Source: Polytrichum commune
Taxonomy: Eukaryota; Streptophyta; Polytrichopsida; Polytrichales; Polytrichaceae
Assembly (NCBI GenBank): GCA_950295325.1
Contig: OX485807.1
Span: 35,990,440-36,054,439, forward strand
DNA: 64,000 nt
Direction: 5' to 3'
Of this stretch, positions 1-64,000 are shown one piece after another. Numbering within the stretch: the stretch's first letter is position 1; each line of letters starts with the position of its first letter. Below the pieces are notes generated by a model. That model was given only the letters and a program-made list of their open reading frames with translations, made no database searches and was not told the origin of the DNA. A program made the translations under genes and the position numbers.

Positions 1-156
1 CAATCAAATTCATGCTCTTGCTGGAGCCCTGATTTAGTAGGATGTAAAAGAAGATGGTCGACCACACAAGAGTATTTGCTAAAATTATTTTATCTCAACT
101 CTAATGAGAAAGACTCCTATTCAAATATATTGCACTGGGTGCAGTGCAAAGGACTA

Positions 157-530
157 CACTAAATTCAGTGTCACCATATACTTAGTGTCACCAATTCTAA
201 TTGTCTTGCCCAATACTAATTGTAAACCACGGTATAGTGTCACCAACACTAAATGTTAACCCAACATTATTTGTCATTCCTTGTAAACTTTTTTTCGGAT
301 TATAGGTTTACAGTATTATCACGAAGTGATTTTTCATCCTAATTTCAATTATCCATGACAATATTTCATCACAAGTTGCTGAAAAGAGTAGGTAGGGTTT
401 TGGCCAATGGATGAACTCATCCATCATCCATGACATTAGTTGTTTACTTATTCATAAGAAGTGTCATCCAAAAAGTTACTATAGTGACATTAAATACCAT
501 ATGACACTAAATATCATATTTAATGTAGTT
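157..530 (+). mobile_element. Dispersed repeat C, copy 1 (CACTA-like non-autonomous element)
   Basis: It begins CACTAAATTCAGTGTCACC and carries the subterminal motif AGTGTCACC three times, with GACACTAAA near the far end. A second copy with the same order of motifs lies at 31646-32025. Ends beginning CACTA with clustered subterminal repeats suggest a CACTA-type non-autonomous element, but I see no clean 3-bp target duplication. It lies just beyond the 3' end of the RIC-like gene. Confidence 0.45.
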
Positions 531-691
531 CCTCCTTGCAAAAGTTGGGCTGCAATATGCTCTTTCTGCTCAGACAATCAATTTCAATGTCTAACAGCTT
601 CTATTGCTAACAATAAGTGCCCTTGTGCTTAGTTAGTGTTAAACTTTTATTGAGCAGATAACTCTGAGAAGAAATGACATTTCGAATGAAG

Positions 692-2049
692 TCAAAGGGC
701 TGTTGAAAGTAAGGTCTTACCACTGGACGAAATCCATTTAGCAGCAGAAGAAGCATCATGGATCCAGTCTGGGCCACGGGGTTGTCCAAAATCGCAAAGA
801 GGTGCCATTGAGAAGTCTGGACCAGGTCTCACCTCATCCATCTGTAACCAAGATAAAATTCACTTGAGAGCTTGAGCATTTAGTAACGATGATGCATAGA
901 GAAGAATTTGTAATTATAAGTAATTAGTGACAACTTTCTAATTAAGATACGTGCAAAACCTCCAGTTTATGATGTGTTAAAAGTATGACCTTCTTGATAG
1001 TCCATGACAACCGAAGCAATGATGAAGGAGGGTACCAGAGCTCTCTGCTTAATGATGTCATTGAGCAAAATAATTGAACAAATTCAATGCTCATGCTATC
1101 CTACACTCTTGATGTACCACAGGTCAAAGTTGCAACTCTTCTCTTGAGATCCTCAACTGTCCTACAAGCCCTTCAGCACCCACTGGATGTTCTAGTACTT
1201 CCTTCTAAATAAACAGAATGCACAACTGCCAAATGACTTCCTCCATGAATTTTCTACTTCTCATACATCAGAGTTTACAATTTGAGTTCACTGGGTGTTT
1301 GTGAGGACTCACCCATCCTGGGCCGTTTATAGAAGGGCCATCCCACCCGATGTGGGCCACATGCTTCACATCAGTTGGATAACCTATATCCAGCTCATTG
1401 CTTCTCCATACTGCAAAAAGAAAGAGAAAGGACAACTGTAAGATACAAAACATAAGTGAACTCTTAAAACAGAACTCATTAGGTTTCAAAGCTTCAAGAG
1501 GTATACTCACCAAATAAATGAGATATTGCAGTCACAGCTTTTCCCACCTTCCAGAACCTCCGCTTCTTAGGTTTCCCAGCAGAGGTTGACAAATCATGAA
1601 GTTGGGAATGACTTGGTTCGCCTAAAGATTGAGCTAGTCTCTCTGACACATGAGCAGAAAAATAATGTTACATAAGCTAACTGGATCGTCCAATCTCTTA
1701 ATTTCAACACACAAATCTACCTCATTGCAGTAACCTGCAACATGTAGTTTAGAAGAAATACTCAGAGACAGCTACTCATCATAGGCCATATTATTGGTCG
1801 TCAACTAGAATATCATGGCTATCTTTAGTGGGTTGAATTCTTCACAGATTCATGGCATTCCAAAGTGGCTCTACATCAATAAATACCTGCATTGGTGAGA
1901 CGCCTTGATGCAGAGCGTCTTGGGACACTTCGATATGACACTACTGAAGATTTTCCAGAAGATTCAGCTGGATTTTCATCACAGTTAATAGGGGTTGGAT
2001 TGGATCCAATACTGTAAGGTTTAACCGCCTTGACAACTCTATCTTTCAT
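692..2049 (-). CDS. CRIB-domain ROP effector (RIC-like), four exons
   Basis: I assembled the exons by eye on the minus strand: 2049-1887, 1642-1511, 1410-1313 and 841-692, all with GT/AG borders and compatible phases (1, 1, 0). The product is about 180 residues. Exon 1 begins MKDRVVKAVKPYSIG and is Ser/Arg-rich. Exon 2 ends in a basic, amphipathic stretch (KKRRFWKVGKAVTAISHLF), like the segment before the CRIB motif in RIC proteins. Exon 3 carries the CRIB motif IGYPTDVKHVAHIGWDG. Exon 4 starts with the Met of the W-M pair that follows CRIB in the family. RIC proteins bind active ROP/RAC GTPases at the plasma membrane and steer actin, microtubules and polar growth. The 3' end is uncertain: reading on gives TGA at 694-692, but a good donor (GTAAGA) begins at 720 and could lead to a further short exon. 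The CRIB assignment is strong; exon 1 is less certain. Confidence 0.78.
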
Positions 2050-2402
2050 CTCAATTGCTGCTGTCTTGTCAGCAAAGCCAAATCCTCGAAAGCTGCCATT
2101 CTGCATCCAAAAAATATCAATTGGAAGTACTATAATCTGCTGACAAAAGCTACCGATTTTAAGATTTCTTGTAAAAAGCTGACAGAAGTTACCAATAACA
2201 GGTGAAAGGAATACGTTTATTGATTTTTGTACCTGCTAATCAAAAAGAGAGAGGACATTGGAGAGAAAAGGCCAAACCTCTTGCCGAATAACAAAGAATC
2301 GCTCCACTGGGGCAGTAAAGGCTTGGGGTTTTCGCATTGTATGCTCAAAGAGCATCTGTCCATCCTGTTCAAAGGAACCCTCCTGTTAATTTTTGCCATC
2401 AT
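2050..2402 (-). promoter_or_regulatory. Putative spliced 5' leader with upstream ORF of the RIC-like gene
   Basis: On the minus strand, a donor (AG|GTACAA) with the intron starting at 2232 and an acceptor (TTTTTTGGATGCAG) ending at 2101 would join an upstream exon to exon 1. In the joined RNA an ATG at 2402 opens a 74-codon upstream ORF. Its TGA (2048-2046) overlaps the proposed RIC start ATG (2049-2047) as ATGA. This is inferred from splice-site quality only. The upstream exon could instead be the end of a neighbouring gene, because another frame in it reads well (about 44 codons, ending TAG near 2236). Confidence 0.35.
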
Positions 2403-2935
2403 GGCTTCTCAATTGATACGGAAGAATACTAAAAGTCTCAGCTCTTCGTTATGTTACCGGATGAATAGTCAATCTCAATCCACTTGATCAAAATTAGGTT
2501 GTCCATCTCTTGTTCTTCATTTACAAGCTTCTGCCTTCTTGGCTCTATCCATCATTAAGGTGTTCCATTTCAGGCTTAATACAAGGACAAATTGGAAGGC
2601 ATTGCCCAAGGTGATGTCGCAGAGTGGTAAAAAATATCAGAACGAAATTCGGTAGACAAACCAGCAAATCGTGAAGCTGAAAGTTGATCATCCCATCTCC
2701 CAGTGGCCGCATGTGGAGCTCACCAACTGTGCCACTGCTATGCCATCCTACGCTTTGCCCTGCTGCCTCAAATACTGTAACTGCACATCTTGCCTGCAAA
2801 TGGTCCCCAATAACACACTATACTGGCTTAGACACCAGTTCAAGTCCTTTAACACACTAGTTCCACGATACTGTAAGAGATGCAAGAGAAGCTCTTGCTT
2901 CAAATCTGGGGAGTGATCACCCTATCAGCGAAACA
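2225..2935 (-). other. Exon-like open segments of unidentified minus-strand gene or pseudogene
   Basis: Three minus-strand stretches read like plant coding sequence but are not joined by one clean frame. About 2922-2755 encodes a Leu/Gln-rich segment that includes RGTSVLKDLNWCLSQYSVLL. About 2799-2660 encodes an overlapping alternative frame. About 2370-2236 ends in WPFLSNVLSLFD and a stop. No domain was recognised. They may be exons of one gene upstream of the RIC-like gene, alternative 5' exons of that gene, or a decayed copy. Confidence 0.25.
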
Positions 2936-4380
2936 CAACTGATCAATTCTGTCGGTTCTGAAGTTACTCACGTGAGACAAGGGATAAGTCACCCTTTGAG
3001 TTCTCTTCTGACATCATTCAGATAAGGTTTTACCTCTTCAATTTCTAACCATCTGATCACCAAGAATTTGAAACATGCTAAACGTGAAGTGTCAACTTGA
3101 AGAGATAAGACCACATGTCAGATCAATGGCGACCTATCTTGCACGGCAAAGCGCCTGCAACGTTGGGAGGCATAACCCCTCTAGCCATAAAATGACAACC
3201 GAAAATGCGATTCTGTTTTTGCCCCTTAACAAGATGTTGGATACCGTCCCATAAAACAGTCAGCGCTTCAGATTTACATTGGTATTTGTGACGGTGGAAC
3301 CAATCTCTTAATCTGTATACGTATCAATAATAAGGACGACAAGGACGCACCACATAGTTTGAAGGCCACTCCATATAATCCATTGTTCAGAGCCTTCTTA
3401 TAAATAATGTGTCTTCACTCCTTCTCAGGCCATGGTGCTCTCTGCTTGAAAAGTCTCGACACCCTTGTCAGCCAATGTAGTGAGTTGAATTCCAATCAAT
3501 TTCAGTGAGATGTCGCTGCAATTAGCCATAAGTGCAAGTATCCAAGTCAGTGAGATGTATCACCCTCAAGAGGTTATCCACATGTTTACTCACTCTCGCC
3601 AGCACTTCACATTTTGAGCAATTAATTTTAGTGCAGTGTAAGTGTCATAGAATCCACTAAGAAAATAAGTTTCATCGAGCTGAATCAAATTATCATTACA
3701 GTAAATCAAACCCATAACTAGAAGATTTCTTGATGTTATTTTGCTCCTTTCTCAATCGTGTTTAGCTGCGGGTGGATTGACATGGAGAGTGAACATGAAA
3801 TAGAGCGAACCCTATTTGACAAAATAAATCTGATACTAAAACACAATAACATTTATTTTTGACGAAGGTAGAACTAAGTGCATATCAACCCTTTCTTGAC
3901 CTCAATACCACATTCAATATGCCAATCAGTGGAACAGGGGAAGTACCCCGACATGCAAAGTTTCAACTAGACTTTGCCGGCCTATGACACCTGGCTAGTA
4001 TCTCAAAGGGAGGGCTCAACAGTGCAAAAAGGTCCCGTACCACCACACTGCACGACTCAGATGAGAACATCTCTTGCTGCGAAGGCTGGAAGCTTCGCAA
4101 AGCATAGAGAAGAGCTGGTGGCTGAGGAAGGTTTTGCGACTCATTCCGGTCTCCTATGTATGTATTCCTAACTGTGACCAATTCAACATACTCTTAGCTT
4201 GTATTGCTGTAAACAAATTCTATACGCCTGGTAATCCACTGCTCTATTCTCGAGTCCTCGAGATTCTTCTCGTCCGTGACATCGTCAGGGGGGGGAACCA
4301 AATACCAGGGAAAGGAAGATGATCAAGAAGCTAAAACTTATGCAGCAAGACCAGGATCACGTCATTCTGCCCCAATTCTT
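2936..4380. other. No recognisable gene
   Basis: Both strands carry only short open frames with frequent stops. No RNA gene, tandem repeat or terminal inverted repeat was seen. Confidence 0.5.
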
Positions 4381-5880
4381 TTCGAAAACTTCAGAAATAT
4401 CCAACTACCTCCCATAGCACTCCAGAGCAGCCAAAAGGCTTGCAAGTCGTCCTCGCCCTCTTCTTAGCTCTGGAGGCTCTATTCGCCGTACAATGGAAGC
4501 CGACTCTGCATGCACGACTTCGACAACTCTCACGAACGAAATCGTGGTATGATCAACTTTACTTATCACTACCTGTTCTCTCAGCACTTCTCTCTACAAA
4601 AAACACATTAACTGAGGCTAGAGCTCGTGGAGAAACAGGCTCAAGAAGATGATGCTAATTGCTTCACTCTTTGCACTAACACTCCTGCTAAGAAACGGAA
4701 GAGCAAGGTTCCATTTGCAATTAACCTCGAGGCTCAAGAAGATGATGCTACTTGATTCACTCTTTGCACTAATACTCCTGCTAAGAAACGGAAGAGCATG
4801 GTATCATTTTGCAATCAACCTCGAGGCTCAAGAAGATGATGCTAATTGCTTTACTCTTTGCACTAACTTTGCTGCTAAGAAACGGAAGTACAAGGTTCCG
4901 TTTTCAATTGACCTCGAGGCTTACGAAGATGACGCTAATTCGCTTCACTCTTTGCACTAAACTGCTGCTAAGAAACGGAAGAGCAAAGTATCATTTGCAA
5001 TCAACCTCAAGGCTCAAGAAGGTGATGCTAATTGCTTCACTCTTTGCACTAAAACTGCTGCTAAGAAAACGAAAGAACAAGGTATCATTTGCAATTAACC
5101 TCGAGCTCCACCTGTACGGCAACAATACGACAACACGTTGTTCACATACATAGATAGATCGTTATTATACCCCCACAGTCAAAGATCCCTTCCGCAAGTT
5201 CCGACACAAGCATGCAGCAGCAGGACGTCGATAGAAGGGGCGATAGAAGCGATGATTTTCTTTCACAGAGAGCATTATTATTGCCGCCGACTACGATACA
5301 GATATCTCAACCCTTGAAAGCTTAACACGCTTAATTAACTCGACAACAAACCTTCTTCCCCTGTCTCAGATGCATCGAAAAGTTCCAATTCTGGGACTCA
5401 AACTTCCTCGCGCGCACTACTACATGCATCACAAACTCCTCTCACGGTATCTCAAGCCACATCTACGTCAAGCAGGATGTACACATACAAGTGCTTGCGA
5501 GATCGTACGTCATGCGCTACCGAATGACCCGATGCTGCTGGCATCAAGTCAATTCCATCATCAGCACAATTTTGGTAGAAAATCTGGTAGGAAGTCTCAT
5601 GCAGAAGGAAGCTCCACCTGTTGCAACTCTCGGTAAGCCGTTGTGGAAGAGCCTTTCTCCAATTCCTCAAAATTCCAACACAGAGCAGCCTACACACAGG
5701 CGCCACTGCTCCTCTTCAGGACGTTCAACCAAGAGACAAAGATCCAACCAACACAGGTTGCAGCGGGTCAATTCCAACCCCAAACAGCGCTCCCTCCCGC
5801 ACTGGGAGCTCCAACTCGCCTCTCAAGAAGAAGAGCAGCCTTACCAAATCACACTAAGAGGCCAATTTCCCTTCCTTAGA
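4381..5880 (+). pseudogene. Decayed coding region with five 31-residue repeats
   Basis: Plus-strand frames look protein-coding in patches but are interrupted and shifted. The patches are a Ser/Thr/Arg-rich lead-in (about 4430-4550), the 93-bp repeats (4640-5100), Gln/Ser-rich stretches (about 5100-5320 and 5355-5500), and a Pro/Ser/Thr-rich stretch ending in a basic KKKSSLTKS segment (about 5690-5857). Each repeat encodes an acidic QEDDAN, then FTLCTN, then a basic AKKRKSK cluster like a nuclear localisation signal. Repeat 2 has an in-frame TGA and later copies shift frame. No family was recognised. A spliced gene with introns is possible but less likely given the internal stops. Confidence 0.35.
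4640..5100 (+). repeat. 93-bp tandem repeat, five copies
   Basis: The marker GCTAAGAAACGGAAG starts at 4687, 4780, 4874 and 4967, with a variant at 5060, giving spacings of 93, 94, 93 and 93. A period of 31 codons fits expansion within a reading frame. The 94-bp interval and a TGA in copy 2 break the frame now. Confidence 0.85.
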
Positions 5881-6102
5881 CCACACCGCACCACCGCACC
5901 ACCTCGTTCCCTCATAGGGCCCGCTCACAACACCAATTCCCCTCCCCTAGGCCACCGATCGCTGCTCTCCAGCCTCAAGAACCTCTCCTCTGGCTCTCTG
6001 TTCCTCACTAACCCGACCAATTGCGCATCTCATACTTTGATAAACCTCTCACAACCCCGTCCCACCCCGGTTTGACCGATGACCTCCCCCGTCACCTCCG
6101 TC

Positions 6103-6104
<2 letters not shown>

Positions 6105-6142
<38 letters not shown>
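6105..6142 (+). repeat. (CT)n microsatellite
   Basis: An uninterrupted CT run of 19 units. Confidence 0.95.
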
Positions 6143-6147
<5 letters not shown>

Positions 6148-6372
6148 ACCTAAATGGCACGAACTTTCACGTTGGTTGACCGATTTCCGTTCCTTCTTTT
6201 CTCCTCTTTCACATCCTCTCCCCGGACACTCCTAGACCGGGGAAAAAGCGCACCGGAGCTAATTGTCACCTCCCGTCACCCCTCTCTCTCTCCCTCCCTC
6301 CCCTGCTACACCTAAATGGCCCGAACTTTCACGCTAGTTGACCGATTTCCGTTCTTTCTTTCCCTCTATTCC
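6143..6372 (+). repeat. Two copies of a roughly 70-bp block, 161 bp apart
   Basis: The block starting CTACACCTAAATGGC near 6143 recurs near 6304 and runs through ACCGATTTCCGTTC with a few substitutions. Both copies follow pyrimidine-rich sequence. Confidence 0.75.
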
Positions 6373-6926
6373 ACAGCCTACACCCGGATACCCCTAGTCC
6401 AGGAAAAAGAGCACCGGAGCTTGACCGACAGCATTAGCAGCCCGCGATCCTGCGCTTCTTTGGGAGCTCCTCCTTTCTCTTTCTCTTTCTCCTCCTCTTC
6501 GCTCCGGGGGAGCGTCGCCTTCTTCGTGGCAATTCGGGGAGGGGGGGGGGCTCCACTAATAAGCTTAACCCTGATTTAGGTTACTAACCGTGGATGAGTT
6601 ATTTCGTTTTAGTGACTCGCTAGCGGTTCTTAGTGCATGCCGCCACTCACTAATGACAGTTTCGTCGTGTCGACGTGGCCTGACGCTCCTGGATTTGGGG
6701 TCCTCCCGCTGACACCTCCATCCTGTGCCTACACGTGGCAAGTGTGCCTGCTGACTTGGCCTGCGCCGGGCTCTGAATTTCAAGATATACTGGGTTGGGG
6801 TTTCGCACTTTTGCTTACAATAGGACGCACTCAAGCTTGGACTTCGGAACCTTGCGGAATTGTGGGGACATAGGTAAATTATTTACGGCCCTAGGGGAAA
6901 TGGACATAGTAGTAGTAGTAGTAGCT
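6373..6926. other. No recognisable gene
   Basis: Moderately GC-rich stretch with a G10 run near 6540 and a short (TAG)n tract at 6907-6924. No supported reading frame or RNA gene. Confidence 0.45.
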
Positions 6927-6939
6927 CCCCCCCCCCCCC
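6927..6939 (+). repeat. C13 homopolymer
   Basis: Thirteen consecutive C directly after the (TAG)n tract. Confidence 0.9.
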
Positions 6940-6949
6940 GCACTACTGC

Positions 6950-7655
6950 ATGTTCGTTACAACTGAGGCGATACTTTTTATTTAAGCAGTGATGTAAGTT
7001 AAACGAGATTATTTCTTTTACATTTTTTATTTTTATTTTTATATATGCATTTAACTTCAGTCACAACTATTTTTTTGATCAAGAATTTTTATCATATTTT
7101 GGGGATATTTCATGCACTTTATTAAATTTCATATGTTTGCATGGATGGATAGATGGATGGATGGAAAATATGAGTTGTAGTTGTATAATGAGTGTGAACT
7201 AATGTAAGGCATTTGTGTAATCTAGGGAAAAAGCCAAATGCTTATTATGGTAATAATTATGGCAGTTTGAGCACTAATGGATTCATGTTTATTACGACTG
7301 AGGCGATACTTTATTTAAGTTGTGTTGTAAGTTAAATGAGATGATTTCTTCAACATTTTATTTTTATTGTTTATTGTTTATTGTTTTTATATATGCATTT
7401 AACTTCAATCATAGATATTTTTCAGTCATGAATTTTTTCATATTTTGGGGATATTTCATGCACTTTATTAATTTCATATGTTTATATAGATAGATGGATG
7501 GATGGATGGATGGATGGATGGAAAATATGAGTTGGAGTTGTATGATGAGTTGTATGATGAGTATGGAGTTGTATAATATAAGGCATTTGTGTAATCTAGG
7601 GAAAAGCCAAATGCTTATTATGGTACTTATTATGGCAACCTGAGCACTAATGGAT
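6950..7655 (+). repeat. Tandem duplication of a roughly 334-bp AT-rich unit
   Basis: Unit 1 (about 6950-7283) and unit 2 (about 7284-7655) share CTGAGGCGATACTTT, ATATATGCATTTAACTTCA, GGGGATATTTCATGCAC, a (GGAT)n tract, and the ending AAGCCAAATGCTTATTATGG. The GGAT tract is longer in unit 2 (7487-7521) than in unit 1 (7140-7165), which accounts for part of the length difference. Confidence 0.85.
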
Positions 7656-8990
7656 TCAATTCTAAGATAAAATTGTCACATGCCATGAGCTATTGATCAG
7701 CAAACTTGTGACTCAAGGGGGGGGGCACCTCCCTCTTGGAATAAGTATACACCTATAATAATGTAGTATTTTATGGGGCCGTTTACCTACTAGAATGGTA
7801 TATAAGGGATGTGAAGTTCCAAAATAATGATAAATTGTTGTGAATATCAACACCTTATGGGTAAATCTAAATTTTTGGATGATTAATTTAATGGTACTTT
7901 ATATTACTCATATGATAAAGATTTCTAGTTTCCCAAAGTGATTTATAAGCTATAAGCCCCATCCATTGGGTTGAAACTTTTCTGAAGCCATGGAACAATG
8001 AAACCATGATTTACAAACCGTTGGAGGTTATGATTTCACAAGTGATTTCATCCATTTGGTTCTTCACCAAAAGTCGGCAATTATTCATCCATTCTCCATA
8101 GTTGAAATGCAAGGTACATGGTTTTCCATAGCTAGCCCCATACTTTCATGGTATTTTATATATGTGCCACTTAAGTAATTTTATGACGCTACCTTGAATG
8201 CTATACTACATGTGCTAATATTTCACATGCCTAGAGCATCCTATATTATATGTAATTATTTTACAAAATTTCCCCACTATTAACATATTAGACCCTATAT
8301 TTTATCGCAGCCACATAGTTCCCACGATCATCACCCGGTGCCCTCCCCAAGACTTATGAAAAACATACTCAAAACAAAAACTATTTTGAAGTGCAAAGTG
8401 TGAAACATACCCCAATGTACGAGACAAGTTTGTGAAATGTAAGCTCGTCCATTAGGGCACATTAGGCATACGGATCCTTGACACTTGTCTAACCCTATAC
8501 ACAAGGATGGAAGCTTCCCATTGACCATGTGCACTCATCCGGCAAGAATGTGAAACCGGAATCTACTTTTTGGATATCAATTTGATCCTAGATTACTATT
8601 TTGTAAGGGAACCCAGTTCAAACGATATTCATAAACCCTCCATGACCAAGTTTACATGGTCAAAAAGCTCCGGGGCTCTAGCATTTTAGCAAAGACCGAC
8701 TCATGAAAGATTGGGTAGGCCTATTGCATTTATAATATTGCTAGGTAGTAGACTTTGCATGGAAGTAAGTGTTTTCTCAGGTCGCTCTTTTTCTACCACG
8801 TCAACATGAGACGATGCCGTTGATCAAAGCACGATAATAAAGTGCGTTGATTTTTATAGGTTTTTCTTTCTTTGAAAGATGATTTGGTGGACTAGATTAT
8901 GTAAAGAAACCCAATTAAGATAGGCCTTATGTGGTCACTCTTCTTCATCGGACGCATGTTCGAATCGTATATGACAAGGCTTGTAGCTAA
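7656..8990. other. No recognisable gene
   Basis: AT-rich unique sequence. Only short chance reading frames; no terminal repeats or RNA gene seen. Confidence 0.5.
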
Positions 8991-8999
8991 GAGCAGACA

Positions 9000-9400
9000 T
9001 AAAACACATGTGTTACAAAGAAACTCGAACATTTTGCTCAAAATATAGACACCGATCTAAGTTCAATAGTGAATGCCACTAAGAGAGAGAGAGAGTCTAT
9101 GTGATAGTTGAAAAGGAGATCAATGAATGGGGGAGAACCGACCACTAGTTACAAACGACCCCAATTGAGTTTGGGCAATAGGCCGTTGAAGTTCAAGACT
9201 TCATGAGAGAAACCGATTTTTTTAAGAGAGGAATCTGTGGAATATACCTCGAATCGATAAAGCAAAGCTAAAAGATCGCAACACGTACCCGGTTGGACTT
9301 GGAAACCACTAGGATTTTGACCAATTATGCCCAAAAATCTCCCCCCGGACATTGAGGGAGATAGATTCTTCACTTTGACCTCGCAATTCAACGCCCCATA
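9000..9400 (+). repeat. Dispersed repeat A, copy 1
   Basis: The order GGGAGAACCGAC, CTAGTTACAAA, TTGAAGTTCA, GGAATATACCT, AAAATCG/GAATCGATAAAG and TTGGACTTGGA from about 9128 recurs in direct orientation at 41133-41360 and inverted at 32490-32710. It has no intact reading frame and no visible termini, so its class is unknown. Confidence 0.6.
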
Positions 9401-10975
9401 TGAAATTTCAAAGGACGGTCTTCATGAAGCACACGTACTAGTGGGATGAGCCGATTCCCCAACTCCCAAGCCACTCCATCGGCCAAAATGTTTGTGGATT
9501 TGGAAGCGCCCACAATAAGTCCCACATACCTTAAAAGTATATGCTTGGGCATACTCTACATAGGAGGCAGGAAGGAAGTAGTATTGTTCAATGTCTCCAT
9601 GTTGCTTGTTTTCCACAACTGCAGCTTGAGACAACGTAGTGGACTAGAGTACAACACGGCAATGCATCCAAAGTGTCAAGGGTGGGGTTGGGGTTGTCTT
9701 ACTTAAGGAGATGTTCTGTTAGGAGGTTAGGAGGTGGGAGTCAAGTAGTGTGTAGTGGGACATAGTACATGTTAGGGGAATAAGTTAGTGATTTCTAGAG
9801 ATTTTTGCTCACTTTGGGGTTGGGCGGTGGGGACCCGAAATGGAACCAGTCCAGCCGAAGACTTGCTAGGAACTCTCCCTATCTTGACCCAAATTTTCTA
9901 AAGCTTCGGTGGCCCAATGAACCCCTTGAGGTGGAAATTACCCACCATAGCTATTCTATGTGTGTACATGTGCCACCCCACCGAACATCCAAGAATTGGG
10001 AGCCGGCCTAAAACTCATCGTCGTTGGGTGTACCTCCTAACTGCTTACTTCAAAATTGCTGCAATAGCCAAAGGACCCTTCTCTTTTACGCTCGTCGTGA
10101 AAAGAGTATCCCATTTTGCTGATACTAAAAAAATCATTTTCAAATGTGTCTAAAGTTAGTGGTGTTCCACATGTGCCCCGTGACAAATGACAATGCCAAT
10201 ATTCAAACTCAAGTCAATCATGAGGTGAAAATGGTTCCAAGAGAATATAAGAATATCCATATATATCTTGGCCTTCTACCAAGTGGTCTTTCAATTGAAG
10301 TTTATGAGAGCATAATCCCAAAAATCTTCTTTACAAATGGAGTGCACTAGAAGTAATGTTATGGCACATTCCAAAGGAGCTTTGGATCCATGATAGTTAT
10401 GTTAGAGGGTTTGGTTATGGCTAGGACTCATCTCAACCTTAAGGCTTGAGCCTTTTTCACATAGTAACATTTTATTTTGCAATAAATTGAAGGTTATAAT
10501 GCCAAAACAGAACAATCTTGAGAGATTATGACGTATTTGACTAAAATTGTTCGATTTGGTTTGCTAGACATTGGGAAGTTCATATTTTGATGATATGTCC
10601 ATTATTTCTTACCGAGGAGGTGGGAGGTTCGAAACCTTGCAAATTGGCACTTGTATGTTGAAATATATTGGATTCATATTCCTCGTTTGTTAGATTCTTG
10701 GCCCCTAAGCATCGTGTCAATATGGTATAAGTCATAGTGTCGTAACCTCTCAATGTCGTCATATCCGGGTATGATTTGGTCTACCACGACCTCGTGTAGC
10801 ACTAAGGTGACAAGGTCCACCATTATCATTAATATTGGCTAGACTAGAACAAACCAACTTATAAAGAAATGAGTAGGGAATTTAAAGCAATCCATGGGCA
10901 GTTGAATGGCTAAAATAGTGCAAAAAGAGTGTGTGTATCACCTTCTTAGCTGAGGTCACGCTTTCATAACCTTAT
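9401..10975. other. No recognisable gene
   Basis: Unique-looking sequence with scattered short frames. No conserved motif, hairpin or tandem repeat was found. Confidence 0.45.
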
Positions 10976-10978
10976 TTA

Positions 10979-11477
10979 GGGCCACTTCACACACGAGCCA
11001 AGAGCTGTGACCATGAAATTGTGAGAGCCCAAAAGAAAGTGTCCAAAGGCCATCCCAAGACACCTCCAAAATCATGTAGTGTGGCACGGGTCCTCAAGCG
11101 TAGTGTGAAGTCACATGTGACTAAGACCTCAACCAAATGCTATTTCAATGATTTCTATTCATGTGGGTCCTCACACATGATAAATATAAAATAAATCAAC
11201 GGTTGTGAGCATTCAGAATGCCATGGTCTCCTGGTTTTGTGTTAGGCCTACCTCCGAGAGATGGTTTTTGAAAATAATCCAAGTGACCATGAAACATGAT
11301 TTATTTGATGCCATGTAGGAATCCATGTAGATTTTACATCCATCTTGCATTCACATACTCTGTTGGTCCCTCGAGCGTAGTGTGAAATGAACTTGGACCA
11401 GCTCAACCTTTTTGCACCAGTGAAAGTGCTCGAAGTGTAATATTCATGGGCTCTCAGTCTCATGTGTGAAGTGGCCC
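10979..11477. mobile_element. PIF/Harbinger-type MITE, family H1, copy 1 (499 bp)
   Basis: Perfect 14-bp terminal inverted repeats GGGCCACTTCACAC are flanked by the target duplication TTA at 10976-10978 and 11478-11480. It has no coding capacity. A second copy of identical length is at 43607-44105. The TTA/TAA target and GGGCC ends are diagnostic of PIF/Harbinger (Tourist-like) elements. Confidence 0.9.
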
Positions 11478-11480
11478 TTA

Positions 11481-12779
11481 GTTGCTATCAACCATTCCAT
11501 TCTAGTAATATTCAATGACAGTGCTTCACCCAAGTTTCACTTGTTTTCATGTTTAATATAAGGTAGATGAGGCTAATGTGGACACCGCCAACTCTATGGA
11601 GTCATCTAGCTGATGGGTTCAAGCATTAGAAGCTTGAGCATGTTAGCAATTGCAAATCAAGACCAAAGAATTAAAATTTGTTGAAATCAGAGTTGAGGAA
11701 GGTGTTGATCTAGGCTCTAGAATCAAAGATTCTCTACTTTCAAATGTGGTTGTATAGGGAGGGAACTCTTTTATTGTTCAATGTTGTGTAAGTGGACAAC
11801 ATCATTAGTACATTCTACATGGGTCAATTGCCAATGAAAACCGAGTGTAATACCAATATTGGTTGTGTCATGTCTCTAAAAGTGGTCATACGTAAGATAA
11901 AATGTTATTGAATTGTTTTCATTATAGAATACCCACAATGCAAGTTGGTCGGCACCTCACAACCACATGTTGCCTCCTAATTTGTCCACCTCGGACACGA
12001 AAAAACATGCGTGTCATAGCTCGGTGGATAACTCTCCTCATTATGGAGGATGGTGGGTGTAGTTTGACTTTTGCAAAGGTGACTAACCCAAATATCATTA
12101 AGGCAATGGCTAAACACCATGTATTACTCACCCACCAAATTAAATCGACTGTGCCGCTGATTAAGAACCAAAAATAAGTGTCTAATTAAGAAAGATAACC
12201 GAATTAGCCTCATCTACCTTACTTACTAACAAACATCCGTAAGATATAGTTATAGCACCTCACATGACATATTTCCGGCCCAACCAACCTGGTCACTCAG
12301 CTGAGTAATGTTATGTTATGAATGCAAGGGCTTTGTGTGTAGGGCGTCTTCCTCATTCAATAGCACACATGGAAACCAAAAGCAATTGAGTGATTAGGCG
12401 ACGAAAATAGGAAATATTCAAATGATTGTGTTGTTTCGCATGTGCTAGCAGATATGCAATGGAGCACATATCCAAATAGTTTGTCACCTAATAATGATAA
12501 GTTGGGTATCTTGGAATTATTAGTTAGGACTTAAGTGGCATTGGATGCCTCTCTTAGGTGATACTAAACACCTTCTTAAGCTACCATGGAGTCCTTGGTA
12601 TAAGTAGCGTAGGGATGGAAACCTCTAAGAACAATGTGCTCAACAACAACCGGAGGAAGAGATTCGTTGATACGTGTACGGAGTTTGTCAAAAGCAAGGT
12701 GAGAAGGTGGCCATGGGCTTAGGCCAATTAAGAGAGAGCACCCAACTTCTACTTTTGTTTGGGAGTGTCTTTGTTGGGC
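11481..12779. other. No recognisable gene
   Basis: Short chance frames only. The 93-codon minus-strand frame at 12576-12857 crosses the left end of the pogo-like remnant and matches no domain I know. Confidence 0.45.
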
Positions 12780-12781
12780 TA

Positions 12782-13329
12782 CACTAATCTCCCGCACTTG
12801 TTTAAGTACACAACCCCGGCTAAGTGCGCAATTTTTTTGACAAAAATCAAGGGTCATACTTTATTGTATGAACATGTCATGCAAAGTCATTTGCCATGAA
12901 TGCATGAATTTTTCACACTTGACATTCAATGTTAGTTTGTTAACGTTTCGCTGAAACGTCTCAATCGATCGTCGCAGTTCATCATACATATGTCCAACTT
13001 CCGTTTAGGGTTTTGGCATTGTTAGACAATAGTGCCGTTCGTTGCAATATGTTCTCCTGATTGTCCTAGACTTTCCGGATGGTGCCTTCGCTGACTTCAT
13101 ACTCCCGTCCCAGCGCCCGCTTGCTCGGCGCGTTCGGCTTGCTCAACTTTGCAATGATTTCACATCGTTGGGCTTCGGTCAAGGAGGTTGCCTCATGTTT
13201 CATCCGTTTCCCCTTGCGATTCATTAAATCAGAGGGTCTACAAAGCAATATGAGTAAAATACACACCTACCAACTAAGTGCGCACCAACAGCTCCAGTTC
13301 AAAGTGCGTACTTAAGCAGGAGATTATTG
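12782..13329 (-). mobile_element. Degraded pogo-like (Tc1/mariner superfamily) transposon
   Basis: The ends are imperfect inverted repeats: CACTAATCTCCCGC...TTAAGTAC at the left and the reverse complement CAATAATCTCCTGC...TTAAGTAC at the right. They are flanked by TA at 12780-12781 and 13330-13331, the TA target duplication of Tc1/mariner/pogo elements. Inside, the minus strand encodes the N-terminal DNA-binding part of a pogo-type transposase. At 548 bp it has lost the catalytic DDE/D domain. Confidence 0.75.
12940..13230 (-). pseudogene. N-terminal HTH fragment of pogo-like transposase
   Basis: The minus strand from about 13200 reads a helix-turn-helix of the psq/CENP-B N-terminal type, including LTEAQRCEIIAKL, KRALGREYEVSEGTIRKV and, after a stop, NQENILQRTALLSNNAKT. 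This is the opening of plant pogo/Lemi-like transposases, which bind the element ends through it. In-frame stops follow RKV and the segment near 12985. The catalytic domain is absent, so it cannot transpose on its own. Confidence 0.7.
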
Positions 13330-13331
13330 TA

Positions 13332-14148
13332 GATATCAAATGAAATCCCAACATACAATAGATTTCATTATGGGAATCCTCATGATATTGGGTGTGCTCT
13401 AGCTCGGGACACACCCAACATGCAACAACTCGTGTTTGTCAAGGAACATGTTGTTTTTTATGCCTCAAAATGTCCCAATGTTCTCATTTAAGAGTGCGTT
13501 CGGAGGACTCTAGTTCTCCCAACCAAGTATAATTATGATGTGCACATGGGTTACACAAAATTAGTGTTGTTTTCAAGATCATCGTGGTCCACAATAATTT
13601 TAGTGTGTGGATGCTTAGAATGCGTATGGTCACACGCTATCTAAAATAAATAAATAAATAAAAGTGTACACATGTCATTGAGCCTCGTCATCGTCATCCA
13701 TGTCAAATTTTAATATGCATAAGACATTTAGGTTAGGGTTGTACGTATACACTAATTTTTTTTTTGATGTACTTTGGAACCTTGGCAGATTTTTGTGGAA
13801 GCATGAAGCAACTTGGCTTATTGTTTGGTTGAATGGTCCCTAAAGTACACTGATTATCCTGATTAGTGTGTGTTACTATTAAAAATTACACACAGTGCAA
13901 TAACGTGTCACTGAGGAGTTCAATTTATTACTGACGAAAGTTCAGTAGGTTGTTTGGACATTATAGAACATAAATGACTTTACTTGGTAAAATATTACAT
14001 TCTCATTAAATAGTCATAGTACTTCCTAACTCTGAATAGTACACGCACTAATTTGGATAGTAGTGTAGTTTAAAAACATGGTTCTAAAAACATGCTTGTA
14101 AAGTTGGCACAACCAATTTACAACAGCTCTAGGTTGGGCATAGTGATC
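13332..14148. other. No recognisable gene
   Basis: AT-rich sequence with no supported frame or repeat structure. Confidence 0.45.
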
Positions 14149-14151
14149 TAA

Positions 14152-14737
14152 GGGCCCCTTCACAATATGGCCGTCCAGGTCGAGAGGCCGTGGGATTGAA
14201 TGGCCAAACTTTGGTGAGAGTCCAAAGAAATCGGTTGAAAATAGCCAATAAAATATACGAATTGGAGCCTTCAGCCAGGCATAGTGTGAAGCTTCCAAAG
14301 GCCAAGCCCAAAGTCCAAACCTTTGGCCATGAACTCACACAGCCTCTCGACTTGGACAGCCATAGTGTGAAGCCTCCAAAGGCCAAGCCCAAAGTCCAAA
14401 GGAAGAAGGAGCATCCCACTTTATTCCCTGCCCAAAACAACCCCTCCAATCTAACAGTCAAAATCTTGTCACTTTTTGATTTTTTCTTAATGAAAAAAAA
14501 ACCGACGGCCTCTCGACCATAGTTTGGAATTCTTTTCCTGCCCGACCCAAACTTCCTTTGAGAGTCCGCCACCTTGGTCCAAAAATACTGCTATATATGC
14601 AGGCATTTTGGAGAGTGACGGCCTTTGGACTTTGGCCTTTAGTGTGAAGGGCCGAGAAGCCGAACTCTTGGTTTCTTACAATCTGATTGGTGGAAATCGA
14701 CGGCCTCTGGACCTTCGGCCATAGTGTGAAGCGGCCC
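14152..14737 (+). mobile_element. PIF/Harbinger-type MITE, family H2, copy 1 (586 bp)
   Basis: Starts GGGCCCCTTCACAATATGGCC and ends GGCCATAGTGTGAAGCGGCCC, with target duplication TAA at 14149-14151 and 14738-14740. Internally the motif ATAGTGTGAAG followed by CTCCAAAGGCCAAGCCCAAAG occurs twice about 85 bp apart, and another TAGTGTGAAG occurs near the right end. The long frames across it are by-products of this repeat structure. Confidence 0.9.
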
Positions 14738-14740
14738 TAA

Positions 14741-16074
14741 CAAAGCAATTGTTGAGACCATGTTGTTTGGGATCATCCTTTTGCTTGTGGACTGTCAAAA
14801 AAACAAGTTGTGAAATTTCTTGGAGGTTTGGGAGCTCCTAAAATATAAAGTTCACAAAATACTTAAGATGATCGAAGAGGGGACCAATTCCAGTTGGATT
14901 TTACCTAATATAATTTCAGTACAGTTTGGTCTTATACGTTAGTCTATAAGATCATAAGTCTATATAATCTAACAGTCCACAAACATTGATTTTTCATCTG
15001 CTAAAATTTCATCCGTCAATTTTTTTTCTTTTCAGGTTGCCCAAGAAGTTTTGTAGACCGTAGGATGGGACGTCGTGAATGGATGGCTTGGGTGTGGTCT
15101 GCCCACGAAACCACACCCTTCTTTCACAACACCTTAGTGACATGGGTGCCCACCTGCCCACCTTGTAGGTTGCCAAAATGTACATAAGATCACATGACCT
15201 ATATTTAAATATGCAACACACATATCTAATCGTCAATGCCACCTATAAGTGTGTTTTCATTTCATATGTGGTAATTAGTGTTCATATTCACATCCAAGGA
15301 AGACACCAACGTTTCTTTTCGTCTTTTTCTTTGTAGGAGGTTATAGTAAATAATGTTTCGATCTTAAGGACCAAATTGAATTTGAGTTCATTCTTATAAA
15401 GGACTTGTTCAAATCGTTTCATAGGCCATCAAAAGTGTATTGGTAGGTTTAGACGACGTGCTAACCTGAAAGCCATTAGGCCATAGCTCTTGAGAATCTT
15501 GGAACTTTCATCGGTTGAGAGTGTCATGGGTCCCCGCTGTAGGTTTACATGAGGATAGTCTTGAACCACACCCCATAACATCTTCAGTGAATGAAAAGTC
15601 TACATGGAATCTCACATGGCAAGTATGAATAATGTTGGCTGGGATTGTAAGGAGTTTTTTCAAGACAACTCTTGAAGGTAGGCCTGATGAAATTTACGAC
15701 TAGAATTCAAGTTTACACTAAGGGCTTATGCCCTCCAAAAGACTTTGGACTATAGCATGTGGACTTCTCTATGGTCTCATCCAAAAAGCAGGGTACCATG
15801 ATCCTCTAAGAGCCATGGCATATTGCCCTTGGTGTCAACAGGTTCTAAGTTACGGGTTCAGATGTTGGCCTAATGTTGACTATCATTCTTTGTGTAGAAC
15901 CTTCCACTGAAGTTCTAGCATACAATTTTGAATGCAATTTCAACATCGAGTTGAAGATATTTAAGATCATCTTGTTTTCATAGCATCAAAACTGACGACG
16001 TGCACATAGGGTACAGAAACTTTCCTTCATTCATGTACAAAATCATAGAAATTTGTGGTCGAAGTCAAGGAACC
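14741..16074. other. No recognisable gene
   Basis: Unique sequence without supported frames. No terminal repeats or tandem arrays seen. Confidence 0.45.
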
Positions 16075-16077
16075 TTA

Positions 16078-16642
16078 GGGCCACTTCACACTATGGCCGA
16101 AGGTGGAGAGGCCATCGATTTCCACGAATTATATTGCAAGAAACCAAGAATTCAGCCTCTCGACCCTTCACACTAGAGGCCAAAGTCCAAATGCCTACAT
16201 GGGGCAGTATTTTTTGACCAAGGTGACGGACTCTCAAACGAAGTTTGGGTCTGATACGAATTGGAACCCAAACTATGGTCGAGAGGCCGCCGATTCTTTA
16301 TCATTAAAATAAAATAAAAAACTAACAAGATCTTGGCCGTTAGATTGGAGGGGTTGTTATGGGCAAGGAATAAAGTGGGATGCTCCTTCTTCCTTTGGAC
16401 CTTGGGCTTGGCCTTTGGAGGCTCCACACTATGGCCGTCCAAGTCAAGAGGTTGTGGGAGTTCATGGCCAAAGGTTTGGACTTTGGGCTTGGCCTTTGGA
16501 GGCTTCACACTATGCCCGGCCGAAGCCTCCAATTCGTATATTTTATTGGCTATTTTCAACCAATTTCTTTGGACTCTCACCAAAGTTTGGCCATTCAATC
16601 CCATTGCCTCTCGACCTGGACGACCATAGTGTGAAACAACCC
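16078..16642 (-). mobile_element. PIF/Harbinger-type MITE, family H2, copy 2 (565 bp)
   Basis: The left end is GGGCCACTTCACACTATGGCC after TTA (16075-16077). The right end, ...CATAGTGTGAAACAACCC, has decayed and no TTA follows. Its content matches 14152-14737 in the opposite orientation, including the paired internal CTTTGGAGGCTTCACACTATG repeats. Confidence 0.85.
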
Positions 16643-18220
16643 CGAATTAGTCTAATGAAAGGCATTTGAGAAGAATCGATAACAAACCTATAGGAGGTCA
16701 AGTTTTATGATGGATGGATGAGAGGTACGCTTGTATACAAGAATTCCCTCTCTCGCCCTCTCCGGTAAGCACCCATTGCAAGTCATGGATATTTAGAGGG
16801 ACTAATGTGCAATCTCCCTCAAAGGACTAAGCAACCCCACAAGTAGATTGTCTATGTATTTGGAGTCGGTTTGTAGGGAATTAGAAATGAATGGAAACTA
16901 TCAAGTTTGGTTGTTCTTTTCCCCCCACTTATACACAGCCTTCCCTTGAAGAAATTCTCAAGATTAGTATAATCTAAAAGTAATGGCTTTCTTTCTTTGT
17001 GTTAAGTTATGGCCCAACACGATATGGCTTGGGCAGGCCATGGACTTCGGTAAGACTGGCTAGGCCGGAAACAAATTCAGTCCACCCTCAATATGTGTCA
17101 CCCCAACAAGTGTTAAAATCGCATATGTGTTGACGAGAATTGTGCTCTCCAAAAAGAATTCAAAAAACACATTAGAACTATTAATTGTTAACTGTTGAAA
17201 TAATTCATAAAATTACGCTTCCCTTTTCAATGAATTCATCTCAATAAGTGTTAATTTTGATGAAAGTGAGGTTACGAAATTTTATAACTTGTATGAAGTT
17301 TGACAAAAACCCTAATCTTAAACCCTAGACCCTACTACCTTACTATTACAATTGGCATTGATAATTGCAAAGAGTGAAACTAGATCCACTATGAGAGCAC
17401 ATGAGTATACAATCCATTTGATGAACTGGAATTTCTAAATGATCCCTACATACTTATTGAGGAGGAAATTATAGGTATGCTTGATGAAAGAGATGATGCA
17501 ACTGACAATGAATCCATTGAAAAAGTTGACAATGTGCAAATTGGTGAGATGGTGGTAGATAAAGTTGGATTCAAGGATGTTTAAAGTGCATGAATGACCT
17601 TGAAACAATTTTTGAAACAAAGACCTATTGATGTTACACAACATTTGAACACTTCAAAAGACATAAGATCTTGGCATGCACAAGAATCTCATCAATCTAC
17701 TGTAGCTTTGTTCTTCCATTACGCTTAGATGTATGATGACATACATATCTTATGTATTTTCATTCACTATTTATGTGAGAGTGCTACTGTTTCTAATTCC
17801 CAAGTCACATAAATGCTATTCATGTAAGTGTTACAAATTGTCTATGCTACCTCTCAATAAGTGTCAAAGTGTTAACACCACATAAGTGTTACAAGTTCCC
17901 TTGCTTAGAAGTGTTAACAAACATCGAGGGTGGACTATACATTGATGGGTTAGAACACCCATTGGGAACACCATTGGAACACAAAAGTTCCATAGAACAT
18001 TAAGGTAATATATAGATAAGAATAGAGGATTGGGGCAAGAAATGGATAGGACCCGCCCAATACATGCAAGCAATATTTGGTTCCCAAGGTGTTGGTACAA
18101 GATCTAGTCTAAATTAGTGATAAGTTGGGTGGAGAGAGGCCTCGGGCATGTTTGTGGAAACAAGTCATACATGGACAATTGATAAACCGACTCCCTTCCC
18201 TTGAGAATTGTTCATTCATA
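16643..18220. other. No intact gene; one short acidic frame
   Basis: A plus-strand frame at about 17409-17583 (VYNPFDELEF to VGFKDV, about 57 codons, acidic) looks coding-like but is bounded by stops and matches no family I can name. A block near 16690-16760 (GATGGATGAGAGGTACGC) resembles 36555-36620. The rest shows nothing. Confidence 0.35.
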
Positions 18221-18640
18221 ACATTATTTAGCCATGTGGGTTGGTTTTATGACCCTAGAATATGTCAATTATATTATATGGACTAGTGAACAAAAATATG
18301 AATATTCATTTAATATTCTTGCAGTTTTAGGGTGGAGTTATATTCCCGACGCTATGCGTAGGAATCATTGTTCATCCCCATGAATATTCACAAGAAACAC
18401 TATTTATCTCAATATTATTTTCTATGCGTGTTATTAATAGCATCGCTATCATTGAAAAGACCAACACTATTCACGACATTCTTATTATTCAAATTGGCAC
18501 GATTCATTATTTGTATTGGTGTATGTTTCTTCCTATTTTCTAAGTTTCTTCCCAAAAAGGTAAGATAGTGGAGACTCATGTCACATGCAAAATATAGAAT
18601 GAAACACGACCATGTAGCCGAACAATTATGTTATTGTAAG
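18221..18640 (+). repeat. Dispersed repeat D, copy 1
   Basis: From TTTAGCCATGTGGGTT through GACCCTAGAATATGTCAATTA to GTTTCTTCCCA and GAATGAAACACGACCATGTAG it runs parallel to 36656-37090. No coding or terminal features define its class. Confidence 0.6.
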
Positions 18641-20155
18641 AAACGTCATGGTCCAATTTTAAATTTCAAATACCTCATCGTTAACGTCCACATTAACAAT
18701 TCAGGTGGTCAGTTGCAGCAAAATTGGCGGTTAGTGTGCATTGTCATTGCCACATTATTCTTCCCAAGGGCCAATTGTGGACATTAAAGTAAACCCTAAA
18801 CTCCACGGAGAGTGTGTTATGTGATTTTCCTCAATGTTAAATTTTGTAGCTTATGCACAATGTGAATAAGGTTCGTTGATGTTTATAGCCCGTTTATAGT
18901 AATCAATGTGGGACCGACTTTAAATGACAATGTTGTTTGCTTGTTCGCATGCTTTCTAGCAAGCATGGAGTACCATTTGAGAGAGAAGAGGGGGTTTGTT
19001 CACACATTCTCCCCTTCACACCTCAAACCAAATTTTAATGCACAAGGAGGCACCAACATTATTCATACCTGTGTTTCCGATTACAATGAAAACAAAAGGG
19101 TTATAACATGGTTCTATGGGTCCACTACGAGGTTTCTAAATCCAAGCAACCTCTTCCAATCACTCACCTAATCACAATGGGGTGCAATGCCTATGAATTT
19201 GAATATATAGAGTAGAGGCGTTTATAATTGATCACATAAGAGATTTTGTGCCAAATTTGGAGAAGTACAAGCTAATGCATATTTTTTCATGTGTAGGAAG
19301 ATAGAATTAAGGAGGATTGCAAAATTTTCAGTAATACCATTACATATATTGAAATTATTGTGATTTTTTGAAGCCAAATGTTGGCCCGAACATATTATCA
19401 AAGTCTAGAGCATGTCATAACCGCTCATCCTCCTCACTTTAGCACTCAAAACTAGGACATGTGTCATGACACTATTGGTTCCAGCTAGATCGAAATTCAA
19501 TCCCAACCTTATCGAATTTATGCTACCCCATGGATTGTTGATGGGGTCCTCCTCGGGAATGGTTGCCTCTACTACTATAGTGATAGTTGGCATCAACAAA
19601 ACCAATTGTGTCACCTATGATGGTTGGCAACTGGAAGCAACTGGTAGTCTGGTAGCCACATGACTGCCAACATTTATATTCAAACAATGATAGGTGAGAT
19701 TACTCAAACTTAAGTACGAAAATCAAGAACAATACCCTCAAATGCAAAGGATCCATATAGCGGCATGCATGCCCTAAGTAACATTATGAAACTATATATG
19801 CTCCTCAAATTGAGATAAAAAAAAAAGAAAAGAAAAAGTTTGGACCATATTTCAAGAAAGACCATATTTGACACAAGCATTTGCATTTGTATGTGAATAA
19901 AAAAAGAGATGCTCCACAAAGACATGAAGCCTCATAGTATGTGCCTCTTTGAAAAACTCAGCAACTAATCCTATTCATCCGTAATGTTGGTCCTCCTTGG
20001 AGCTCAATTGTTTAAATTTGCATGTGAATGGTTTGGTTTCATGGGATGTTGGGAGCTCAGTCCAAATCTTAGTCATCTCATGGTTAGTATCTCCAGGGCC
20101 CACAGAACGGAAGCACATCGTTGAGTAATGTTACGTTTTATTGTCTTGCGATCGA
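18641..20155. other. No recognisable gene
   Basis: Short frames only, with no conserved motif or repeat structure. Confidence 0.45.
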
Positions 20156-20176
20156 TTTTTTTTTTTTTTTTTTTTT
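20156..20176 (+). repeat. T21 homopolymer
   Basis: A run of 21 T followed by CTTCTTCTTC. Confidence 0.95.
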
Positions 20177-20469
20177 CTTCTTCTTCAATTCGTGACCAAA
20201 AAGAAAAAGGGAAAGACTCGACTCCTCACAAATGACCTTCTTTGGCGGGTGTGGCCAACAAAGGCAGGCGGGCGTCCGAATTCGGTTGGCAGGTTGAAAG
20301 GACAAAGAGTGATGATGTCCAGCAAGCAAGTGGGCCTGCTTCTGGGGCAGCGTGGCCTCCGTGCAATGCCAACCAAATCACAAGGCCAACTGCGTAACGA
20401 AAATTTATGCCCTGCCCAGGCCCAAAATGGCTAGACCGTCCCACACCGAACTCGTAACTTGGACTATTA

Positions 20470-20470
<1 letters not shown>

Positions 20471-20510
<40 letters not shown>
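20471..20510 (+). repeat. Compound (GT)10(AT)10 microsatellite
   Basis: Ten GT units pass directly into ten AT units. Confidence 0.95.
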
Positions 20511-20617
20511 CATGCTGCCAGTTCCGTGTGTCAGCGACGGAAAAAGCACCCCCAAAAAAGGAAAAAAATCATGTTAACAAAACATACAATTGAGCTTACT
20601 ACAATGCTCAACACTTA

Positions 20618-20988
20618 GGGCCAGTTCACAAAGGGTCTCAAGTTCCACTCATGTTAGCAAGTCCCAACTTATGAGCCTCGAGAAACCATTGACATATGGT
20701 TAATTATCATTGAAGTCGGATCTTGATAATTTCATGTAAAAGTATTCGTGGGACTTGTGTTGAGAGTTGGGTCTAGCTTTTTGCTCGACCCAACTCTCAA
20801 CACAAGTCCTAAGCCTCACCTTCAACAAGTGTTGTCATACGAGCGTCCATGTCATACTTGGGACTTGGGATTTGGGACACGGTGTGAAGTGGTAAGTCCT
20901 GACTTCCATGCTCTCAACGGCTGAGATTGCATAGATTGATCCCAAGCAACTTGGGACTTGGGACTTGGGACCCTGTGTGAACTGGCCC
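20618..20988 (-). mobile_element. PIF/Harbinger-type MITE, family H3, copy 1 (371 bp)
   Basis: Ends are GGGCCAGTTCACA and TGTGAACTGGCCC, after TTA (20615-20617) and before TTC (one change from TTA). The interior is rich in the repeated motif GGGACTTGGGACTTGGGA, and CCCAACTCTCAACACAAGTCC occurs as a local inverted repeat around 20755-20810. The second copy at 34489-34884 is in the opposite orientation. Confidence 0.88.
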
Positions 20989-21228
20989 TTCAGGGTATAT
21001 ATATCCCTTTTGCGGGCACTTCTAGCCCTAAATATAACTTTGGCCGTTAGATTGGATAGCGCATTGTCCCATCCGGCAATTGATGACAAATCATGAAGAC
21101 TACCGTTTCAAGTTTTAGAATCAAAGTCGAATGCAAAGCTTATAAAAGGTCAAAGTGAAGAATTTTTAACTTTTAACTTTTTCCCGTTCTCTCTACAACT
21201 TGTATTTTCTACAAAGACCCTTCGCACC

Positions 21229-22294
21229 GTGTAAAGTATTGAACCTAGAACGGTGTCTATATTTTGAGCATATGGTCCAAGCTCATTGTACCACATGTCA
21301 TTTTCTTGGTGTATATGCTTAAGTACAAGCCTTCCCATAGACCGCTACGTAGGTGTTCGATCAAGAAGAGTGACTGCTAGGAAGGCATGGATGCCTTATA
21401 TACTCAATCAATATCGTTATACCAAGTGATGGTAAATCATTGTGTAAAGTATTGAACCTAGAACGGTGTGTATATTTTGAGCACATGGTCCAAGCTCATT
21501 GTACCACATGTCTTTTTCTTGGTGTATATGCTTAACTGCAAGCCTTTCCATAGACCGCTACGTAGGTGTTCGATTAAGAAAAGTGACTGCTAGGAAGGCT
21601 TGGATGCCTTATATACTCAATCAACATCATTATACCACATGATGGTAAATCATTGTGTAAAGTATTGAACCTAGAATGGTGTGTATATTTTGAGCACATG
21701 GTCCAAGCTCATTGAACCACATGTCTTTTTCTTGGTGTATATGCACAATTGCAAGCCTTTCCATAGACCACTATGTAGGTGTTCGATCAAGAAGAGTGAC
21801 TGCTAGGAAGGCATGGATGCCTTATATACTCAATCAATATCGTTATACCAAATGATGGTAAATCACTGTGTAAAGTATTGAACCTAGAATGGTGTGTATA
21901 TTTTGAACACATGGTCCAAGCTCGTTGAACCACATGTCTTTTTCTTGGTGTATATGCACAACTGCAAGCCTTTCCATAGACCACTATATAGGTGTTCGAT
22001 TAAGAAGAGTGACTGCTAGGAAGGCCTGGATGCCTTCTATACTCAATCAACATCGTTATACCAAATGATGGTAAATCACTGTGTAAAGTATTAAACTTAG
22101 AATGGTGTGTATATTTTGAGCACATTGTCCAAGCTCATTGTACCACATGTCTTTTTCTTGGTGTAAATGCTTAACTGCAAGCCTTTCCATAGACCACTAT
22201 ATAGGTGTTCGATTAAGAAGAGTGGCTGCCAGGAAGGCCTGGATGCCTTATAAACTCAATCAATATCGTTATACCAAATGATGGTAAATCGTTG
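21229..22294 (+). repeat. 213-bp tandem array, five units
   Basis: GTGTAAAGTATT starts at 21229, 21442, 21655, 21868 and 22081, exactly 213 bp apart each time. Units carry TTTTGAGCACATGGTCCAAG, CACATGTCTTTTTCTTGG, AGGTGTTCGAT and GACTGCTAGGAAGGC with a few substitutions. The constant period with point differences indicates unequal exchange with little insertion or deletion. Confidence 0.95.
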
Positions 22295-22588
22295 TTGTGT
22301 ACTGTAATGCTGGTTTCGAAAGTGGCCAAATCTACTTTTGAGGAAGGTTCACTGCAAGATTTACTGATTTCCGACGTCACAGTACGTGATTTGCTGCACA
22401 CTTGGCATAATTGCTACGGTGAATGGGCCTTGTTTTAGTTGCCTTTTGTTTTGCTACCTTATACTACTCGGATTCGCGACGTCAGAGCTTTTGTGCGACC
22501 GCAAATGAGCACGAAGAAGCTAAGATCAATCCCATAAAGTTTTGGAGTTAATCTCAAGTTGTTAATTTTCAAAGAGCAATGATAGTTA

Positions 22589-23080
22589 GCGCTTCACACT
22601 GTGGCCGTCCAAGTCGAGAGGCCATGAGATTGAATGGTCAAACTTTGTTGAGAGTCCAAAGAAATCAGCTGAAAATAGCTAACAAAATATAGGAATTGGA
22701 GCCTTCGGCCGGGCACAATGTGAAGCCTCCAAAGGCCAGGTCCAAAGTCCAAAGGGAGAAGGAGCATTCCACTTTATTCCTTGTCCAAAACAACCCCTCC
22801 ATCTAACAACAAAGATCTTGTCAATGTTTGATTTTTTATGGAAAAAAATTGACGGCCTCTCGACCATAGTTTGGGTTTCCATTCCCATCCGACTCAAACT
22901 TCCTTCGAGAATCCGTCGCCTTGGTTAAAAAATATTGCCATGTAGGCATTTTAAATTACAACAGCCTTTGGACTTTGGCCTCTAGTGTGAAGGGTCGAGA
23001 GGTTGAATTCTTAGTTTCTTGCAATCTGATTGGTGGAAATCAACGGCCTCTCGACCTTTAGCCATAGTGTGAAGCAACCC
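22589..23080 (+). mobile_element. PIF/Harbinger-type MITE, family H2, copy 3 (492 bp)
   Basis: TTA target duplications lie at 22586-22588 and 23081-23083. The left end is shortened (GCGCTTCACACTGTGGCC) and the right end reads GCCATAGTGTGAAGCAACCC. It has lost one of the two internal ATAGTGTGAAG blocks present in copy 1, which accounts for its shorter length. Confidence 0.87.
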
Positions 23081-23083
23081 TTA

Positions 23084-23290
23084 GTCATATGAACTTGGTC
23101 ACATAATCCCCCTCCCCTCTCCCAACTACAATTACGACTAATGAACTTAGAATGGTCAACAAATTTTGAGTACATGGTGCAACCTCTTTCAAACACAGTC
23201 TTATTGATGCCCATTCTTGGATATGCACCTAACCTCCCACCCACTCAAATGTAGGTGCATGGTGAAGGTAAGTAGCCAAATGGAGCCATT
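23084..23290 (+). repeat. Diverged relative of the 213-bp unit
   Basis: ACTTAGAATGGTCAAC, TTTTGAGTACATGGTGCAA, TTGGATATGCACC and GTAGGTGCATGG near 23140-23270 run parallel to the 213-bp array unit. This copy is single and diverged, and separated from the array by an H2 MITE. Confidence 0.5.
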
Positions 23291-23549
23291 TACCTTATGT
23301 TATGTCTCAATGAGTTTCAAAATTTAGACCAAGGTGCCCAACGTGAGATATGGATTTTGAAATGGGGGCATGAAGAGTGGGGGAAAATGTATGTCATGTT
23401 GGTTGTCGGCTCATTTCACCATGTGAATTGTTGAACGCTAAAGCACCCCCACTGAACTTTTTAAGGAAGGGATTCCATGACAAGATAAGGGTCAGGGCCT
23501 ATGACCTACAATCCTTGGGCAACCCCAAGTTTTATTTCTTCTGAACATG

Positions 23550-25450
23550 ACTGGAAAACATTGCCTACAACCTGCAACCTTTGGGCAACCCCATAAAAAC
23601 TTTAACGAGCCCAACCAAAAAATGCTACTTGCCCCGCCAAACTTCAAAAGAGAAGAAGTTGTCCTTGCATTCTTGAAGGTTGCCTAATGCACAAAACCCA
23701 TATTGAGTGCACCTCAACTTCAAGACCCAAAATCATATGCTTGTGTGTGTGTGTGTGTTCACTTCCGCTTAATAAATATGCAGTTGATCTGGATTTCATT
23801 CCCAAAGTGAAATTGTCAACAAAATATGTAATTTACTTGGAAGTTAAAGACATGAAAAAATCCTCATTAACATCGAGGTGATTAACATTAAGACTTGCTA
23901 TTTGACAGGGCCTTTGTCATTTGAATACAAGATTTAAGTAATGTGCTAATTAAGCTATTTTTCTTGTAATATTTTACTAATGTCTTCTCCTTTCGCAAGT
24001 AACATTCTACAAGTATTTCATACCTATTCAAGCTAATTAAGCATAATTAGCTGTAATTAATCACTCAAAGATTACAGATACCAAAATAGACACCAAGTTA
24101 GGCTTAGGCCTTGCACTTAATCAAGATTAATTAGGTTTAGTTAGGTTTAATTGCATCTACATTTTCTTCTCCAATGTCACCTCAATGTCACATGCCTAGT
24201 AGTACGTGTCATTTCAATTGTCAACATGTCAATTAATGTGCACAAGTTTTACATGTCAAATGTCAAAAATTTGTTCAAAATACATGTTGTTTGCAACCTC
24301 CACCCAAAATAGTATAAAAGCATGGTTGTAGCTAGGGCCACACTAAAAAGAGGTTGTAGGTCCAAGCACCCACAAGTTTAGGTGCCAGTGTGAATCACAC
24401 ACCAAACATTACATGGTTGAGGTTGTGCAATGTAGAAAACGTGCACTTCACCTTCAATATATATGTAGAAAACGTGCACTTCCGCTTAGAAAGTAAGCAA
24501 TTAACTATGATTTGTTTTCTGAAGTGAAATCGTCAATAATGCATGTAATTAACTTGGAAGTCAAAAACATTACAAAATCTCATTAGCATCGCGGTTATCA
24601 TTTTTGTGACTTACCATTTAAAAGGGTCTTTGTCATTCTAAAATGAAACTTACAGTAGTGTGCTATTGTGTGTGTATATATAGAATGACAACAGTTTAGG
24701 TAATGCCTTCTACTTTCACAAGTATCCATAAGCATTCAAACCAATCAAGCATTCATAGATGGAATTAAGCCTAATTAAGCTTACTTGAATTAATTATGAT
24801 TTAATTCAGATGTGAGGATTGATGTGCTTACTTACACTTGTTTGGGCTTCATTACTCTTAATTAGGTTCAATGCCCTTACTTGCACTTAAGCATGCTTGA
24901 TTAGTTTGAATGTGTATGAATACTTGTAGAAACTTAGGCCTTGTGCTGAATAACGTCCAATTACGGTAATTTACACTTGATTACATTTAATCATGCTTAA
25001 TTGGTTCGAATGTGTACAAATGCTTGTGTAATTAGAAGGCATTACCTAAACTATTATAAAATCAAAATACTAACATATCACAGTACTTTAAGTTTCATTT
25101 TAGAATGACAAAGCCCCTTTCAAATGGTAAGTCACAAAAAATTATAACCTCAATGCTAACAAGGATTTTGTAATGTCCTTGACTTCTAAGTTAATCCCAT
25201 ACTTTATTGACGGTTTCACTTCAAGAATGAAATTTTAGTCAAGCTTACTTACTAAGTGAAAGTGCACAAATACATTGGACTTTGGAGTTTGAAGGTGAAG
25301 TGCACTCAACATGGGTTTTGTGAACAAGCGGCCTCCAAGAACGCAAGGGCATATTATTTTTTGAAGTCGGGTGGAGCATACAACAATTTTTGGTTGCTAT
25401 GAAAAAAATCAATTTTTTTCCGTGGGGTTGACTGCAGTTGCTGGATCGTG
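23550..25450. repeat. Large imperfect inverted repeat, about 1.9 kb
   Basis: The left arm (about 23590-24090) and right arm (about 24960-25440) are inverted. Shared blocks include CAACCAAAAA, GACTTCAAAA, CACAAAACCCATNTTGAGTGCAC, CACTTCCGCTTA, GTGAAATCGTCAA, AACTTGGAAGTCAA and AATGCCTTCT. A second left-type arm (24430-24790) lies between them and pairs with the right arm as AGTTTAGGTAATGCCTTCTA. No open frame. It looks like a foldback or MITE with one arm duplicated. Confidence 0.7.
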
Positions 25451-25645
25451 GGCCCCAACCCCTACTCAAACCCGCCTAAAAGTTTGTAGGGGGAGGTTTA
25501 ATGTCGCCCCCTCTACCTCAAGCCCATCACCCCACATGACCCTAACTTTTGCAATTTCAGCTTAGACACGAAGTTCACTTACTGCCTCTTTACACCGGAG
25601 TTTTTAACGACTGCCAAGCCTAGCTGGCATATTGCGTGGCAGACT

Positions 25646-25715
25646 GGGGCAAACCAACCCGTACATTGATTCCTTGGAGGCAAGGGTTTAGGCATCCAAC
25701 AAGGAACGTTTGCCC
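25646..25715 (-). mobile_element. Small hairpin element, decayed copy
   Basis: GGGGCAAACCAACCCGTACA ... GGCATCCAACAAGGAACGTTTGCCC matches the reverse complement of the 84-bp element at 60171-60254, with about 14 bp of one arm deleted. Confidence 0.6.
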
Positions 25716-26570
25716 AAATCTATCTTGCCTGGCACATGCAAAAAGAAACCAGGTTTTAAACTCCAAGACACAAAGAAAACTTAAAAACCCACCTTTGTCG
25801 CCTAAAACCTCGGGCTGCTAGTAACGCGATGTCCCTGCACTTCCATTGGTCCCTCTCTGTCATTAGCTAACGGTGACTTCCTGCCTACATTGACTTGACA
25901 ACAATGACAGTTGTGAAGTTTTAGCACACAATATCATTCAGATCCATGACAATGTTCCGTGGGATTGATAGTATTCCATATAATATTTGGAGAATATCAT
26001 CATTCCCACAAAACAATGTCATGGCTCCGAATAATGTTATGGCATGCACAAAAACGTTAGGGAGATCGGAAAAGGATGTTTTACAATAAATAAAAAGGTG
26101 ATCTTAAATCCCATTGCTATCAAATAATAACAATAATAATAATAAAATCTTAGGAAAAAGACCTGGAATTGAGCCTTCATCCATGTGAATGGGCCCAGCC
26201 CTAGAAACAAAGGCCGTTTTAGGGTTCACGGCTCGTGCAGGCTAAAGTCGGGTGAGATGCGAGGCCTTTAGCTAGCTTGTTGGATTCCTTAGCAAACGAA
26301 GCATGCGTTCTTTTGTTTTTGTTTTTCTCTTTCCTTTTTCTTTTTGTGTCAGGTGAACATTTCCCCTGACAGATTTGTCACTGAAAAGGCCAATGCCCAG
26401 GGGCCTATTCCTATTCCTATTCCGAATGATGACCAAATGGATGACCTCCGAGAATGGGTCCAAGCGGTGCGTTAAGTTACGTTAAGTTAAGCTATCCGGA
26501 GATGATGATGAGGCGAGTGATGAACACCAAGTATGGCCAACATGACCATGTTGTAGTATGTACGTTCTCA
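25716..26570. other. No recognisable gene
   Basis: Short frames and a small (AAT)n tract near 26125-26145. Nothing else recognised. Confidence 0.45.
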
Positions 26571-26586
26571 CCCCCCCCCCCCCCCC
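26571..26586 (+). repeat. C16 homopolymer
   Basis: Sixteen consecutive C. Confidence 0.9.
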
Positions 26587-28384
26587 TCACACACACATTA
26601 AAAAGTTATGGACGTTCACCTACATATATTCCTTCTTGCCGTGTTACTAACTCCACTCCTAACCTAGGCGCACCTTTATCCAAACATAACTTCCAAAACC
26701 ACCACCCTCGAAATCTTGCATAACAAGTGCATGCTGATTTTGAGAATGTTCATCATGTGAACATAGTTTTCTCTTTGAGGAATTGTGTTCTTTTTTTATT
26801 GTAAGGGGAGAATGTTTTTAAGTCCAGATGGTTGTCACGTATGCTAAGTACCTTATTTGCTCGGTTTAAGGTGCGATTACTTTGCCACTCTGAATGACGC
26901 GATTCGTTGATTGAAAGAAGCGAGTGTGTGGGTGTTACCTGGTTGCTTTTCTTCACCAAACACCTATATTTTAGTGGTGTGTTGTTCGCTGAGAATCAAA
27001 GACCAACACACATGTTGGACGACATGTTTAGAAGAGATTCGACTACATTTTCAAATTTTATTATTACTAACTAAACTGCACTCAGCAGTGAGTACAGTTG
27101 GGATGACCTTGACGTATTCGATTAAGAAATCAACAAACGTACAATTCCGATAACCACAACTACTTTAGAGAGGTATGGGTTTCAATCTAATTTTTTCTAA
27201 ATGATTCGTGTAATACTTGCTAATGCAACACACATTTTGTTGTGTAAATCTAAATGTAGACGTTGGACAACATGAAAGAACAAACTACACAACATCCACA
27301 TACCTTATGCCATCATGTGTCTCCACTATATGTTAAGGTGGATGATGCTAAAACTATCACTTTATGCGAGCATGAGAATATGTACATTTTTTATATTCTA
27401 AATTATATTGAATAAATTATATTAACAGTTAACATGGGATTCCAACGCAGTAGAGTGCATCTTATTGGAATTCCATTTGTGAAAGTTATTAGAGTTCAAA
27501 ATGGGATGTATTATGATATCATGGAAGCATCAACATCAATGGGATGAAGAAGAGGGTGAATATATGGCATGGAGTCAACCATTTTGAATGCCTCCTTCAC
27601 GGACGTGGATTTAATTTTGTTGTAGGTTTTGGGGAGTGTGGTTTTGACCATTTTGCATCAACAACAATTTACTCCTCGTCAACCTTGTCATGTTGTGAAA
27701 AAATTCCACTCATTTTTGGGAAGAGGTGGCAAGGGAAGATGCACTACCATCATCATTCCTTAAGGATTGGATTAGACTACAGTGAAGAAGTGCACTAGTC
27801 AAGAATTTTAGGGGAATGAAGGAACACGATTGGCTACGAAATGGGTTCTCACTGGCCAGGGTTTACACTATGATCAAAGACTTCTTCAGTGGAGAACTTC
27901 AAACATGGATGGAAAAATTGACATGGTTGTCAACATGGCAACATTATTTTGCTAGGGGAGTTTCTCCAGAGGTCAAGCTTCTTGGTCACACCCTCGTACA
28001 AGAAACTTGACCTCCAAAGAACTCCAATTTGAAGCTTAATAATAATAATGATAATAATAATAAAGTCTTTTCTTTCATCTTGTCCGTTGCCTTAAATAAC
28101 CTTATCTTGGGCTGAATTTTTTTACCGACCGGTGCTCTTCTTAACCGTAGTCTTAATCCTAAAACACCCAATGCCTAGTTTCGTGATTGTTTGTGCTATG
28201 CCATCAGGGAATGCCAATATATCTACAAGTTGCAGTCAAGAAAAATACATGAAATCATGTTGTTCAAGTGAATTGAAAAATAGACACGTGAGATATGGCT
28301 ACAAATTGACAATTGAGATGGAGAAGTTGTGCATATGGTCACATTGGTTGAGCATGCATGCATGCATGCATAAATGAATGACCA
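26587..28384. other. No recognisable gene
   Basis: Two frames (27544-27798, 27816-28010, plus) look weakly coding-like but end in stops and match no family I know. An (AAT)n-like tract lies at 28038-28063 and an imperfect ATGC repeat near 28352-28370. Confidence 0.4.
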
Positions 28385-28640
28385 ACGTCAGGCAATCCAA
28401 CGTGAATTTGAGCCCGTTGGTCCTACCATGTTCAAGAATCCTTGGGGTGCAGGGTGGGGTTTATTGCCTACCTTGCGGTGGGTGGGCTCTTGGCTTCCTA
28501 CCTACCTAGCTTGTTTTTTTCCGTCAAGTAGAGAGAAGGTTTCACAATAGAAATCGAATTGCCAACCACTTCATTCAGAAATGGGTACCTCTCCACCATC
28601 ACCTGGTAATTTAGGGTAATCTCGGACCTTGGGTTGAGCA
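28385..28640 (-). mobile_element. tRNA-derived SINE, copy S1
   Basis: On the minus strand the head carries a full RNA polymerase III A box, TGGTGGAGAGG (28598-28588). The B box is decayed (AATTCGATTTC). The body contains CTCTCTACTTGACGG and the block around AGCCCACCCACCGCAAGG shared with copy S4. The tail block (GGGCTCAAATTCACGTTGG in minus sense) recurs near 40460. Confidence 0.65.
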
Positions 28641-30361
28641 AATAAGGGTGCATAGTTATCGAAGAAGAGAGTATGAAGGACTTACTTGTGAGTATACAAC
28701 ATTCATAGACCATACAAACAAACAAGAGATGGGATTTTTTAGTTATTTAGGGGGGGGGGGAGGAAGACATGATGTACCTAGAAGGTGGAATCAACAACAT
28801 AACGACACACAAAAAGTGAGTGTGTGCAAAGGGAGAGGAGTTGAGAGTATTGAGAGCAAGAGTATGACATGAAGTTGTGCCAATGAGCATCCATGTTACC
28901 ATGGTGTAGTGGATGGTTGAAAAAATAACAAATCACAAGCAAGACAATAACATGAAATCCACAAATATTAAGTGATTTAGTTGACTTGGCATTGTAGTGT
29001 GTAACGGAAGGAATCCCCTTGTCCAGTGGGCATCGGGTCATTGGCATTACGAACGGACACTTTATTCACGCCGGCCCCTTGCTTGAAAGGGGTTGGAGTT
29101 TCTATCTATTTATCTGTAACGGAAGGTGAACTGGAATATAACAATGTTACAAAGTGAATGAACGAGGTGTGCAAGGTGAAACAGTGATGGACATGTAGAT
29201 GAAAGCAATTTGATCTTGATATCTTTTTGTTTGTTAGCACTACGGTTTAGGATATTTGGGTTGAGGATTGAAGTGTTGGAAAGGTGATGCTCTGTAACGT
29301 TGAGGTGACCTACTAGAAAACCACATCCAAACTACATATGAGGACAAAATCATAACACCTACAAAATAAGGGAAAGGTACTAGGTACACATTATATCCTC
29401 GACAGAGGAATACTTACAAACCTTGTTGGTATAAATCAAGTAATCAAAATCCTCAAGTTGTTGAACTCCCTCCCTGTTTCCTAGTAGTGTCCCCTAGTGT
29501 TCACTGCAAGCTCCTCTGTTGTCACTGCGGATTAGAAATTAAAAGTTAATGCTCATGCGATGACGAGGATGCTCTAAGAGCAAGGTCACCCTATGGGACA
29601 AGTGTGAGAAATGGATAGAAAATGAATGACAATATGCTTTCAAGGGCCAAAACAAGGCTAACCCCATCGGGGTAGGACGATTCCTCCCACCACTCTAGCT
29701 TTCAAACCATGAAATAAGAGCCATAGTTTGGGCATATCTCCATGATGCGGATCTCGACTTTCAAACTCATAAATAGCCTTTCACACCTCCACATGGAAAG
29801 GGGGTTGCACACTTCACCCTTTGTCCCTTCATTCTCTTGAGATAAATTGTATTACCACGTTGCAAAGAAGTTCTTAGGAATGACTTGTGTTTCACTCTTT
29901 TCATTTCATTGCTTGCATCTCCCATGTCCAGCTTCAATCTTCCATAACACAAATCCCCCCACCATTTTCCATTCATGTAAGATTTTTGGGAAACAAATCT
30001 TAATTACAAGCAATAACATTTTGACAGCATTAGCATCAAACTTGAAACTGCAATGGTCGGGAAAAACCGAAGCTAGCTGCAACTTGCACCGCTTTGCTAA
30101 AACGACTCCTAGAGTTATGCCATGATTTTGTGCATCGGGACTTGTTATAAACTGGAATCCAAACTTCACATTCTCTCAAGCTAGGAAGCAGGACAAAATC
30201 CTCCCGAAATCATGTTACCGAGCTCATAAGTTTCTTAATAACCCACTAGAACATCCATTTTACTTTCACTGGGTGGTCGGTGTTCCAGCTTTCACAGTTG
30301 GTTAAATATACTGGGGATTATATAAGATAGCGCAAACATTTTCTCAAGGTCATCTCGTAAG
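28641..30361. other. No recognisable gene
   Basis: A G11 run at 28750-28760. Remaining frames are short and unsupported. Confidence 0.45.
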
Positions 30362-30364
30362 TTA

Positions 30365-30621
30365 GGGCTTGCTTCACACTATGGCCGTCCAAGTTTGGCC
30401 ATTCAAATCTCGGTTGTGGGATTGAATGGCCAAACTTTGTTGAGAGTCCAAAGAAATGGGCTGAAAATAACCAATAAAATATAGGATTTGGAGCCTTCGG
30501 CCAGGCATAGTATGAAGCCTCCAAAGGTCAGGTCCAAAGTCCAAACCTTTGGTCATGAACTCCCATAGCCTCTCGACTTGGACGGCCATAGTGTGAAGCT
30601 TCCAAAGGCCAAGTCCAAAGT

Positions 30622-30685
<64 letters not shown>

Positions 30686-31593
30686 AGACTTTTCAAAACT
30701 TTTACAAAGTTTGAACTTCCTCTTTTCAGAGGCCAAATCCTTCAACTTCTTCTTCATTGCAATACAAGGATGGGTGGGTGGGAATTTCCACAACACACTT
30801 TCTATCTCTTTTGCATCTTCCTATTTGGTAACACAATAAAATTTTGCATAATAGAGTTGTTTGCAATCATGCCTAGTTGTGTGTTGTACAACATGGACAT
30901 TTTGTGTTATAGCCTCCTTTGCTTTGCAAGCATATGTACCTTACTTAGGGTTTATGCTATCAAATGGTATCCAACAACAAATGTTTGATTTTGACTGCCC
31001 CATACCTTGGAAGTTTAATCACCTATCTTCTTGCTTCACCTCAAAGCACATATAGCTAATCCACCACATGTATGGAGTACTTACAATGAAAATGTTCCTA
31101 GTAACTTCAACCAATAGATATGCATAAAATGTCATAATCACAATACATCATTATATTGAAAGTGTGAAGGGCATGCCTCACTTGAGCCCATGCAACCAAC
31201 CAACAAACATTTGAGGATTAGTTACGTACACAGGGTAAATAACAGCGGGACCTAGTTGTCATCCATGTCGCACACATTTAGTCCATTTCAAATGCATCAT
31301 AATATTTCAAATCACAACACTCATTGTAGAACTACATATGGGTGTTCAAACATGTTCCTTGGCCATGATTGGGTCACTCCAAATAGAATACTCCCCTTGG
31401 TGATGAGTCCTCGTTTCTCTTACTTTTAGCATGTATCTACTACCCAGTGAGTATACACAAGGTTCACTACACCTCTCACTTGCGTGAATGGTAAAAGAAG
31501 CTCTTTTTAGGGTTATGAGTTTATAAAATCCTTAAAATATGATTGGTAGAAATCGATGGCCTCTTGACCTTCAGCCATAGTGTGAAGCGGCCC
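30365..31593 (-). mobile_element. PIF/Harbinger-type MITE, family H2, copy 4, enlarged to 1,229 bp
   Basis: The left end is GGGCTTGCTTCACACTATGGCC after TTA (30362-30364). The right end is GCCATAGTGTGAAGCGGCCC before TTA (31594-31596). Family H2 sequence fills 30365-30620 and about 31541-31593. The intervening 0.9 kb, starting with a TG/AG microsatellite, has no counterpart in the other copies. The matched TTA supports one element that gained an internal insert. Confidence 0.78.
30621..30684 (+). repeat. Compound (TG)n(AG)n microsatellite
   Basis: About 13 TG units run into about 19 AG units, exactly at the point where H2 similarity stops. Confidence 0.95.
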
Positions 31594-31645
31594 TTAAGCA
31601 CTTTGTAGGAGCCACCAGAAGACCCCAATGTGAGATCAATAACTA

Positions 31646-32025
31646 CACTAAAAAATATTTCTATTAAGTGTCACCAATCCTATTTGTGTTGCTCAATACT
31701 AATCATAGACCGCCCGTGTTAGTGTCACCAACACTAAATGTAAATCTAACATCCTTTTTCATTGTAAAAAAGTTTGGCCATTATAGATTCACAAGTGTTG
31801 CAATCGTCATCATTTACTAATCAATTCTTCATCCATGACAACGTTCCCATACATAAATGTTAAGATGCATAATACACCAAACTTTGGTTTCAATAATCGA
31901 CATTTGGATGAACTAAAAACAAGTTGGAATGACAATATGTGCAAACGTATTCATAGGAAGTGTCATTAGGAAAGTTACCACAAATGACATAAAACACCAT
32001 ACGACACTAAACGCAAAGATTAGTG
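31646..32025 (+). mobile_element. Dispersed repeat C, copy 2 (CACTA-like non-autonomous element)
   Basis: Starts CACTAAAAAATATTTC and ends GCAAAGATTAGTG, so the termini are CACTA and TAGTG. It carries AGTGTCACCAACACTAAATG and CATACGACACTAAA in the same order as 157-530. No convincing target duplication. Confidence 0.5.
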
Positions 32026-32480
32026 GAGTGTGTGGAGCCGCCAATTAGCCATGGAATTCAATAAAAGAGAACTTTGATGGTTTCTTCTAATTGTGAACCT
32101 TGCTTGCACGCTTTGTGGTTTGCGAAGGCCGAGCCATGGAACACCATGGGCGGGAGGGAGGAGGAGAGTGGAGATGGTGGCTGCATGAGTTTAGGGTTTA
32201 GGGTTTCGGCTGAAGAAAAAGTCTCACAAAGCTCCAAGAAATTGTGCCGCCCATCATGGGAAAGGGGGACAAGAATTGGACAAGAAAGAAGGTTGGGGAA
32301 GGTTTGGAGACCCGGTGGATGGCTTTATGGCAAGCTCGATAAGGTCAAATGGGAGAACCTTCCAACTTACGATTCGAGTATGAGGAAATGAAAAGGAAAA
32401 AGGAGGAGGAAGAATAAACAACATCATCGGTGTTCTCACCGACATGAACTTTGAGCCCATGAACCCTATATCGGTCAAGG
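32026..32480. other. No recognisable gene
   Basis: A 105-codon plus-strand frame at 32074-32391 is Gly/Arg/Lys-rich but shows no domain. A short TTTAGGGTTTAGGG tract lies near 32191. Confidence 0.4.
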
Positions 32481-33430
32481 TGTGCCCCATGTCCGGGGAG
32501 ACTTTTGGACACGATCAGTCGAGATCCTAGTGTTTCCAAGTCGAACCGGTTATATGTTGACATCTTTCGGGTTTTTCTTCATTGATTTTTGAGGTATATT
32601 CTCTAAATTCCTCGTAACTTTCCTAAAGTCTTGAACTTCGACCGGTTATTTCTCAAACTCGATTGGTTCATGTGTACCTAGCGGTCAGTTCTCCCCGTTC
32701 ATTGGGTGTGTCCTTCGATTAAGGTGAGGTAGAACGTGCCTAGTTTGGTTACTTATCCTAATTGGACATCTATATTTTTATTGATATGTGGTTGGGTGTG
32801 GTCCCAAGAATGGATGCCGAAAAGACACGTGTTTAAAAGAGATTGGACTAAATGTTTAAAATATGATCAACTATTCTAGGCTCAATAGTCAACATGGTTA
32901 GAGGGACCTTTATGATCACGTAGGGTGACTTTCTATGTAGGTTGCTCGCCCACCAAATTCTAGTGGGAATAAGAACAAAGCCATCCAAATGTAGATGGAA
33001 GTTGGGTGCAGTAGGGTTCGTATGTGCCAACTAGCTACTTTCATCTTCTCAAATCTGGCCCCCTACTAACTTCCTCCTCCTCCTAAAATTGGTCTTCAAT
33101 CCTTTGGTGACCGGCACTTGTAGGTTAAAAGTTGCTTTAGTGGGTGCACATAAATCTAGCAACCCATGTCCATGGCCTCCATATGCTCGTAGGGCACCGG
33201 AATGTGGTTGGTTGACGGCTTGTGCTCATCTACATGCGAACACCTACAACCCACCATTATCTAGAATCTAGTGGGCGAGCGGCCTACATAGAAACTCACC
33301 CTTAATGAGCACAAAAATCTTCACTCTGATAATGAATAAAATATTCAAATGAACTCTGAATATCATGAGGAAAGTAAGTGTGACCTAGATTTGGATTTGT
33401 TAACCACCCTATACTAATCAAGTGTTTCAT
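32481..33430 (-). repeat. Dispersed repeat A, copy 2 (inverted)
   Basis: In reverse complement, 32490-32710 follows 41133-41340 motif by motif (GGGAGAACTGACCGC, TTTGAGAAATAACCGGTCGAA, GAATATACCTC). The part from 32800 (CACGTGTTTAAAAGAGATTGG) matches 41490-41560. The block near 33295-33400 repeats the section corresponding to 41370-41460. Confidence 0.6.
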
Positions 33431-33529
33431 ATCCAAGAAAAAGCAGGCTACTAGTATTATTTTTTATTTTTTTAAAAGTAAAAATTTAAGATGTAGATGT
33501 GCCTAACGTGAACACAACAATAATCTAGA

Positions 33530-33800
33530 AATTTATATTGAGTGGTATGTGGATCTAAGAACTAACACAAAAAATATATATGTTTAATAGAGATTGGAAA
33601 ATATGCTCAAACTATGCTAGCCATTTTAGGCTCAATAGTCAACATGATTAGGGGCACCTATATGACTGCTTAATGAGCACGAGAAACTTCACTTTGATAA
33701 TGAGTAAACCATTCATATGATCTCCAAAAATGATGAGGCAAATGGCCATGGGCACAATTTGAGTTTGCTATCATCTTACACTAATTGTGTATTTCATAGC
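33530..33800 (-). repeat. Dispersed repeat A, partial copy 3 (inverted)
   Basis: GGCTCAATAGTCAACATGATTA, TTAATGAGCACGAGAAACTTC and TGAGGCAAATGGCCATGGGC match copy 2 directly and 41370-41560 in reverse. Confidence 0.55.
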
Positions 33801-34485
33801 CTACGAGAAGTGGGTGCAAAGAGAAATGTATCCATCTAAGACATGTCTACCATAGTGACTTCCTTTCAAAATGTGTGTTTCAATTGCGCACATGCATTGC
33901 TTATTATTGCTTCATTGAAGCATGATGAATGATGGCAAGTAGGCATGCCCAAAAAATACCCTATGTACCACTGTCATACATTGGCAATCTCCCAATGCAT
34001 GACTGTAACCTCCATAATGTCACCCTTTGTAATGTCACTCCCTCTTTTATATCTGAAAACTCTAGGGAATGAATGTGTTCAATTTAAATCTCCCTCCTTT
34101 TTGTCTTATTTTACCTCTCATATATCATGGGTTTTGACATTGAAATAATCCACCAAAGAATTCAAACCACATGTTGACACACATCACATTGTCATCATTT
34201 TCATTATTATTGTTATTGCAATGTTGACTTTGTGTTGTTCCACAACACACATGCTACACCAAATCTCTACTATCACACATCCATATTAACATTGCATACC
34301 TCCTTAATATCACATGCACTTTGGTTGCCACATGCATGATATTAGGGAGGTTAGAGTGATCTTCACAAACTTGGTGCCAATTCTTCTTTCCTTTTCCAAC
34401 TATTGAATTAAAAGCACAACTTGAAAAGTCTTCCATGTGAAACAAAATAATAACAATGGAGAGAGAAGGTGTACACCTTTCACAC
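33801..34485. other. No recognisable gene
   Basis: AT-rich sequence with no supported frame. Confidence 0.45.
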
Positions 34486-34488
34486 TTA

Positions 34489-34884
34489 GGGTTGGTTCAG
34501 ATGTGGTCCCAAGTCCTAAGTTCCAAGTCACTTGAGGTCAAATTGTGCAATCTCAACCATTGAGAGCGTGGAAGTTGGGACTTACCACTTCACATGGGGT
34601 CCCAAGTTCTGAATCCTAAGTATGACACAGATGCCCACACGGCAAAACTTTTTGAAGGTGAGGCTTGGGACTTGTTTTGAGAGCGGAGTCGAGCAAAAAG
34701 CTAGACCCAACTCTTAACACAAGCCCCATAATTTTTTTGCATAAATTAATCAAGATTCGACTTTAATGAATTTAAATCTTATTTTCATGGTTTCTCGAGG
34801 CTCACAAGTTGGGGCTTTGCCTCCATGATGGGACTTGCAAACATGAGTGGGACTTGGGACTTGAGACGCCATGTGAATTGGCCC
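34489..34884 (+). mobile_element. PIF/Harbinger-type MITE, family H3, copy 2 (396 bp)
   Basis: TTA target duplications lie at 34486-34488 and 34885-34887. The right end is intact (TGTGAATTGGCCC); the left has drifted (GGGTTGGTTCAGATGTGG). The interior shares GGTCCCAAGT, CAACCATTGAGAGCGTGGAAG and AAAAAGCTAGACCCAACTCT with copy 1 in the opposite sense. Confidence 0.85.
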
Positions 34885-34887
34885 TTA

Positions 34888-35576
34888 TTCATGTGATATA
34901 CCAATTGGAGTTACATGTTGCTATAACTTTGTATCAATATTATTAGTTTAAACTTAAATAACTTACATGTTTAGTGCATGTGCACATTAAGAAACATAAT
35001 ATAACTTATTTGACTAGAGATGCCTGAAGAAATAATTATCCTGTAAAAAGTGATAGTATCACGTAACTCCAAATGGTAAACCACAATAGTAGGTGTGAAA
35101 GGTGTAGTTGATATCTCAAGCCATTGAGTTGACCTAACTTTTGTCTTGGTAGGTCAATCTTGAATCTTGGGGTTGGTCCAATTACAAATTTCAAGCCACA
35201 ACACTTCTTGGGGTGAGCTCCCAAGTTTGTTGCTATTTCATTTCAATTGGGTCTCACTAAACTAAACCCCAAACTAGAGATCTATTGTGTTAAGAACCTA
35301 AGCAAATGAATGTGTACGATGTCTCTCTTTGTTTTCACCTTCCCTTCCAGTTAGTGTCACAAAAAATAAACTTATGTAACACCTTGTCAATATAGCCACT
35401 TGGTGGGTGAAGAGGCTCTTCATTCATGCTTGCTCCATTTGGAGCCAGTGTTAATATCTATCTAGCCACTTTGCTAGCCAAAGTCAATTTCATTTCATGT
35501 CACATCAATTTTGCCTCAATTGTTTCACATTCTCCAACCAACCAGTGTGCAACATATGGCACCTTCCACTAGTAGA
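34888..35576. other. No recognisable gene
   Basis: No supported frame, RNA gene or repeat structure. Confidence 0.45.
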
Positions 35577-35698
35577 AATATGATAGTTTCATGACACAAC
35601 AATCTAGCACGAAGTGACCATAATGACATGGTTTGGTGCCATTTTGATCACTTTGTGTTAGATTGTCGTGTCATGAAACTACCACATTTCTACTAGCG
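35577..35698. mobile_element. CACTA-like hairpin MITE (122 bp)
   Basis: Starts CACTAGTAGAAAT and ends ATTTCTACTAGCG (one change from TAGTG). The two roughly 60-nt halves are inverted copies with about ten mismatches, sharing TAGTTTCATGACAC and GACAATCTA. It would fold into one long hairpin as RNA or single-stranded DNA. No clean target duplication is left. Confidence 0.75.
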
Positions 35699-35914
35699 CT
35701 TAGGTAAGAGAATAATTATATGTGCCATAATTGATATGTCTATTATGATAGGAGTGAAGTTTACTACCTCAATCTCTCAAACCCTAACCCTAGAGTCAAA
35801 TTCCTATGAAAAGCAACTGCAAGTGTGGCAAATACTATTAACTTACATAGTCATTCGCTCTAAATATCGACATCAAATTTCAAGTGTTTCTCTCTATTTT
35901 CTTTTTGGATATAG

Positions 35915-36062
35915 TAGGCGCTTGACCACCTGGCTAATTTTCCATCAAGTGAGATTTCACAGATAGGATTTGAACCGCCGACCACTCCATTTGGTTTGGG
36001 TACCTTTCCTCTATCATATAGTAGTTTAGGGTCATCTTGGACCAATTTTAAGTGCATTTTGA
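35915..36062 (-). mobile_element. tRNA-derived SINE, copy S2
   Basis: The minus strand holds a B box GGTTCAAATCC (35977-35967) and the shared head and body blocks CTACTATATGATAGAGG and CTCACTTGATGGAAAATTAGC. Confidence 0.65.
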
Positions 36063-36655
36063 AGACCAAACCTAGCCTTGGTGTGAGTGATCAAAGCTTA
36101 CTTAGATCGAGTCCTCTTTGTGTTCTAGAATGTTGAAACATACCCCAGACATACAATGAAGTTTCAGAAGTTATTGATAAGCCACGTATTAGTTGTTGTA
36201 TTACCAGGATCAATTTTAATGTTAGTTTGTGTCGGAGTATCCCTCTATAACTTCATTACATATGAATTTCTTTCTCTATTTCAAAATGTGGTCTCAATCG
36301 ATTCTTCTAATTTGACCATCAAGCTGATATTGATCTATATCTTACCAAGCCTCCTGCACTTTGTTACTCGGAGGGGGAATTATCGTATACAAGTGTACTT
36401 CTCATCCATCCAACATAAAAATTGGGACCCTCTATATGTTTGTTGTTGATTCGTCTCAAATAATCTCAATTAGACTAATTCAAGGTCTTTAAAGCTAATT
36501 CAATGTCAAATTAACTTTAAAAAAAATAAGCTTTGGGTTGCTATTTCAGGGCTTTTATGTTGGATGAATGAGAGATACGCTCGTATGCAATGTTCCCCTC
36601 TTGGCCTCCTGGACTTGACGATAAATTTCATTTCATTTTTTATGATTGTGAACGT
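36063..36655. other. No recognisable gene
   Basis: A 97-codon plus-strand frame (36156-36449) is hydrophobic but has no recognisable domain, and its tail overlaps repeat sequence related to 16690-16760. Confidence 0.4.
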
Positions 36656-37090
36656 AACATCATTTAGCCATGTGGGTTAGTTCCATGACCCTAGAATATG
36701 TCAATTATAGTATGTGGCCCCTCAAACAGACTCGGAGTATTCATTTACTATTCATACATCTAGGCTAAACTTGGGAAACTTGGGTGGAGTTATACTCCCA
36801 ACACTATGCACAAGAATTATTGTCCACTTTAGGAATATTCAAAGGAAACATTGTTCATCCCAATATTATTCCCTAACATTACTATTCATAGCAACACTAT
36901 CATTGAGAATACGGATACTATTCAAAATATTATTATTATTATCATTCAATCCGGCACCATTCATTATTTGTTGTCAACGTCAATTTCTTCCTAGTTTCTA
37001 AGTTTCTTCCCATGAAGATAAGATAGTGGAGGCCCATGTTGAATGCTAAATATAGAATGAAACACAACCATGTAGTTGAATAATGTTATG
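36656..37090 (+). repeat. Dispersed repeat D, copy 2
   Basis: Direct-orientation relative of 18221-18640 sharing TTTAGCCATGTGGGTT, CCCTAGAATATGTCAATTA, TTCTAAGTTTCTTCCCA and AAATATAGAATGAAACAC. Confidence 0.6.
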
Positions 37091-38074
37091 ACTTAGGTTG
37101 TCAAATGCAATTTTTTGTTGCAATGGAAATTCATAAACTCATATGAGACAAGTTTTCGGCTTTGATGGATGGAAGGTACTTCAACAACATGTGATTAAGA
37201 GTTGTAAATCATGGGTTGATATTGATGAAGTCCCTTCATTGAGACCAACATGATACAAACAACTATAATTACCAATGTTGGGTGGGTATTTGATTTTGCT
37301 ACTAACCTCGGGATCTGGTTTTCAAAGACAACTTAGAAGCAAGAAGAAACCTTCAGTGCGAGGCTTTTGAATTTTTTTACAATAAAAGAACCTTTGGTCC
37401 CAACTTAAAATAAAAAAATAAAATCTTCAAAGACATGGTGATTCTCATGAAAGAACATATAAAAAACCAACATTTTTCTAGAAGGTTATTTGATTGGATT
37501 TTTTATTTTTTTTAAAACCACGGTTATGAATCAAGTGTGGTGGTTTGAAAGTTTGAGAACCGTGGTTATAAATCTAAAGAACCACCTTGATAACCAGTAA
37601 GGATTTGGTGCCAATCTTAATACCCACCCCACATTGGTAATAACCCACCAAATGCTATGGCTTCACAACCAAGGTTACCGACTAACTTGACGAAGAAAAC
37701 ATGCGGTAATTACTCATGATTAGGTAGGACTACTGTAGGTGATAAACATGTTCATCACTTTGGTGCCGAAATGCTATTTCTTATTAGGCGAAACATGATA
37801 AGTTTTGTAGAGATTCCGATTAATGTAAAGGTAACACGTGATGCTTTGTTTAGATTCCGGATTCATTTGTGTTGAACTTGCTTATCACCTACAGTAGTAG
37901 TCCTCCTCAACCCCGGAGGAAAACCGCATATGTGTAACTTACATGTCCCAACATTTGGGCATTGAGTTCCGGAATCCACGAATCTCTGCAAGCCAGCTGG
38001 CAAACGAGTGAATTGAATCTCCACAATATGGCAAAATCTAGCAAGTTGTCGCCCCAAACTATGTTGCACAATAG
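37091..38074. other. No recognisable gene
   Basis: AT-rich sequence. The two overlapping minus-strand frames near 37863-38147 run through a (TA)n tract and show no domain. Confidence 0.45.

Positions 38075-38097
<23 letters not shown>
38075..38097 (+). repeat. (TA)n microsatellite
   Basis: About 11 TA units followed by AAATAAATAAA. Confidence 0.9.
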
Positions 38098-38106
<9 letters not shown>

Positions 38107-38267
38107 CACAAAAGTTGGTCGTGAATTTGCTCAAAGGATGATTCCAAGGCTTCTCGTAACTTTATCGTAACTTCAAGGGATGATCTTTCTGTAATAAATA
38201 GGTGGTTGTTGTTGTTGTTTTAAAAAATTAATTAATTTAATTTTAGACAGAAGGCCGATAGGTCAAC

Positions 38268-38425
38268 GCCAAAGGCAGTTGACCACCTGGCAAGTTTTCC
38301 GTCAAGTAGAGAGGAGATTTCACAGCCGGGATTCGAACCGCCAACCTCTTCCTTGAGATTTGGGTATCTCTCCACCATCATCTGGTAGTTTAAGGTCATC
38401 TCAGACCCAATAGGTTGGGTTTAGG
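38268..38425 (-). mobile_element. tRNA-derived SINE, copy S3 (best preserved promoter)
   Basis: On the minus strand an A box TGGTGGAGAGA (38377-38367) and a perfect B box GGTTCGAATCC (38339-38329) lie 27 nt apart, as in a tRNA-type internal promoter. The head begins near CTACCAGATGATGG and the body contains CTCTACTTGACGGAAAA. There is no tRNA cloverleaf, so it is a SINE and not a tRNA gene. Confidence 0.72.
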
Positions 38426-39012
38426 GTTTAGGGTCCGGGTCCAATGAACTTGGGGTCCTAACACCCCTTCTCAGACCTTTTACTTTTGGATGCAAGATTC
38501 TTCACTCCGATTTGAAGGTTGGTTTTTCAAACTAGGTTAATTATATTTTGGTTTATTTTATCTAGAGAACGATGACCTCAAGATTTGGCAAGAAAGTGAT
38601 ATCAAATGAACGCCAATTTTATTTTTTAACAAACTTGAATCCAAATCCCGGTGTAGATTCCTTGGGTACAAATTGTATTCTTTGTTGATGGGATTACTCG
38701 ATTTTAGAGTTTCTTTGGATTTGGACTATAATGTAAACTCACCCTAAGTTACATACCACACGGACATGATAGCTGAAAAGTTTGGACCTGAAAAAAAAAC
38801 AACAAAACCCAAGTTGTTTGAAAGTGATGCCACATTAGCGCCACTTCTTTTTTACATACCTTGAGCCCAAACCCTAGTGTAAATTCATGGGGTCCATAAT
38901 TGTACTCTCGATCGATCGGATCGCTTGGTTTTAGAGTTTCTTTGGTCCTGGACCATAATGTACATCGTAAACCTACCCCAATAGTAACTTACATACTACA
39001 TGGATACGATAA
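38426..39012. other. No recognisable gene
   Basis: Unique sequence with no supported frame. Two similar blocks (TAGAGTTTCTTTGG near 38705 and 38933; GATCGGATCGCTTGGTTTTAG) suggest an old local duplication of about 230 bp. Confidence 0.4.
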
Positions 39013-39400
39013 GGTACGTGGGTGCTATTTGGTTTGTTTTTTCGTGTTCTCCAACCTCTACCAATTAGATTTACACAGAAAAAGAATTCGTGTTGCAATA
39101 GAAAATCTACAATGAAGCATTTGCAAAAACTGGATTGAAAATCAAGCCCCCCCTAGTTTAGTTATGGTTATTGGAAGTGCATGTTTGTGTGATTTCTCAC
39201 TTGGATATATAGGTCCTCCAATTGTGTTCAATATTGAAATTTGGAATAGTTATTGATATTTGAAAACGTACTCTTTTAAACATGTGTATTTATGATGTTT
39301 CCTCTTTTAATCCACACCAAACCACGTACCAATCAAATCTAGGGATCCAATTGAGGCAACAAGCCACTTAAGATCCATGTAAGATTGAGGCATCTATAAC
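39013..39400 (+). repeat. Dispersed repeat B, copy 1
   Basis: GTGGGTGCTATTTGGTTTG, TGTTCTCCAACCTCTA, GAAAATCTACAATGAAGCATTTGC and ATAGGTCCTCC recur in order at 46625-47000 and in part at 44880-45170. Confidence 0.65.
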
Positions 39401-40436
39401 CAATAACATAAGAGAGTTTGCATTTGTTGGGAGGAGTGATAGCGTGGATTTTTTATATTATTATTATTATAAAAATAAAAAATAAAAAAATCCTCACAAA
39501 TAGATTTTTAAAAAAAGGAGAATGCAATTTTTTTTATTTTTTTTATGATGAATACGGAAATCGCTACGAATTTCAAATTTGATAGTTGTCGTAGCCAAAC
39601 ATTAGCATTGAGATGAGCGGTTGTGGATTAACCTAAAGTTCGACATTATGTTACCCTAACTTCATCGCTTCAAAATCTGTAACAACTTCCATATTCACGA
39701 TTTCAAGATTATTATTTTGCACTCTCCTTGGAATTTGTTTCTCTTAGCAAGAAAAACAAATTCCCCACTATAACTCCCCCTAAACAATTACGAAATCTCT
39801 TATTTTATCAGTTACAAATACCTCAACCTCAGTCAATCACAAGCCGCCACCACATAAACCTCAACTACGCTCGCCTGTATGTACAAACAATACAGATCTC
39901 ATCCATGTTGGCATCACTACATGACCTAGTGTGCGGCTAAATGAACATGGTCGACTACGGACGCCTCAACCTTTAGCTTAGCTGGAAAATGGGACCCAGA
40001 AGAAACAACACTGCAAGCTCCAAGTTGGTGCGTTGGGTCGAGAGTTGCCACATGGCATACATTGGTTGGGCCACTTGGCATTAAAGAAAAAAATCCTAGG
40101 GCATCAAATTTGACCCAACTTCACCATTTACATGAGCTCCTATATATAGCGTAATATATTCCACCTCGGCATGAATTCGGCTATGAAGTAGTTAAGGAGA
40201 AAGGTCCGTGTGCGGCCATGGCATGCATTGGTTCAAAAGCCCAAGCTAAAATGAGTTAAAATCATATACAATCCCGGACGTATGATGTGGCGGAAAAGAG
40301 CCGCTGATGTGTCAGTTGCACATAACATGAGGGCCAGGGATGTGGAAGACTGGGCTATCTCTTAAATTAAACTTTAAGGTAGACGTGTGTTATTCGGACA
40401 CTTTCCTCTCTTCACCCACTTCTCGAAGTAATGCTA
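39401..40436. other. No recognisable gene
   Basis: Very AT-rich tract (39440-39545) with (TTA)n and A/T runs. No supported gene. Confidence 0.45.
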
Positions 40437-40505
40437 CTAATAATAGTATACAACGTTTGGCAATCTGACGTGAATTTGAACCTGTTGGGCCTAAGGTAGA
40501 AATAT
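40437..40505 (-). mobile_element. SINE tail fragment
   Basis: GGCAATCTGACGTGAATTTG and CCTGTTGGGCCTA match the tail of SINE copy S1 (28390-28430). The head is missing. Confidence 0.4.
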
Positions 40506-40859
40506 TATAACATGTGAAAATGAGGTGATTCGCTTTGAAGATCTGGTTTGACAATCGTGAGATAATTTTCCAAGATAGACGAGAAGGATTCATGAAGAAT
40601 GCAAGTTGTTTCATATTTTTCTGCCTTATACAAAAATGCTATAATTTTTCAAAGTGGAAAGTTGTCCAAACCCCTGCTCGTTCACTAGATTCTCCCTACA
40701 CCGAACACGGTAATCCACATTTCCATACGGAACATTGCCTAAATCGGTTACCTCATGAGTACATTAACACTTGACTCCCATTGGCTACACTAAGTGTTCA
40801 CGCATTGAAGTTGCCGCCGAGCCATGATGGCGGTCTAGTGCACGGCTAGAAGGTGGTTA

Positions 40860-41075
40860 ACGGGTTATGGTATTTCTACCTTACCCTGCTCAAGGATCCC
40901 CTTGATGCAGGGTGGGCTTTACTGCCTACCATGCGGTGGGTGGGCTCTTGGTTTTTCTGTCAAGTAGAGAGAAGATTTCGCAGCCGGAAAACGAACCGCC
41001 AACCCTCCGTTCGGATTTGGGTACCTCTCCACTGTCATCCGGTAGTTTAGGTTCGTTTCAGACCCTTCTCGTACC
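40860..41075 (-). mobile_element. tRNA-derived SINE, copy S4
   Basis: Minus-strand head with an A-box-like GTGGAGAGGTACCC and a decayed B box (GGTTCGTTTTCC). The body shares the blocks around CTACTTGACAG, AAGAGCCCACCCACCGCATGG and AAGCCCACCCTGCATC with copy S1. Confidence 0.65.
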
Positions 41076-41129
41076 TTGTGTATATGACTCATGTAATTAG
41101 TGCGACATGCTTAGCAAATGGAAATCCAA

Positions 41130-41640
41130 TGAATTGGGAGAACCGACTGCTAGTTACAAATGAACCGGTTGAGTTTGAGAAATAACTGGTTGAAGTTCAT
41201 CAAGACTTCAAGAAAATTACTGATCCTTTTAGAGGAATCCATGGAATATACCTAAAATCGATAAAGAAAAACTAAAAGATGTCAACATGTAATAGGTTGG
41301 ACTTGGACACACTAGGGTTACGACCGACTATGGTCAAATATCTCCTTGGACATTGATCCAAATCATGCCCATAGCCATTTGCCTCATTATTTTTGGAGCT
41401 CATGTGAATATCTTATTCATTCCAAAGTGAATATTCTCGTGCTCATTAAGTGATCGTACAAGTCCTTCCGAGTTGTGTTGACTTTTGAGTTTGTGATGGT
41501 TAGCATATTTGAGCAAGTAGTCTAATCTCTTTAAAACACATGTCTTTTTGGTGTCTGATCTTAGATCCACATCTAACCACATACCACTCAAATCTAGGTG
41601 TAAGATGAAGTCCATTGTTTGAATAAATGGTTCAAATTAT
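41130..41640 (+). repeat. Dispersed repeat A, copy 4
   Basis: Direct relative of 9128-9400 in its first 230 bp and inverted relative of 32490-33800 along its whole length. It is the most complete continuous copy in the window. Confidence 0.6.
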
Positions 41641-41699
41641 TCCATTATTCATCTACCTTGGTTTTAGAAAATCAACCTTCAAGCTTTGTGTCACACATG

Positions 41700-42300
41700 T
41701 GTTGCAAGGCACATTTCTATATGCCGGCAAAGTCGGCGAAATCCACTAATTGATAAACACTCCATCTCTTTCCACATGAAAGCGTGCATAATATGACCGG
41801 ATGCATCCAATCGATGGTGGGCACAATTGTAAGGAGAAGTTGAAGTCGAGGAGTTGAATTTTCATAAATATAATATCTTCTTTTTCAACTTGCATGTTTG
41901 ACAACAAAACAAATATTTCTCTCACATATGGGCTCCTGTACTCCACATGGAAGTGTTTAGCCAACAAAATGTTGGAAGATCATGTCTAACACCTTGCCCA
42001 CATAGGTGTATTCTAATTTCCTTTGTCGGAACAACCGTGTCATGGAAGTCTGCCCTAAGAAAGAATAGGTTGGAGAGCTCAATCATTGGGTGGGTCAGAG
42101 ATAATTGTTCATCCAAAGAGAACATTTATAGGCACATTTCATGTGCCGTCCAAGTTAGCAAAAGCCACTAGATGACAATATTTTGATCTTCCGTCCACAT
42201 GGAATTGTGCTATATTTCGACCTAGTGAACGAGAATTGGTGGTTGGCACAATTCTAGAAGAAGTTATAGTTTGAGGTGGTGCATGTGAGGTTCTCATGAC
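41700..42300 (+). repeat. Diverged tandem duplication, period about 430 bp
   Basis: CACATTTCTATATGCCGGCAAAGT...GAAATCCACTA...GGTGGGCACAATTGTAAGGAGAAGTTG (from 41704) is paralleled by CACATTTCATGTGCCGTCCAAGT...AAAGCCACTA...GGTTGGCACAATTCTAGAAGAAGTT (from 42134). Confidence 0.5.
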
Positions 42301-43603
42301 TTGTTCTTGGTCAATGAGAAATTTGTAATTACCAATGTGGTGCATGTGGAGGATGCAAATCCAAGGTTATAGTGTGCATAGTTCAAGAAAGAATAACCAT
42401 CATATGTTACTGAAGTTTCAAAGCGAAATCCTTCCAATTAAATTGAAATTTTGTGTGAGTATCTTCATCTTCTTCTAGCACATGTGTATATATATATATA
42501 TTTCCATTTTTATTTATACTAACTTGTTATATGTACCATGCAATGACCATACTACTCATGTAAAATTCCACACACATGTCGATATGATATTGATTCACAA
42601 ATCAAGTCTATAATAAGATGTTCTTCAATATGATGATGACATTTGCATTTTAATATTTGCATGGCAATACAATTCTCGATACCAACCAGGCATGTTATCA
42701 CATGTACCTTTCTACCAAACCTTATATCTTATAAGTTGAAGTGGGTAATCTGTGGAGCTCGTTGATATGTCAACGCATGACACCCATTTGTCTAGGGCTT
42801 ACGATGGCCATATTCTTGAAACATGAATTTAGCTTGGGTAGGTTGCTACCTACCTACTCATGTACCTAGACAGGTTAATCAAACAAAGTTGGGTCTTCAT
42901 CAATATTTTTGAAGTGAAATAATGCTCTAACTTTCACTAATAAATGAGATAAGGGTCACATAACTTATGGAGGTACCAATGTTGGATTGATATATGTGTA
43001 TATAGGTGGATATGTTTTTGGGTGCATGTTTGGGCATAAGATACTCGTGGGGAGGTGGTGGGTTGATACACACAAAGCACCTAATGTGATGGGTATGTCA
43101 AGGCCATTATCTCACAACGGGCATGAACTTCCAAACTAACAATGCACCACACCTTGTGAGAGATGGGAAGGTTTTGGAGTCAGGTTAGGGATTTCGTATT
43201 TGAGCAAACATAACTCTCCTCATTGATTTGCATTATGGTTGTGGATTATCTTTCCTAGGATTAGTTTTTGAGTCTAAGCTTTCATGGTGGCCATTGAGGG
43301 CTAAGGTGTGAAAACCTCCATTATCCTCCATGTCTTTGTTTGTTTGGTTTGCACATCTGGCTTGTTATGGTTGTCATGTGATGCTCGGCATTGTAATTTC
43401 TCGTTGTGGTTGTCATTCTTGAATATTGTAGTAGTGCGCTTGTCCTTTGTGCTCTATGGATCCTATCCTTAAGAGTTTGGCTCCGAACTTGTTGGAGATG
43501 AACCTTTAGGCATTGATGTCAATGTGGACAACCTTCTTGAGACTCAAGTAGATGCATCAACAAAGGTGAATGAGAGCACACCAAAAGAGGATGCATGTGC
43601 AAC
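42301..43603. other. No recognisable gene
   Basis: A (TA)n tract at 42486-42500. Otherwise no supported gene or element. Confidence 0.45.
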
Positions 43604-43606
43604 TAA

Positions 43607-44105
43607 GGGCCACTTCACACACGAGCCAAGAGCCGCGACCATGAAACTGTGAGAGCCCAAAAGAAAGTGTCCAAAGGCCGTCCCAACACACCTCCAAAAT
43701 CATCTAGTGTGGTCACGGACCCTCAAGTGTAGTGTGAAGCCATATGTGACCAGGCCCTCAACCAAATGCTATTTCAATGAATTTTTATTCATGCGGGTTC
43801 TCACATATGATAAAATAACATAAATCAACGGTTGTGAGCGTTCGGAGTGCCATGGTCTCCCGGTTTTGTGTCAGGTCTACCTCCAAGAGGTGGTTTTGGA
43901 AAATAGTCAAAGTGACCACGAAACATGATCCATTTGATGCCATGTAGGAATCCATGCAGACTTTACATCCATCTTGCATTCACGTACTCCCGTGATCCCT
44001 CAAGCGTAGTGTGAAGTGAACTTGGACCGGCTCCGCCCTTTTCACCAACGAGAGTGCTTGAAGTGTAATGGTCACAGGCACTCAGTCTCGTGTGTGAAGT
44101 GGCCC
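43607..44105. mobile_element. PIF/Harbinger-type MITE, family H1, copy 2 (499 bp)
   Basis: Ends are GGGCCACTTCACACACGAG and the inverted CTCGTGTGTGAAGTGGCCC, with TAA at 43604-43606 and 44106-44108. It has the same length and orientation as 10979-11477, with a TAA instead of a TTA target. No coding capacity. Confidence 0.92.
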
Positions 44106-44108
44106 TAA

Positions 44109-44875
44109 AAAGGTTGCTCTTTGACGCGTGAAGGTGAAAGGCTTGATTTCCACTCGGGCTGCACTGGCTCGCCCGGGTTCGTTGTATTTTGGTTTCCTTT
44201 GCAATTGATTTTCTCAATTTGTGCCCAAATAAAAAGAAAAAAGTGAAAGGCTTGCAAGACAATTGCCATTATTGGGTGCCATACCACCAAACACACCTGT
44301 GTGAGCTTTCTTCCGACTCATAGATCCAAACACGGAGATCCAATTCAAGACGAACAAGTCATGTGATGTTTGATATGAAACCCTTATCCTTCCTCTGCAT
44401 CAACCTCTTCTATCACAACAAGGAATACTCGTAATAAAAGATGGTTATGCATTGCATTTGCAACCAATATCCTTTACTTACTTTCAAAGAAATTCCACGT
44501 TTATGATTTAAGATGTGCATGTTGTTGGTAAATACTTGGGCGTTTGGTTGTATGAAGATTGTCAAAAGAACTGGCATGATGATGCTCTTGATGGTTGTAC
44601 CTTCAAAAGGGAGGGTGTGGAGGAGTACTTTGCCGAAGAGGCCAACTTGCTCAATGCACATGAGACGGAGCTAGAGGATGCCAAGTGTTTTGAAGAGCTT
44701 CACAAGAACTTTATCCAAAATGAAAAATCATGCAAATTTGCATCTTGAGAGAAAATACCATATAAACTTCCATAATGATCTAGACACAAATATAAAACTT
44801 ATCACAAACCTTTTCTATAAAAAGAAGTATAATTTTGTCTATGAGGATTGGGGTAGTTGACCACATATCAATTTG
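44109..44875. other. No intact gene; one acidic frame
   Basis: A 77-codon plus-strand frame (44515-44748) is acidic and cysteine-containing and looks weakly coding-like, but I recognise no domain and see no splice partners. Confidence 0.35.
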
Positions 44876-45170
44876 ATTGGCGAGTTGATGATTTGATTTA
44901 CACAACGGAACTTATGCTGCACTAGCAAATCTAGAATGAAGCATCAACAAAAACCGGACCTCCTTTTTGGTTATTGGAAGTGTATGATTGCTGATTTCTT
45001 AATCGATTAAACATATCCTCCCAATTGTGTTCACTATTAAACCTGGAGTAATTAATAAGAAAATTAGACATAGTTCAATCTCTTTATATCTCACCTAATC
45101 ACTAACCAATCACATACACGTGTCCAAACAAGAAAAGTAACCGAATTACACTCTTGATCTTATTTTGGAG
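44876..45170 (+). repeat. Dispersed repeat B, partial copy 2
   Basis: GATTTACACAACGGAAC, AGCAAATCTAGAATGAAGCATC, AAAAACCGGACCTCC and GGTTATTGGAAGTG match 39065-39200 and 46680-46790. Confidence 0.6.
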
Positions 45171-45289
45171 AATCATTAATTAGCAGAGAGGCGGGAAAAA
45201 AGCCAAACATAGAAGCCACAAGGAAAACCACGTCACAACTACAATATAATAAGAAACCTTATTGAATTATAAAAATATTTCCAAGAAGA

Positions 45290-46255
45290 AGCTCAAAAGC
45301 CATGTCTACACCTATCTATACCAAGCTTTACAGATAGGTCCGCCTCTCCAACATGAAGTGAAAAAGGGAGAATAACTATTGTGCGTACAATACATACCCA
45401 ACCCTTGTCACTGACGCTGCTCCTCACACTTAGTACCTTCCCAAAATAAAAACCATCTTCTAAGCCCACAATGCCACCGCTGCCACTGCAATAGGTGGTC
45501 ACCCCCACCTTGTCACCACCAACAAAGCTTACCCAAAACCCCCCGTCTACACCTATCTCTACCAGGCTCTACAAATAGACCCGCCTCTCCAACATGAAGT
45601 GAAAGAGGGAGAATAACTACTATGCCTACAATAAATACCCAACCCATGTTAGTGACGCTTCTCTTCACACTTAATACCTTCCCAAAATAGCAATTGTCTT
45701 CTAAACCCACAATGCCACCGCTGGCACTACAACAGGTGGTCGCCCCCCACCTCGTCACCACCAACAAAGCTTACCCAGAAAACCCCGTCTACACCTATCT
45801 CTACCAAGTTCTACAGGTAGACCCGCCTCTCCAACATGAAGTGAAAGAGGGAGAATAACTACTATGCCTACAATAAATACCCAACCCATGTCACTGACGT
45901 TTCTCTTCACACTCAATACCTTCCCAAAATAACAATTGTCTTCTAAACCCACAATGCCACCGCTGGCACTACAACAGGTGGTCGCCCCCCACCTCGTCAC
46001 CACCAACAAAGCTTACCCAAAAAACCCCGTCTACACCTATCTCTACCAGACTCTACAGATAGACCCGCCTCTCTAACATGAAGTGAAAGAGGGAGAATAA
46101 CGAATGTGCCCACAATAAATACCCAACCCTTGTCACGAATGCTGCTCTTCACACTTAATACCTTCCCAAAATAGAAATTGTCTTCTAAACCCACAATGGC
46201 ACTGCAACAGGTGGTCACCCCCCCACCTCGTCACCACCAAAAAAAGCTTACCCTC
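45290..46255 (-). repeat. 242-bp tandem array, four units
   Basis: ATGAAGTGAAA starts at 45353, 45594, 45836 and 46078 (spacings 241, 242, 242). Each unit contains an open minus-strand frame of about 71-84 codons ending in GKLCWW. Because 242 is not a multiple of three, successive frames shift, and neighbouring ones overlap by 13 bp. A satellite origin of these frames is more likely than genes. Confidence 0.92.
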
Positions 46256-46620
46256 TTGCGGGACCAATTTGAATATTGGACAAGTGATTTTGTCCATGTT
46301 GTCGGTCCCCACTAATGAGGCCGAACACTTCTCATATAGTGGTATGGAGGCCCATGAGCATGGTCCTTCAATCCGCATTGGTTGCCTTGGACTTTCAATC
46401 ATTTTTCATGTTGAAGCACATTCTTGTGAAGAGAACAATGCCGCCCGCAATTTCCGGAAAGTTGCTCTTTACTCTAGCCTATGTGGAGTAAGTTAGGAAA
46501 GGCTTTGAAAAGGCCTTTCCTAGATCTTTCTTCATGCACGGTGCAGGCCAGCACCATTATGTAGACAGCCGGTTAACATCACCTGAAGCAATAATTCATA
46601 AATCTGGAGTCTGGCTGTCC
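46256..46620. other. No recognisable gene
   Basis: A 75-codon plus-strand frame (46269-46496) shows no domain. Nothing else seen. Confidence 0.4.
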
Positions 46621-46624
46621 ATTT

Positions 46625-47000
46625 AAGGTATGTGGGTGTTATTTGGTTTGTTTTTTCATGTTCTCCAACTTCTATTGATTAGATTCACACAACGAAACTC
46701 TTGCTGCGTTAGCAAATCTACGATGAAACGTCTGCAAAAACCGGATCGAAAATCGGACCTCCTATGGTTATCGGAAGGGCATGTTTTGCTAATTTCTTCC
46801 CTAGATACATAGGTCCTCCCAGTCGTGTGCACCGTTGAGTAGTTGTAAGTATTTGAAGACATAGCTCGATCTCTTTCAAACATGTGTCTTTGTGACGTTT
46901 GCTCTTTGATCCGCACCGAATCATAGACAATCAAATATAGGGGGTCCGATTACGAAAACGAGCCACTTAAGGTTCTTATGTGTATATCAAAATGATGGGC
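46625..47000 (+). repeat. Dispersed repeat B, copy 3
   Basis: GTGGGTGTTATTTGGTTTG, TTCATGTTCTCCAACTTCTA, GCAAATCTACGATGAAACGTCTGC, ATAGGTCCTCCCA and TTTCAAACATGTGTCTTTGTG follow copy 1 at 39013-39345. Confidence 0.65.
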
Positions 47001-49287
47001 TTCAGTAGAAATTCTCCAAGAAAATGAGATTTGATTCAAATAATTCAAGTTGCATGGCTTCCGGATCCACTTTAAAAGGCTAGTCCTACAAGATAAGTGG
47101 CATATAAGTTGGATCACTCTAAGACTCAACATGATTACACGTTGTACACCAACCATTAACACCAAAGGGGTGCTAAAACTAGCACTACTACTTTAGAGGG
47201 AGGTTTTCTTGCTACAACATGGTATTCGTGAAAACGTTTCACATGGCATGCAAAAATATCACAAATGTCGTTTTCTTGAATACAAGGAAGGTCGGCTTGA
47301 ATCGGTCGTTGGAGGCAGCTTTTGCCAACTAGATTTAGATGCATTTACAAAATACTAGTAGCATGTGCAAGTGACAGTAAGGGAAGAAGTCTTTTCATAT
47401 CATGAATGTAATGTTCTTCATTGTTACTTCAAACACTCTTGACAACAATCAAAATGTAACATTCATTATAAAAAAAATACTTCTTCTTTACTCCACAAAC
47501 TTGTGCCCATACAAAATTAGTGTCAAAATGCAAAAAAAAACCAAGTTCAAGTGCCCACCACAAGACTAGAGACTGAGTGAACCTTTAAAAAAGAAACGTC
47601 ATATGTGAATGTGACATTTTCACAAATACTATGTAACATGTCCCACACATTCACTCTATATAAGTATTATAAATCGTGGGTCATGTGATCAAAACTAAAA
47701 TCTTACAATACTCGAGGTTTTACATAGAGTAAGTTCAAGTTAAGATTCAATGTGGTCAAAAAGTGTGACATAGTGTTCGGTCATTCTCTTATGAAGGAGT
47801 TGAAACTCACCCCTCTAAAAGTTGCATATATGAAGGGGTGGAAGGCTTTAGAGGGGAGAGAGCACCTCTAAATTGGTATTAATGATGAATACGTGTGGGA
47901 GCTTGCTTTGTTAAGTCCATCTTTAAATTGGCAATATTGGTTCAGAGGTGTTTGTATTGATAATGTGTGAACATGCTTTAAGTATCCAACGGGATCCAAA
48001 CTTGCCAAAGTGTCAGAAATAGGTGCATTCATCTTACCTCTTTTCAAATCACATAAACACTTTTTACTTATGATGCGGGGGTGCCAATGCAAGATGAGTT
48101 TTGTTTCTCATTTATAAACGGGGGGCAATATAAGTGGAGGACACAATCTCCTATTGGTCCTTAGTTCATCTAACAATGTGAACCCTGGGAATCCCACCTC
48201 TTGCAAGTGAACTTAAAAGTGACATGTGGATAGTTGCATGTAGCAAGTAGGGAGAGTGAGTCTCTTGTATGTTAGTTAGTGCATCACTTACACGATAATG
48301 AAAGGTGATTGCCACGTAGGTTCGTCATTGTAACTTTTCACACATGCTTCAATGCTTAATGGAAGGCAATCAACCCCTAACTTCCCAAGCAACCAATTTT
48401 GGGTTGATGGATGCTTTTTTCCCTACATTAACCCTACGTAATTCATTCATCCGTAACCAAAATAACTATGAACATTAAGCCAACATGGATGTCTACCCAT
48501 GGACACATGAGTTGTACAATTTGGAGTTGATTAGAATGTGGCATATAATGTCAAAGTGGGAAGTGGTCACAATTTTCTTGTGTTGGGAGCTCATGTGAGG
48601 GTGTCGACTCCAATCAACAGTTGCCACTCCAATGCAAACTTTGCATGAACATCATTCATGTTTGTTTCGGTAAAAGTGAAATAAAATTTGATGTTCATGT
48701 AAAATTGGCCTTTGTACTCACCTCAACCGTTCATTTAACATTTGGCCACTCTCTAATTATTTTGAGAATTCTTTGAATATTTGTAGTTAGAAATATAGGA
48801 CAATTTACATACTCCAAATGCAAGGTGGCTAGCCTATTGTGGTTTGCACATTTTGGCACGAGAATTTGTGGAGGTGCTCACCTATTGAGTTGTCTGCATC
48901 TAGTGGATCACATAAGCATTCCACTCATTTTCTAGGTGAATTTAATTGGTCAAAGTTTTTTGTTTTGGGGGATAAAACATGGCATTTCTTGTACATCCCT
49001 TCCTTTAATTATTCTAATCTCAAAATACAAAGGGTAATCCATGTACATTGTTCCCCTCCAAATAGCTCATCTTCCATGATTCAAGGCCCTATGGATAAGT
49101 CCCTTGTTAACCTCAACCAACATTGAGTGAAATTCACTCAAAACAACCCTTTCATAAGCTTGGAAGTCAAGGGTTAAGTGCACACATATAATCTAGGAGA
49201 GCAACCTTCTTCAACAGGACTTCTCCTATGCACTCGTGCAATGACAAGTTTGCAAAAAAGAAAAGAAAAACGAACATTGGTATTTCT
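47001..49287. other. No recognisable gene
   Basis: Unique AT-rich sequence; the longest frames (48839-49126 plus, 47868-48092 minus) lack any recognisable feature. Confidence 0.45.
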
Positions 49288-49370
49288 ACTGACGTTGGCC
49301 CTATCTTGTTCAAGAGTCTACTTTGACACATGGTAAGGTTTACTGCCTACCTTGCGATAGGTGAAAAAGT
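49288..49370 (-). mobile_element. SINE body fragment
   Basis: GGTATTTCTAC, TTGTTCAAGAGTC and TTTACTGCCTACCTTGCG match the body and tail of copies S1 and S4. The head with the promoter boxes is missing. Confidence 0.45.
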
Positions 49371-50925
49371 TTGCACTCGAGCTATGTGGCTGAGGAATAC
49401 TTCACTTTTCTCACAACGTGGACACTTTTTAAAAATTTCTTCTCTTTTGCTAAATCTTTTTGACATGGAAGAGCATACTGGTGGTAATGAAGCAAGATAC
49501 CTGTGGACTCCTGTGAGAATATGAAGTGATTGTTTACACTTTATATATGAATTTTATCAATCATGTACCTACTGGATGCACATTTGTGGAACTGTTGTTG
49601 ATGCTGTGACTAGGGATCTGTGAAAATGTGATCACGTCTGCTGAATATAAGTTGATTTCAAGAAACATTTGCATCTTGAATACTTGTAAGTTAAGTAGAT
49701 TCCCAAAGTTGGTCATGCACTCCCGCAAACATACAAACCATGTTTCTCAATCCATTGTTAACTAATGAACTGTCATATGATTTCAGAATGATTTCTCTGA
49801 CATGGATGGCCGATATGAATTGGATCAAGATGCTACGAGACTAAAATGCAGTTCCACGGATCCGCTTCAAAACAGGCACAATGGTCGTTTCGTACTAATC
49901 TGGATAAATTTATGAATTCTTATTTCATGTCTGTGTATCTCTGAAGTTATAGGTTCCCAAACCTAAAGTGCAAAAATAAATTTTTACCTGTGGCAGTTTG
50001 CAGTACATTTCTATGTGGTAGACATAATTCCTAACTTTTGACGACTACAGTGGATACTACATAATTTACTTTGCCTCAGAATTTTTTAGTTGCCATGTAC
50101 AATAAAAAAATTCTGTTGTATTTAATATCGTAACATTCAACAAACTACTGAGGGTTCACGTATCTCCCATAGAATTGAACTGCATTGGAAGTGTATCAAT
50201 GGATCCATCCATTAAATCGTGGTAACCAAAAACTCAAGGGTTTGAGGATATGTTCGATTTTACTTAAATATGAGTTTAGTCCAAAAAACACTTGATGATT
50301 CATCATCATTCAAATGACCATCCACGAATTTTCTTCTTAACTCTTCATGTAATAACTTTGACGTTGTAGTTGATAAAATCATGCTAGCGGTGTTGCTTAA
50401 GACATCAACCACATTTTGGTAAAGGCTATGAAACACTTCTAGGAAATGTTTGAAGTTGTTCATCATCTTGATCTGTTACACCAACGACAATCAATTCATC
50501 AAGAATTATCATGAACATATGTGTCGATATTCACACATGCTTTTATCATCTTTCATTCTTAATTTGATAAATTTTCATCTCAAATGAACTCTATTTGAGA
50601 TGTTTCTTACTTGATAAATTCCTTGCAATTCATCCTTGGCCATTGCAACACTAAAAAGTCATCCGAGAAAGTGAAAAAGTTTATAGGATTGTGACCAGAT
50701 TTGGAAGTGTGAACCTTTTTCAATTCAAACACAAATGGGATCGATGGATTCCTCTCAATCTCCTCTTTCCAAACATGTTGCTCTTCATTGTGAAATAACA
50801 AATGAAATGCCATTGGGAGCATTAGAAACAGTGATTTAGAAACAGGTGTCCCAAGGGGATGGTTGCCACTTCGGGGGCGAACAATTTTGCAGTTCTGGAT
50901 GGAGAAAGAAGAGCTGGAGCTGTGT
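49371..50925. other. No supported gene
   Basis: The 115-codon minus-strand frame at 50607-50954 overlaps the U2 promoter and has no recognised domain. I see no other candidate. Confidence 0.4.
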
Positions 50926-50936
50926 GTCCCATACGC
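50926..50936 (+). promoter_or_regulatory. USE-like element of the U2 snRNA promoter
   Basis: GTCCCATACGC resembles the plant snRNA upstream sequence element RTCCCACATCG at 7 of 11 positions. It lies at -71 from the U2 start, the place expected for plant snRNA genes. The match is imperfect. Confidence 0.55.
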
Positions 50937-50965
50937 TTCGCAATCGCAATTCACAAAGCGGTAAG

Positions 50966-50972
50966 TATATAA
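50966..50972 (+). promoter_or_regulatory. TATA box of the U2 snRNA promoter
   Basis: TATATAA at -31 from the U2 start. The 29-nt gap between USE-like element and TATA box is close to the spacing of RNA polymerase II snRNA genes in plants. Confidence 0.7.
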
Positions 50973-50996
50973 TGTGAAGTTGGAGGTTGAAGATGC

Positions 50997-51192
50997 ATAC
51001 CTTTCTCGGCCTTTTGGCTAAGATCAAGTGTAGTATCTGTTCTTGTCAGTTTAATATCTGATACGAGGCTCATCGAGCCTCATGATGTTAATCTAATTTT
51101 TCCAAGGGTGCGCTGTCTATTCGGCAGCTTGCTGTCAAGACTCGCAAGCGTCGTTTTGGTATAGCACCAAAGCCTTTCTGGCGCAACCTTGT
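50997..51192 (+). ncRNA. U2 small nuclear RNA, divergent variant
   Basis: U2 pairs with the intron branch point in the spliceosome. Here the first 65 nt match the plant U2 5' domain except for one A-to-G in the stem-loop IIa region (TTCTTGTCAG). They include GTAGTA (51030-51035), which pairs with the branch point. Beyond that the primary sequence diverges but the fold is kept: stem IIb GAGGCTC/GAGCCTC (51065-51081), an Sm-type site AATTTTT (51095-51101, U2 nt 99-105), a hairpin GCTTGC/GCAAGC (51127-51149), a terminal hairpin TTTGGT/ACCAAA (51155-51171), and a closing helix pairing AAGGGTGCGC with GCGCAACCTT (9 of 10 pairs). The 3' end is set by that helix. The terminal loop is shorter than the usual U2B''-binding loop. 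It may be a functional variant or a young pseudogene. Confidence 0.85.
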
Positions 51193-51289
51193 CCTTTTGG
51201 GGATCCAAGTAAACTAAGTCGGATGATTTTCAACCATTTGGCTACGGGTGTTGAAAGCAATTTAGATCATGGATTGCTGTTACTGACGC

Positions 51290-52480
51290 CACCAAAGCTA
51301 AGGGTTTAGGGTTGATGATTTAGAATGCATACAATACTGGATTCAGAGCTCATCAAATAGTTTCCACTTGCTCTAATGAACTTTTTAGTTTTCCACATGG
51401 GAAAGTAAGAAATTCAAGCCAACAAAGTGATGTGGTTGATTAGGGTTGGATGAAGAATCCCGAATTGAAGTCTCTATTTTGCAAGGTCCGCAACTTGTTT
51501 GTGTAAGGGCTGGAGAGCATGCAATATTGGATTCAGAGCTTACCAACCGCATCAAATAGTTTCCACCTGCTTTACAACTCATGGCAATTAAGAAATTCAA
51601 GCCAACAAAGTACCATAGATTGTGGGAGCTTGACAAGAGAAAAATAGATAACTGACTGGGTAAGTGATGAATTCAGGTGCAGAACAGAATAGAAGAATCA
51701 TACATTGAAGTGTCTATGTTGCAAAGGTCTACAGCTTGTTTGTGTAAGGGGTGGAGAGCATGCAATACTGGATTCAGAGCTCATCAGCCACATCAAATAG
51801 TTTCCACATGCTTTACAGTGCACAGCAACTAAGAAATTCAAGTCAACAAAGTACCATAGATCGTGAGAGTTTGATTTGGGTTTGATGAAGAATCCTCAAT
51901 TTGAAGTCTCCATTTTCACAAAGTCCACAGCTTGTTTGTGTAAGGGCTGGAGAGCATGCAATACTGGATTCAGAGCTCATCAACCGCATCAAACAGTTTC
52001 CACTATCTCTACAGTATCATAGATTGTGAGAGTTTGATTAGTGTTTGATGAAGAATCCCGAATTGAAGTCTCTATTTTGCACAGGTCTGCAGCTTATTCG
52101 TCTAAGGATTGGAAAATATGCAATCCCGGATTCAAAGCTCCATTACTTCAACAATTTTCATTGCAACAATTTACCATAGATTGTGAGAGCTTGATTAGGG
52201 TTTGATAAATGCCGAATCGGATTCCGCTATTTTGCAGAGGTCCACAGCTTCTTTGTCTGAGGGTTGGAGTGCATTCAATACTGGATTCACAGCTCAACCA
52301 CATCAAATTCCCACCTGCTCTATAGTACATGGCAACTATGGAGTTCAAGCCAAGAAAATACCATATATAGATTGTGAGAGCTTGAACGGGGTTTGATGAT
52401 TGAAGTCTACCAAGTTTCTGCAAAGGCCCGCAGCTAGATTGGTATGGAACGATCACGGGCGGCAGTGTCATAAAATGTTG
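51290..52480 (+). repeat. Degenerate tandem array, six units of about 155-241 bp
   Basis: The block around GCAATACTGGATTCAGAGCTCATCAA (marker GGATTCA) occurs near 51339, 51529, 51769, 51966, 52128 and 52283. Units also share TACCATAGATTGTGAGAG, TTGATTAGGGTTTGATGAAG and AGCTTGTTTGTGTAAGGG. Variable spacing reflects insertions and deletions. Confidence 0.85.
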
Positions 52481-53354
52481 GGCTTGCACATTCGCCCGGC
52501 ACAGTTCTTCAATAACTCATGCAAAATGGTCAGTCCTTTAAGTTTATGGGCACTGAAAACGAGCAATCTGCTCCAGTGGACAGATTCAGTTCCAGTTCAG
52601 TGGTAGTTGTATGGCATGGGTATCATCGAGGAATACCTAGCAATGATATATATGTGACCAGACTAGTAAGTTATATCGAATCTCATGATCTGGTCAAACT
52701 AAGATAGATGTATCAAAATTGAAATTCTATCAGTTTAGAATTTCTGTTGACACATTAATGCAGAAGAGTCAAATAGGTATAAGAAATCGCCTCCGATTGA
52801 CTTGTCACCAGAATTATAGAAAGTTGATGGGAAAGAGCCTCCGGGAAATGGTCGGGCAAAGCAATCCAAAGTGTTGGGCCTTCTTGTTCTTAGCTTTGAA
52901 AATTCAAAGAGGCGAATTCTTCAAGGTCCCTCTAATACTTGTAATGTCCAATTCGGAATTGCATGATCTAACTTGAAGATGAAGCAAAGCCATAATTCAT
53001 AATTCAGGCCGGAGCCATCTCTTCATCTCTTCATAGGGTTTACATATACAGAAAAGCACTCAGGTATCCCTTTTCCTCTGAGAATTCGTGAAGGTTGGGT
53101 TAATTTGTAATTCAGAAGCTCATCGAGAGACACTTGTCAGCAGTATGATCCGGTTTGGCTTTATTTGGGAGGGTGGGTTGCGCTGGCCATGCATGTATTG
53201 CACTACCATAGCGATCACTATTGCACGTCTTCATCGAGAGTAAGCTGCCGAACAGATCACCCGAACTAAACTTACCCAGGAAAAATATTATGAGGCTATC
53301 ATGAGCTATCATGAGCTACCTCGACCTATCAGAAATATCAATTTGATAATAACA
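52481..53354. other. No supported gene
   Basis: Several short plus-strand frames, none continuous or domain-bearing. It is the target sequence of the copia insertion. Confidence 0.4.
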
Positions 53355-53359
53355 TATAC
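53355..53359 (+). other. Target site duplication TATAC (left)
   Basis: Matches 58642-58646. Five bp is the normal duplication for copia integrases. Confidence 0.8.
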
Positions 53360-53649
53360 TATTGTTAGTTTAGATGATTAGCATTGTAGAAGAACGTAGA
53401 AACTAGTTATAGAATAGAACTTTCTGGAAGGATCGTTAGAAGGATGAATGTTCACTGAAAGGATGAACGCACTCAAGGAGTCGTCTCTCCCGATGATACT
53501 ATTCATATAGATCTTCCGCTTCTTGTCTGTCTGTCTGTTTGATTTTCCTGGTGTATTACTGTTCCAATATCAATGAAGTGTAGTTAAGGATTTACTGTAT
53601 ATACCAATGAGTGAGTGTATGTGAGCTTGTCTGGTTCTATCAAACAATA
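53360..53649 (+). repeat. 5' LTR
   Basis: 290 bp. Terminal inverted repeat TATTGTT...AACAATA. It differs from the 3' LTR at four positions, all transitions. It contains a GTCTGTCTGTCTG tract and TATATA near its 3' part. Confidence 0.95.
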
Positions 53650-53662
53650 GGTTATGGGCGCC
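53650..53662 (+). other. Primer binding site, half-tRNA(iMet) type
   Basis: GGTTATGGGCGCC directly abuts the 5' LTR. It resembles the complement of the anticodon stem-loop of initiator tRNA-Met (GGTTATGGGCCC) and not the complement of a tRNA 3' end (TGGTATCAGAGC). Drosophila copia is known to prime from a cleaved 5' half of tRNA-iMet in this way. Confidence 0.6.
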
Positions 53663-53807
53663 GTCTACACTCAAGCTGTGGAGAATAGTTATTGTTTAGA
53701 GGTAAAGTTAGCCCAGAAAGCAATAGCATAGAGAACTTCGTTTCTGAGGATTAGTGTGTCTGTCCAAGAGGAATTATAGTTTTACATTGGTGGCTGAGAC
53801 AAGAGCC

Positions 53808-56800
53808 ATGTCAGAAATCCGTGAAGCTAATGTTGTAGACACTTACAATGGCACCAACTTCCAGTTATGGAAGATGCATATGAGGTTTATCTTTCAGTCC
53901 AGGGAACTATTCTCTATAGTCAATGGTTCTCTCAAGAAATCTGATCTGACAGATCCTGCGGAACAATTACTCTGGGAGAAACATGATAAGCAGGCAATTG
54001 TTGCTATTCTTGCGACAATTGATTCCTTCCACAAGGAAGAGATTATTAATTGTTCAACCTCTCATGAAATGTGGAGTCAGCTTCAAGCCTACCACGATCA
54101 ACATTCTGATGATTGTATTATCGCTCTGCAAGAAAAGTATTACAGCTGTAAGCTCGGGGATGGTGAGTCAATCGCCACATTCATCAGTACCCTTCAACGA
54201 TTAGCTAAACAGATTACCGACCTGAAGCAGCCCATCACCGAGCAACAACTCATCAGCAAAATCAAATGCGGCTTACCATCTTCATTTGATCCTCTTCTTC
54301 TTGCATGGGAAAGCGTTCCTCTCGCTGAGCAAACCCTAGTCACTTTTCAGACTCGGCTTATCAAATTTCAGAATAAGCTTCGTGAACGTGGTGCATTTCT
54401 TGATGGACCCAATGACAAGGCTTACTTCACGAAAACCACTCCGGCTCATGCGAAACCTTCTCCCTCTGTTGAGCAGAAGAAGGAAAGAGCAGATCGACAT
54501 GTGAAGTATAAGAAACATGCGAGATGCTACAGGTGCGGTCACCGAGGTCATTTCGGGAAAGATTGTCCTGAAGATTCGGATAGCTCATCACCTGTTTCTC
54601 CGAAACGCATGGTCGCTCCACACAAAAGCTCGGGGCCTCGGAAACATCACCAGGTCACAGGTAAACGGAGTCATGCGCATATCACCGCTAGCGCACCTGC
54701 TCAAGATTCTTCGGACTCCTATTCTTCGGCTTCAAGCGAAGTTTATTGTGTACAACTTGCCACTACTCCTGAAGATGATACTCATGAAGATGATACTGCA
54801 TGGTTCGCCGACTCAGGGGCGACAGAACACATGACGGATAAGCTCCGTTGGTTCACAAATTTTCAAGCCATCGACGATCACTCATGGAGTGTTACTATTG
54901 CCGATAATCATCTCATGTACGTACGAGGCATCGGAGATATCTCCGTCAATACTCTTGTGAATGGCGAAGTGTCTACCATTAAACTCAAGAATGTGCTCTA
55001 TGTCCCAAAACTTCACAGGAACCTTATATCTACAGGACGTCTCACCGAACGGAGGGTTGCCATTATCCATGTCAGAAATATGTGCAAAATGATCAGCAAT
55101 TATGGTGAGGGTCACATTATTATGACCGGCCAGAAATGTGGAGGGCTCTGGCGTCTTAACATCTCAACTGTAAATCAGCCAAGCACTGCAAATCTGGTAG
55201 CCACCACTCCTGCTAGCACTCGAGGTTTATCTAAACCTAACCTCACTCTGCAAAAATGGCATGCTCGCCTTGGTCTTGTCAGTATTAGCACCATCAAGAA
55301 GATGAGTTCGCAAGACTTAGTTCTAGGGTTGCCGTCTTTTGAGAGTACCACTCCTTCTGTGTGTTCAGGCTGTGCTTATGGCAAAAGCCATTGCACCCCC
55401 TTTCCAATAAATACAGAGAGAAAACGCATGCATAAACCTGGTTTATTCTTTCATGCCGATATTTCAGGTCCTTTTCAAGTGCCGTCATACGGTGGTCACT
55501 CCTATTTTATCACCTATAAAGATGATCACAGCAGTTATCGCTTCGTGTTTTTCTTGAAAGACAAGAAGGATATTCTATACACATTTCAGACCCTGTACAA
55601 ACAGGCCAAGAAAGAAACTGGTCGCTCGATGATCAAACTTCGCACAGATAATGGTCGTGAGTTCCTGTCACACGATTTCCAAGCCTATGTTCAACACAAG
55701 GGGATCCGTCACGAGTTGACATCACCCTACAGTCCGGTGCAAAACTCTGTAATCGAACGAGACAACCGCACAGTGGTTGAATGCGCACGGAGTATGTTGC
55801 ACCACCGCTCTTTGCCACTCGAACTATGGGGCGAAGCTATCAACACTGCTGTCTACATCCTCAATCGTGTTTCCAGTCGCACCCTACATGGTGCAACTCC
55901 CTTCACCAAATGGTATGGCGAACCTCCCGATGTCAGCTACTTCAGAGAATTTGGCTCTATCTGTTACGGCCATGTCCCGAAACAAATCCGGCAGAAGTTG
56001 GATCGCAAGGCTCGGGAATGCCTTTTTGTGGGTTATTGCACAACAGCAAAGGCCTATCGCTTATGGTGTTTAAACAAACGCAAGATCATCATCACCCGCG
56101 ATGTTATTTTTGATGAGGCAACACCAACTCAGCAACAGTTGCAGCCAGTTACTCCACAGGTTCCACCTGATTATTCTATTTTGTTCCCTCTTGACACCCC
56201 TATTTCTACTAGTGTTCCCTCATCGGTGAACACAATTCCCTCTCTGTCATCACCTTCTACTTCATTGGGCGAATCCCAACCAGGTCTACAAGAAGCAGTG
56301 GGAGACTCTTCCTCACATCTACAAGAAGCAGTGGGAGTTTCTTCCTCACATTCACATGAAACAGTGGGAGCGACTCATGCAAGATTATCAACATCGAGAG
56401 ACATTTCGAACCCTACACTGTCTTCTCCAATTTCTGACTCCTTTCAGGTTCTACCTGTCTCCTCATCCGGTTCTTACGACACGTCTCCTTTACCTGACTC
56501 TTTCACCCCTGTTGTATTATCTACTCCTACTCCTAGTTGTGACCACAGTATCAGCCCACATGCCTCTTCTATTTCACCTGATAATCTTACCCCAATTCTC
56601 AAGACTAGGTCTCTGGATGATATTTATCAATCCGCACCACCTGTTCAATCTACTTCATGTGTTGTTGCCTTTAAGGTCACACCCACCTCACGAGTCTCAG
56701 TTCTTCCTCCGGAACCCCAAACCTTTGCTCAAGCTGTTAAGTCCGATCACAAAGCAGAGTGGGAACTCGCAATGATGGAAGAGATTGAATCACTCCTCAA

Positions 56801-57119
56801 GAATGAGACATGGACGTTGGAAACCCTACCGCCTGGACACAATCTTGTCAAAAACAAATGGGTATTCCGGATAAAGGTGAAATCCGATGGAACCATAGAA
56901 CGGTTTAAAGCCCGTTTAGTTGCAAAAGGGTTTACACAGACTTATGGCATGGATTATCAAGAAACCTTTGCTCCTACTGCTCGTGCTGAAAGCATCAGGA
57001 TCATTCTATCGATTGCCAGAGCTGATGGCCTCCACATGGTCCAATTTGACATCAAAACCGCATATCTGAACTCTACTATTCAGGAACTCATTTTTATGGC
57101 TCTACCGCAAAGGCTTTGA
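53808..57119 (+). pseudogene. Copia Gag-Pol, first frame: Gag, protease, integrase, RT start
   Basis: The open frame runs from 53754; the likely start is the Met at 53808 (MSEIREANVVDTYNG). Residues below count from 53754. Zinc knuckle CYRCGHRGHFGKDC at 258-271; protease DSGA at 353; integrase catalytic triad D569, D632, E668 with the exact D(35)E spacing; then a Ser/Pro/Thr-rich linker and the RT opening (KWVFRIKVKSDGTIERFKARLVAKGFTQ). The integrase HHCC finger has lost its second His: WHARLG is followed by L508 (CTT) where the family has His. A 1-bp insertion in CCGCAAAGGCTTT near 57108 shifts the frame and ends it at TGA 57117-57119, within the RT motif normally read as PxGFE. Confidence 0.93.
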
Positions 57120-58245
57120 AGATTGGTTTCTAAAGAAATTCCCTGGGAGTCGAGGCAAGGTCTGCCGAATACGCAAAGGACTATATGGTCTTAAACAATC
57201 AGCCAGAAGTTGGAACAAGACGTTCTCAGATTTTCTCAAAGCATATGATCTGATTCAGAGCACTGCTGATTCTTGCATCTTCTATTCGACATCTCATCCT
57301 CGCCTCATTCTTGCCCTCTGGGTAGATGACGGATTAGCCATGTGTCAGGATAAGTCATTGTTAGCCAAGATGATCACCCATTTGAAGACCAAATTTGAGG
57401 TGACTGTTGGCGATGCTGATGTTTATGTGGGTCTTCACATCACCCGGGATTTGGCCCATCGCAGGTTATATGTTGATCAACAACGCTATACCGAAACTCT
57501 CCTTACGAGATTTGGTTATGAGAATGCCAATCCTATTTCGACACCCAATGACCCCCATGTTCCCCTCTCCTATCCACCGCCAAATGACTCTGATACTCCT
57601 GTTCCTAATTTTCCATACCAAGAAATTGTAGGATCTTTACTATATCTTGCCACTCATTCAAGACCCGACATTGCTCACGCCGTGTCTGTTGTGGCACAGT
57701 ATTCGACAAACTTCAGGGAAATTCATTGTACTGCAGTGAAACGTATTCTCAAATATCTAAGAGGCACAACTGATTATGCGTTATGCTACTCTTCAGATCC
57801 AAATGCTCCAAACACCCTTGTTGCCTATACAGATGCTGATTATGCAGGTGACCTTAACGACCGAAAAAGTCGTAGCGGCAACATTCTTCTACTCAATAAT
57901 GGCCCTGTTCTATGGCTAAGTCGTAAACAACCATGTACAGCGACATCCACTACAGAGTCCGAATACGTTGCTGCATCTCTCACTAGTAAGGAAACTGTCT
58001 GGGCTCGTCGCCTTCTTGCAGACATAGGGTTCTCTCAACCGGTTCCCACACCTCTCTTCTCGGATAATCAATCAGCAATCCGGTTAGTCCAAAACCCTGA
58101 GTTTCATAAACGAACCAAACATATCGATGTGGTTTTTCACCTTAATTATCAGAGAACTTCAAGAACGAGGGGATATTTCTATCCTTTATGTTCCAACCAA
58201 GTTACAACTTGCAGATATTCTTATGAAAGCTTTAACTCCTGATAC
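57110..58245 (+). pseudogene. Copia Pol, second frame: RT remainder and RNase H
   Basis: The frame resumes one base over at GFEDWFLKKFPG and stays open. It holds the RT active site WVDD (about 57319-57330, in place of the commoner YVDD), the connection region ending RTKHIDV, and RNase H motifs YTDADYAGD (about 57826) and STTESEYVA (about 57948). A second 1-bp insertion in CACCTTAATTATC near 58143 shifts the frame again after HIDVVFHL, so this frame ends at 58242. Confidence 0.9.
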
Positions 58246-58321
58246 CTTTCACAAGCTTCGGGCTGCACTCAACCTCTCCAAGAAAGTTCTTCATCAAGTG
58301 GGAGATTCTACTTTGAAGTGA
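58143..58321 (+). pseudogene. Copia Pol, third frame: RNase H C-terminus
   Basis: After the second shift the normal C-terminus continues: IIRELQERGDISILYVPTK, LQLADILMKAL, FHKLRAALNL, to TGA at 58319-58321. This is the conserved end of copia RNase H (ADxxTKxL-type motif), and it ends 21 bp before the polypurine tract. Confidence 0.88.
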
Positions 58322-58342
58322 TTCTGTACGTTCTTGGACAAT

Positions 58343-58351
58343 GAGTGGGAG
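58343..58351 (+). other. Polypurine tract
   Basis: GAGTGGGAG immediately before the 3' LTR, the standard plus-strand primer position. Confidence 0.85.
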
Positions 58352-58641
58352 TATTGTTAGTTTAGATGATTAGCATTGTAGAAGAACATAGAAACTAGTT
58401 ATAGAATAGAACTTTCTGGAAGGATCGTCAGAAGGATGAATGTTCACTGAAAGGATGAACGCACTCAAGGAGTCATCTCTCCCGATGATACTATTCATAT
58501 AGATCTTCCGCTTCTTGTCTGTCTGTCTGTTTGATTTTCCTGGTGTATTACTGTTCCAATATCAATAAAGTGTAGTTAAGGATTTACTGTATATACCAAT
58601 GAGTGAGTGTATGTGAGCTTGTCTGGTTCTATCAAACAATA
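58352..58641 (+). repeat. 3' LTR
   Basis: 290 bp, directly after the polypurine tract, four transitions from the 5' LTR. Confidence 0.95.
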
Positions 58642-58646
58642 TATAC
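58642..58646 (+). other. Target site duplication TATAC (right)
   Basis: Right partner of 53355-53359, directly after the 3' LTR. Confidence 0.8.
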
Positions 58647-59160
58647 TACACTTATTTTTCTTTCGCCGAATCACACGGCGATTCTCCATTGATAAATAAA
58701 TATACACTCACAAGACACAGACAAACCTCCGTGACACTTACTACACGTCATAGACATAAAGACCGAGAAAGTTATGTTTCCTCAACCTCCTACTTCCCAC
58801 TGATATATAAGTTACTCACCTCGCAACAATTTCTCATTCACCATCCTCAAAGTGTGGGATATGGCTACCTCCAACTCTTCGATTCTTCTCAAGCCAAAAC
58901 CAATAGTATTGCTCCTATCCCACAGTGCAGGTACTTCATATTAGAAACTGTGAAGAATATCATAGCACCGCCCTGCCCCTTTGCTCTAGTCCTACACCTT
59001 TCCATTCAACAATGCAAAATTGGCTCCTTTTGCTGTTTGCCTCATTTGAAGGCTCACTTGCTGTTTCAAGTCCGATGTCTAAAAGTTCTAGACCCTAAAC
59101 CCTAACCATTCATCCAAAGAAAGTAGGAACAAAGTACACCATCTAATTAGAAACATACAA
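58647..59160 (+). other. Exon-like block, copy 1
   Basis: Around 58851-58930 a short plus-strand frame (VWDMATSNSSILLKPKP...) ends in CCCACAGTGCAG|GTACTT, a plausible splice donor. A diverged copy is at about 59792-59887 (VWDSQFLQPARSSEPKPKK... CCCATTGTGCAG|GTATTT). No domain recognised; the rest of the stretch shows nothing. Confidence 0.3.
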
Positions 59161-59640
59161 GGGCTCCAATTCTTCTACCTTGGCCCATCAAACTTGGAAG
59201 CTTGAGCTCGAGCTCAAGTTGTCGTGTAGCAAGGGCATAACTCGATCATCAAGGCCATCAACTTTGAAGAGAGCCAACTTTGTGCCCCAAAGTGGCCTAG
59301 TATCTTGCAACCAAGTTGACGGGGGAGCCTTCGGATCAGGGAAAAGCAAAGTGAGCCAATTTATACATTCATGTGAGTAAGACATGAGCTGTGCAAATTT
59401 GCCTGATCTGAAGGCTCACTTCGCTGATTCAAGTCCACCCAAAATTTGCAAGCTTGAGCTTGTAGTAATCAAGTTGTCATGTGTGGCAAGGGCATAACTC
59501 GATCATCAAGGCTCTCAACTTGAAAAGAGCCAAGTATGCCTCAAAATGGGCTTAAAATCTGGGAAGCAAGTTGATGGGGACCCTAATCCAGATCACAGAA
59601 AACCAGCGTGAGCCAATTTATACATTCATGTAAGGCACAA
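59161..59640 (+). repeat. Tandem duplication, period about 257 bp
   Basis: GGCATAACTCGATCATCAAGG starts near 59234 and 59491. Both units also share GCAAGCTTGAGCT-like, CAAGTTGTC, GAAAAGAGCCAA-like, CAAGTTGA and GAGCCAATTTATACATTCATG. A third, shorter relative follows near 60060-60110. Confidence 0.75.
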
Positions 59641-60170
59641 GCCTTGAAAACGGCAGACTGCCGCCCTTGGTTCCAGCATGTGAGAATCAGTGAAGCAGTT
59701 GATGCATATTTGGTTAATCAACACAACGTGTGGTTGTATGGTTCGTGTATCAAATCGAATTTTGCAAAGAAAATGAAATAATATTCCATTCCATCTCCGA
59801 AACGTATGGGATAGCCAGTTCCTGCAACCAGCCCGTTCTTCTGAACCCAAACCCAAAAAGCACTGCTCATCCAATCCCATTGTGCAGGTATTTGATCTAG
59901 GAAACTAACTGCGAATCAGAAGATCATAAGCACTACCTTATTACCTGTGATCCCACTCCCTTCAACTCCAACAACGCATCGTACCTTGGTTCACAAAAGT
60001 GAGGAGCACCAATTTTGAGGCAAAGATCCAACATCTTATAATATACTTCGGCAAATGTAAGGGCTCAAATTCTTTCATGTCCTTGCAAGCTTGAGCTCGA
60101 GATCAAGTTGTCTGTGGGATTATCCGCACCTTGCGACAAAGCTCCACCATCCTATATTATATAAGGATTT
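59641..60170 (+). other. Exon-like block, copy 2, and flank
   Basis: Diverged partner of 58849-58931, about 957 bp downstream, again ending in GTGCAG|GTA at 59887/59888. No continuous gene model can be built from the two copies. Confidence 0.3.
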
Positions 60171-60254
60171 GGGCGAACCAACCCATACACTTGTTCCTTG
60201 TTGGATGCCAAAACCCTCGCCTCCAAGGAACCAGTGTACGGGTTGGTTTGCCCC
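60171..60254 (+). mobile_element. 84-bp hairpin (foldback) element
   Basis: Starts GGGCGAACCAACCCATACAC and ends GTGTACGGGTTGGTTTGCCCC. The arms of about 32 nt pair with few mismatches, leaving a loop of about 20 nt. A decayed copy is at 25646-25715. Too small to encode anything. No clear target duplication. Confidence 0.65.
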
Positions 60255-60716
60255 AGCACATGTAAGGACTCAAATCCTTTTGCATTTACAAACTCGAGCT
60301 GGACTCTCAAGCTCCACTTGCTGGTCTGAAGTTATGGCTCTCTTCAACTTGACGACCTTTACAGATACATCCAGGTAACTAGACATGCGATGACATTATT
60401 ATAGAAGAAGGCTGCCGCCCAAGATGTGAGAATCATAACTAGAAGCACCTTCATGGTTTGTTGATGTAAAACAATTATTTTTGGTTGCATGATCTCGGTG
60501 GGGGTGAACGTGTTCTCGTTTGACTAATAGAATATTGCAAAGTAGATTATGGCGGACGTTAAAGTACCCCCTACGAACTTGTACAGGCAGATCCTACCCA
60601 AAATATGCCTTGCCCGCCCGTCGACGACAATGATGTCATCAACAGAGTATAGTGATATTGTTCCGTCCACCATCCGTCGAACGAATGACGCAGGCGCCAC
60701 CAAAAGCCTTGCACAC
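60255..60716. other. No recognisable gene
   Basis: No supported frame or repeat between the hairpin element and the PIF/Harbinger left end. Confidence 0.45.
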
Positions 60717-60719
60717 TAA

Positions 60720-62390
60720 GGGCCGGTTTACACTACGGTGGAGAAGGCCTCTGGTCGGTCAAGAATGCTTGGCCAAGACATGGTTATATGAGGCAAATGG
60801 TGGATGTGCCAGAGAAGAATTAAAGGCAATAAAATATTTCTTAAGGAGTCTTGACTGGTTGAAGTCTAAACCACCTAGAGGAGAAGTTTAGCGGAGAAGT
60901 CCACCGAAGAAGTCCACTAGTGAAGAGAAGTTCACCTAATGGTGAAGATTTTTTGTGATAAAAAACCATAATTCTCTACATTCACATTGTATCAAAAGAT
61001 TTCAACAAGAATTGTGTTCATAAGAATTGTGTAATATAATGTTCAATTTTATTCAAAAGATAATGAAAATTGCCAAATTGCCAATTGTCAAGTTTGGCCC
61101 ATGTAGGAAATAAATGTCTCCTTGGGTGTTTAAGAATGAAGAGGGGAAAACCCATACACATTGGACAAAACACTACTCTTTGGTATTATTTAAGACATGC
61201 TCTCCTCTTAATCATCCTCATCAATTTCTCTCTTCTTATCTTTGATCTTCAATCATGGATAATCGAAGAAAAGAGATTTTGTGCTCTCTTACGATTTTTA
61301 TGGTTTTGAAGTATTTTATCGTTTCAACTATGGCGATACAAAAAACCATCATGTATCACCATAATGCTTCAATTATGATGATGGTATATTTTTTGTTTGG
61401 GAGCAAGGAGAGGGTGGTGTGGAAATTTGACCGGCCAAATGGATATGTGTCACAATTTCTTCTTGGATCATATAATGCAAAAATGTTCAAAGATCATGTA
61501 CATGTGAGTAAGCCTATTTTTTTTTTATGTCATTTGTTTGGACCCATGTTGAACAAGAAAGATACAAAATTAAGACTTTGTATTCCAATAGAGTGTAGAA
61601 TTTTTTTGACATTGCATCGATTGGCAACCGGTGATACTTTGCATACATTTGCCGATTTGTATGGTATTTCAAAGTCAAATGCTTCAATCATAGTGAGAGA
61701 AGTATGTGAGGGTATTAAAAGTATTTTGAGGCCTTTGGTTTTTCCTAAACCAACATTGTCAAGAATGAAGCAAATAGCTTTAGAGTTTGAGAGTTTGCAT
61801 GGAATTCCATACATTTTAGGGGCAATAGATGGGAGTCACATTCCAATCATAGTTCCTAGTATAGATCATGCTTCATATTATTGTAGGAAGGGATTTTATT
61901 CGGTTTTACTTCAATGTGTAGTGGATTCTCAATGCAAATTTTGGGATTATAATTTTGGGTGGGCCGGTAGTATACATGATTGGGTCCTATTTTAAAAATC
62001 TGAAATTGGAAAGAGAACTATGAGTGGAACATTTTTACCATATAAGCTTATTGGAGATGCTACATATCCTATGCGCCCATGGTTCTATACACCATTCAAA
62101 GGAGAGAAGACCGGTCTTTCAAGGGAGAAATAACATTGGAATTTCATTCAATCAAGCATAAGAATGGTGGTGGAGCGTGCATTTGGAATGTTAAAGGGGA
62201 GGTGGCGGATTCTACTTAAGAAAATTGACATGCAACTACGTAGCATTCCGGGTATGGTAACCACTTGCCTTTGCCTTCACAATTTATGCCTAATTCATGC
62301 TGATGAGTTTGACATGAATTGGGCAAGAAGTGCTGAAGAAGAGTTGAAGAAAATATCTCTATAAAACTTTAGTGATTTTAGAGATGTGGA
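60720..62390 (+). mobile_element. PIF/Harbinger transposon, left end plus transposase gene; right end not found
   Basis: Begins GGGCCGGTTTACACTACGG directly after TAA (60717-60719), matching the ends of the H2 MITEs at 16 of 19 positions. It contains a transposase gene at 61255-62364. I found no inverted copy of the terminus before the window end. The character of the sequence changes after about 62395, so the right end is deleted or displaced by a later insertion. No separate Myb-like second gene was seen in the available part. Confidence 0.8.
61255..62364 (+). pseudogene. PIF/Harbinger transposase (HARBI1-like DDE), two in-frame stops
   Basis: One frame of 370 codons carries the DDE_4-type nuclease: GAIDGSHIPI (first Asp, about residue 191), GDATYPM (second Asp, near 62057), and VVERAFGMLKGRWRIL (Glu, near 62170). 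It also has the typical HDW motif after the first Asp and a short helix-turn-helix-like region before it (FADLYGISKSNASIIVREV). The stops are TAA at 61993-61995 and 62131-62133. Each stands where a CAA (Gln) would fit, so each is one C-to-T change. The start is the Met at 61255; the family often has a slightly longer N-terminus. The PIF/Harbinger transposase normally acts with a Myb-like partner not found here. Without stop readthrough this copy is inactive. Confidence 0.88.
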
Positions 62391-62394
62391 TTTA

Positions 62395-63863
62395 TCGTAG
62401 CACGGTGGTGACGTATTCATTAAATTAACCTGATAAATGCGTAAAACGTCACAGCCGCGCCAAGTTCGTTTCCACCCTAGAGTAGTAACAACAATAGACT
62501 CAGCGTTATGAATCCATAGTAGAACAACTATATACACTCGATTCTAAGATTTCTTTTTACGGGTCATGACTTTCGGGATAAGGTTTTCGCGATAGAGGTA
62601 GCGGATTTTACCTGTATTTCCACAATCCGCTAGATTTGTGACCGTGTCACAAGGACCATAATTCTAGTGTTTTAGGCTAAAATGCTCAGAGAGACTTGGT
62701 AGTTGTTCATCAGGATTTCATCCTTTGGGTTGATTTCTTAGGGTTGTCTCCCTATCTCCACTTCCTCCTTCTAACTACTACCCCCTTAGATTGGTGTTAT
62801 GATGGGGCAGCCCTCCCTCGGGGAGGTGTCCCACTCAAGTATCCGACGTGTGCCACCCCCTTTGACGGGGGGAAATGTGGAGGACGTTTTGGGTCTACAA
62901 AACCAGCTTGATCCGGTTTCCGTGATGGCACAGTTTCCACTATACCACACACGAAAACCGAATCCTCCCTCGAGAAAGGTGGAAACAAAACATCTTCGCT
63001 CCTATGCTCACAATGGGTAGCTTGTGCTATTCCACAGGTCACATAGGATAGGACCTAAGGTCTGTTGATTTCCGTGACGGCGGGGCTACCACGCCTACCA
63101 TCCGCGGTGGGAACCAAGCGCCAGTCGCGGCAGGTGCATGAGTGTTCTAGACCAGTCCGTTACTGCTGATCGGTATGATCCACCTCTAGGTCACAGCAAG
63201 CGGAAGGCGTAAACCATAATTCTCCCCCTACTATTGGACAGGTCTATCCACTGCTGCTCATTGTCGGTCCCTAGTTGGACGGAGTAAGTGGGGAAGAACC
63301 TACCGTGTACGCGGAACTCCCCTTGCCCAACAACCCCACGGTGAGGTTCTTTCCCCTTGCTCGTCCAATCCTTTCCGCCTTTCCGTGCTTAAGATTCCTC
63401 CGCCCATCACCTGCTCACACAGGGGTGTTTTAACCACACGCACCTCGGGGTATTACGGACCCCCTGTCCTATCACGGAATACTAACCTAACTAACCTACA
63501 CAGTGATAGGGAATAGCGAAAAACTCAGAAACCTCAAGTACGGAAAAGAGAAACCACTTGCATTAAACATGGACTTAAGACTCTCAACTCAAACCAAAGG
63601 TGGAGTAAAGCATAAGGTCTGAATTGAACAAAAGAACACTTGCATTACAAAATGATGAGGAAAACACCGAAGTGCTCCCTTTTAAACCAAACTAACACCC
63701 ATATGCCATGGTTTTCATGCTGGAAATCGCGGGCCACATGGCAGTCATGACAATCCACCTCAATGAGAGGTCAGAACCTAAACAAAGAAAATGACAAAGC
63801 ACCCAACTCGGGGCCAACTAACTACTTGCCCAAAACAACCCAACATGAAATCCTAACTAAAAT
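62395..63863 (-). other. Possible LTR or untranslated end of a minus-strand retroelement
   Basis: GC content and texture differ from the flanks. In minus sense a TATA-like TTTAAAAGGG near 63690-63681 is followed by pyrimidine-rich sequence, as in an LTR promoter. The short frames here are unsupported. I could not fix TG/CA ends, a primer site or a polypurine tract, so the LTR reading is a guess. Confidence 0.25.
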
Positions 63864-64000
63864 CTACTCCTTATCCTTCCGCTTCTTCAACTTAGCTTCC
63901 TTCTTATTCTGCTTCCGCTCCTCGCGGCGGTCCACTCTGTCCGTTGCCAAAGATGGAACACGTGGTGGTGGCACTGACACCTCGTGTCCATCAGGTCCGG
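63864..64000 (-). CDS. C-terminus of an unidentified basic protein, cut by window edge
   Basis: The minus-strand frame is open from the window edge for 44 codons to TAG (63866-63864). It ends in a Lys/Arg/Glu-rich tail (RREERKQNKKEAKLKKRKDKE). It could be the end of a retroelement polyprotein, which would fit the sequence beyond it, or the last exon of a host gene. Too short to decide. Confidence 0.35.
   Translation of the reverse strand, partial: GPDGHEVSVPPPRVPSLATDRVDRREERKQNKKEAKLKKRKDKE

Follow-up and report, generated by a model that had tools for sequence, protein, structure and literature searches.

The window examined here is a 64,000-nucleotide stretch of the 407.8 Mb genome of Polytrichum commune (C5:35990440-36054439). 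The feature at 60720, close to its right edge, is best read as a defunct copy of a PIF/Harbinger transposon that probably had two genes. The following parts were recognised in it.

60717..60719, plus strand: left target duplication, TAA, read from the sequence; the relatives L009 and L010 show TAA/TAA and TTA/TTA
60720..60738, plus strand: PIF/Harbinger left terminus, GGGCCGGTTTACACTACGG; same end in 6/6 full-length close copies, and at a similarity-loss boundary
60720..62393, plus strand: 5' part of the broken PIF/Harbinger element; 95% to L010 1-1663 and L009 1-1677
61255..61995, plus strand: transposase frame, N-terminal part and start of the DDE domain, with a stop at its end; DDE_Tnp_4, E=1.4e-08
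62134..62364, plus strand: transposase frame, C-terminal part, in a different frame; DDE_Tnp_4, E=4.5e-10
62388..62393, plus strand: GGATTT, left copy of a 6-bp repeat bordering the later insertion, single in L010
62394..64000, no strand assigned: in-window portion of the 3,591-bp insertion that interrupts the element; ends 1,984 bp past the window, at C5:36056423

As originally predicted, TAA is followed by GGGCCGGTTTACACTACGG at 60720, and a PIF/Harbinger-like transposase is indeed present, its DDE_Tnp_4 match divided between the two frame pieces. The transposase also matches Pfam Plant_tran, and the frame at 61255..61995 matches HTH_Tnp_4 at 9.4e-05, under the curated cut-off. The end of the element, which had been placed at 62364, is corrected to 62393; the insertion follows, and the element resumes outside the window, where similarity restarts at C5:36056424 and stops at L010 position 3099, 633 bp before the right end of L010. 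Neither the right terminus nor the last 633 bp turned up in the 6.7 kb that follow. The insertion showed no long terminal repeats on self-comparison; its minus strand holds an open frame of 644 codons, 237 residues of which gave no Pfam match. Elsewhere in the window, three tandem arrays lie at 4637-5126 (period about 93 bp), 21229-22380 (about 213 bp), and 45261-46227 (about 242 bp).

Relatives of the window element

The genome was searched at the protein level with the N-terminal 246 open residues of the window transposase, 150 of 1,571 first-look candidates being scored. There were at least 151 matches, and among those listed, five were full-length at 89-91% identity besides the window copy. 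All six full-length close copies, the window copy included, have identical first 30 bases after TTA or TAA, situated 522-536 bp before the transposase frame, and the similarity between the window element and its relatives is lost at 60716, about 5 bases or less from the terminus, at a boundary backed by 4/7 relatives. The terminus thus belongs to a transposase element, as had been proposed, and the alternative that it is the end of an unrelated MITE is ruled out by the close copies together with the similarity boundary. The intact copies anticipated by the original prediction, with both ends and a transposase, were located as L010 (3,732 bp, TTA/TTA) and L009 (3,506 bp, TAA/TAA), the inverted ends of each comprising 30 identical bases on either side. 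The T44 and T77 elements likewise carry inverted terminal repeats on both sides.

Twenty window-type end-pairs were sampled from C1, picked for exact 19-base ends, and their 3-bp flanks were identical in 20/20 (13 TTA, 5 TAA, 1 TGA, and 1 TCA); TTA or TAA accounts for 18 of these, and the window copy itself shows TAA on the left. Eight of the pairs measured 0.34-0.39 kb, ten 0.95-1.32 kb, and two 3.5-3.7 kb. Three of the eight short and ten mid-size forms were aligned to L010, the other 15 being left out: L013 and L024 (374 bp) consist of the left 118 and right 285 bp of L010, and L014 (1,195 bp) of the left 939 and right 241 bp, the middle missing in each case. Judged by these alignments, the window type has left deletion derivatives of its own, namely MITEs of 0.34-0.39 kb and forms of 0.9-1.3 kb.

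A convergent second gene resembling Myb/SANT-type sequences was found in pieces, as if interrupted by an intron, in L010 and in the elements T44 and T80. Matches to Myb_DNA-bind_4 ranged from 2.8e-05 to 7e-05 for pieces of all three, under the curated cut-off throughout, with another L010 piece at 0.021. The L044-type transposase matched DDE_Tnp_4 at 7.9e-29. Also seen in L010, at 3637-3683 (element 3537-3583), was a subterminal box with TACATGGC, which several families match weakly at roughly 100-195 bp from their ends and which is possibly a candidate binding site or a promoter piece. Four uninterrupted transposase frames of 468 codons, with near-equal scores, lie at C4:806437, C4:33684524, C5:29722201, and C5:49983152, and are possibly recent copies; the end was read for the first only, as that of L067, GGGGCGGTTTACACC.

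The MITEs of the window and their partners

All eight MITEs that had been predicted in the window (two H1, four H2, and two H3) are present, and a probable decayed MITE was found outside these families.

10979..11477, no strand assigned: H1a MITE, TTA/TTA, putative derivative of an L077/L080-type element (end and arm matches)
43607..44105, no strand assigned: H1b MITE, TAA/TAA, putative derivative of an L077/L080-type element (end and arm matches)
14152..14737, no strand assigned: H2a MITE, TAA/TAA, putative derivative of an L044-type element (arm matches)
16078..16642, no strand assigned: H2b MITE, TTA/CGA
22586..23080, no strand assigned: H2c MITE, left tip damaged
30365..31593, no strand assigned: H2d MITE, TTA/TTA, lengthened by additional DNA, part of it simple repeats
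20618..20988, no strand assigned: H3a MITE, TTA/TTC
34489..34884, no strand assigned: H3b MITE, TTA/TTA
27764..28161, no strand assigned: probable decayed MITE from the window/L041 lineage, with approximate borders and worn tips (both arms of L010, L013, left end of L041)

The TTA/TAA duplications that had been attributed to these MITEs are perfect in five of the eight (H1a, H1b, H2a, H2d, and H3b) but not in H3a or H2b, with their unequal flanks, or in H2c, which is without its left tip. The quoted agreements with the window terminus (16/19 for H2, 11/14 for H1, and 11/13 for H3, the latter two by direct reading) were reproduced, and the interiors are mutually unrelated as described, H1, H2, and H3 showing no similarity at E<=1e-3 with the low-complexity filter on. 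With one mismatch or fewer, GGGCCNNTTNACAC occurs 13 times in the window, against a mean of 0.78 and a maximum of 3 in 100 shuffles. Across the genome, 19-base ends with up to two mismatches numbered 3,900 for the window type, 3,081 for H2, 13,801 for H1, and 331 for H3 (2, 0, 1, and 1, respectively, in reversed-pattern controls), and identical 3-bp flanks were found in 4/9 H1, 7/9 H2, and 5/10 H3 readable copies of the genome samples, plus L126. Short, with inverted ends, a TWA duplication, and high copy number, the three families would fit the description of Tourist-like MITEs. The region at 27764-28161 matches the L010 arms at 72-74% (E 1.4e-07 and 6e-06), the 374-bp MITE L013, and the left end of L041 at 83% over 47 bp (1.2e-08). 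It is probably a decayed MITE of the window element's lineage or of the L041 sister, whose worn tips hid it from searches with the terminal sequence.

The transposase clade associated with H1 shares 43-44% protein identity with the window transposase. The end GGGCCACTTCACACACGAGCCAAGAGCCrTGACCATGAAA opens all five H1-clade loci with upstream sequence retrieved (L077 and L080-L083), the genome search having given more members of the clade than the five with ends read. The left ends of H1a and H1b agree with it at 39/40 positions, compared with 16 and 17/40 for the window end. The L077 element is 3,402 bp long, with both ends and TTA on each side. Positions 1-51 of H1a correspond to 1-51 of this element at 94% (92-94% for the H1 MITEs overall) and positions 234-499 to its right arm of about 266 bp (3137-3402) at 67% (70% for H1b), and a further match of about 33 bp lies near element position 103-134. 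In a genome sample made up of nine of the ten listed H1 pairs within about 1.1 kb, with exact paired ends, the right arm of the L077-type element was matched in 9/9, the left arm in 8/9, and L010 in 0/9 (E<=1e-6). H1 is best read as an internally deleted derivative of an L077/L080-type element, built largely of its two arms. A literature search for the exact H1 tip string GGGCCACTTCACA found no paper, which says little. At L125:288-1186 (C1:5137601-5139500), H1 left ends form a head-to-tail tandem array of 4.0 copies of a 222-bp unit with 94% matches; an H1-like end lies right beside L018, and L012 sits inside an H1 end.

For H2 the corresponding transposases are those of the L044-type clade, with 52-58% identity to the window transposase over 246 residues; L044 itself is 61-63% identical to six window-family transposases when up to 386 residues are compared. 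Of 12 loci of this clade that were examined, nine (L044, L057, L104, L105, L147, L148, L150, L151, and L152) begin with GGGCCGGTTCACACTATGGCC or a near variant, and three (L058, L149, and L153) do not. Two collinear arms of H2a match the L044 element, 87-170 corresponding to element positions 87-169 at 77% and 264-586 to the right 326 bp (3054-3379) at 70% (E=1.4e-30). All nine genome H2 copies sampled for exact paired ends match the L044-type element, and none L010 (E<=1e-6). The right tip of H2a agrees at 18/19 with L044 and 16/19 with the window end; over 40 bases, its left end scores 23 with the window and 22 with L044, and its right end 26 with L044 and 20 with the window. The arms thus point to H2 as an internal-deletion derivative of an L044-type element or of a sister, and the direct source may be an unsampled sister, since identity is about 70% and the left end is no closer to L044. 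At L151:740-1251 an H2 MITE abuts the left end of an L044-type element, with CAA between.

The unrelated interiors had been taken as a sign that unrelated DNA was recruited repeatedly between the same ends. In favour of this, H1, H2, and H3 are without mutual match, and most of the H3 interior is without a known source, but much of H1 and H2 consists of subterminal arms from each family's own transposase-bearing element, as in 18/18 sampled copies, which makes such capture exceedingly improbable. The arm alignments lead us to reject it wherever H1 and H2 match their partners, the collinearity of the arms with those of the partners indicating internal deletion instead.

H3 is a genuine but smaller family. 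Of 20 ends sampled from the 331 in the genome, a second end was recognisable in 11, and five of the ten copies with readable flanks had identical 3-bp flanks. No transposase with H3 ends was found, by end similarity, among the loci sampled, and seven further L044-clade loci, which gave L044-type ends or no end, yielded no H3 partner. Nine of 14 two-ended H3 copies have in common with L010 or L009 a box that reaches 45 bp, and six of the 14 have one of 23-27 bp in common with T44 (both at E<=1e-3); the L010 box outscored 200/200 shuffles in 3/3 H3 copies tested. These boxes suggest that H3 might derive from an element, now extinct or not sampled, within the lineage holding the window and L044 types; yet they are short, H1a and H2b also slightly exceed their own shuffles with the same box, and no H3-ended transposase was among the loci sampled, so that the chances of this derivation seem evenly balanced. 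Many H3 copies or tips match a stretch just upstream of, and outside, the end of the L067 element, which is perhaps a neighbouring H3 piece.

End types and the transposase tree

At least nine transposase end types of this genome, spanning 35-84% transposase protein identity, carry the tip GGGCC..TTyACAC or a variant of it. This tip therefore cannot name the partner of a MITE; the 13-19 nt compared in the original prediction fall mostly inside it. A variant tip, GGCCCayACCACAC, was found in L094 and L096. Ends were located with a motif covering bases 1-14, so the similarity of tips is partly built in, and a motif-free check based on loss of similarity between copies was also run. In 43/60 loci the limit lay no more than a few bases from such an end, some of these boundaries being backed by a minority of relatives; the other 17 had no such boundary, and some of them may have different ends. 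The end motif had no match in L058, L059, L069, and L070, scanned with 20 other loci, or in L149, L150, L152, and L153, of which L150 and L152 were later placed at L044-type ends by the similarity-loss check.

A protein tree was built from 29 of 38 loci, nine with 200 residues or fewer being dropped. The nine end types require eight changes among the 29 transposases, which is the minimum and was reached in 0/200 shuffles, an agreement that near-copies inflate. The window group has a support of 49/67, and L041 is a long branch. Among nine representatives, similarity over bases 1-14 was unrelated to protein similarity (Mantel r=-0.04, p=0.57), while bases 15-40 gave r=0.51 and p=0.005 with nine types (p=0.007 in a rerun). 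After close types were removed, the values for bases 15-40 were r=0.48 and p=0.05 with seven types, and r=0.20 and p=0.25 with six. This hints that bases 15-40 may mark a lineage and its near kin, with no measurable signal among deeper lineages.

These results bear on whether a window-type transposase was the source that moved H1, H2, and H3 via the shared end. Between 11 and 16 of 13-19 end bases are shared, the H2 partner is 61-63% identical to full-length window-family transposases, and cross-mobilisation by Ping and Pong is established at 77% transposase identity, according to PMC2836001. However, the tip occurs in nine end types, the H1 and H2 arms match other elements, with L010 matched in 0/18 sampled copies, and the window copy itself is broken, all of which makes such a source very unlikely. 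The original proposal that the window element gave rise to the eight MITEs is rejected for H1 and H2, whose arms belong to L077- and L044-type elements, and for H3 is reduced to the box of up to 45 bp shared with L010. The subterminal arms of the window element were not found in the three families, H2d matching L010 in simple repeat only and H3 in that box only.

Origin of the MITEs and comparison with known systems

The reading we prefer, to which we give a probability of roughly 0.9, is that these lineages left their own deletion derivatives, H1 from the L077/L080 type, H2 from the L044 type or a sister, and the small forms from the window type, under a tip common to nine end types. Ends, duplications, clades, and the collinearity of H1 and H2 arms with their partners are read directly, and movement by the own partner would be the likeliest account. 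An element with a transposase and, where relatives are longer, a convergent Myb/SANT-like gene would undergo internal deletion in each lineage, leaving MITEs that keep both arms; each partner's protein pair would then move its own elements and their deleted copies, presumably by reading clade-specific bases beyond the shared tip. In PIF/Harbinger elements, end binding falls to the ORF1 protein and cleavage to the transposase (PMC2836001). Cross-action between lineages, above all between the window and L044 types, is possible, though it is not needed for H1 or H2. More tentatively, the end might consist of two zones, a tip of about 14 bases acting as a shared cleavage signature and the next 26 bases or so as a binding address, so that lineages could act weakly on the MITEs of others. 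This seems unlikely but, if true, could help explain how H1 reached 13,801 matching ends.

The nearest parallel is with the MtPH elements of Medicago (PMC2213677). There too a second ORF accompanies the transposase and the target duplication is 3 bp; the elements fall into many families, each with distinctive inverted ends, derivatives with internal deletions occur, and one of the families is linked to a family of MITEs. The Medicago elements differ in their ends, as all ten consensus ends in Table 3 of that paper contain GTTTG, in contrast to the GGGCC..TTyACAC tip or its variant here, and the H1 and H2 ends are without the G of G(N)5GTT, the motif used in that study (PMC2213677). Short deletion derivatives with partner-like ends and TTA/TAA duplications are also familiar from mPing with Ping and Pong, a comparison drawn partly from PMC2836001. 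Past base 51, most of the H1 and H2 arms show 66-80% identity to the partners examined, and their mobility is something we infer. mPing is far less diverged from its partner than these arms are from theirs.

The arrangement is an ordinary one. Own-ended families, deletion derivatives, and linked MITEs have already been described in Medicago, and the elements reported here are new members. Where many related lineages coexist, the outermost 14-19 bases of a MITE are insufficient to name its partner, and the next 25 bases or so, together with the subterminal arms, are needed for the assignment. With their matched transposases, the nine end types are usable for testing how end recognition has diverged among PIF/Harbinger elements.
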